34,064 bases of DNA, from positions 1-34,064 of the forward strand of contig NATV01000078.1 in NCBI GenBank assembly GCA_003094535.1. Direction: 5' to 3'. The stretch's first letter is position 1, and each line of letters starts with the position of its first letter. The translations under genes and the position numbers were made by a program. The stretch comes from a gamma proteobacterium symbiont of Ctena orbiculata. GTDB taxonomy: Bacteria > Pseudomonadota > Gammaproteobacteria > Chromatiales > Chromatiaceae. This document shows positions 1-34,064 of this stretch, piece by piece. Below the pieces are notes generated by a model. It worked only from the letters and a program-made list of their open reading frames with translations, did no database searches and was not told the DNA's origin.

Positions 1-60
1 GGTTGACAGGCCTCAGCTTCAGTATAGGACGCGGATCAGGGATGCGTTATCGGTCAATAA

Positions 61-1218
61 CTACTCAATAGCTGGGCGTTCGCCGGAGATGGTCTCGAGC
101 TGAATCTCTTCGTTGCCGCGCCAACCGCCAATGGTGAGGCGGGTGCCGGGGGGTTGACTGGCAATCAGCTGCACCAGCTGTTGGGAGTTGTCGATCCTGG
201 TGCTGTTGACACGGGTGATGACATCGCCCGGCCGCAATCCCGCTGTGCTTGCCGGGCCGTCCTCCATGACACCGGTAACCAGGATCCCTTCGCTATTGTG
301 CAGGCTGAAGGCCTCCGCCAGTTTATCCGTGACATCCTGACCCTGGATGCCAAGCCAGCCCCTGACCACATGCCCGCTGCTGATCAGTTGCTGCATGATG
401 CCCTCGGCCAGGTCGAAGGGTATCGCAAATCCGATACCGTGGGAGCCGCCGGTCTTGGAGAAGATGGCGGTGTTGATGCCGATCAGCTCGCCACGGGCGT
501 TGACCAGGGCACCGCCGGAGTTGCCCGGGTTTATTGCGGCATCTGTCTGGATAAAGTTCTCGAAGGTATTGATCCCCAGATGGGAACGCCCGGTGGCGCT
601 GATGATGCCCATGGTGACGGTCTGGCCGACACCAAAGGGATTGCCGATGGCGAGCACCACGTCGCCCACCTGTTGCCTACCGGAGCTGTCGATCCGGATC
701 GCCTGCAGGGGGGTGTCGGTGTCGATCTTCAATACAGCCAGGTCCGATTCCGCATCGCTGCCGACGATACTGACACTGACGCTCTTGCCGTTTGCCAGCA
801 CCACCTTGATCTCGTCCGCACCCTCGATGACGTGGTGGTTGGTCAACAGGTAGCCATCCTCCGACACGATGACCCCGGAGCCGAGACTGGTGTCGAGGCG
901 GCGGCGGGTCTGCTCCGGCAGCATGTTGCCGAAGAGATGCTGCAGCAGGGGATCGCGAAAGCGCAGCGACTGGGATTCCGTGGTGATCTTGGCAGTAAAG
1001 ATATTGACCACGGAGGGGGAGGCGCTGGCAACCGCTTGCGCATAGGAGAAGGGACCACTCTCTCGCGGCATGTCGATGGCGGGTCTCGACACCTGGGGCG
1101 GGTTCAGCGCCGGCGCCTTCTCGGTCTGCTGCGGGAGCATGAAGAGGACCACGAAGGCCCCCGCCAATCCGGCAGTCACGGCGGTGAGAAGCAGTGAAAG
1201 TAGTTTTCGCATACGCAT
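61..1218 (-). CDS. algW: AlgW/DegS-type periplasmic serine protease (HtrA family, one PDZ)
   Basis: Membrane-anchored HtrA protease of the kind that starts regulated proteolysis of the anti-sigma factor RseA/MucA in the envelope stress response. From the ATG at 1218 it is 385 aa. An N-terminal membrane segment lies at about residues 5-27. The trypsin-like triad is visible: His129 (TNHHVIEG), Asp159 (SDLAVL) and Ser234 (NPGNSGGALVN). A single C-terminal PDZ domain follows, with LGIQGQDV and GPASTAGLRPGDVI. One PDZ plus a membrane anchor fits DegS/AlgW rather than DegP, and the length is nearer AlgW (about 390 aa) than E. coli DegS (355 aa). An in-frame start at 1251 would add 11 residues ahead of the basic MRMRK; the later ATG gives a normal anchor. 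It is divergent from the Nif3-family gene across about 50 bp. Confidence 0.93.
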   Translation of the reverse strand: MRMRKLLSLLLTAVTAGLAGAFVVLFMLPQQTEKAPALNPPQVSRPAIDMPRESGPFSYAQAVASASPSVVNIFTAKITTESQSLRFRDPLLQHLFGNMLPEQTRRRLDTSLGSGVIVSEDGYLLTNHHVIEGADEIKVVLANGKSVSVSIVGSDAESDLAVLKIDTDTPLQAIRIDSSGRQQVGDVVLAIGNPFGVGQTVTMGIISATGRSHLGINTFENFIQTDAAINPGNSGGALVNARGELIGINTAIFSKTGGSHGIGFAIPFDLAEGIMQQLISSGHVVRGWLGIQGQDVTDKLAEAFSLHNSEGILVTGVMEDGPASTAGLRPGDVITRVNSTRIDNSQQLVQLIASQPPGTRLTIGGWRGNEEIQLETISGERPAIE

Positions 1219-1268
1219 CGAATTGAGTAACCTAGGGCCTGTTAATACCAATTTCTGGCAAACATAGC

Positions 1269-2018
1269 ATGATTGATATTCTATCGCTCGAATCCTATTG
1301 CAATGAACTGTTGTCGGTGGCTGCGTTCAACGACTACTGTCCCAATGGCTTGCAGGTGGAGGCCACGACGCAAGTTGAGAGACTGATGTTGGGGGTCACC
1401 GCCTGTCAGTCCCTGATCGAGGCGGCGGAAGCATGGGGGGCGGATACCCTGCTGGTCCATCACGGCTACTTCTGGAAGGGTGAGGGAGAGCCGTTGCGTG
1501 GTATCAAGGCCAACAGGGTCGGCGCACTCTTCCGGCAGCGGACATCGCTGCTGGCCTACCATCTTCCCCTCGATGCCCATGCGGACTACGGCAATAACAG
1601 GCAGCTGGGCGAGCGCCTGGGTCTGATCCCTGCAGCCCCCATCTCCGATCAATCACTGATCTGGGAGACGAGATTGCCGGAACCGACGACCCCCCAGGCC
1701 CTCGCTCAACGCATCGGCGACCGTCTCGGGAGGGTCCCGACCCATATCGCCCCGGACGGACGTCCGCTAACCCGTATCGGCTGGTGCAGCGGCGCCGCCC
1801 AGGGCGCCATCGAGGAGGCGGCCGAGCTGGGACTGGATGGCTATATCTCGGGGGAGATATCGGAACAGACGGTCCATCTCGCCAGGGAGTTGGGGATCCA
1901 CTACTATGCGGCCGGACATCATGCAACCGAACGCTACGGAGTACAGGCCCTGGGTGCCCACCTGGCTGAAAAGTTTTCCCTCGAGTATCGTTTTGTCGAT
2001 GTGGAGAATCCCGTCTGA
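1269..2018 (+). CDS. Nif3-like dinuclear metal centre hexameric protein (YbgI/GTP cyclohydrolase I type 2 family)
   Basis: 249 aa, full length for the YbgI/Nif3 family, whose members form hexameric toroids with a two-metal site in each subunit. Metal-ligand motifs are visible: His64-His65 in LLVHHGYFWKG, the DAHADYGNN segment near residue 102, and GHHATERYG with His217/His218 and Glu221. The biochemical role is not settled; databases often call the family GTP cyclohydrolase I type 2, and E. coli YbgI has been linked to DNA-damage responses. Its place between algW and petABC is commonly conserved in gammaproteobacteria. Family assignment is secure, function is not. Confidence 0.9.
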   Translation: MIDILSLESYCNELLSVAAFNDYCPNGLQVEATTQVERLMLGVTACQSLIEAAEAWGADTLLVHHGYFWKGEGEPLRGIKANRVGALFRQRTSLLAYHLPLDAHADYGNNRQLGERLGLIPAAPISDQSLIWETRLPEPTTPQALAQRIGDRLGRVPTHIAPDGRPLTRIGWCSGAAQGAIEEAAELGLDGYISGEISEQTVHLARELGIHYYAAGHHATERYGVQALGAHLAEKFSLEYRFVDVENPV

Positions 2019-2214
2019 TCGTAACCGCCTTGTAACATCAGCCTATTAATTATGGTTTTAGATTCAATCCACCTTGACCTGCATAGCGGCTTGATGGAAA
2101 ATGCTCGGTTAGTTTCTGTGGTTTTTAACTATATTCTAATGTCCTGAATATGGGGCTGCGCATGGACCGTCAGGCCCTTTGTCCAGCTCGTGTTTAGTAT
2201 CTGTGGAGTCCTAT

Positions 2215-2811
2215 ATGAACGCAGATGGCGTTGATTTGAAAAAACGACGTACCCTGACCCTCGCGACCAGCGCGGTAGGGGCGGTTGGCACCGGTTTCGC
2301 GATCTATCCATTCCTGGCGGCCTGGGCCCCCAGCGAAAAAGCGAAGGCGGCCGGTGCCCCTGTGGAGGCGGATATCAGCAAGCTTGAGCCGGGCCAGCTG
2401 ATGCGCGTCAAGTGGCGCGGCAAGCCGGTCTGGATCGTGCATCGCACCGATCAGAATCTGCAGGATCTGAGTTCACTGGAGAGCATCTTGCTCGATCCCA
2501 ATTCAGACGATACCGGACAACAGCCGGACTACTGCAAGAACCCCGAGCGCGCGATCAAAGGCAAGTACCTGGTCGCGATCGGCATCTGTACCCATCTGGG
2601 CTGCTCGCCCACCTATCGTCCCGACATGGCACCGGAAGATCTGGGTCCGGAATGGAAAGGCGGCTTTTTCTGCCCCTGCCATGGCTCCAAATTCGACCTC
2701 TCCGGCCGGGTCTACGCTGGCGTCCCCGCACCAAAGAACCTAGAAATTCCCCCCTATCAGTATCTATCTGATTCGAGGATCCTGATCGGTACCGATGGAG
2801 GAGCAGCCTGA
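2215..2811 (+). CDS. petA: Ubiquinol-cytochrome c reductase, Rieske iron-sulfur subunit
   Basis: The Rieske [2Fe-2S] protein accepts the first electron from ubiquinol at the Qo site of cytochrome bc1 and passes it to cytochrome c1. The two cluster loops are clear: CTHLGC (Cys125, His127, Cys130) and CPCHGS (Cys153, Cys155, His156); Cys130 and Cys155 would form the stabilising disulfide. The N-terminus has a twin-arginine KKRR followed by a hydrophobic stretch (about residues 14-37), fitting Tat insertion with an uncleaved anchor. The ATG at 2215 is preferred over one at 2179 because a GGAG sequence precedes it and it starts just before the Tat motif. It is 198 aa. Its stop overlaps the start of petB (ATGA), so the operon is translationally coupled. 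Confidence 0.96.
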   Translation: MNADGVDLKKRRTLTLATSAVGAVGTGFAIYPFLAAWAPSEKAKAAGAPVEADISKLEPGQLMRVKWRGKPVWIVHRTDQNLQDLSSLESILLDPNSDDTGQQPDYCKNPERAIKGKYLVAIGICTHLGCSPTYRPDMAPEDLGPEWKGGFFCPCHGSKFDLSGRVYAGVPAPKNLEIPPYQYLSDSRILIGTDGGAA

Positions 2812-4052
2812 TGAGTATGATGAAGAATTTTATGGGCTGGATAGACGACCGCTATCCCATGACCAAGGTGTGGAACGAGCATCTGGCCCAGTACTATGCT
2901 CCGAAGAACTTCAACTTCTGGTATTTCATGGGCTCGCTGGCATTGCTGGTGCTGGTGATACAGATCGTCACCGGTGTCTGGCTGGCGATGAGTTACAAGC
3001 CCGATGCCGAACTGGCCTTCGGTTCGGTTGAATACATCATGCGCGATGTGGAGTGGGGCTGGCTGATCCGCTACTTGCACTCCACCGGGGCCTCCGCTTT
3101 CTTCGTTGTGATCTACCTGCATATGTTCCGCGGCCTGATGTACGGTTCTTATCGTAAACCCAGGGAACTGCTGTGGATCATCGGCGTCATTATCTATCTG
3201 GCGATGATGGCCACCGCCTTCTTCGGCTACCTGCTCCCCTGGGGTCAGATGTCCTACTGGGGCGCCCAGGTTATCGTCAACCTCTTCTCCGCGGTGCCGG
3301 TGATCGGCCCCGACCTGGGGGTCTGGGTACGCGGCGATTATGTCATCTCCGACGCCACCCTGAACCGTTTCTTCGCGCTTCACTTCCTGCTGCCCTTCAT
3401 CCTGGCCGCATTGGTGTTTATCCATATCGTCGCCCTGCACAAGGTCGGTTCCAACAACCCGGACGGTATCGAAATCAAGAAGGGCCCCAAGGGCAATCGC
3501 TGGAGCGACACGGCACCGGCTGACGGTATCCCTTTCCATCCCTACTACACGGTGAAGGATATCGCCGGCGTGGCGGGCTTCCTGTTTCTCTTCGCCGCCG
3601 TCGTCTTCTTCGCTCCGGAGATGGGAGGCTACTTTATCGAGCATCCCAACTTCGAACCGGCCAATCCCCTGAAGACACCGGAGCACATCGCTCCCGTCTG
3701 GTACTTCACGCCGTTCTACGCCATCCTGCGCGCGGTACCCTCGATAGCGGGTTCCGCCTTCCCCGGTGTGGTGGCGATGTTTGCTTCGATTCTGATCATG
3801 TTTTTCCTGCCCTGGCTGGATCGCAGCCCGGTGAAATCGATCAAGTATAAAGGCATGTTGTACAAGGTCATCCTCTGGCTCTTCGTCCTCGACTTCATCA
3901 TGCTCGGTTACCTCGGGGTAAAGCCCACCACTGATCTCTACAAGCTGACGGCCCAGATTGGCACCATCTATTATTTCGCCTTCTTCCTGTTGATGCCAAT
4001 CTACAGCAAGATCGATAAGACCAAACCCGTGCCAGAGAGGGTGACCGAATGA
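2811..4052 (+). CDS. petB: Ubiquinol-cytochrome c reductase, cytochrome b subunit
   Basis: Integral membrane subunit carrying hemes bL and bH and both quinone sites of cytochrome bc1. It is 413 aa with about eight hydrophobic helices. The heme-ligand histidine pairs are recognisable: HSTGASAFFVVIYLH in helix B and the run around HFLLPFILAALVFIHIVALH in helix D. The Qo-site loop that reads PEWY in mitochondria and many alphaproteobacteria reads PVWY here (APVWYFTPFYAILRA). It overlaps petA by one base-triplet junction upstream and petC by ATGA downstream, the usual compact petABC layout. Confidence 0.97.
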   Translation: MSMMKNFMGWIDDRYPMTKVWNEHLAQYYAPKNFNFWYFMGSLALLVLVIQIVTGVWLAMSYKPDAELAFGSVEYIMRDVEWGWLIRYLHSTGASAFFVVIYLHMFRGLMYGSYRKPRELLWIIGVIIYLAMMATAFFGYLLPWGQMSYWGAQVIVNLFSAVPVIGPDLGVWVRGDYVISDATLNRFFALHFLLPFILAALVFIHIVALHKVGSNNPDGIEIKKGPKGNRWSDTAPADGIPFHPYYTVKDIAGVAGFLFLFAAVVFFAPEMGGYFIEHPNFEPANPLKTPEHIAPVWYFTPFYAILRAVPSIAGSAFPGVVAMFASILIMFFLPWLDRSPVKSIKYKGMLYKVILWLFVLDFIMLGYLGVKPTTDLYKLTAQIGTIYYFAFFLLMPIYSKIDKTKPVPERVTE

Positions 4053-4789
4053 AAAAGCTGATTGTTGCATTTCTGTTAGCCGCGGTGCCCATGCTGGTCA
4101 TGGCTGCGGGCGGTGGGGCGCATCTGGACGATGCGGATATCGACCTCGGTGATCAGGCCTCGCTGCAGCGTGGCGCCAAGTACTTCGTCAACTACTGCCT
4201 GAGCTGCCATTCGGCCCAATTTCAGCGCTACAACCGCATGGCCAGGGATCTGGGTCTGACTGAGGCCGAAGTGATTGAAAATCTGATGTTCACCACCGAT
4301 AAGATCGGCGACACCATGAAAATCGCCATGACCATGGAACAGGGTACCGAGTGGTTCGGCAACCCCCCGCCCGACCTCAGCGTGCTTGCCCGGGCCCGTG
4401 GTGTGGACTGGATCTATACCTATCTGCGCAGCTTCTATTTGGATGAGAAACGTCCCTTCGGTGTTAACAACATCGTATTTCCGGACGTAGGCATGCCCCA
4501 TGTTTTATGGGAGCTGCAAGGTTCACAGAAGGCTGTATTCAAACTCGTCAAGGATTCGGCTGGAAACGATGTCGAGAAGTTCGATCACTTCGAGCCGGTA
4601 TCGGAAGGCCTGTTGAGCCCGGCGGAGTATGATCAGGTCGCCCGGGATCTGACCGCCTTCATGAGTTATATCAGCGAGCCGATTCAGATGGAACGCAAAC
4701 GCCTGGGCGTCTGGGTATTGCTCTTCATCGCCGTATTCTTCGTCCTTTCTTACCTGCTCAAGAAGGAGTACTGGAAAGACGTACACTGA
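4049..4789 (+). CDS. petC: Ubiquinol-cytochrome c reductase, cytochrome c1 subunit
   Basis: Membrane-anchored c-type cytochrome that takes electrons from the Rieske protein and passes them to a soluble cytochrome c. It is 246 aa with a Sec signal peptide (residues 1 to about 20, ending VMAA), one covalent heme site CLSCH (Cys50, Cys53, His54), a likely Met axial ligand in DVGMPHVL, and a C-terminal membrane anchor (about residues 219-236) followed by basic residues. It is the last gene of petABC, and an intrinsic terminator lies just downstream. Confidence 0.96.
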   Translation: MKKLIVAFLLAAVPMLVMAAGGGAHLDDADIDLGDQASLQRGAKYFVNYCLSCHSAQFQRYNRMARDLGLTEAEVIENLMFTTDKIGDTMKIAMTMEQGTEWFGNPPPDLSVLARARGVDWIYTYLRSFYLDEKRPFGVNNIVFPDVGMPHVLWELQGSQKAVFKLVKDSAGNDVEKFDHFEPVSEGLLSPAEYDQVARDLTAFMSYISEPIQMERKRLGVWVLLFIAVFFVLSYLLKKEYWKDVH

Positions 4790-4811
4790 TCACAATTAGC
4801 CAAGATCTGAC

Positions 4812-4850
4812 AAAAAGGCGCGCAGTTGCGTTATACTGTGCGCCTTTTTT
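4812..4850 (+). terminator. Rho-independent terminator of the petABC operon
   Basis: A-tract, stem of about 8-9 bp (GGCGCGCAG against CTGTGCGCC, one mismatch), 10-nt loop, then six T. It begins 23 bp after the petC stop. The A-rich left side pairs with the T-tract, so it could also work on the opposite strand. Confidence 0.9.
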
Positions 4851-4927
4851 GATGTCACAACAATTTTGGCCCCCTGCCAGGCACCCATTTTGCCGGGCAT
4901 GGCGGATATCCAGGAGAGAGGCTATAA

Positions 4928-5551
4928 ATGGCGGCAGTTGCGAATAAACGCTCAGTGATGACCCTCTATTCGGATCCCACGGATCCCTATTGTCATCGAG
5001 TCAGGCTGGTGCTGGCGGAGAAGAACATCACCTACGAGGTCTCGGATATCGATCCATTGAATGTGCCCGAAGAGGTAATGGAGCTGAATCCCTACGGTAC
5101 CCTCCCTACCCTGGTGGACCGGGACCTCAAGCTCTACGAGTCCCGTATTATCATGGAGTATCTCGACGAGCGCTTTCCCCATCCGCCTCTGCTGCCGGTG
5201 GATCCGGTCTCGCGCTCAACCTCGCGCCTGTTGATGTACCGTGTTGACAATGACTGGTATAGCCAGATGGATATCATTCTCAGCGGCAAAAAGGAGGCGA
5301 CAAAGGCACGCAAGGAGCTCCGCGAGAGCCTTATTTCGACCGCACCGGTTTTCAGTGCAAAACCCTTTTTCATGAGCGATGAATTCACCCTTGTCGATTG
5401 CGCCATTGCGCCGCTGCTGTGGCGTTTGCAGGAGCTGGGCGTGGAGATTCCCGCGAGTGCGAAAGGTGTGCATGAGTATGCCAAGCGCCTGTTCGAGAAG
5501 GAGTCGTTTATCAAGAGCCTCTCCGAGGCCGAGCAGGAGATGCGCGGCTAG
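4928..5551 (+). CDS. sspA: Stringent starvation protein A
   Basis: RNA-polymerase-associated protein with a glutathione S-transferase fold. 207 aa, normal for SspA. The N-terminal thioredoxin-like half shows DPYCHRVRLVLAEKNITYE and the conserved NPYGTLPTLVDRDLKLYESRIIMEYL; the C-terminal half is the all-helical GST domain. SspA lacks GST activity and acts in stationary-phase and acid-stress transcription in E. coli. sspB follows after 4 bp, so the two are one operon; petABC-sspAB is a common gammaproteobacterial order. Confidence 0.95.
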   Translation: MAAVANKRSVMTLYSDPTDPYCHRVRLVLAEKNITYEVSDIDPLNVPEEVMELNPYGTLPTLVDRDLKLYESRIIMEYLDERFPHPPLLPVDPVSRSTSRLLMYRVDNDWYSQMDIILSGKKEATKARKELRESLISTAPVFSAKPFFMSDEFTLVDCAIAPLLWRLQELGVEIPASAKGVHEYAKRLFEKESFIKSLSEAEQEMRG

Positions 5552-5555
5552 TCCC

Positions 5556-5954
5556 ATGTCTGAAATGTCATCCAACCGTCCCTACCTGATACGGGCGCTC
5601 TATGACTGGTTGGTGGACAACGGCACGACGCCCTATCTGATGGTAAATACGACCCTGGATGGGGTTGTGGTTCCACAACAGTTCATTGAGGATGGACGCA
5701 TTATTCTGAATGTCGATCCAGCCGCCGTTTCAGGTCTTACCCTGAACAACGACCTGATCAGCTTCAGTGCGCGTTTCGGCGGAAAGGCGGAGGAGATCCT
5801 GATACCCCCGCGCGCGGTTATGGGTATCTATGCCAAGGAGAATGGCCAGGGGATGCTGTTTCCCGAAGAGGAGGTGGACCTGGATGACGGTCCAGGCGAC
5901 GAGCCCGATCCCTCCAAGCCTGGCAAAAGGCCATCGCTGAAGGTGGTCAAGTAG
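5556..5954 (+). CDS. sspB: ClpXP protease specificity-enhancing factor SspB
   Basis: Adaptor that tethers ssrA-tagged proteins to ClpXP. 132 aa from the ATG at 5556, four bases after the sspA stop; an open frame extends upstream inside sspA but is not needed. The N-terminal part, RPYLIRALYDWLVDNGTTPYL, and the GGKAEEILIPPRAVMGIYA segment are characteristic of the peptide-binding domain. The end is an acidic linker followed by the short hydrophobic/basic ClpX-binding tail (RPSLKVVK). Confidence 0.95.
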   Translation: MSEMSSNRPYLIRALYDWLVDNGTTPYLMVNTTLDGVVVPQQFIEDGRIILNVDPAAVSGLTLNNDLISFSARFGGKAEEILIPPRAVMGIYAKENGQGMLFPEEEVDLDDGPGDEPDPSKPGKRPSLKVVK

Positions 5955-5971
5955 TCCGCCGGCCAGGGGGC

Positions 5972-6301
5972 TCACTGCCGGTCAGGTCCTCTCTCCATTG
6001 TCGGCAGGTCGATGTGAAGACTGACATTCTCCCTGCCCAACATAACGAGATACCCGGTTCGCCTGCCTGAACCTTCAAGACTATAGTCAAACTCATAGAC
6101 ACGGCGCAGTTTCAGCCCGCTGCGCAGCCAGCGAATCCCCAGACGATGCAGGGCGACGGTCTGATCGAGAAACTGCACCCCGTGGCTTTGGCAGGCGCTG
6201 CGGCTGATCTGGATTGCGATTTCACGAACCCGTAGACTGTCGCGCCAGAACCAGATCAGGGCCAGCAGGACGATCAGCAGGTTGAGGGTTGAATAGGACA
6301 T
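5972..6301 (-). CDS. DUF3301 family membrane-anchored protein
   Basis: 109 aa from the ATG at 6301. One N-terminal hydrophobic segment (LNLLIVLLALIWFW), then a soluble domain with RVREIAIQISRSACQSHGVQFLDQTVAL, typical of the small DUF3301 family of gammaproteobacteria. Function unknown. It converges on sspB with an 17-bp gap and is divergent from the macro-domain gene, 13 bp away. A longer frame to 6424 would run into the macro gene and is not believed. Confidence 0.82.
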   Translation of the reverse strand: MSYSTLNLLIVLLALIWFWRDSLRVREIAIQISRSACQSHGVQFLDQTVALHRLGIRWLRSGLKLRRVYEFDYSLEGSGRRTGYLVMLGRENVSLHIDLPTMERGPDRQ

Positions 6302-6314
6302 ACAGGTATAGCTT

Positions 6315-6827
6315 ATGGGACAAATACGCATTGTAACGGCAGACATCACCCAGCTGGAAGTGGATGCAGTCGTGAATGCCGCCAATCGTTCGCTGTTGGG
6401 GGGAGGCGGCGTGGATGGCGCCATCCACCGCGCTGCCGGTCCGCAGCTGCTTGCCTACTGCGAGGGGCTGGGAGGCTGCCCCACCGGCGAGGCCCGGTTG
6501 ACGCCCGGTTTCCAACTCCCGGCAGCGTGGATCATCCATACCGTGGGACCGGTATGGAGTGACGGCAAGCAGGGTGAACCCGAGCTACTCGGCGCCTGTT
6601 ACGAAAACAGCTTTAAACTGGCGGTGGACAAAGGGTGTCGAAGCATCGCCTTTCCAGCGATCAGCACCGGGGTCTACGGCTACCCGAAGCGGGAGGCTGC
6701 AGAGCTCGCCCTGGGTGTCATGAAGGCGTGGCAAGCGCGGTTTGAGGAGATAATCGCCTGTTGCTACAGCGATGCCGATGCGGAGATCTATCGGCTGCTC
6801 TGTCCTGAGTGTGGTGGTGGGCAGTAA
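6315..6827 (+). CDS. Macro-domain protein, O-acetyl-ADP-ribose deacetylase (YmdB-like)
   Basis: 170 aa, a single macro domain of the MacroD/YmdB class that removes acetyl from O-acetyl-ADP-ribose or ADP-ribose from acidic residues. Visible signatures are the adenine/ribose loop VNAANRSLLGGGGVDGAIH, the phosphate loop FPAISTGVYGYP, and IVTADITQLEVDAVVNAA at the N-terminus. It starts 13 bp from the divergent DUF3301 gene, so the two promoters must overlap or lie in the neighbouring coding regions. Confidence 0.93.
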   Translation: MGQIRIVTADITQLEVDAVVNAANRSLLGGGGVDGAIHRAAGPQLLAYCEGLGGCPTGEARLTPGFQLPAAWIIHTVGPVWSDGKQGEPELLGACYENSFKLAVDKGCRSIAFPAISTGVYGYPKREAAELALGVMKAWQARFEEIIACCYSDADAEIYRLLCPECGGGQ

Positions 6828-7130
6828 TGAAAAGTCCGCAAATGAACGCGAATACTGATTTACTCGTTCCAATGTTCATGGCATGAACTAGAAGGAGTCA
6901 CGGTGGCTGGCGTAGCTCTTTCTCCGCTGCTACGAAAGAGCTACGCCAGCCACCTCCGTTCTGCAATTAAGGCAGGAGGGTTAAGGCCTAAACCGTGCGC
7001 CTAGCCGCACCCTACATGTACAAGTTATATTTGGGTTTATTCGCGTCAATTTGCGGATAAATAGAGATTTGGTTGGTAAGATGCGGTTTGATCCAGTGGA
7101 TAAGAGCTAACAGGCCCTGAGTGAGTAAAG
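6828..7130. other. Intergenic region with a perfect long inverted repeat and a half repeat
   Basis: About 300 bp with no credible gene. It holds the 21-bp inverted repeat at 6902-6954 and one arm (7005-7017) of a repeat found as a full palindrome at 7418-7447. Confidence 0.7.
6902..6954. repeat. Perfect 21-bp inverted repeat with 11-nt loop
   Basis: 6902-6922 is the exact reverse complement of 6934-6954 (arms start GGTGGCTGGCG and end CGCCAGCCACC). There is no T-run on either side, so it is not a standard terminator. Origin unknown: possibly a dispersed palindromic element or mRNA-stabilising hairpin. Confidence 0.9.
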
Positions 7131-7355
7131 ATGTTTCGTTGGTTGGACAGAATGTCGTTGCCGATGGTCGCATTGCCAGCGATTTTGCTTGGACTTGCCC
7201 CCTTTGTTCCCGAGCCCCATCTGTGGGAGAAGCTGAAGATGCTGGCGGCGGGTACCCTGCATCGCCCCATCGATATCTTTGATCTGCTGCTGCACGGCGT
7301 GCCGGTGGTTCTGCTGGTGATCAAGTTGATTCGCGGGGAACGGGAAAGCACCTGA
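7131..7355 (+). CDS. Small two-helix membrane protein (often annotated 'RND transporter')
   Basis: 74 aa with two hydrophobic segments (about residues 8-26 and 51-66) separated by EPHLWEKLKMLAAGTLHRPIDIFDLLLHG. I recognise the pattern PFVPEPHLxEKLxML(A)xGxLxRPIDIFDLLLHG as a small conserved proteobacterial family that databases label RND transporter; no transporter domain is visible and the function is unknown. The conservation makes it a real gene. It is flanked by copies of one short repeat (7005-7017 and 7418-7447). Confidence 0.75.
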   Translation: MFRWLDRMSLPMVALPAILLGLAPFVPEPHLWEKLKMLAAGTLHRPIDIFDLLLHGVPVVLLVIKLIRGEREST

Positions 7356-7417
7356 GCGATGCGATGCCTTCCCAGGCAGGGGCGTGGAAACGATCTAGAG
7401 AATATCGCCTTATTATG

Positions 7418-7447
7418 ATGTAGGGTGCGGCAAACCGCACCCTACAT
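7418..7447. repeat. Perfect 13-bp palindrome (ATGTAGGGTGCGG / CCGCACCCTACAT)
   Basis: Arms 7418-7430 and 7435-7447 with the 4-nt loop CAAA. The right arm is repeated at 7005-7017. It lies between two convergent genes and could serve as a bidirectional hairpin; a T-run is lacking. Confidence 0.85.
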
Positions 7448-7515
7448 GTTTCTGATCTTCTTTTGGTTATCGCTGGGTATGCGTTGGACCCTTCATATGC
7501 CGGCTGATGGTGTCG

Positions 7516-8319
7516 TCACTCTTTTGCCGCGCTGAGGCGGTCGAGGCGCAGGCGTTCGCGGTCGTCAAACAGGTGTTTCGAACCGATCCATACCGCGGCC
7601 ATGGCGCCGAATCCGGTGCCCGCGGCAATCAGCAGCATAATCAGTATCTGGTATTTGCTCGCCTCGAACGGGGGGGCGCCGGCGAGGATCTGGCCGGTCA
7701 TCATGCCGGGAAGACTAACCACCCCGGCGGCGGCCATGGCATTGATTATCGGTATCATGCCGCTGCGCAGGGCGTTGCGCCGGAGTTCCCGAATCGCCTC
7801 TTCCCAGGTATGACCCAGGACCAGGCGTGCCTCGATCTGCTGTCGTTGCTGCCAGGCATTGTGGGTCAGATGATCGAGAGAGATCGCGACCCCGGACATG
7901 GTGTTGCCCAGCAACATGCCAAGCAGGGGGATCAGGTACTGAACGTGATACCAGGGTTCGGCCTGGATGATGATCGTGAGTGCCAGCAGGGTGACGGTGA
8001 AGGAGGAGATGAACATCGACAGGGTGCCGACACCCATGCCCCATACGCCGCGAAAACGGCGCTGTTGCCTGGCCAGGACCTCGTAGCCTGCGACAAGGAG
8101 CATGAACAGCGCGAGCAGGGCGATCAGCAGGGGATGGGACTGGACAAAGAGGAACTTCAGCACCAGGCCCAACAGTAACAATTGCACCACCGTGCGCAGT
8201 GAGGCGATCAGCAGTTGGCGCTCGATCCCCAGGGAGAGCCTTAACGACAACAGGGCCAGTACCATCACCAGTACCGCTGACAATATCAGGTCTAGGGTCG
8301 ACAGTTCTATCAGCGTCAT
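7516..8319 (-). CDS. fetB: ABC transporter permease, FetB/YbbM family (UPF0014)
   Basis: 267 aa from the ATG at 8319, polytopic with about six or seven hydrophobic segments. It carries family signatures PLLGMLLGNTMSGVAISLDHL and GMIPIINAMAAAGVVSLPGMMTGQILAGA. E. coli FetAB is implicated in iron export/homeostasis. The start overlaps the stop of the ATPase gene (ATGA), so the two are co-translated. An upstream extension to 8355 would lie inside the ATPase gene. Family firm; substrate inferred. Confidence 0.9.
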   Translation of the reverse strand: MTLIELSTLDLILSAVLVMVLALLSLRLSLGIERQLLIASLRTVVQLLLLGLVLKFLFVQSHPLLIALLALFMLLVAGYEVLARQQRRFRGVWGMGVGTLSMFISSFTVTLLALTIIIQAEPWYHVQYLIPLLGMLLGNTMSGVAISLDHLTHNAWQQRQQIEARLVLGHTWEEAIRELRRNALRSGMIPIINAMAAAGVVSLPGMMTGQILAGAPPFEASKYQILIMLLIAAGTGFGAMAAVWIGSKHLFDDRERLRLDRLSAAKE

Positions 8320-8912
8320 CGTTTCACCTGGAGGCGTCCATCGGCGATATGCCACATCCGATCACCGACCCGCCGTTGTTGCTCGGGATCGTGGGTCACC
8401 CAGAGCACCGCGGTGTTGTTATCCCTGCGCCATTGACGTAGCACCCCCTCCACCCGGTCGATATTTTTCTGGTCCAGGTTTGCGGTGGGTTCGTCGAGCA
8501 GCAGTACCCCTGGCCTGTTGCAGAGCAGTCGTACCAGGGCCAGGCGCTGTCGTTCACCGCTGGAGAGGCGGCTGATCTCCCACTGCATGGCGTCGGCGGA
8601 GAGGTCGAGCCGATCCATCAATTCCGGGTCGGACCGGGGGAAATGGTCGCCTACCCGCTCTCTCCACCAGGCGCTCTCCGCGGGGAGCAGTCCCACCTCT
8701 CTGCGCCATGCCGGGGCGCTGAATGCGTTCATCTCCTTGTCATCGAACCAGGCTTCCCCCTGATGGGGATCGAGATCGGCCAATGCCCTCAGCAGGCGCG
8801 ACTTGCCGCTGCCGGAAGGACCGCTCAGGGTAATGCACTCCCCGGCTGAAACCTGCAGGTCAATGGGTTCGAGCAGGGGTGATCTGAACTGTTTCAGGGT
8901 CAGGCTGCCCAT
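8316..8912 (-). CDS. fetA: ABC transporter ATP-binding protein, FetA/YbbL-like
   Basis: 198 aa from the ATG at 8912, which overlaps the trmB stop as TGATG. Complete nucleotide-binding domain: Walker A GPSGSGKSRLLRAL, signature LSSGERQRLALVRLL, Walker B VLLLDEPTANLD, switch histidine in VLWVTHDPEQQ. Its tight coupling to the UPF0014 permease identifies it as the FetA-like partner. It is slightly shorter than E. coli FetA (225 aa). Confidence 0.9.
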   Translation of the reverse strand: MGSLTLKQFRSPLLEPIDLQVSAGECITLSGPSGSGKSRLLRALADLDPHQGEAWFDDKEMNAFSAPAWRREVGLLPAESAWWRERVGDHFPRSDPELMDRLDLSADAMQWEISRLSSGERQRLALVRLLCNRPGVLLLDEPTANLDQKNIDRVEGVLRQWRRDNNTAVLWVTHDPEQQRRVGDRMWHIADGRLQVKR

Positions 8913-9601
8913 CAGCCCAGGCGCTCGAAGAGTAGGTCCCAAACGCCGTGACCAAGCCGCTCTCCCCGCTGCTCAAACTTGGTCATCGGTCTGGTCCCGG
9001 GACGCGGGGCGTAGTTGCCCTCCCCGGCCTGGTTGCGAAAACCGCCATGTCGGCTGAACAGCGCCATCATCTGCTCCGCATAGGCTTTCCAGTCGGTGGC
9101 CATGTGGATCACGCCCCCGGGTTTGAGTGCCCGATGAATCAGCTCGGTGAACTCCTGGCGCACGATGCGGCGTTTGTGGTGGCGTCTTTTATGCCAGGGA
9201 TCGGGAAAATAGAGCAACACCCTCTGCAGGGCGGCCTCGGGCAGGTGGTGACGCAGCAGCTCCATGGCGTCGCTCTGCAGGATGCGTACATTCCGAGACT
9301 CCTGCGCGGCCAGGGTGAGCATCAGGTGACCCACCCCCGGACTGTGCACCTCGACGCCGAGGAAGTCCTGTTCCGGATGGCGCGCGGCCAGTTGGGCCAG
9401 CGCCTCGCCATTGCCGAAGCCGATCTCCAGGGTGACCGGCGCCTCCCTGCCGAACAGAGATGCAAAATCGAGCAGCCCCTGATCCAGGGATAACCCGTAG
9501 CGGGGCCACAACTCCTGGAACGCCCGTTGTTGGCCCTCTGTCATCCGCCCCTGTCTCAGGACATAGCTGCGAATGGGACGATGAAAGGATTCAGCGGGCA
9601 T
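8912..9601 (-). CDS. trmB: tRNA (guanine-N7-)-methyltransferase TrmB
   Basis: Makes m7G46 in the variable loop of tRNAs using S-adenosylmethionine. The SAM-binding motif LEIGFGNGEALAQLA and the family hallmark YFPDPWHKRRHHKRRIV are present. The start at 9601 (MPAESFHRPIRSYVLRQGR) gives 229 aa and avoids overlap with thiG, which ends at 9636; an alternative ATG at 9655 would give 247 aa and overlap thiG by 20 bp. It sits between thiG and the fetAB-like pair on the same strand. Confidence 0.94.
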   Translation of the reverse strand: MPAESFHRPIRSYVLRQGRMTEGQQRAFQELWPRYGLSLDQGLLDFASLFGREAPVTLEIGFGNGEALAQLAARHPEQDFLGVEVHSPGVGHLMLTLAAQESRNVRILQSDAMELLRHHLPEAALQRVLLYFPDPWHKRRHHKRRIVRQEFTELIHRALKPGGVIHMATDWKAYAEQMMALFSRHGGFRNQAGEGNYAPRPGTRPMTKFEQRGERLGHGVWDLLFERLG

Positions 9602-9635
9602 GGTCAGGTTAGTATGACGGAAGTCGGTGGGGGGA

Positions 9636-10436
9636 TCAGAAAAAGAGTCCTTCAAGCGGCGACGACGCGGAGGCGAATCGCTTCGCCGGCATCCTTCCGG
9701 CCAGGTAGGCCTCGCGGCCTGCCGCGATCGCTTTTTTCATCGCGGATGCCATCAGCACCGGCTTCTCCGCGGCGGCGATGGCGGTGTTCATCAATACCCC
9801 GTCGCAACCCAGTTCCATGGCCACGGCGGCATCGGAGGCAGTGCCCACGCCGGCATCCACCAGCACCGGGACCTTGGCATTTTCCACGATGGTCAGGATA
9901 TTGAGCCGGTTGCGGATGCCCAGACCCGATCCGATCGGCGCCGCCAGGGGCATCACCGCGACACAACCCAGCTCCTCGAGCCGCTTCGCCATGATCGGGT
10001 CGTCGTTGGTGTAGACCATCACATCGAAACCGTCCTTGATCAGCTCTTCCGCCGCCGACAGGGTCTGAACCACATCGGGGAAGAGGGTCTTTTCATCGCC
10101 CAGCACCTCCAGCTTGACCAGGTTGTGCCCATCCAGCAGCTCCCTGGCGAGGCGGCAGGTGCGGACCGCGGTCCTGGCATCGTAGCAGCCGGCGGTATTG
10201 GGCAGATAGGTGAACTCGTCGGGGGGGAGCACGGAGAGGATATTGGGTTGATCCTTCTCCTGGCCGATATTGGTTCGGCGCACCGCGATGGTGACGATCT
10301 CGGCACCGCTGGCGTCGATGGCTTCGCGGGTCTCCTGCATATCCTTGTACTTTCCGGTACCGACCAGCAGGCGGGAGTTGAAACTGCGTCCGGCGACACT
10401 GAAGCTGTCATTTTGGTTATCGTTTGGCATCGGCAT
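9636..10436 (-). CDS. thiG: Thiazole synthase ThiG
   Basis: Forms the thiazole phosphate of thiamin from 1-deoxyxylulose-5-phosphate, dehydroglycine and ThiS-thiocarboxylate. TIM-barrel signatures: [12 protein letters not shown] at the N-terminus, the Schiff-base lysine region [13 protein letters not shown], and the phosphate loop [22 protein letters not shown]. About 266 aa from the ATG at 10436; ATGs at 10430 and 10490 are alternatives. It follows thiS on the same strand, the usual thiS-thiG order. Confidence 0.95.
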
Positions 10437-10486
10437 ACTTTCTGGTTGATGGATGATTCGGTGAGGAGGGGGAGACCAGGTTTTAT

Positions 10487-10687
10487 TCAACCGCCCCCGA
10501 CGGCCTGTATGATTTCGATACGGTCCTGCTCGTGGAGCTGATGCTGATCGAAGGTGCTGCGCGGCACCAACTCTTCATTGACCTCAACGGCAATACGTTG
10601 ACCGCCGAGATCGAGCAGTTCGATGAGCTTTGCCATGTTCGCTGCTTCGGGAATTTGCTTTTCCTCGCCGTTTAAGTAAATCTGCAT
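10487..10687 (-). CDS. thiS: Sulfur carrier protein ThiS
   Basis: 66-aa ubiquitin-like sulfur carrier for thiazole formation. It begins [13 protein letters not shown] and has the typical TKRxxxAVEVN-like segment here as [17 protein letters not shown], ending in IIQAVGGG; the C-terminal glycine is the site of thiocarboxylation. ThiS usually ends GG, so the third G is slightly unusual. A longer open frame to 10864 is not supported by the family length. Confidence 0.93.
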
Positions 10688-10762
10688 ATCTATCTGATCT
10701 CTATTGGGGCCAAAACGGAATTTTACCTCATCTTGAGACAACAAAGTACGTGTGAGTAGAGC

Positions 10763-10807
10763 GACGCCTCTTGCGCGGTTCCGCCAAGGGTATGGAAGAG
10801 GGGCGTC
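10763..10807. repeat. Imperfect hairpin between thiS and the acyl-CoA synthetase gene
   Basis: GACGCCTCTT (10763-10772) can pair with AAGAGGGGCGTC (10796-10807) with a 2-nt bulge. It lies in the divergent intergenic region, inside the likely 5' leader of thiS. It lacks thi-box sequence elements, so I do not call it a TPP riboswitch. Confidence 0.45.
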
Positions 10808-10916
10808 TGTGACGATTACCGGCAGCGTCCAGGGAGCGGAGGCGAAGGCAATTGATTCGCCCATCCCGCAACCGTAACAAGGTGGTTATCGGTCGCGTCC
10901 GGATAGCAACAATATA

Positions 10917-12791
10917 ATGATAAAAGGCCGATCGAAGCCCTGGTTGCGATTGCGCCATGACTGGAGTCGATACGTGAAGTGGAGTGAAGACCTGATATCC
11001 CCGGAACAGGCCGGAACCCTGGATGGACTGTTTCTGCAGCGCGCGCGCCGAACACCGGATACCGTGGCCTATCGACACTATCACCGATACAACAAGCAGT
11101 GGTACGAGCTCACCTGGGGCGACATGGAGCGACAGGTGACGCGCTGGCGCCAGGCACTCTCGGCTGAGGAGCTGGAGGAGGGAGACCGGGTCGCCATACT
11201 GCTGCGCAACAGCCCAGAGTGGGTGATGTTCGACCAGGCCGCCCTCTCCCTGGGCTTGGTGGTTGTACCCCTCTATACCGATGACCGCGCGGACGCCATC
11301 GCCTACATCCTGCGGGACGCGGCGGTCAAACTGCTGCTGGTACAGGACAGCGGCCGCTGGAACCGGATGGCCGATTCGGTGGAGGAGCTGCCGCAGCTGC
11401 AGCGGGTGGTGGTGCTAGAGACGGATCGCCAGCCGCAGTCGGTGGAAGACGAGCTGGTGCGCGAGGCGAAACACTGGCTGCCGCCCCGGGGTGAACCGCT
11501 GAAACGGCGTTATGCCGATCCCGAGAACCTGGCCTCCATTGTCTATACCTCCGGCACCACCGGCCGCCCGAAGGGGGTGATGCTGAGCCACTACAACATG
11601 CTCTCCATCGCCCACGGTTCACTGACCGTGGTGGATTGCTACCAGCAGGACAGCTTTCTCTCCTTCCTGCCCCTCTCGCATACCCTTGAACGGACGGGAG
11701 GCTACTATCTGCCGATGATGGCCGGTGCCAGCGTCTCCTTCGCCCGTTCCATCCCCCAACTGGCGGAGGATCTGCAGCATATCAGGCCCACCGCGATCAT
11801 CGCGGTGCCGCGGATCTTCGAGCGGGTCTATGCCCGGGTCCAGGACCAGCTGCAGAACAAGACGCCGTTGGCGCGCCTGCTGTTCAACATGGCCCTGAAG
11901 ATCGGGTTCGGGGAGTTCGAATATCGCATGGGTCGCCGGTCCTGGTTTCCCGGCCTGCTGCTGCACCCCCTGCTGCGCAAGCTGGTTTCGGGGAAGATTC
12001 TCGACAAGCTGGGCGGACGCCTGCGGGTCGCCGTCAGCGGCGGGGCCGCCATCTCGCCGGAGATCGCGCGGGTCTTTCTCGGACTCGGTCTGCCGATGCT
12101 GCAGGGATACGGCCTCACCGAGACCAGTCCGGTGATCAGCGTCAATCCGATGCACAATATCAAGCCCGAGAGTGTCGGCGTGCCGTTGCGCGGCGTCACC
12201 GTGAAGATCGGTGACGACAGCGAACTCCTGGTAAAGACGCCGGGGATGATGCTCGGTTACTGGAACAACCATGCGGCGACCGCCGAGATGATCGATCCCC
12301 AGGGCTGGCTGCACACCGGGGACCAGGCGCGCATCGACGACGATGGCCATATCTACATCACCGGCCGCATCAAGGATATCCTGGTGCTGTCGAACGGGGA
12401 GAAGATCCCGCCCTCGGATATGGAGATGGCGATCGCCCTCGACCCCCTGATAGAGCAGGTCATGGTGGTGGGTGAGGGCAAGCCCTACCTGGGGGCGTTG
12501 GTGGTGCTCAATCCCGATCTGTGGAACGGCTTCGCCGAGGAGTACGATCTCGATCCGTCGCTGCCGGCCAGCCTTGGGGACGAGCGGCTGCACAATGTGG
12601 TGCTGAAACGCATTCGCATGGCGCTACGGGATTTTCCCGGCTATGCGAAGATCCGCCGGGTGGCGCTGCTGCTGGAGCCCTGGACCATCGACAACGGGCT
12701 GATGACACCGACCATGAAAATCAAGCGCCAAAAGGTGTTGCAGCATTGCGGTAGCCAGGTCGAGTCACTCTACGGCGATGGTCTGGTGTAG
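10917..12791 (+). CDS. AMP-dependent long-chain fatty acyl-CoA synthetase
   Basis: 624 aa adenylate-forming enzyme activating a fatty acid to acyl-CoA. Motifs: P-loop IVYTSGTTGRPKGVMLSH, GYGLTETSP, LHTGDQARIDDDGHIYITGRIKDI, and the C-terminal lysine region TPTMKIKRQKV. The long insertion around FNMALKIGFGEFEYRMGRR places it with long-chain (FAA1/FadD15-like) synthetases rather than acetyl-CoA synthetase. It could start at 10917 or at a later GTG near 10974 (VKWSEDLIS). It is divergent from thiS and stands alone. Exact substrate unknown. Confidence 0.9.
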   Translation: MIKGRSKPWLRLRHDWSRYVKWSEDLISPEQAGTLDGLFLQRARRTPDTVAYRHYHRYNKQWYELTWGDMERQVTRWRQALSAEELEEGDRVAILLRNSPEWVMFDQAALSLGLVVVPLYTDDRADAIAYILRDAAVKLLLVQDSGRWNRMADSVEELPQLQRVVVLETDRQPQSVEDELVREAKHWLPPRGEPLKRRYADPENLASIVYTSGTTGRPKGVMLSHYNMLSIAHGSLTVVDCYQQDSFLSFLPLSHTLERTGGYYLPMMAGASVSFARSIPQLAEDLQHIRPTAIIAVPRIFERVYARVQDQLQNKTPLARLLFNMALKIGFGEFEYRMGRRSWFPGLLLHPLLRKLVSGKILDKLGGRLRVAVSGGAAISPEIARVFLGLGLPMLQGYGLTETSPVISVNPMHNIKPESVGVPLRGVTVKIGDDSELLVKTPGMMLGYWNNHAATAEMIDPQGWLHTGDQARIDDDGHIYITGRIKDILVLSNGEKIPPSDMEMAIALDPLIEQVMVVGEGKPYLGALVVLNPDLWNGFAEEYDLDPSLPASLGDERLHNVVLKRIRMALRDFPGYAKIRRVALLLEPWTIDNGLMTPTMKIKRQKVLQHCGSQVESLYGDGLV

Positions 12792-12875
12792 CCTTGTCGG
12801 TCCCTGCCGCGGGTCCGTGATCGCTTGCCGCGGCGGCATGACAGGAAATTGATGGCGATGTAGACTTGTGGTCAG

Positions 12876-12949
12876 GCGGGTATCGTATATCGGTATTACC
12901 CTGGCTTCCCAAGCCAGAGAGACGGGTTCGACTCCCGTTACCCGCTCCA
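12876..12949 (+). tRNA. tRNA-Gly (anticodon CCC)
   Basis: 74 nt with encoded CCA. Acceptor stem GCGGGTA/TACCCGC; anticodon arm CTGGC-TTCCCAA-GCCAG giving anticodon CCC; T arm ACGGG-TTCGACT-CCCGT. The length and layout match E. coli tRNA-Gly(CCC). Confidence 0.95.
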
Positions 12950-12951
12950 GT

Positions 12952-13209
12952 TCACTCCAGACGGCCCTTGTCGGTGCAGATGAGGCGATAGCGTTCCAGG
13001 GCGGCATGCCGACGCTGCGGCCTGCCTTTCAACGCCTCGATCTCGTTTGCCAGTTGGGCGCAACGCTCCGCCTCCCCTTCCTCTGCCTGCGGGGCCTGGG
13101 TGAAAGGGTGTTCCTTGGGCGCAAACATGATCGAGTCGCCCTTCTCCGCCATCGTCTCATCGACAGCGCCAATCAGCAGGAATGAAAGCGTTATCAACTG
13201 CTTCAACAC
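12952..13209 (-). CDS. Small exported hypothetical protein
   Basis: 85 aa with a signal peptide (MLKQLITLSFLLIGAVDETMA, probable cut after TMA). The mature part contains ERCAQLANEIEALKGRPQRRHAALERYRLIC, a short conserved proteobacterial motif with two cysteines that could form a disulfide. Function unknown. It converges on tRNA-Gly, ending three bases from its CCA end. Confidence 0.7.
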   Translation of the reverse strand: MLKQLITLSFLLIGAVDETMAEKGDSIMFAPKEHPFTQAPQAEEGEAERCAQLANEIEALKGRPQRRHAALERYRLICTDKGRLE

Positions 13210-13331
13210 AATTGAATCCTTTGTAAACTAAGTGAACTGAACAATGGTCTGCTTATGCAGGGAAAGTCTACCGCTGTTAGTGTAGTCTACTGGAGGTTAC
13301 ACCGGCACAAACCTTTAAAATGTAGGGATAA

Positions 13332-13345
13332 GGCGCAGCTGCGCC
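13332..13345. repeat. 14-bp perfect palindrome GGCGCAGCTGCGCC
   Basis: A short palindrome in the 220-bp gap between two divergent small exported proteins, preceded by TGTAGGG, which resembles the repeat family at 7005 and 7418. Possibly a related dispersed element. Confidence 0.5.
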
Positions 13346-13430
13346 CATGTATGGTAAATAAAAGGATTTCTAACTACAGATCCGTCAAATCGAGCTGTCA
13401 AAGCGTGGCTCGCTTCGAGTGAGGAATAGC

Positions 13431-13808
13431 ATGAAAAAACAGACTGGGTTGATGCTATTGGCACTGCTTACCCTGGCGGTGACCCTGAAGAGCCATGCCC
13501 TGGGATTGCACCTGTTGGATTTTATGCCGGCCAAGTATTTCACCGAAGCGGATTGGGACATGGCCAAGGCAAGTGCCGGCAAAGCGCTGCAGCAGGGAAA
13601 AGCGGGCGAGGTGTTTGCCTGGCGCAATGAGGCCAACCGCCACCGGGGTGCCTACCGGGTGCTCAACAGTCTGGAGGTGGCAGGCAAGCGTTGCCGGGAT
13701 CTCTACATCCAGCACAGTGCGGGCGGTTACCGGGGAGGGGGCAGCTATCGCTTCTGCCAGATGGAGGATGGTGAGTGGAAAACCACGGGCAGGACGCCCG
13801 ATGAATAA
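13431..13808 (+). CDS. RT0821/Lpp0805-like surface-antigen domain protein
   Basis: 125 aa from the ATG at 13431, preceded by GTGAGGA. Signal peptide MKKQTGLMLLALLTLAVTLKSHA. The mature part (ALQQGKAGEVFAWRNEANRHRGAYRVL ... CRDLYIQ ... YRFCQMEDGEWK) follows the pattern of the C-terminal domain of 17-kDa surface antigens. Role unknown; probably periplasmic or outer-membrane associated. Confidence 0.72.
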   Translation: MKKQTGLMLLALLTLAVTLKSHALGLHLLDFMPAKYFTEADWDMAKASAGKALQQGKAGEVFAWRNEANRHRGAYRVLNSLEVAGKRCRDLYIQHSAGGYRGGGSYRFCQMEDGEWKTTGRTPDE

Positions 13809-13878
13809 AAAATTTACGAACAGGGCGTGAATTTACGGGTGGCTATGCCTTAGTATTCAATGGAGATGGCAGATTTCG

Positions 13879-14199
13879 ATGCGAGAGCTCTATCAGGCGG
13901 CGGACCGAGTGGAAGCGCAGGTGCTCAAGGATTACCTCGATCGGGAGGGTGTAGAGACGGTGATCATCGGTGATCACCTGAGCGGTGCGGTAGGGGAGTT
14001 GCCGGCGGACATCTTTCCCACCCTCTGGGTGCTCGACGAAAACGATCTGGAGCGGGCAAAACGGCTCACCGAACGGTTTTTCAATCGTCCCCCGGTTAGT
14101 GGCACGGCCTGGCGCTGTGCGGTCTGCGGTGAGCGTATCGAACCGGGATTCGAAGTATGCTGGAATTGTGGAAGCCCAAATCCGAACGATAACGAATAA
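13879..14199 (+). CDS. DUF2007 domain protein with C-terminal zinc ribbon
   Basis: 106 aa. The N-terminal domain (LYQAADRVEAQVLKDYLDREGVETVIIGDHLSGAVGELP) is DUF2007, often labelled putative signal-transducing protein. The end has two CxxC pairs (CAVCGERIEPGFEVCWNCG) that should bind zinc. It lies 10 bp upstream of the AsmA gene, so the two are probably co-transcribed. Function unknown. Confidence 0.85.
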   Translation: MRELYQAADRVEAQVLKDYLDREGVETVIIGDHLSGAVGELPADIFPTLWVLDENDLERAKRLTERFFNRPPVSGTAWRCAVCGERIEPGFEVCWNCGSPNPNDNE

Positions 14200-14209
14200 G
14201 GAGTAAATC

Positions 14210-16345
14210 ATGGGCAAGACACTGAAAGTGCTTGGGTGGCTGGTGGGAATGATCCTGCTGCTGGTGATTGCAGCGATCATCCTCATTCCCATGTTTGTCG
14301 ATCCCAACGACCATAAAGAGCGGATCGTGGCCGAAGTGAAAAAGGCGACCGGTCGAGACCTCGCGATCGAGGGCGATATCGGGCTCTCCGTCTTTCCCAG
14401 ACTTGCATTGGAGCTCAACGGCCTGACCCTGAGCAACGCCAAGGGCTTCGAGGCCAGTGAGTTTGCCGCCGTGAGGCATGCCGAGGTGGGGGTGAACCTG
14501 GTGCCGCTGCTGTTCAGGCAGCTGGTGGAAGTCGATACCGTGCGCATCGAAGGGCTCAAGCTCAATCTCGCCAAGTCCAAGAGCGGTGCCACCAACTGGG
14601 ATGACATGCTGGGTAAGGCTGATGCGGATCAGACCCCGCAAGCCGATGAATTCCAGGCACAGGGCGAAGCGGCGCTGCCCGCCTTCACCATCGGTGGCTT
14701 GGATATCAAGGAGGCAAACCTGGTGTGGGACGACCAATCCACCGGAGAACGCTTTCAGGTGGAAAACATCTACCTGCAGACCGGTATGTTGGCACCCGGC
14801 CGCGATGTCGAGTTGAGTTTCGGTATGGATCTGGCCAGCCGGAAGCCGATGATGAAGGGTAATCTCAAGCTGACGTCCCAGATGCTGGTGAACCCGGAAA
14901 AGCAGTTGTATAGCATGCAGGATGTGCAGCTGGCCGTTAATCTCACCGGTGAGGGCATACCGGAAGAGGGGGTTGAGGGCCTGCTGGAGGGCAATCTGCT
15001 GGTCAACCTGTCGAGCAACACCCTGGATCTGCACGATCTGGTGCTGTCATCCGGCAAACTCAAACTCAGCGGTCAGGTGCAGGGGGAGAATATCCAGACC
15101 GATCCCTCCTTCAAAGGCGGTTTGAAACTGGCTGAATTCAATCTGCGGGAGTGGATGAAGCAGTTCGGCCTGCCGCTGCCGGAAACGGCTGACGAAGAGG
15201 TACTGCAATCCTTCTATTTGACATCGGATTTCACCGCCTCCAGCGATCAGCTGGTAATGAAAAACCTGTTGCTGGAGCTGGATCAGACCAAACTCAAGGG
15301 CGAGTTCGAGGTGGTGGATTTCGCCTCCCCCGCCTATCTCTTCAATCTCGACCTCAACAGCATCAATCTGGATCGCTACCTCCCGCCGGCGGCGGACCCC
15401 GGAAAGGCGCCGAGGAGGCCGGCAAAGGGGGGCGGGGAGGATGAGCCCCTGTTTCCCAACGAGCTGCTGCGTCAACTGCGCGTGGACGGAACCCTGCGGA
15501 TCGACAATATAATCGTCAACGGAATACGGGCCGAGGCGATTCTGCTGAAGGTCCGCGGCCGCGACGGCAAGTTGAATCTCGACCATGAGGTCGGCCGCTT
15601 CTACGATGGCCTGATGAAGGGCGATGTGCAGCTGGATGTCACCGGCGAGCGACCGGCGGTGAAGCTCAACCAGAAGGTGTCGAGGATACTCTCCGGTCCC
15701 CTGCTGATGGACCTGACCGGCAAGGATACCCTGCTCGGCAGCGGCGATCTCGATATGCAGCTGACCAGCCGGGGCAATACCATCAAACAACTGAAGCGCG
15801 GTCTCAACGGCCAGCTCGCTTTCGATTTTCGCGATGGCGCGGTGAAGGGATTCAACCTGGCGAAGATGATCCGGGACACCAAGGCCCGTCTGAAGGGCGA
15901 GGGCACCCTGGTGCTGAACGAGCCGGAACAGACCGACTTTTCAGAGCTCAACGGCCGCGCCACCATCGTCAACGGGGTGGTGAACAACCAGAGCCTGCTC
16001 GCCAAGTCGCCCTACCTTCGCCTGGAGGGGAGCGGCAAGGCCTACCTCTCGGAGGAGCGGCTGAAGTACTCGATCCGCCCGGTGATCGTCAATACCCCGG
16101 CGGGACAGGGCGGGGAGGCGCTGGAGGAGCTGGTCGGCATACCGATTCCGGTAAGGGTCAAGGGCAACTGGAACAACCCCGATTTCTCCATCGAGCTGGG
16201 GAAGATCCTGGAGGAGCAGCAGAAGGCGAAACTGAAGAAGAAGTTCGACGACAAGGTGGACGAGAAGATCGGCGAGAAGCTGGAGGAGAAGGTGCCCGAG
16301 GAGCTCCAGGACAAGCTGAAGGACAAGCTGAAAAATCTCTTTTGA
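14210..16345 (+). CDS. AsmA family protein
   Basis: 711 aa with one N-terminal membrane helix (about residues 7-27) and a long periplasmic beta-rich body; AsmA-like proteins are thought to be bridge-type lipid-transport proteins between the membranes. Family hallmarks are VDPNDHKERIVAEVKKATGRDLAIEGDIG and the C-terminal AsmA domain with RLKGEGTLVLNEPEQTDFSEL. The last 45 residues are a highly charged Lys/Glu/Asp helix. A strong AAGGAG precedes the ATG. Its stop overlaps the mutY start (TGATG). Confidence 0.92.
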   Translation: MGKTLKVLGWLVGMILLLVIAAIILIPMFVDPNDHKERIVAEVKKATGRDLAIEGDIGLSVFPRLALELNGLTLSNAKGFEASEFAAVRHAEVGVNLVPLLFRQLVEVDTVRIEGLKLNLAKSKSGATNWDDMLGKADADQTPQADEFQAQGEAALPAFTIGGLDIKEANLVWDDQSTGERFQVENIYLQTGMLAPGRDVELSFGMDLASRKPMMKGNLKLTSQMLVNPEKQLYSMQDVQLAVNLTGEGIPEEGVEGLLEGNLLVNLSSNTLDLHDLVLSSGKLKLSGQVQGENIQTDPSFKGGLKLAEFNLREWMKQFGLPLPETADEEVLQSFYLTSDFTASSDQLVMKNLLLELDQTKLKGEFEVVDFASPAYLFNLDLNSINLDRYLPPAADPGKAPRRPAKGGGEDEPLFPNELLRQLRVDGTLRIDNIIVNGIRAEAILLKVRGRDGKLNLDHEVGRFYDGLMKGDVQLDVTGERPAVKLNQKVSRILSGPLLMDLTGKDTLLGSGDLDMQLTSRGNTIKQLKRGLNGQLAFDFRDGAVKGFNLAKMIRDTKARLKGEGTLVLNEPEQTDFSELNGRATIVNGVVNNQSLLAKSPYLRLEGSGKAYLSEERLKYSIRPVIVNTPAGQGGEALEELVGIPIPVRVKGNWNNPDFSIELGKILEEQQKAKLKKKFDDKVDEKIGEKLEEKVPEELQDKLKDKLKNLF

Positions 16346-17481
16346 TGGCTGCCGCGGAGAAGCCGGCCGATAGCACAACAGCATCTGCCACCCTCGAGGG
16401 TGCAGAGGACTTCTCACGACGGGTCCTGACCTGGTTCGATCGCGATGGCCGCAAGGACCTCCCCTGGCAGCAACCCCGTGATCCCTACCGTGTCTGGGTC
16501 TCCGAAATCATGCTGCAGCAGACCCGGGTGAACACCGTGATCGGCTACTTCCGGCGCTTCATGGAGGCCTTCCCCGATGTCGCCGCCCTGGCCGCGGCCG
16601 AGTTGGACCAGGTGCTGCACCACTGGTCCGGGTTGGGCTACTATGCCCGGGCGAGGAACCTGCATCGGGCGGCAACAGCAATCATGGTCCGGCATCAGGG
16701 AGTGGTACCGGACGATATCGAGACCCTGCAGGCCCTGCCCGGCATCGGTCGCTCCACCGCGGGGGCGATCCGCTCCCTTGCCTTCGGCGGGTATGCCCCG
16801 ATCCTCGACGGCAATGTAAAGCGGGTCCTGGCGCGCCACTTCGCAGTCCCGGGCTGGCCGGGTCGCAGTGGCGTGCAGAAACAGCTGTGGCGGCTGAGCG
16901 AAGAGCTGACCCCGCGTAGACGTACCGCCGACTACAACCAGGCGATGATGGATCTGGGGGCCACCCGCTGCCTGCGGGGCAGGCCACTGTGCGATGCCTG
17001 CCCGTTAAACCTAAGCTGCCGGGCCCTGGCCGAGGGCGATCCCGCCCGCTATCCCGCGCCCAAACCGAAAAAGCCGCTGCCGGTACGCACCACCCATATG
17101 GTGATTCTCAGCGACAGCAGCGGCGCCGTGCTGCTCGAACAACGCCCCCCCAGCGGTGTCTGGGGCGGCCTCTGGAGCCTGCCCGAGTCGCCGTCCGGTC
17201 AGCCCCTTGAGCGCTGGTGCAGTGATGCCCTGGGTTACGAGGTTGAAGAGCGGGCCCGCCTGACGCCGCGACGCCACAGCTTTTCCCATTTTCATCTCGA
17301 TATCATCCCCGTGGTGGTCAGGATGAAAAACCCTGTTAAGGGCCTCATGGATGGGGGCGCCAGGGTCTGGTATAACCTGTCACAACCCGATGATCTCGGA
17401 CTGGCCGCCCCGGTCAGTCGCATCCTCAGCGAGATCAGACAGCTCGACAATGAACAGCAACCCGAAGGAGAGGCCCCATGA
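16345..17481 (+). CDS. mutY: A/G-specific adenine glycosylase MutY
   Basis: Removes adenine mispaired with 8-oxoguanine in base-excision repair. 378 aa from the ATG overlapping the asmA stop. Visible: catalytic-Glu region [18 protein letters not shown], helix-hairpin-helix [18 protein letters not shown], catalytic Asp in [13 protein letters not shown], the [4Fe-4S] ligands [17 protein letters not shown], and a C-terminal NUDIX-like 8-oxoG recognition domain. yggX overlaps the stop by 4 bp, a conserved mutY-yggX pair. Confidence 0.96.
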
Positions 17482-17744
17482 GCCGTACCGTGCAATGTGT
17501 CAAATTGAAGCGTGAGGCCGAAGGGCTGGAGCGCCCGACCTACCCCGGCGAACTGGGGCAGCGCATCTTCGACAACGTCTCCAAGCAGGCCTGGCAGGAG
17601 TGGCTGCAGCATCAGACCATGCTGATCAACGAACACCGTCTCAGCCCGGTCGATCCCCAGGCGCGAAAATTTCTCGAGCAGCAGATGGAACAGTTCTTCT
17701 TCGGCGAGGGCTCGCAACTCCCCCCCGACTACCGTCCCCAGTAG
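17478..17744 (+). CDS. yggX: Probable Fe(2+)-trafficking / oxidative damage protection protein YggX
   Basis: 88 aa, standard length. It begins [27 protein letters not shown] with the conserved Cys7 and contains [19 protein letters not shown] in the form [16 protein letters not shown]. YggX protects Fe-S enzymes from superoxide and supports iron handling. ATGA overlap with mutY. Confidence 0.96.
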
Positions 17745-17764
17745 ACCCCGGCGGGGGCGCAGAC

Positions 17765-17793
17765 TTGACTCCATCTGGTAACCCCGGTTTAAT
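17765..17793 (+). promoter_or_regulatory. Candidate sigma-70 promoter of tRNA-Phe
   Basis: TTGACT (17765-17770), 17-bp spacer, TTTAAT (17788-17793), with a TAATAC overlapping. The tRNA begins 17 bp later. Good -35, weaker -10. Confidence 0.4.
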
Positions 17794-17809
17794 ACGCCCT
17801 CCTCTCTAA

Positions 17810-17885
17810 GGCCAGGTAGCTCAGTCGGTAGAGCAGGGGACTGAAAATCCCCGTGTCGGCAGTTCGATTCTGTCCCTGGCCACCA
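17810..17885 (+). tRNA. tRNA-Phe (anticodon GAA), island integration site
   Basis: 76 nt with encoded CCA. Acceptor GGCCAGG/CCTGGCC; anticodon arm GGGGA-CTGAAAA-TCCCC gives GAA. The last 45 nt of the gene belong to the 46-bp direct repeat that marks the left end of the island. Confidence 0.96.
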
Positions 17886-17886
17886 T
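17841..17886 (+). other. attL: 46-bp tRNA-Phe repeat, left copy
   Basis: From the anticodon loop of tRNA-Phe to one base past its CCA. It is identical to 31660-31705; the match ends at both edges. This is the typical core of a tyrosine-integrase attachment site in a tRNA 3' half. Confidence 0.9.
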
Positions 17887-17933
17887 AAAAATCAATAGGT
17901 TAGCCTTTCCTGCTTTTTAATCCCCGTGTCACT

Positions 17934-17952
17934 CGGTACAATTTCGGTACAC
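17934..17952 (+). promoter_or_regulatory. Paired integrase arm-type site candidates, left end
   Basis: CGGTACA (17934-17940) and CGGTACAC (17945-17952), 11 bp apart start to start. The same pair with the same spacing lies at 31521-31539 inside the right end. They overlap the region just upstream of the integrase ATG, so the integrase may also control its own expression. Confidence 0.6.
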
Positions 17953-17973
17953 TGCCAGTACCGGAGGCGTATC

Positions 17974-19017
17974 ATGGCGACTATCACCAAGACCCCGTCG
18001 AACACCTGGAAGGCTGTCATCCGTAAACGCGGCTGGCCTACGGCAATCAAAACATTTCGTACCAAACGCGATGCCGGGGACTGGGCGCGACGCACAGAAG
18101 ATGAGATGGTGCGGGGCGTGTACATCGACCGTGCCGGTGCTGACCGTATCCTGCTAGAGCAAGCACTGGGCCGCTACCTGCACGAGGTCTCCTCTACCAA
18201 AAGAGCCAGTACCCACAGCGCTGAGCAGCACAAAGCCAAGGCGCTGAGGGCTAATCTGGGAGCCTATAGTCTGGCGGCCATTACCCCTGACCTGGTTGCC
18301 AGGTATCGCGATGATCGTCTGGAGGAGGGCAAGTCAGCCAGCACGGTTCGGCTGGAGCTGTCGCTGCTCTCGCATCTTTTCACCATCGCCATTAAGGAGT
18401 GGCGTATCGGGCTGTTTTACAATCCTGTGGCGAACATCCGTAAACCAGCGCCGGCCAAAGGCCGTGATCGTCGATTAACCGCGGATGAAGAGAAGATCCT
18501 GTTCCAGGCCTGCGATAGACATTCCAACCCCATGCTTGGTTGGATCGCGCGCATTGCCCTTCACACCGGAATGCGTGCCGGCGAGATCAAGTCACTGACC
18601 CGGCGACAGGTGAACCTGCAGAAACGCACCGCGCATCTGAGCGAAACCAAGAATGGCTCGGCCCGCACCGTCCCGCTTACCCGCGAAGCAACCGAAGTCT
18701 TTCGCATAGCGCTAAGCAACCCTGTGCGCCCCCTCGAAACTGATCTGATCTTCTGGGGTGAGCCCGGTCGCGATGGTAAACGGCGACCTTATGAATTCCG
18801 CCCCGCCTGGCACCGTACACTGAAAGAGGCCGGTATCAAGGGCCTGCGCTTCCACGACCTCCGCCACGAGGCCGTCTCCCGCCTGGTGGAGGCAGGCCTC
18901 GGCGATCAGGAGGTCGCCGCGATCTCCGGCCATAAGTCGATGCAGATGCTTAAACGCTATACACACCTGCGTGCGGAGGATCTCGTCGAACGTCTGGATC
19001 AGGTATTCCACAGCTGA
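17974..19017 (+). CDS. Tyrosine-recombinase integrase of the tRNA-Phe island
   Basis: 347 aa from the ATG at 17974 with GGAGG seven bases upstream. N-terminal arm-binding segment with the phage-type ITKTPSNTWKAVIRKRGWPTAIKTF, core-binding domain at about residues 60-150, and a catalytic domain with Arg201 (HTGMRAGEI), Lys226, His294-x-x-Arg297 (HDLRHEAVSRL), His320 (SGHKS) and nucleophile Tyr329 (LKRYTHL). All catalytic residues are present, so it should be active. It is transcribed away from the tRNA, the normal arrangement. Confidence 0.95.
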   Translation: MATITKTPSNTWKAVIRKRGWPTAIKTFRTKRDAGDWARRTEDEMVRGVYIDRAGADRILLEQALGRYLHEVSSTKRASTHSAEQHKAKALRANLGAYSLAAITPDLVARYRDDRLEEGKSASTVRLELSLLSHLFTIAIKEWRIGLFYNPVANIRKPAPAKGRDRRLTADEEKILFQACDRHSNPMLGWIARIALHTGMRAGEIKSLTRRQVNLQKRTAHLSETKNGSARTVPLTREATEVFRIALSNPVRPLETDLIFWGEPGRDGKRRPYEFRPAWHRTLKEAGIKGLRFHDLRHEAVSRLVEAGLGDQEVAAISGHKSMQMLKRYTHLRAEDLVERLDQVFHS

Positions 19018-19279
19018 TTGACCAGTTCTAGGTGATGCAGCTAATAGAATTCAGCCTACTCCAGAGCATCGTGGTAGCTGTATGAGCGTTACGGCTTTGC
19101 AGCGGCTACTGCAATCTCCTACCTGGATTTCAGAAATCGACCTCAAGCTGACTCATGACATTGTATTTCCAGAATTACGGGCATATTTTTGAAATTGTAG
19201 GATTTAGACAGACATTCGAAGCGCTTTCTATCTGTCAAGTAGCAGCTATCACAGCTTAAACTGCTAAAGGAGAAACGCC

Positions 19280-19720
19280 ATGGAAAGTAGGAGGAACTGG
19301 CGACTAAAGGCATCATTCGCTTGTTATACGCTTTTTCTAATAATTACTATCGTATTCGCTTTTATCTATCTCTTTCGCTCAGAATTTATGCCATACCATG
19401 CTTTGGCAGTAGGTCACAGCTGGTCTGAAACTGCACCGGCTTATCAGAACTTGATTATAGGTTTGATGAAAGCTGTTGGGGGAGGATGGCTATCTATTGC
19501 AATAGCAATATCTGTTCTTCTCATAAAGCCTATCAAGCAAGGCGAACACTGGGCGTATTGGGCAATTCCTGCAATTGGACTACCGCCTGCGTTGATCAAT
19601 TTGTACGTGGCAGTTAATATGGCGCTTAATACTCCGGCATCTCCCCCGTGGGTGTTTGCTGCCTTGGCAATATTGTGCCTCCTGGGAGGATTTGTTTTAT
19701 CTTCTAAAAAAGAGGCATGA
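19280..19720 (+). CDS. Four-helix integral membrane protein, DUF4345-like
   Basis: 146 aa with four hydrophobic segments (about residues 13-32, 60-82, 92-114 and 122-140). It carries FMPYHALAVGHSWSETAPAYQNLIIGLMKAVGGGWL and TPASPPWVFAAL, a pattern I associate with small DUF4345-like membrane proteins of unknown function. AGGAG precedes the ATG at a good distance. Codon use is AT-rich compared with the core genes to the left. Standalone on the island; no functional link to the sox genes is evident. Confidence 0.7.
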   Translation: MESRRNWRLKASFACYTLFLIITIVFAFIYLFRSEFMPYHALAVGHSWSETAPAYQNLIIGLMKAVGGGWLSIAIAISVLLIKPIKQGEHWAYWAIPAIGLPPALINLYVAVNMALNTPASPPWVFAALAILCLLGGFVLSSKKEA

Positions 19721-20007
19721 TCCGATATTAAAATGCCTCTCAATCTGTATTCTGCAGATGTTCGCTGGACATCGGGTTCGGGTTAACAGCGTATCTAGCG
19801 GATTTAACCGTCATGAGTAACGTCCGCTTTTCGATTCTCGGATATTCTCGCGAGGGCAGACATCAGTATTGCACATTGCAACACCGGTCTGTGCGCCTTA
19901 TTGAGCGATGTGAAACTACGACAGCAACAGGCTGGTTCGCAGCGATAGCGGACATATACAATTTCATCGCCGAGGTCTCCGATCGGTTAAATATATTGCG
20001 GCTGGTG

Positions 20008-21696
20008 TTACTCTGGTAAGCCAGCTTTACGAAGATCCAACATCAACTTCTCCCGAATCGACTGCTCCTGGTATGGAAATGCATATTCCAGGAGTTTCAG
20101 AGAGAAGCCAGGATTAGAGATGGCCAGTTCATCCTTTTGCCAAGTCATCTCATCTTTGTTACCGATCTGGGCCAGAGCAACAATCAACCACATACGTGCA
20201 CGCATGTGTAACGGGCTGGCATTTAAAGCCCGATTGAAGGCATCAATCGCATCGACATACTTGCCTTGCACAAAATAGATCTCACCAAGGATCTCCGAGT
20301 AGGATGCTGGAACGATAGGATTGAGGCGCACAGCGGTCTCCAACGCTGACAAGGCCTCATTGGGATGGCCTGCAAAATTCATAATCCAAGCGAGCATAGC
20401 GTATGCGTCAGCATAATTCGGACTATAGGCTATTGCCTGTTTAGTTGCTTCGATGGCCTTTGCATGTTGACCATTGAACAGGGCAACCTGGCCAGTTACA
20501 AAATGGACCTGTGGTATCGATGGATTGATGGCGGCAGCTTTCTCCGCCAACTGTTCCGCTAAAGCCATAGATTGTCTAGGTGTTTCAGTCCAGCCGTCGA
20601 TAGCATCGCGGGAATGGACCAGAGCCAGTCCTGCAATAGCCCGTGCGAAATCCGGGACAAGGGCAATAGCCTGCTCATAATGTTCGCGAGCAGAACGATT
20701 ACTCTCGGGTGTGCGATGACCATATTCCTCCATCCCTCTCAGGAAAAGATCATAAGCTTCGACATTGTCAATGGGGTATTTCTTGAGGATGTCCCTCTCA
20801 TTAGGAGCCAACTTGATCCTGAGTGCAGCAACCAATGCCGTTACTACTTGATCCTGTAGTTCGAATATTTCTCCCATTTCGCTGTTATAGCGCTCTGCCC
20901 ACAGTGCCCTCTCACCGGCTGCCTCGATCAATTGCACATTGACTTGCAAGCGATCATCTTGGCGCTGTACGCTGCCTCGAACAATGTAGTCGACATCGAG
21001 TTCTCTGGATATTTGTCTTGTCTCTGATATGCTGCTCTGGTAAACGAATGCCGACCCGGGAGCAATCACCAGCAGGCCAGAAATTTTTGCTAGGTCTGTT
21101 ATCAGGTTTACCGTGATGCCATTTGCGAAATATTCCTGCCCTGGTTTTTCATCGAGGTTTTCAAATGGGATGATCGCAACAGAGGGTTTTCGCTCAACCG
21201 CCCCATCTGTAATCTGCTGCACAATTTTAGGAGCTGCCTGTTGTTGAATTAGCAGCCAACCCGCCACCCCCAGCAAGAACGCCAGGGAAAGCAGCAACCA
21301 GATCCAAAAACGGATATTCCGGGAAAGTGTTCTTTCAGAACCAGAGCGTTGTTGCAAAGACGGCTCAGGCTGGGCATCATTCCAATTCACTTCGGCAATC
21401 AGGCGATAGCCGGTTTTAGGCACGGTTTCGATTACTTTTGGGTTTCTGGCGTCATCTATAAAGGTCCGCCGGAGTTTTGATATTGTGTTAGTCAACGCGT
21501 CTTCACCTACGACGCGTCCCCAGATATTTTCCTCGAGCTCCGTCCGGCTGATCACACGTCCCGCATGGGCAGCAAAGTAGACTAAGAGCTGCATGGCCCT
21601 AGGCTCCAACCGCATTTTCCTCCCATCCCCTGTCACTCGCAGCAGGGAAGGTTCAACACGGTAACCGCCGAGCCTGAAGGTTTGGGTATCGTTCAT
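20008..21696 (-). CDS. CadC-like membrane transcriptional regulator with TolB-like and TPR domains
   Basis: 562 aa from the ATG at 21696 (a TTG at 21717, better placed after AGAGGA, would give 569). In order: OmpR/ToxR-type winged helix (FRLGGYRVEPSLLRV ... ISRTELEENIWG ... VIETVPKTGYRLIAEV), one membrane helix (about residues 130-150), a periplasmic TolB/FlgO-like domain (SVAIIPFENLDEKPGQEYFANGI ... DYIVRGSVQRQ), then several TPR units to the end. Such one-component proteins sense periplasmic signals and bind DNA from the membrane. It is divergent from the cupin-soxYZ operon across 215 bp and is the natural candidate to regulate it. Regulation is inferred from position only. Confidence 0.88.
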   Translation of the reverse strand: MNDTQTFRLGGYRVEPSLLRVTGDGRKMRLEPRAMQLLVYFAAHAGRVISRTELEENIWGRVVGEDALTNTISKLRRTFIDDARNPKVIETVPKTGYRLIAEVNWNDAQPEPSLQQRSGSERTLSRNIRFWIWLLLSLAFLLGVAGWLLIQQQAAPKIVQQITDGAVERKPSVAIIPFENLDEKPGQEYFANGITVNLITDLAKISGLLVIAPGSAFVYQSSISETRQISRELDVDYIVRGSVQRQDDRLQVNVQLIEAAGERALWAERYNSEMGEIFELQDQVVTALVAALRIKLAPNERDILKKYPIDNVEAYDLFLRGMEEYGHRTPESNRSAREHYEQAIALVPDFARAIAGLALVHSRDAIDGWTETPRQSMALAEQLAEKAAAINPSIPQVHFVTGQVALFNGQHAKAIEATKQAIAYSPNYADAYAMLAWIMNFAGHPNEALSALETAVRLNPIVPASYSEILGEIYFVQGKYVDAIDAFNRALNASPLHMRARMWLIVALAQIGNKDEMTWQKDELAISNPGFSLKLLEYAFPYQEQSIREKLMLDLRKAGLPE

Positions 21697-21717
21697 TTGT
21701 GAGCTTGTTTCAGGCAA

Positions 21718-21828
21718 AAAAAGTCCTCTGCAACCTATCGAAATCCTAACGCAGTAGACGGCTATTCTGTTGTTTATTAAAGAGAATACAAAAAACGGAA
21801 AAGTGACGGCTTTTCGTTAGGACTTTTT
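21718..21828. promoter_or_regulatory. Inverted repeats in the divergent regulator/cupin promoter region
   Basis: AAAAAGTCCT (21718-21727) is the reverse complement of AGGACTTTTT (21819-21828), and TCCTAACG (21744-21751) of CGTTAGGA (21815-21822). The two pairs share AGGA and lie between the regulator and the operon it probably controls, so they are candidate operator half-sites. A TTGACA at 21853-21858 has no convincing -10 at 17 bp. Confidence 0.4.
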
Positions 21829-21911
21829 AAAATTCTAGCACTATTAATTTCGTTGACAGCACCCACTTCTATCAAGGGCGCTTATCAATCGGTAGCAGAC
21901 AGGAGGAAGAA

Positions 21912-22382
21912 ATGAAAACACCTACCCAATTCATGGTCTTGTGCACTATTGGACTCATGACATCTATCACCGCTTTCGCTGGGGATACCCCCGATAGTGG
22001 CATCATGCTGACACCTGAGGAAATGAAATGGAAAGACAATCCTCGAGTGACCGGCTTAGGGGTCTCACATATCATTGGGCACGGTAAGAAACCGGGACCA
22101 TTTGTCTACCGGGTTAAATTTCCGAAGGGCCGTGTTGTCCAGGCTCATAGTCATCCTGATGATCGGACCTATACAGTGATTTCAGGTACCTGGTATATCG
22201 GGTGGGGTGACAAGTACGATCCGGACAAGTTGATCGCTTTGCCCGCAGGCAGCTTCTATACCGAACCGGCGGGCGTACCACATTTCATTTCCACCCCTGA
22301 TGGAGAAACAGTGGTACAGATAACGGGCACAGGTCCGACATCGGCGAAATTCGTTGATTCCGCCCACGCATCCAAAAAGTAG
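21912..22382 (+). CDS. Exported cupin-domain protein
   Basis: 156 aa with signal peptide (residues 1 to about 23, ending TAFA). Single cupin barrel: motif 1 around QAHSHPDDRTYTVISGTW (His-x-His; the usual Glu is not in place) and motif 2 GSFYTEPAGVPHF. It resembles DUF4437/ChrR-type cupins with the IGWGDKYDPDKLIALPAGSF segment. Ligand unknown; a metal could be bound by the three histidines. CAGGAGGAAG precedes the ATG. First gene of the operon; the ankyrin gene starts 10 bp after its stop. Confidence 0.85.
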   Translation: MKTPTQFMVLCTIGLMTSITAFAGDTPDSGIMLTPEEMKWKDNPRVTGLGVSHIIGHGKKPGPFVYRVKFPKGRVVQAHSHPDDRTYTVISGTWYIGWGDKYDPDKLIALPAGSFYTEPAGVPHFISTPDGETVVQITGTGPTSAKFVDSAHASKK

Positions 22383-22391
22383 GGGGCATAG

Positions 22392-23957
22392 ATGGTTATT
22401 TGCCAATACCTCTGTGCATTCTTGAAGCAGGTCAAATGGGCTCTGGTGACCGGGCTTCCGGCTGTGTTTTTGATAACCGGGGCCATGGCCAATCAACTGA
22501 TGTTGCACAACGTGGTTCAGGAAGAGAATAGGACCGCACTAAAACAGGCCATTGCATCTGCCGAATCGCTGGACGCCCGGGACCCGAATGGCTGGACCGC
22601 CTTAATGTACGCAACGAAGGCTGGCAAGTCAGATGCCGTATCCCTGCTGTTGACAGCAGGGGCATCACCGGACATCGGTGACCGCCTGGGCAGAACCCCG
22701 CTGAATATGGCTGTATCGGTTCCTAAGAAGGTTAGTCAACTGTTGATTCAGGCCGGGGCTGATATTAACCAACGCAATGCGGGTGGGGCAACTGCCCTTA
22801 TGTTGGCGGCGGGCAATGGAAGGCAGGATTTGGTCTCGTTGCTATTGGACGCCGGGGCCCGCTTAGACCTTAAGGACTATCAGGGAAACTCCGTAGTGGA
22901 CTGGTCTCGCCGGGGTGGTTTCGACGAACTAACCCGGAGGCTGGAACGGAGACTTGAGAAACAGGATAAGGTTGCGATTGCTAGTGGTGAGGAGTTTGCT
23001 GAAGACATATTTGTTGACGTGCAGTTTCCCGACTGGTTCAAGGCAAGTTTCCTGGATTTGAGTGAGGATCTGAAAGAGGCGCTCAATGCTGGTAAGCAGG
23101 GCCTCATGATTTTCATCAGCACCCGTCGTTGCAGCTATTGTAAAGCGTTCATTCAGAACTCCTTGAACCGACCGGACATTCAGGGGCGCGTAGAGACTTC
23201 CTTCGACGTGATCGGCCTGGAGATCTTTGACGACAGTGAAATGATTGATCCAGAGGGCAATAGCTATCGTGTGAAGGAGTTTGTCACCTCCAATAAGGCT
23301 GCCTATACGCCCACCTTGATCTTCTACGGCGTGTCAGGAAGAAAGCTGCTGAAAATCGTGGGCTACTATCCACCAGACAAGTTCCAAAAGGTACTGGACT
23401 ACCTGGAAGGAAAGCGTTATCTACACGAAACTCTACGCAGCTATCTCAACAGAACAGCCATATCCTCAACAAAATCGACATCAGACATCTCGGTCGATCA
23501 AGAGTTGTTTACTAAACCGCCCTACCTGCTTGACCGGAGGGCTGGTCCAGCGGCACGACCGTTGCTAGTCGTCTTTGAACGCCCCAACTGTGCAACCTGT
23601 GAGCGTTTTCATCGGCAGGTGCTTAGGGATAAATCAGTACGTCGTTTGATGAGGGAGTTTGAGGCCGTGCAACTTGATGCATCCAATACCAGCTCAGGCC
23701 TCATAATTCCAAATGGTGAGCGCATCTCACCTGCTCAATGGTTTGAGCGGCTAGACCTCTCATACAGTCCTGCAATTCTGTTTTTCGATGAATCAGGCAA
23801 TGAGGTCATGCGTTTGGACTCTGAAACCAAGCGTTTTCGCATGGAGGGGTCACTGCAGTTGGTGCTAGAGAAGGGTTATCTAAAGGACGCACAACTGCAA
23901 CGCTGGCGACGGGACAAGGCAGTGGAGTTGTTCAAGTTGAATGCTAGTAATGAATGA
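22392..23957 (+). CDS. Periplasmic ankyrin-repeat protein with two thioredoxin-like domains
   Basis: 521 aa. Residues 1-33 form a signal peptide ending AMA. About 40-185 are four ankyrin repeats (DPNGWTALMYATKAGKSDAV, DRLGRTPLNMAVSV, NAGGATALMLAAGNGRQDLV, DYQGNSVVDWSRRGG). Residues 230-350 form a first thioredoxin-like domain with the redox pair Cys247-Ser-Tyr-Cys250 (STRRCSYCKAF) and a likely cis-proline in YTPTLIFYG. Residues 375-505 form a second with Cys400-Ala-Thr-Cys403 (RPNCATCERF) and YSPAILFFD. The thioredoxin parts resemble the SoxW type of periplasmic thiol proteins. It lies 12 bp before soxY, so a role in reducing or loading the SoxY cysteine is the simplest hypothesis. The combined architecture is not one I recognise as a named family. 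Confidence 0.85.
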   Translation: MVICQYLCAFLKQVKWALVTGLPAVFLITGAMANQLMLHNVVQEENRTALKQAIASAESLDARDPNGWTALMYATKAGKSDAVSLLLTAGASPDIGDRLGRTPLNMAVSVPKKVSQLLIQAGADINQRNAGGATALMLAAGNGRQDLVSLLLDAGARLDLKDYQGNSVVDWSRRGGFDELTRRLERRLEKQDKVAIASGEEFAEDIFVDVQFPDWFKASFLDLSEDLKEALNAGKQGLMIFISTRRCSYCKAFIQNSLNRPDIQGRVETSFDVIGLEIFDDSEMIDPEGNSYRVKEFVTSNKAAYTPTLIFYGVSGRKLLKIVGYYPPDKFQKVLDYLEGKRYLHETLRSYLNRTAISSTKSTSDISVDQELFTKPPYLLDRRAGPAARPLLVVFERPNCATCERFHRQVLRDKSVRRLMREFEAVQLDASNTSSGLIIPNGERISPAQWFERLDLSYSPAILFFDESGNEVMRLDSETKRFRMEGSLQLVLEKGYLKDAQLQRWRRDKAVELFKLNASNE

Positions 23958-23969
23958 GGAGTGATAACC

Positions 23970-24443
23970 ATGACACCGAACACCAAGCGCAGAGACTTTC
24001 TGAAAGTCGCATTGATAATGGGGTTGGCTGGTAGCACCTTTGCTACTGGGCTGTTTGCTCCCCGGTATGTTTTAGCCGGCTGGAATCGAAAGGCATTTGA
24101 ATCCAAGCACGTTAATGACGCATTGAAAAACGGATTTGGAAGTTTGGATATCGTTATGTCAGATAACATCAATATTGAGGCCCCGGACATCGCAGCTAAC
24201 GGAGCCATAGTTCCTGTATCCGTAGTGGCAAAACTGTCAGCAGTAGAAGCCATTGCTCTGCTTTCAGAAAAAAATCCCAGACCTTTGGGTGCCATTTTTC
24301 ACCCTCGCGCGGGTATCCGGCCAAAGATGTCAGTACGCATTAAAATGGGGCAATCGGGCGATGTCATTGCAATCGTCAAGTCCGAGGGGAAATTATATAT
24401 GGCTCGACGAAGCATTAAGGTAACTGCGGGTGGTTGTGCTTAG
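23970..24443 (+). CDS. soxY: SoxY sulfur-carrier subunit, Tat-exported
   Basis: 157 aa from the ATG at 23970, preceded by GAGGAG. Tat signal TKRRDFLKVALIMGLAGS. The body (SLDIVMSDNINIEAPDIAANGAIVPVSV ... NPRPLGAIFHPRAGIRPKMSVRIKMGQSGDVIAIVKSEGKLY) is SoxY. The end is KVTAGGCA, placing the substrate-carrying cysteine penultimate; the canonical ending is GGCG(G), so the last residue differs. SoxYZ carries sulfur intermediates covalently on this cysteine during thiosulfate oxidation. No soxA, X, B or CD is on the island, so it must serve host Sox enzymes or a different reaction. Confidence 0.88.
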   Translation: MTPNTKRRDFLKVALIMGLAGSTFATGLFAPRYVLAGWNRKAFESKHVNDALKNGFGSLDIVMSDNINIEAPDIAANGAIVPVSVVAKLSAVEAIALLSEKNPRPLGAIFHPRAGIRPKMSVRIKMGQSGDVIAIVKSEGKLYMARRSIKVTAGGCA

Positions 24444-24498
24444 TAAATGAAGTCTAATTGTTGACTTCTCTTTTTCGACATAATCAGAGGCGACCAAC

Positions 24499-24816
24499 AT
24501 GAGTAAGAAAAATATAAAGATTCGCGCACGACTCAAGAATGGTGTGACAAATGTTAAGACCTTAATTTCCCATCCCATGGAAACAGGATTAAGAAAAGAT
24601 AAAAAGAGCGGGAGAACAATCCCGGCTCACTTTATTCAGGAAGTAAATTGCTTACACAACGGTGAATTGAAACTGTCAACGGAGTTGGGGATTTCGGTCT
24701 CAAGAAATCCCTATCTGCAATTTGAGCTCGAGGGCGGCGCCAAGGGGGACACCTTGGAGCTAACATGGCGAGACAATTGGGGGAAGACCGATACCGCCAC
24801 TGCGCAAATCAAATGA
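24499..24816 (+). CDS. soxZ: SoxZ, partner of SoxY
   Basis: 105 aa, standard length. It shows KIRARLKNGVTNVKTLISHPMETG, the conserved IPAHFIQEV, and the C-terminal GDTLELTWRDNWGKTDTATA. SoxZ has no signal of its own and is exported with SoxY by the Tat route. It is the last gene of the cupin-ankyrin/Trx-soxY-soxZ operon; no clear intrinsic terminator follows. Confidence 0.93.
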   Translation: MSKKNIKIRARLKNGVTNVKTLISHPMETGLRKDKKSGRTIPAHFIQEVNCLHNGELKLSTELGISVSRNPYLQFELEGGAKGDTLELTWRDNWGKTDTATAQIK

Positions 24817-25397
24817 TGTGAAATGGTCTTATATAAATCCCACTCAAGCCTGATTCTGCGTTGATACTAAATAGGCATCATAGTGGTAGCAGTTTAGGAT
24901 GGCACGATTCCAACTGTGTACTTCTAGTAGATTCTCGTAGGCCTGCCGGCTATTGCTCCATCATTAGAAGTCATTCTCAGTAAACATAACCTTGTTAATT
25001 ATCTCACGTGACACAATTTTCAAAGCAGTTTTTCAATAAAGTTACTTCAATTTTTCCTCACAAATTAATAGAATTAAGTGACCGTTTTGGTCGATGACTG
25101 CTATTGCAAAACGAAACTTCAATGTCTGCAATGTGTAGATTCTGTTGAAAAACTCTGTTCTCTGACAGAGGCTGCTTTCTAGTCGTGAGAATTCCCGAAA
25201 TCACCTTCGCGAGAACGCAAGAAGGTAAGTGTCTTCCTGATTTTTCTTTCAGATTTCACGTAGGAGCGCGCCGTGCTGAACAGATTTTCAAACCCAGGAG
25301 TTTTTCAACATGGCGTAATTCCGGGATCGCTTCGTCGCAGCACATTGGCTAAGTTGAATGTGTAATCGACGTAGTGAACCTACAGGAGGATAGCAAG
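24817..25397. other. 581-bp AT-rich intergenic region upstream of the IS110 transposase
   Basis: No credible ORF. The right part contains the 168-bp TIR-bounded element (25143-25310). The long non-coding stretch before the recombinase is where IS110-group elements encode a bridge RNA, but I cannot identify one by eye. Confidence 0.6.
25143..25310. mobile_element. MITE-like element, 168 bp, 13-bp terminal inverted repeats
   Basis: TGTTGAAAAACTC (25143-25155) and GAGTTTTTCAACA (25298-25310) are perfect inverted repeats resembling ends of IS5/IS1182-type elements. The interior has no transposase. No target-site duplication is evident. Part of it may instead be an internal deletion remnant of an IS. 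Confidence 0.55.
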
Positions 25398-26429
25398 ATG
25401 ATCAGCTATGTTGGATTAGATGTATCTCTGAAAAGTACGTCAGTCTGCGTGGTCGATGTGGAAGGTTCTGTACTGATAGAGCAATCCGTAGCTTCGGAGC
25501 CAGATACTATCGCAAACTTTATTCATACGAATGCGTTGGAGGTTCAGCGCGTTGGCTTGGAGTCCGGCCCCACTTCGATTTGGTTTTGGCGAGAGCTGGC
25601 GCAACGAGGCTTACCCGTGATCTGTATTGATGCTCGCCATGCTCGGGCGGCCTTGTCCATGCAGATCAACAAGTCCGACCGAAACGACGCCGTTGGAATA
25701 GCGCGGATCATGCAGACGGGATGGTACCGAGAGGTACAGATCAAATCCCCACATAGCGATATGATACGTGCACTTCTGACCAGTCGGGCGTTGTTGGTCA
25801 AGATAAGGCGTGACCTGGAGAACCAGATACGCGGCTTGCTGAAGGTGGAAGGGCTCGTGATTGGTCGAGCGACGAAGAGAGTATTCGCCAGGCGGGTGGA
25901 GTCCTCGCTTGCGAATCGGTCGGATGTGGCGGAAATTGTCCGTCCTTTGTTGGAGACGCGACAGGCGGACCAGCAGCAATTGGTGACGCTGGATAAAGGG
26001 GTACGTCAACTGGCCGTTGAGACGCCGCTGACACAAAATTTCATGACAGTTCCTGGCGTGGGGCCAATCACAGCGTTGGCCTTCATGGCGGCCATTGATG
26101 ATCCGAGGCGGTTCAAACGCTCACGCAGTGTCGGTGCTTATCTCGGCCTAACGCCGCGCCGACATGCCTCCGGCGAGATTGACTGGAACGGGCGCATCTC
26201 GAAGTGCGGCAACAGCTTAGTTCGCACTTACCTGTTCGAGGCCGCAGGAGTGTTGCTCACACGAGTGCCTCAATCATGTGCACTCAAGGCATGGGGTCTC
26301 CGTATTGCCAAACGATCAGGTATGAAAAAAGCCCGTACGGCAGTGGCTAGAAAACTAGCCGTCATTCTTCACCGAATGTGGCTCGAGGGTACTGAGTTCC
26401 AATGGACGATCGAAAGCAAGACCGTTTGA
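25398..26429 (+). CDS. IS110 family transposase
   Basis: 343 aa from the ATG at 25398 (AGGAGGA upstream). N-terminal RuvC-like DEDD domain begins YVGLDVSLKSTSVCVVD; the middle carries DARHARAALSMQINKSDRNDAVGIARIM; the C-terminal Transposase_20 domain carries MTVPGVGPITALAFMAAI and ISKCGNSLVRTYLFEAA with the likely catalytic serine (RHASGEIDW or GNSLVR). It is complete, with no frameshift seen. IS110 recombinases work with a bridge RNA coded in the element's non-coding end. Confidence 0.95.
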   Translation: MISYVGLDVSLKSTSVCVVDVEGSVLIEQSVASEPDTIANFIHTNALEVQRVGLESGPTSIWFWRELAQRGLPVICIDARHARAALSMQINKSDRNDAVGIARIMQTGWYREVQIKSPHSDMIRALLTSRALLVKIRRDLENQIRGLLKVEGLVIGRATKRVFARRVESSLANRSDVAEIVRPLLETRQADQQQLVTLDKGVRQLAVETPLTQNFMTVPGVGPITALAFMAAIDDPRRFKRSRSVGAYLGLTPRRHASGEIDWNGRISKCGNSLVRTYLFEAAGVLLTRVPQSCALKAWGLRIAKRSGMKKARTAVARKLAVILHRMWLEGTEFQWTIESKTV

Positions 26430-26807
26430 AGAAGTTTCTACCGGTACGAAGGTGCTGACGAGATCGAGCGATTCTTTGTGGCCCAGCTAAGCTGAGTGGA
26501 GCGCGCTTTCAACATTGATCCGTCAATACCATCCGACACCATCGTGCGGAGGCGATCTGTCTACCGCGGAGAGAACAGTGAGCCGGGAGAAACAGCACAA
26601 AAGAGTTGACAGCATGACCCGGAATTAGAGAACAGAATCTGTATTTAGCTGACAGCGAGTCAAACCCTCCAGCTTTTCCTCGTCTCGCCACACTGATCCG
26701 CTCCAACTATAAAAACTAAACTTCGTGAGTTCAGTTTTTCGAGAATTTACCTTTGCAACTTATGGCAATCTGATTTCTCCCCATTAGACATCAGGAGAAG
26801 ATGGATT
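26430..26807. other. 378-bp gap after the transposase
   Basis: Contains the presumed right end of the IS110 element and the hairpin at 26711-26739. The minus-strand open frame 26509-26706 has no recognisable features. Confidence 0.6.
26711..26739. repeat. AT-rich hairpin upstream of the HTH gene pair
   Basis: AAAAACTAAAC (26711-26721) pairs with GTTCAGTTTTT (26729-26739) with one mismatch, loop of 7. It ends in five T, so it could be a weak terminator on either strand or an operator. Confidence 0.45.
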
Positions 26808-27059
26808 ATGTCAGTTGAAGAAAGCTCCAGCAGTGCAGTGTTGGAAGACCAGATAACTGAGCGCTACGGGTTGCTACTGTCTCAGATGCAACTCGCCGAA
26901 CTGCTTGGCCGCACCACCGGAGGCCTGCGTTACAGCCTGAGTTATCCGAGCGACCACCAGACCCGGGCGCTCAAGACCTGCGGACGCAAGATCGGTCGGC
27001 GCGTCTACTACCCTGCCGCAGAGGTTGCCCGGATCATTATTGGAGCCAGTGAGAAGTGA
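26808..27059 (+). CDS. AlpA/excisionase-like helix-turn-helix protein
   Basis: 83 aa. Residues about 24-75 form a MerR/AlpA-type DNA-binding domain: LLSQMQLAELLGRTTGGLRYSL ... GRKIGRRVYYPAAEVARII. Proteins of this sort are common on plasmids and integrative elements, where they act as excisionase or repressor. The ATG follows CAGGAGA. The stop overlaps the GTG start of the next gene. Confidence 0.75.
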   Translation: MSVEESSSSAVLEDQITERYGLLLSQMQLAELLGRTTGGLRYSLSYPSDHQTRALKTCGRKIGRRVYYPAAEVARIIIGASEK

Positions 27060-27823
27060 ACAATACCATCGTGCGCGCCGCACGGCGCTACCGGTACGTC
27101 ATCATTGATCAGCACGCCATTGAAGATAGCCGTTTATCCTGGGCTGCCAGAGGACTGCTTGGTTATCTGCTAGCCAAACCGGATGACTGGAAGGTGTTGG
27201 TCAACGACCTGCGCAAACGTGGCGACCTGGGACGCGACGGTATCTATAAACTGCTTCGTGAACTGCGCGAGGCGGGATACATTCAGTTCCAGCGTTTCCG
27301 TGACAGTCAGGGTCGCATCCGCGGTGGCACTTACATTGTCCGTGAGATCTCCGAATAACCAGATCCGGCTTTGCCGCATACGGTTGTGCCGGGCTCGGCC
27401 GAACCAGACCCGGTGGACCCGGGAGCATTAACTACTACAAACCCAAACCTAAAAAGCACAACTATTACAACACCCACCAAAACTAAAGGTGATTGTAATG
27501 GTTGTAGGGAGTCGGGTGACCCGATTGAATTCGTCTCCTGGGTACCAGGAGAGCTGAAAACTCCGGCCACCAAGAAAGTAGCCAGACTCGATACCGAGTC
27601 TGCACAAATCGTCATTGACGAATGGGCTGGCATCATGGCCACTGGTCGAATCGAGAATTCGCCGCTGGGTTATCTGCACGTCCTGGTGCAGCGGATCGAG
27701 GCGAACGAGTTGCGGCCTCGCTACGCCGATGTGATCGCACAACTGCGAGAACAGGAAAGGAATGGCGAACGGTCAACCCTCGAATGCACGCGGGAAGACG
27801 AAAGAGAGTCAATGTGGGAGTAA
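27056..27823 (+). pseudogene. HTH replication-type protein, split by an in-frame TAA at 27356-27358
   Basis: The frame starting at GTG 27056 encodes 100 aa with a DnaD/replication-O-type winged helix (IDQHAIEDSRLSWAARGLLGYLLAKPDDW ... LREAGYIQFQRFRDSQGRIRGGTYIVRE), stops at TAA 27356-27358, then continues in the same frame for 155 more codons (PDPALPHTVVPGSAEPDPVDP..., then LDTESAQIVIDEWAGIMATGRIENSPLGYLHVLVQRIEANELRPRYADVIAQL) to 27823. The Pro/Thr-rich linker followed by that C-terminal domain is the usual continuation of such proteins, so the gene was probably about 255 aa and has a nonsense mutation. The first half could still make a working DNA-binding domain. A TTG at 27371 might restart the second part. 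Confidence 0.75.
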
Positions 27824-27867
27824 CCCACTCATCAGATCCCTGAGACAATCCGATCATGCGCCGGATC

Positions 27868-27906
27868 TCCGCGTCACTACGGAGCGAAGCGCGGTAGTGA
27901 CGCGGA
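27868..27906. repeat. Perfect 13-bp inverted repeat, 13-nt loop
   Basis: TCCGCGTCACTAC (27868-27880) and GTAGTGACGCGGA (27894-27906). It lies 45 bp past the stop of the split HTH gene. No T-run follows; possible mRNA end structure or REP-like element. Confidence 0.8.
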
Positions 27907-28229
27907 CGGAACCCGGGCCTAAACAGGCAGTGTGCGGGCCATTCTTCCAATCACACACGAATGCCACCCGGATGACGGCGTCGATTGCAGAGGATCTCGG
28001 AGCTACTGAGCTTGCTTGCGCCCTTCGTTTGTATTCATGCAGGCAACTCCGGGATTGGATGTCCTGGAGTCCAGATTTTCTTCCATCAATTATTGTGAAA
28101 TGCCCGGTTTCAGTTTAATGGGTAACAGCGATGTCCTTCCTGTTTATACTGCGGGTTTGAACTGATTCATCCGTGGTCACTGCGGTTCAGTGGCACCTTT
28201 AGCACCCGTAGGCCGTGAAATAGGTGCGT

Positions 28230-28306
28230 CGGCGTCAGCCGCGGTCTGTTTTTCCTACTCAAAGCGATCCGTCAGGGTCTGCTCATCTGTGCAGGCGTCA
28301 GCCTGC
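28230..28306. repeat. Two hairpins sharing GGCGTCAGCC
   Basis: CGGC-GTCA-GCCG at 28230-28241 and GCAGGC-GTCA-GCCTGC at 28291-28306 share the ten-base core with an identical GTCA loop, 63 bp apart. A further tetraloop hairpin, TGCCTG-TGAC-CAGGCA, is at 28484-28499. Confidence 0.7.
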
Positions 28307-28379
28307 CCCTCACGAGCACTGTGCCCGACGACTGCCAGTGGCTGTCGTCCTGCCATGCCCGTTTCCTGTAACCCGTAAG

Positions 28380-28604
28380 TTCAACTCACTGACTTAAAGG
28401 AGGTGTATCCACACTCAGAAGACGCCCGACTTCGGGCAGGTTGGTCTGCGTGGGACCCTTTCTCAACCGAGAAAAACCCGCGTTGCCTGTGACCAGGCAT
28501 CTTCAGGTCAAACGGGAGTTGTGTCCCATGACCGTTTCCCGAAAGCGGACTCAGTTAGCCAAGGCTGCTGAGTGGTCAGAAACACTTACCAGAGAGAGTA
28601 CACA
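28380..28604 (+). ncRNA. Candidate structured RNA / leader of the second recombinase gene
   Basis: Contains AAAGGAGGTG without a start codon at proper distance, then GCCCGA-CT-TCGGGC (28424-28437), TGCCTG-TGAC-CAGGCA (28484-28499) and weaker GC pairings, ending at the recombinase ATG. It may be a regulatory leader, a recombination site for the recombinase, or both. Hand-read structures only. Confidence 0.3.
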
Positions 28605-29471
28605 ATGAGAGACCTGAACTACCAACTGAAACAGCTCTGCCGTCAGAACCGGGAGGGCAGCTATGCCACCCAGGTACGCCGGGAGCGTGACCTGACCCTA
28701 ATTGCCAATCAGCTCCCCGAACTGGGCTATCGGGGGATGAGCACCCAATCTCTGAAACCGAAACATGTGGATGCCCTGGTCAAACACTGGTTTGCCCAGG
28801 AGCTGTCGATTGGAACCATCAAGAACCGCATGGCAGTGATTCGCTGGTGGTCGCAAAAGGTGGACAAACAGAATGTGGTGGCTCGTTCCAACGAGCACTA
28901 CGGTATCCCGGACCGGCGCTTTGTAGCCAACGAGTCCAAGGCAAAGACAGTCACCGAATCACAACTGGACAGCGTCCGCGATAAACATGTCCGTATGAGC
29001 CTGGAGTTGCAGCAGGTCTTTGGTCTGCGCCGGGAAGAGGCGATCAAGTTCCAGCCAAGCTATGCAGACCAGGGCGACCATATCCTCCTCAAGCCCAGTT
29101 GGACCAAGGGCGGAAAAGAGCGGACCATACCGATTAGAACCGATGAACAGCGGGATGTGCTCAACCGGGCACACCGCCTGGCCGGTCTTGGCTCCCTGAT
29201 TCCGAGCTCCCGCAACTACATTCATCAGCTGCGTGTCTACGAAGGCAACACTCGAAGGGCAGGGCTTCACCACATGCACGGCCTGCGCCATGCATACGCC
29301 CAGGACCGCTATGCAGAACTGACCGGCTGGAAAACCCCGGCCGCAGGCGGACCGGGAAGAAAGGCCCTGACACCAGAACAACGCGAGGTCGATCGGCAGG
29401 CACGCCTCACTATCAGTAGGGAGTTGGGACATGAGCGCGAGGCCGTAGTCGGGGTCTATATCGGGCGGTAA
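28605..29471 (+). CDS. Second tyrosine recombinase (Integrase_1 / phage_int_SAM_2 type)
   Basis: 288 aa from the ATG at 28605. N-terminal SAM-like core-binding domain (LNYQLKQLCRQNREGSYATQVRRERDL, residues 1-110) and catalytic domain with Arg142 (FGLRREEAI), Lys168 or Lys171, His225-x-x-Arg228 (HGLRHAYAQ), His276 (LGHERE) and Tyr285 (GVYIGR). An insertion of about 30 residues separates the HxxR box from the His-Tyr box. This class occurs on integrative elements, and its own target is unknown. It is unrelated to the island integrase, so it may be left from another element or resolve or shuffle DNA within the island. Confidence 0.88.
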   Translation: MRDLNYQLKQLCRQNREGSYATQVRRERDLTLIANQLPELGYRGMSTQSLKPKHVDALVKHWFAQELSIGTIKNRMAVIRWWSQKVDKQNVVARSNEHYGIPDRRFVANESKAKTVTESQLDSVRDKHVRMSLELQQVFGLRREEAIKFQPSYADQGDHILLKPSWTKGGKERTIPIRTDEQRDVLNRAHRLAGLGSLIPSSRNYIHQLRVYEGNTRRAGLHHMHGLRHAYAQDRYAELTGWKTPAAGGPGRKALTPEQREVDRQARLTISRELGHEREAVVGVYIGR

Positions 29472-29529
29472 GGCCGATAACAAATTTATTTTATGGGGTT
29501 TTTTAATCCTGTTTGGATTATGAAACGAT

Positions 29530-29598
29530 CTATACATATGTACTCTCACATGTATAGAAAAACAATGTTTTATTGACATGATGGAGTTATATGTATAG
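29530..29598. promoter_or_regulatory. Three ATGTATAG motifs and a promoter upstream of the Fic gene
   Basis: CTATACAT at 29530-29537 (inverted), ATGTATAG at 29550-29557 and again at 29591-29598. A TTGACA at 29573-29578 with TAGAAA 17 bp on (29596-29601) makes a plausible promoter whose -10 overlaps the last copy. The repeats could be an operator for the Fic protein's own winged helix. Confidence 0.45.
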
Positions 29599-29643
29599 AA
29601 AGTAGGTTATTTATATACACATTCTGGACAGCAGAAAACCGCA

Positions 29644-30768
29644 ATGACCGAAGGGACTATCACACTGTTGCCACCCGATACCGAGCTGGAAACCCGCCCG
29701 GTCCTGAAGGCGCTGGCACCCGCCCATCGCTACCTGGCGGAACTCAAGGGCCTGGCCGCGACCATCCCCAATGAGCACATTCTAATCAATACCCTGGCGT
29801 TGCAGGAGGCCAAGGACAGTTCCGAGATCGAGAACGTCATCACCACCCACGACGAACTCTACAAGGCGGATTTGTTCTCGGATTACGTTAAAAACCCCGC
29901 CGCCAAGGAAGTCAGCCGTTACGCTACGGCGCTGAAAACGGCCTTCGAACAGATCAGGCGCGACCGGTTGATCAGCGTGAACCGTATCGTGGAAACGCAC
30001 CGGGTGCTGGAACAGAACGATGCGGGCATCCGCAGATTGCCGGGCACAGCGCTAAAGAACGAGCGCACCGGTGAAACCGTGTACACACCGCCGCAAGATT
30101 ACGGCGAGATTGTGCGTCTGATGAATAATCTGGAACAGTTCATCAATGATGATGCACTGTACGACGCAGACCCGTTGGTCAAGATGGCGATCATCCACCA
30201 CCAGTTCGAAAGCATCCATCCGTTCTACGACGGCAACGGCCGCACTGGCCGCATCATCAATATCTTGTATCTGGTATCCAAGGGCCTGCTGGATATTCCC
30301 GTCCTTTATCTCAGCCGGTACATCATCCGCAACAAACCAAACTACTATCGGCTGTTACAAGCCACCCGCGATACCGGCGACTGGGAGCCCTGGCTTCTCT
30401 ACATGCTCGACGGCGTCGAGCTGACTGCACGCCAGACTATTTGGATCATCCGCCGCATCAAGGAAATCATGATGGCCTACAAGCACCGCATACGTTCAGA
30501 ACTACCGAAGATCTACAGCCAGGATCTGCTCAATAACCTGTTCCGGCACCCCTATACCAAGATCGAATCCGTGCAGGCGGACTTGGGCGTGTCCCGGCTG
30601 ACGGCGACAAAATACCTGGAGCAGCTCACCGACAAGGGCCTCATCGAGAAGCACAAAATCGGACGATACAACTACTACGTTAATCGTCCCCTGATGAACA
30701 TCTTTATAGATATACCCGACATGCCGGATAACGAAGAAGCAGGCGATGCCGCAACTGGAGCACATTGA
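29644..30768 (+). CDS. Fic-domain protein AMPylator with N-terminal inhibitory helix
   Basis: 374 aa. An N-terminal Fic_N domain carries the inhibitory motif S/TxxxE(G/N) as Ser59-SEI-Glu63-Asn64 (class II, intramolecular). The catalytic loop is HPFYDGNGRTGR (His192-Arg203), complete. The C-terminus (about 285-360) is a winged helix: YTKIESVQADLGVSRLTATKYLEQLTDKGLIEKHKIGRYNYY. Fic enzymes transfer AMP to a hydroxyl of a target protein; the target here is unknown. Genes of this type often accompany type I restriction-modification loci, and an hsdM stub overlaps its 3' end. Confidence 0.93.
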   Translation: MTEGTITLLPPDTELETRPVLKALAPAHRYLAELKGLAATIPNEHILINTLALQEAKDSSEIENVITTHDELYKADLFSDYVKNPAAKEVSRYATALKTAFEQIRRDRLISVNRIVETHRVLEQNDAGIRRLPGTALKNERTGETVYTPPQDYGEIVRLMNNLEQFINDDALYDADPLVKMAIIHHQFESIHPFYDGNGRTGRIINILYLVSKGLLDIPVLYLSRYIIRNKPNYYRLLQATRDTGDWEPWLLYMLDGVELTARQTIWIIRRIKEIMMAYKHRIRSELPKIYSQDLLNNLFRHPYTKIESVQADLGVSRLTATKYLEQLTDKGLIEKHKIGRYNYYVNRPLMNIFIDIPDMPDNEEAGDAATGAH

Positions 30769-30931
30769 AGCCACCGAAAAACGTCTGTGGACTGCGGCGG
30801 ACACTCTGCGTGCAAACGCCAACTACGTTAGTCACGAGCACTTCCTGCTGGCTATGGGCCTTGTGTTCCTGTGTTATGCTCACCCGACGCTACCGTCACC
30901 GCTTTATGCATCAGGCTCTGTAACAGGATAG
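30746..30931 (+). pseudogene. hsdM: Truncated hsdM (type I restriction-modification methylase), N-terminal stub
   Basis: 61 codons. Residues 5-46 (HIEATEKRLWTAADTLRANANYVS, then FLLAMGLVFLCYAH) follow the N-terminus of HsdM, which typically reads LEKRLWDAADxLRANS and VLGLIFLRYA. After YAH the match ends and the frame stops at 30931. Wild-type HsdM has about 500 residues, so the methylase domain and any hsdS/hsdR are gone. The start overlaps the Fic gene by 23 bp. Confidence 0.65.
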
Positions 30932-30934
30932 AGG

Positions 30935-31453
30935 ATGCAGCTCATTCGATGCACAAAAAAGCTCCAAAAAGAAATGGGGCTAAAGCAGCCCGATTTGTGT
31001 GCTGAGGAACCGCGCTTCTCCTATCTCGGTCCTTGGCATGCCAACTTGTTTCATATTGACCGGCGCAAGTGCGTGCTGTTTATAAATGATAAGACCCTAT
31101 TTAATTTCATAGTGCCGGATGTTCCGAGATCTCAGATCAAGGAACTGGATAAGTTGTTCAAGAACCACCTGAGTTGTGTGCTTGCCGCCGAAGACTTTGC
31201 CGAGGAGGAGCGGGCCAGGATACTGTCAGAGTATGATGAGGGTGGTTTCGCTAACACCAGCAGTAAAAGCGTACTTGGTTCGATGAACGACCTGGCATTC
31301 CATTACAAATACAGCATTCTGAACGCAGGTGGAGTACACAGTCCCACAGTGCCGGAGATCATTCGCCAACTCAATCGTATGCCCATGGGGTCTCTCAAAT
31401 ACGTATTTCCTATCGAGGCGTTGAAAGACCTGTATCAGACGATAGAAAAATAA
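30935..31453 (+). CDS. DUF6933 family protein
   Basis: 172 aa. It begins MQLIRCTKKLQKEMGL and contains WHANLFHIDRRKCVLFINDKTLFNFIV, characteristic of the DUF6933 family; function unknown. The start lies three bases after the hsdM stub's stop, with AGGA upstream. It is the last gene before the right island end. Likely a solitary cargo gene. Confidence 0.82.
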   Translation: MQLIRCTKKLQKEMGLKQPDLCAEEPRFSYLGPWHANLFHIDRRKCVLFINDKTLFNFIVPDVPRSQIKELDKLFKNHLSCVLAAEDFAEEERARILSEYDEGGFANTSSKSVLGSMNDLAFHYKYSILNAGGVHSPTVPEIIRQLNRMPMGSLKYVFPIEALKDLYQTIEK

Positions 31454-31520
31454 GCGTGGGTTTATCTTTACTTAAAGTCCAGAAGCAATTTTTATCGGCG
31501 TTTTGTGGACGTATTGTTTT

Positions 31521-31539
31521 CGGTACACTTACGGTACAC
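31521..31539 (+). promoter_or_regulatory. Paired integrase arm-type site candidates, right end
   Basis: CGGTACAC at 31521-31528 and again at 31532-31539, 11 bp apart, in the same orientation and spacing as at 17934-17952. An inverted TGTACCG occurs at 31605-31611. Confidence 0.6.
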
Positions 31540-31659
31540 CGCCAATTTTCGACTATCTGGGCTAATCTGGATTAACCTACTGAATCAACACAATAATCCC
31601 TAACTGTACCGAAGACTCCCTGTTCCAATATAATCAGTAAGTTATTGATTTTACTGGCC

Positions 31660-31705
31660 CTGAAAATCCCCGTGTCGGCAGTTCGATTCTGTCCCTGGCC
31701 ACCAT
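31660..31705 (+). other. attR: 46-bp tRNA-Phe repeat, right copy
   Basis: Identical to 17841-17886. It contains the 3' half of tRNA-Phe from the anticodon loop without the 5' half, so it is not a functional tRNA gene. Confidence 0.9.
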
Positions 31706-31711
31706 TCAGAT

Positions 31712-32047
31712 CTATGGCTTGCCATTCCCGACTTCCTTATCAAAAACCACCAGCTCGAGTTTTTGACCACGTTGATCACACACCGAATCGGCCGCCTCGA
31801 TCAGCCGTGACAGCTCGGCTGTGGAGAAGTGCGTGGTGATCCTTCCCGATCGATGACCCAACAGGTCCTGGCGATCCTCGAAGCTCACCCCTATTGCGCG
31901 CAAGCGTCTGCCGAAGGTGTGCTTGAGGTCATGTACCCGAACCTACCTCAGGCCAGTCTTCCCTCTCGCCCGCATCCATGCGCTGTGCGGCATCCGGGTA
32001 ACCGATATTCCCCGATAGGATAAGGCAAACGCGGAATGTTTCCATCG
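31712..32047 (-). pseudogene. C-terminal remnant of a different tyrosine integrase, interrupted by TAG
   Basis: On the minus strand, 32047-31712 reads RWKHSAFALSYRG, VTRM, SAWMRARGKTGLR, stop (TAG, plus-strand 31943-31945), then VRVHDLKHTFGRRLRAIG, SFEDRQDLLGHRSGRITTHFS and AELSRLIEAADSVC. This is the end of a phage-type integrase, with HxxK/HTF box, LGH box and no nucleophile tyrosine evident where ITTHFS (usually THYS) now has Phe. The N-terminal two-thirds are missing and the intI stop lies 25 bp beyond. It ends 7 bp from attR. It is a relic of an older element at the same tRNA. Confidence 0.8.
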
Positions 32048-32071
32048 CATGGTGCTTCATGGTTTAAATTT

Positions 32072-33475
32072 CTATGAAACGGGTTGATCCAGGGGACTGA
32101 GAACGCCGACACCGGGCTGATTGAGCACATGCGTGTAGATCATCGTGGTCGACACATTGGCATGGCCCAGCAAGGCCTGCACCGTACGGATGTCGTAATT
32201 GGCCTCCAACAGATGGGTGGCAAAGCTGTGCCGCAGGGTATGACACCCCACCCGTTTATTGATCTGAGCGGCAGCCGCCGCCCGCTTCACCGCCTTCTGG
32301 ATCGCAGTTTCATGCAAGTGATGGCGGCGAATTTCCCCGCCATAGGGATCGACGGAGAGACGACCGGAAGGAAAGAGGAACTGCCACTTGAGCTCTCTGC
32401 CCGCATTTGGGTATTTACGGGCCAATGCACCGGGCAAGACGACTTCTCCGTGACCAGTAGCCAAATCTTCAGTATGCAACCGCTCGACCTCACGGATTTG
32501 ATGTTGCAGCTCGGCAACCAATGTCTTAGGCAGCGGAACGTACCGATCCTTCTTGCCTTTGGCCTGATGGATATGGATGCGCCCGTAGGCGAAATCGAGA
32601 TCCTGCACCCGGAGCCTTAGCCCCTCGAGCAGACGCATACCTGTTCCATAGAGTAGAGAGACAACCAATTTGTGAATACCCGTCAGTTGGTTGAGTAGGG
32701 CGGTTGCTTCACTACGACTGAGAACGACAGGCAGATTTTGCGGCCGTTTGGCTCGCGTAAAGGCTTCCAACTCACCCAGTTTACGTTCAAGTACCTGTTT
32801 ATAAAGAAAAACCAAGGCATTGAGCGCCTGATTTTGCGTGCTTGCACTGACCCGACGCCGGATGGCCAAGTGATCGAGGAAGCGTTTTACCTCGCGAGCC
32901 CCCACTTCAGATGGAGGTTGATTCTTGCAAAACAGAATGAAACGTCCGACCCATTGTTCATAAATTTGTTCTGTACGGTAGGCATAGCCTCGCCGTCGAA
33001 TCTCTTGGGTAAAACGAACCAGTAATGAGTGGTGGTCCTTTCGCACCTGATTGAGAAGGCCGTCACCCTTGCGTTCTTTGATGTAGGATAATTGCTCGGG
33101 TGTGAGCTGACGTGCGGTCGTTGGATGATCTATCTCAAGCTGTTTTGCGGAATCAAACCAATAGTGCCAATCGACTTCCTGACACTGTGGTGTCTGCAAC
33201 AGATCGCAGTAGAGAATCCGTATAGCATCGATGTATTGGTGGAATTGCCAGCCTGAGAGCTGTTTTTGGCGGCCTATCATTTCCAAGTAGTTATGGATAT
33301 TCAGGACTGAAAGCGCCTTGATTTTGTGGCCATTTTGCGCCTTAATGAAATCCTCTAGGCGTTTAACATACCAGCGGCGTTGCTTCTCAGGTATGGAAGC
33401 GTTAATGAGACATTTCAGGTAGTTATCAAAAAAACGGGCAGTGGGGTCATGGACGATGGCAGAAGCATCTTTCAT
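32072..33475 (-). CDS. intI: Integron integrase (IntI family) with N-terminal extension
   Basis: 467 aa from the ATG at 33475, preceded by AAGGAGAG. The C-terminal 320 residues are an IntI: core-binding domain (LLVRFTQEIRRRGYAYRTEQIYEQWVGRFILF), Arg box GTGMRLLEGLRLR, Lys in KGKKDRYVPLP, the integron-specific insert FPSGRLSVDPYGGEIRRHHL with HETAIQKAVKRA, then HTLRHSFATHLLE, LGHANVSTTMIYTHV. All catalytic residues are present. About 130 extra N-terminal residues (RWYVKRLEDFIKAQNGHKIKAL...) look like a second SAM-like core-binding domain; IntI1 has 337 aa. The cassettes lie upstream on the opposite strand, the standard layout. Confidence 0.93.
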   Translation of the reverse strand: MKDASAIVHDPTARFFDNYLKCLINASIPEKQRRWYVKRLEDFIKAQNGHKIKALSVLNIHNYLEMIGRQKQLSGWQFHQYIDAIRILYCDLLQTPQCQEVDWHYWFDSAKQLEIDHPTTARQLTPEQLSYIKERKGDGLLNQVRKDHHSLLVRFTQEIRRRGYAYRTEQIYEQWVGRFILFCKNQPPSEVGAREVKRFLDHLAIRRRVSASTQNQALNALVFLYKQVLERKLGELEAFTRAKRPQNLPVVLSRSEATALLNQLTGIHKLVVSLLYGTGMRLLEGLRLRVQDLDFAYGRIHIHQAKGKKDRYVPLPKTLVAELQHQIREVERLHTEDLATGHGEVVLPGALARKYPNAGRELKWQFLFPSGRLSVDPYGGEIRRHHLHETAIQKAVKRAAAAAQINKRVGCHTLRHSFATHLLEANYDIRTVQALLGHANVSTTMIYTHVLNQPGVGVLSPLDQPVS

Positions 33476-33615
33476 AAAAACTCTCCTTGTTACTAATACG
33501 GGCATCCTGCCCGAAAATGATCAATTTCATTTTTCATGCTATGCCGAATCGGCCAATAACACAATAGGCCGCGTCCGCACTATTAGTAATAGTGAAGATT
33601 CTGTCTAATGTAATG
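33476..33615. other. attI region and intI promoter region
   Basis: Sequence between intI and the first cassette. The recombination point is likely within GTTAAGGC at 33615-33622, after the G. It contains a hairpin CGGGCA-TCC-TGCCCG (33499-33513) in the intI leader and a 17-bp palindrome CACTATTA-G-TAATAGTG (33578-33594). No LexA-type CTGT-N8-ACAG box was found. Confidence 0.55.
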
Positions 33616-33919
33616 TTAAGGCCATATGGAAAGTGAAATTATTTTTAAGGTAAAAAGGTTCATCGTAAACTGAAAGCTTGCACCATGAATGCAGCTTCGT
33701 AAGGAAATAATCTGATGCGTCAAAGTAAATACCAGGATGAAAAGCATTTTGCGTTGGTGTGGTTTCGATGATTAGCGGTGCCAAATATCGAAGTCAGTGC
33801 ACAAGAGCAATGGGTAATCTTGTCAACGCTTCAAAGGCGTGTCCTTCGACCAAGCACCTGAGCCTTAACCATCAGCTCCAGTGGATGCTCGCGGTCGCTC
33901 GCCCCACTGAGCCAGGCCG
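33616..33919 (+). mobile_element. Integron gene cassette 1 (304 bp, no sizeable ORF)
   Basis: Begins TTAAGGC after the attI G and ends with the G of the attC crossover. When circular, the cassette's attC would pair GCCTTAAC (33862-33869) exactly with GTTAAGGC (its own start joined to the last G), the hallmark of a complete cassette. The longest plausible ORF is 18 codons at 33714-33770 (MRQSKYQDEKHFALVWFR) with AAGGAA upstream; it may be a non-coding or micro-peptide cassette. Confidence 0.6.
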
Positions 33920-33926
33920 TTGAGGC
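33862..33926 (+). repeat. attC-like recombination site
   Basis: Outer arms GCCTTAAC (33862-33869) and GTTGAGGC (33919-33926) pair with one wobble. Inner arms GCTC(C)AGTGG and CCACTGAGC pair with a single unpaired C, matching the extrahelical base (G on the bottom strand) typical of attC L boxes. Orientation agrees with the cassettes of intI at left. The outer right arm reads GTTRRR-like but with G instead of the final pyrimidine, and could partly belong to the IS end that follows. Confidence 0.6.
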
Positions 33927-33989
33927 TGTCGGAAAACCCCAAAATTCGATAAAATTACATAGACAGTAACGGTGCACGGAGAAAGGACG

Positions 33990-34064
33990 ATGGCACGTTA
34001 TAAGGACTACAACTACGATCAGATGAAAATGCTGCCGGTATCCTATGATAAACAAATATTACCG
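33990..34064 (+). CDS. IS1182-like transposase, N-terminal fragment cut by the window edge
   Basis: 25 codons, starting MARYKDYNYDQMKMLPVSYD, a typical start of IS1182-family transposases (MARYKDYxYxQxxxxPVSFDxQILPG). AAAGGA precedes the ATG by 5 bases. Upstream, about 33922-33943, the sequence GAGGCTGTCGGAAAACCCC looks like an IS terminal inverted repeat. The rest lies outside the window. Confidence 0.6.
   Translation, partial: MARYKDYNYDQMKMLPVSYDKQILP

Follow-up and report, generated by a model that had tools for sequence, protein, structure and literature searches.

A SoxYZ paralogue encoded with an ankyrin-thioredoxin protein on a tRNA-Phe island of a Ctena orbiculata symbiont

What might a pair of sulfur-carrier genes be doing on a genomic island, beside genes for a cupin and a thiol-active ankyrin protein? 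The question is raised by a window of 34,064 nucleotides, the whole stretch of DNA that was analysed, from a gammaproteobacterial symbiont of Ctena orbiculata. It touches on two matters that are open in the field: how sulfur leaves SoxYZ when the Sox system is truncated, and why symbiotic sulfur oxidisers retain several soxY genes. Expansion of the SoxY family in these symbionts has already been published (Sudo et al. 2024, PMC11237559). The main text of that paper uses the words ankyrin, thioredoxin and cupin 0, 0 and 0 times. Excerpts of another paper treat soxY and the ankyrin repeat separately (PMC7787665), and our literature searches found no published record of soxYZ linked with an ankyrin-thioredoxin protein.

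A regulated block on a tRNA-Phe island

The features of the locus are as follows (ANK-Trx, the ankyrin-thioredoxin protein; REG, the regulator).

17810 to 17885, plus strand: tRNA-Phe (gaa), the integration target (ARAGORN; Rfam RF00005 at 17810-17882)
17841 to 17886, no strand: left attachment repeat, the tRNA-Phe 3' half, 46 bp exact direct repeat
17926 to 19017, plus strand: tyrosine recombinase (integrase) adjoining the attachment site (PF00589)
20008 to 21717, minus strand: REG, divergent ToxR/CadC-like regulator with a winged helix (Trans_reg_C), TolB_N and TPR repeats, from domain matches
21815 to 21843, plus strand: conserved intergenic motif between REG and the operon, candidate operator or promoter
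21912 to 22382, plus strand: cupin with a signal-like N-terminus (Cupin_7/Cupin_2)
22392 to 23957, plus strand: ANK-Trx, with a signal-like N-terminus (by eye), Ank repeats and two thioredoxin-like domains (Ank, Thioredoxin_2, Thioredoxin_7)
23970 to 24443, plus strand: SoxY paralogue with the twin-arginine motif RRDFLK and the C-terminus VTAGGCA (TIGR04488)
24499 to 24816, plus strand: SoxZ paralogue (TIGR04490)
31660 to 31705, no strand: right attachment repeat, 46 bp exact direct copy of the tRNA-Phe end

The first-pass annotation had placed four tightly packed genes between 21912 and 24816 on an island at a tRNA gene, and both claims hold. Open frames occupy this interval with gaps of 9, 12 and 55 bp (the better soxY start is the ATG at 23970), and an integrase together with the 3' end of tRNA-Phe, repeated exactly over 46 bp in direct orientation at both borders, defines an integrative tRNA island. 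Profile families and motifs likewise confirm the identities it had given, namely a cupin, a protein that combines ankyrin repeats with two thioredoxin folds, a Tat-type SoxY and a SoxZ. Its statement that only exported proteins are encoded stands as a prediction for the cupin and ANK-Trx, by their signal-like N-termini, and for SoxY, by its Tat motif. SoxZ, judged by eye, has no signal of its own; as a member of its family, it would leave the cytoplasm together with SoxY.

The divergent REG gene is a fifth member of the block. A hydrophobic stretch at REG residues ~136-158 was taken by eye as a transmembrane helix. A single copy of the intergenic motif is found in 6 of the 7 genomes with REG and ANK-Trx that were searched, and none in the 5 other genomes, with G124 and G125 the only genomes independent of the motif's construction; its reversed control gave 0 in all 12. 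A promoter and terminator scan returned 3 promoters against 3.5 expected and 6 terminators against 3.8 expected.

Recurrence and movement of the block

ANK-Trx was found in 15 genomes. The full order cupin, ANK-Trx, soxY, soxZ is present in the source genome (G000), G015 and G113, and ANK-Trx is followed directly by soxYZ in G124 and G125 as well. Since the same genes recur in the same order, the block is not a chance assembly, and its absence from other genomes, which would have spoken against the earlier proposal, is not what the search found. REG adjoins ANK-Trx in 13/15 genomes, compared with 5/15 for soxYZ directly downstream and 4/15 for the cupin beside ANK-Trx, so REG and ANK-Trx form the core, to which soxYZ and the cupin look like later additions. 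In 8 of the 15 genomes soxYZ was not seen within the 863 to 7,900 bp downstream. G138 has the cupin and ANK-Trx, with no soxY start in the 327 bp remaining on the contig.

A competing explanation for this pattern is that REG and ANK-Trx make up a general periplasmic module for disulfide or oxidative-stress repair, and that one family took up soxYZ, which is simply co-expressed with the module. The adjacency counts agree with this idea, as do the trees (built without G125, where the genes are in two frames), in which the soxYZ-linked form, together with G138, is one lineage among forms that lack soxYZ (98/97 for REG, 82/78 for ANK-Trx). However, G049, which belongs to another family, has a diverged soxYZ beside REG, with ANK-Trx about 4.3 kb away, a possible second meeting of the three. 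Furthermore, SoxB was matched in 11/11 ANK-Trx genomes searched besides G000, and was over the cut-off in 10. We regard the repair module as a possible but rather unlikely account.

By their titles, two of the genomes with the block belong to symbionts of Lamellibrachia anaximandri, and ankyrin proteins of Endoriftia have been suggested, in excerpts of the source, to act in host interaction (PMC7787665). An ankyrin protein for contact with the animal host, with soxYZ incidental, nevertheless strikes us as very far-fetched: Arenicellales bins have the REG/ANK-Trx pair and Milos-ODIII6 has the full block, with no host named in the titles of either, and the CxxC motifs of ANK-Trx are invariant.

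Whether the block has moved between genera was judged from identities and trees. With G000 as query, REG, ANK-Trx and SoxY are 69.5, 68.5 and 66.2% identical to those of G124, a different genus (whose REG and ANK-Trx are partial), versus 61.5, 64.0 and 56.7% for the congener G015; movement is favoured because all three proteins are nearer the more distant genome. Trees of the single genes conflict on this point. SoxY pairs G000 with G124 in both the 29-row tree (98/88) and the 31-row tree (98/86), the corresponding SoxZ trees do not recover this pairing, REG pairs G000 with G113 (85/90), and the ANK-Trx tree leaves the placement of G000 open. A plasmid or viral origin of ANK-Trx is unsupported: no match was found among plasmids (E 1e-10), and 0 of 59 viral-contig stretches fitting a pattern encode a relative. 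SoxY had no match in phage records (E 1e-3).

The cupin was also considered as an obligatory part of the block, and this was rejected. It is beside ANK-Trx in only the four genomes counted above and is missing between REG and ANK-Trx in G124/G125; in G161 the genes that follow it encode a double-thioredoxin protein without ankyrin repeats and a SoxH-like protein. Relatives (E 1e-15) occur in 8/204 genomes of the order. Residues H79, H81 and H124 are invariant in 7 cupins, and R85 is invariant at the expected site of the classic cupin Glu. Thiol dioxygenases have a three-His metal site, according to excerpts of one source (PMC8050391). If the cupin were such an enzyme for thiols or persulfides, then it could use O2 to oxidise the sulfur on the SoxY arm, a task performed by SoxCD in other systems, while ANK-Trx resets the carrier, and the block would be a transferable mini-pathway. 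We consider this highly improbable. No thiol dioxygenase (CDO/MDO) profile matched the cupin, whose Pfam matches at E <=0.001 are Cupin_7, Cupin_2 and a sub-cut-off DUF4437, with none in NCBIfam; its best E value against solved structures is only 0.096.

A paralogous carrier in a genome with Sox

The block SoxY scores 138.5 bits with TIGR04488 (cut-off 125) and the block SoxZ 126.3 bits with TIGR04490 (cut-off 76), each above the threshold for true members of the family. In an alignment with solved SoxY chains, C156 of SoxY stands at the position of their arm cysteine. In the 29-row trees, block SoxYs form one group (92/99) and block SoxZs another (99/100), each separate from the housekeeping proteins; the block pair is a paralogous lineage beside the housekeeping SoxYZ. 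The 29-row tree was built without fused SoxYZs, the cut SoxY on contig C172 and some other SoxY matches, and the 31-row tree additionally without the C117 pair, the second copies in G009 and G404, and the G125 block, which is identical to that of G124. YeeE-linked SoxYs of G002 and G013 are separate from the block in the 31-row tree. We did not assign the G049 SoxYZ to the block lineage, as the tree joins it to the YeeE-linked SoxYs; constraining it with the block was not rejected (p-AU 0.129 for SoxY, 0.079 for SoxZ), with long branches and unsettled bootstrap.

The GGCGG C-terminus named in the TIGR04488 model is shortened in 3 of the 4 distinct block SoxYs (GGCA in G000, SGCA in G015, GGCS in G124/G125), whereas all 23 housekeeping-type SoxYs checked have it. 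This difference could mean that the block SoxYZ has exchanged thiosulfate for another substrate (sulfide, polysulfide or an organic thiol), which ANK-Trx loads onto it, and that SoxAX and SoxB have ceased to serve it. The diverged YeeE-linked SoxYs end in GGCT (G002) and GGCA (G013), and alternative substrates for diverged SoxYs are proposed in excerpts of Sudo et al. (PMC11237559). Still, the scores over the true-family cut-offs, the intact GGCGG of G113 and the presence of SoxA and SoxB within the same genomes make this reading improbable.

The remaining Sox proteins had been described as absent, and the module had been suggested to be self-contained. The first of these statements applies to the window, where soxA and soxB are not clustered with the block, but fails for the genome. 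SoxA exceeds its cut-off there, only on contig C76, and housekeeping SoxYZ is present. The SoxB profile gave 0 matches in the source genome, including contig C78; however, loss of the gene was rejected. Contig C121 (3,039 bp) ends just before soxB, and C108 opens with the codons for the final 30 residues of SoxB, whose identity to G015 is 86.7%, which places soxB in an assembly gap. SoxB is over the cut-off in 21 of the 23 genomes searched, with none in G000 and only pieces in G208. The other four genomes in which ANK-Trx directly precedes soxYZ also have SoxB and SoxA over their cut-offs, and the idea of a self-contained module finds no support.

Proposed role and relation to known systems

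Across 11 ANK-Trx proteins, both CxxC pairs (C247/C250 and C400/C403) are invariant, as are P307 and P460, presumably the two cis-Pro positions of the fold. A profile of the thioredoxin part, built from 5 ANK-Trx proteins and 10 ankyrin-less relatives and run against solved chains, matched DsbC (2.9e-15) and DsbD chains, the closest solved relatives and a point in favour both of the reading given next and of the repair module. None of the matches is named SoxS, in a set of solved chains that may contain no SoxS.

The reading we prefer, to which we give an even chance from the sequences, is a mobile accessory set of genes for handling sulfur in the periplasm: a SoxYZ paralogue with regulation of its own would work with a dedicated thiol-disulfide and persulfide partner, similar in action to SoxS, and feed the sulfur oxidation of its host. 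The joint function is what we infer. REG, presumably in the membrane, would sense a periplasmic signal and switch on the operon at the conserved motif. SoxYZ would leave by the Tat route and bear sulfur on the arm cysteine of SoxY, with ANK-Trx as its dedicated exchange partner for disulfides and persulfides. The ankyrin part may serve to dock the carrier or some other protein; of the two thioredoxin folds, one would resolve mixed disulfides or remove sulfane sulfur from SoxY, and the other would recharge its partner fold. Either the sulfur itself or the repaired carrier would then enter the sulfur oxidation already present in the host, and the cupin may be an optional metal-binding accessory. 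The island joins one SoxY lineage, one thiol-active partner and their own switch, and so offers a concrete protein pair for testing. It suggests that sulfur carrier machinery can pass between bacteria, and between genera, as a small regulated kit.

The block resembles several known systems. Its SoxYZ shares with that of the thiosulfate-oxidising Sox system the NCBIfam scores, the arm cysteine and the twin-arginine motif, but differs in its own clade, its own regulator, an arm shortened to GGCA and a contig without soxA or soxB. The several diverged soxY genes per genome, varied swinging-arm signatures and unusual gene neighbourhoods described by Sudo et al. (PMC11237559) are similar, although their S1c type adjoins YeeE/dsrAB/dmsAB, unlike the block. 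The soxYZ fusion with a SoxH-like metallohydrolase (quinoprotein relay), found in the same genome at C111, likewise provides a SoxYZ-like accessory carrier and the gene for its partner; there, the carrier is fused, the partner has a metallo-beta-lactamase fold and ANK-Trx is lacking. Finally, SoxS and SoxW of sox clusters are thioredoxin-fold proteins encoded next to soxYZ, as ANK-Trx is here. Excerpts of two sources describe SoxS as a periplasmic thiol-disulfide oxidoreductase acting on SoxYZ and propose that a periplasmic protein with two CxxC motifs frees sulfur from SoxYZ (PMC10451225, PMC11582611). In contrast with SoxS, ANK-Trx combines two thioredoxin-like domains with ankyrin repeats and is DsbC/DsbD-like in sequence.

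The tRNA-Phe island and its genes

The first-pass annotation described a mobile four-gene operon on a tRNA island. An exact 46-bp tRNA-Phe repeat at both ends and an adjoining integrase bear out the island, whose right end is now located. The features are as follows.

17841–17886, left repeat (46 bp), 3′ half of tRNA-Phe
17926–19017, tyrosine recombinase directly after tRNA-Phe
20008–21717, divergent regulator (569 aa) with a Trans_reg_C winged helix, TolB_N and TPR repeats
21912–24816, four frames: cupin, ankyrin/double-thioredoxin protein (ANK-Trx), SoxY and SoxZ (the block)
31660–31705, right repeat, exact 46-bp copy of the tRNA-Phe 3′ half

The regulator is a fifth gene that had been overlooked. 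The G+C content is 0.593 left of the island, 0.513 within it and 0.502 past its right end; because the right flank is also low, composition marks the left border only. Between 28572 and 33505, the island further holds another integrase, a Fic protein and a DUF6933 gene, and a third integrase lies past its right end. An IS110-family transposase (25374–26429) lies downstream of soxZ.

Reading by eye, we observed signal-like N-terminal stretches on the cupin and ANK-Trx, a twin-arginine motif (RRDFLK) on SoxY and no signal of its own on SoxZ. The soxY–soxZ gap holds a terminator-like hairpin with a T tail (24449–24468), one of six such sites in the region vs 3.8 expected. In seven cupins compared, H79, H81 and H124 are invariant, as is an arginine at the position expected for the classic cupin glutamate. 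Profile matches were to general cupins only. Thiol dioxygenases use three histidines (PMC8050391), and the cupin sequence offers a lead toward a similar role.

The regulator, ANK-Trx and SoxY of this genome (G000) are closer to those of G124, from another genus, than to those of its congener G015; for SoxZ the preference is slight (73.3 vs 72.4%). SoxY trees pair G000 with G124 (98/88, 98/86) and cluster its housekeeping SoxY with congeners. The SoxZ trees do not pair G000 with G124. In the regulator tree its partner is G113 (85/90); for ANK-Trx the tree gives no clear partner. The island itself shows mobility, with gene trees that disagree on its donor. No tRNA was detected in the stretches that carry the block in G015 and G113, nor was an integrase seen by eye among their frames, indicating that the block is not tied to the tRNA-Phe site.

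A separate SoxYZ lineage in a genome with other Sox genes

Five SoxY loci occur in G000. In 29-row trees all five block SoxYs cluster together (92/99), as do the block SoxZs (99/100), in each case apart from housekeeping copies, and both groups persist in 31-row trees with other rows (98/99 and 98/100). Block SoxY arms end in GGCA (G000), SGCA (G015), GGCS (G124 and G125) or GGCGG (G113); all 23 housekeeping-type copies end in GGCGG. Elsewhere in G000, a SoxYZ fusion (TIGR04557, 263 bits) adjoins a SoxH-like metallohydrolase (TIGR04559, 374 bits) on contig C111 (L002), a further accessory carrier. A diverged SoxYZ pair with SoxY ending GGAGGCG occurs on C117 (L004) and in G009 (C6, L153); at L004 it adjoins a gene resembling, by eye, a membrane cytochrome.

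The claim that the rest of the Sox system is absent fails at the genome level. SoxA passes the cut-off in all 12 genomes searched, including G000, and the end of soxB lies at a contig edge. A SoxB profile found no match in G000; across a set of 23 genomes it matched in 22 and passed the cut-off in 21. Contig C121 (L127) matches the G015 region to just short of soxB and C108 (L128) opens with the last 30 codons, so soxB falls in an assembly gap. Such a gap makes a profile search report soxB absent even in this assembly (4.29 Mb, 182 contigs) of 99.99% completeness. Split soxB, soxAX and soxYZ arrangements have been described (PMC11237559); together with the surroundings of soxB and soxYZ in G015, this suggests that the genus is Candidatus Thiodiazotropha-like. 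On contig C243 of G124 (L044), soxA and the soxYZ block are ∼8 kb apart.

Distribution and possible role of ANK-Trx

At E up to 0.001 an ANK-Trx query hit 51 of 56 relatives, in most cases only partially. Full-length proteins occur in two of 22 genomes of the genus. Within the order, 10 of 210 genomes match at E up to 1e-85, eight of them beyond the Trx part (the G125 match begins at residue 158 in the listed piece). The class gave nine of 369 (five full-length or nearly so), 398 genomes drawn from the phylum gave only the window's own, and named genome contigs gave 10 loci, seven in genomes already counted. The combined total is 15 distinct genomes, with carriers including Lamellibrachia anaximandri symbionts and Milos-ODIII6. 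In G125, ANK-Trx (L046, L143) spans two frames, reflecting decay or assembly error.

The soxYZ genes lie immediately downstream of ANK-Trx in five of the 15 (G000, G015, G113, G124 and G125). Eight have none nearby (863 to 7,900 bp downstream examined), and G138, whose contig ends after ANK-Trx, is counted neither way. In G049 a diverged soxYZ ending SGGCS (L027, 13187–15819) sits beside, and points away from, a regulator of the same type, 4.3 kb from ANK-Trx. The cupin adjoins ANK-Trx in four of the 15. In G161 (L138, 2138–4848) genes for a cupin, an ankyrin-less double-thioredoxin protein and a SoxH-like metallohydrolase that scores below the cut-off follow one another, a related but different kit.

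A regulator homologue adjoins the ANK-Trx operon in 13 of the 15 genomes, counting G124 and G125, where one contig carries the regulator and the ANK-Trx start and another the remainder; it lies ∼5.3 kb away in G049 and, in pieces, ∼6 kb away in G455. A conserved motif sits between regulator and operon. At up to three mismatches it occurs once each in G000, G015, G138, G124, G125 and G506, of which only G124 and G125 are independent of the genomes used to build it. It is missing at that threshold from G113, although G113 has the block, and from all five genomes lacking ANK-Trx; the reversed pattern gave none in 12 of 12 genomes. A 92-aa exported-looking frame with no Pfam match lies between regulator and cupin in G138 (L043, 2552–2830).

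Both CxxC motifs of ANK-Trx are invariant in 11 proteins, and a profile of its Trx part matches DsbC and DsbD chains. SoxS removes wrongly formed mixed disulfides from SoxYZ by reduction (PMC10451225); it also binds SoxY, and a periplasmic protein with two CxxC motifs may release sulfur from SoxYZ (PMC11582611). By analogy, ANK-Trx could act on its own SoxYZ through mixed-disulfide reduction and sulfur release, and we infer a dedicated partner role. This role is weakened chiefly by the occurrence of ANK-Trx mostly without block soxYZ, which makes general disulfide repair the leading rival.

Relation to published SoxY expansions

Expansion of SoxY with diverged arms is already published for symbiotic sulfur oxidisers (Sudo et al. 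2024, PMC11237559). The words "ankyrin", "thioredoxin" and "cupin" are absent from the main text of that paper. Our literature search found no paper linking soxYZ, ankyrin and thioredoxin; the sole match for soxY with ankyrin repeat treats the two separately.
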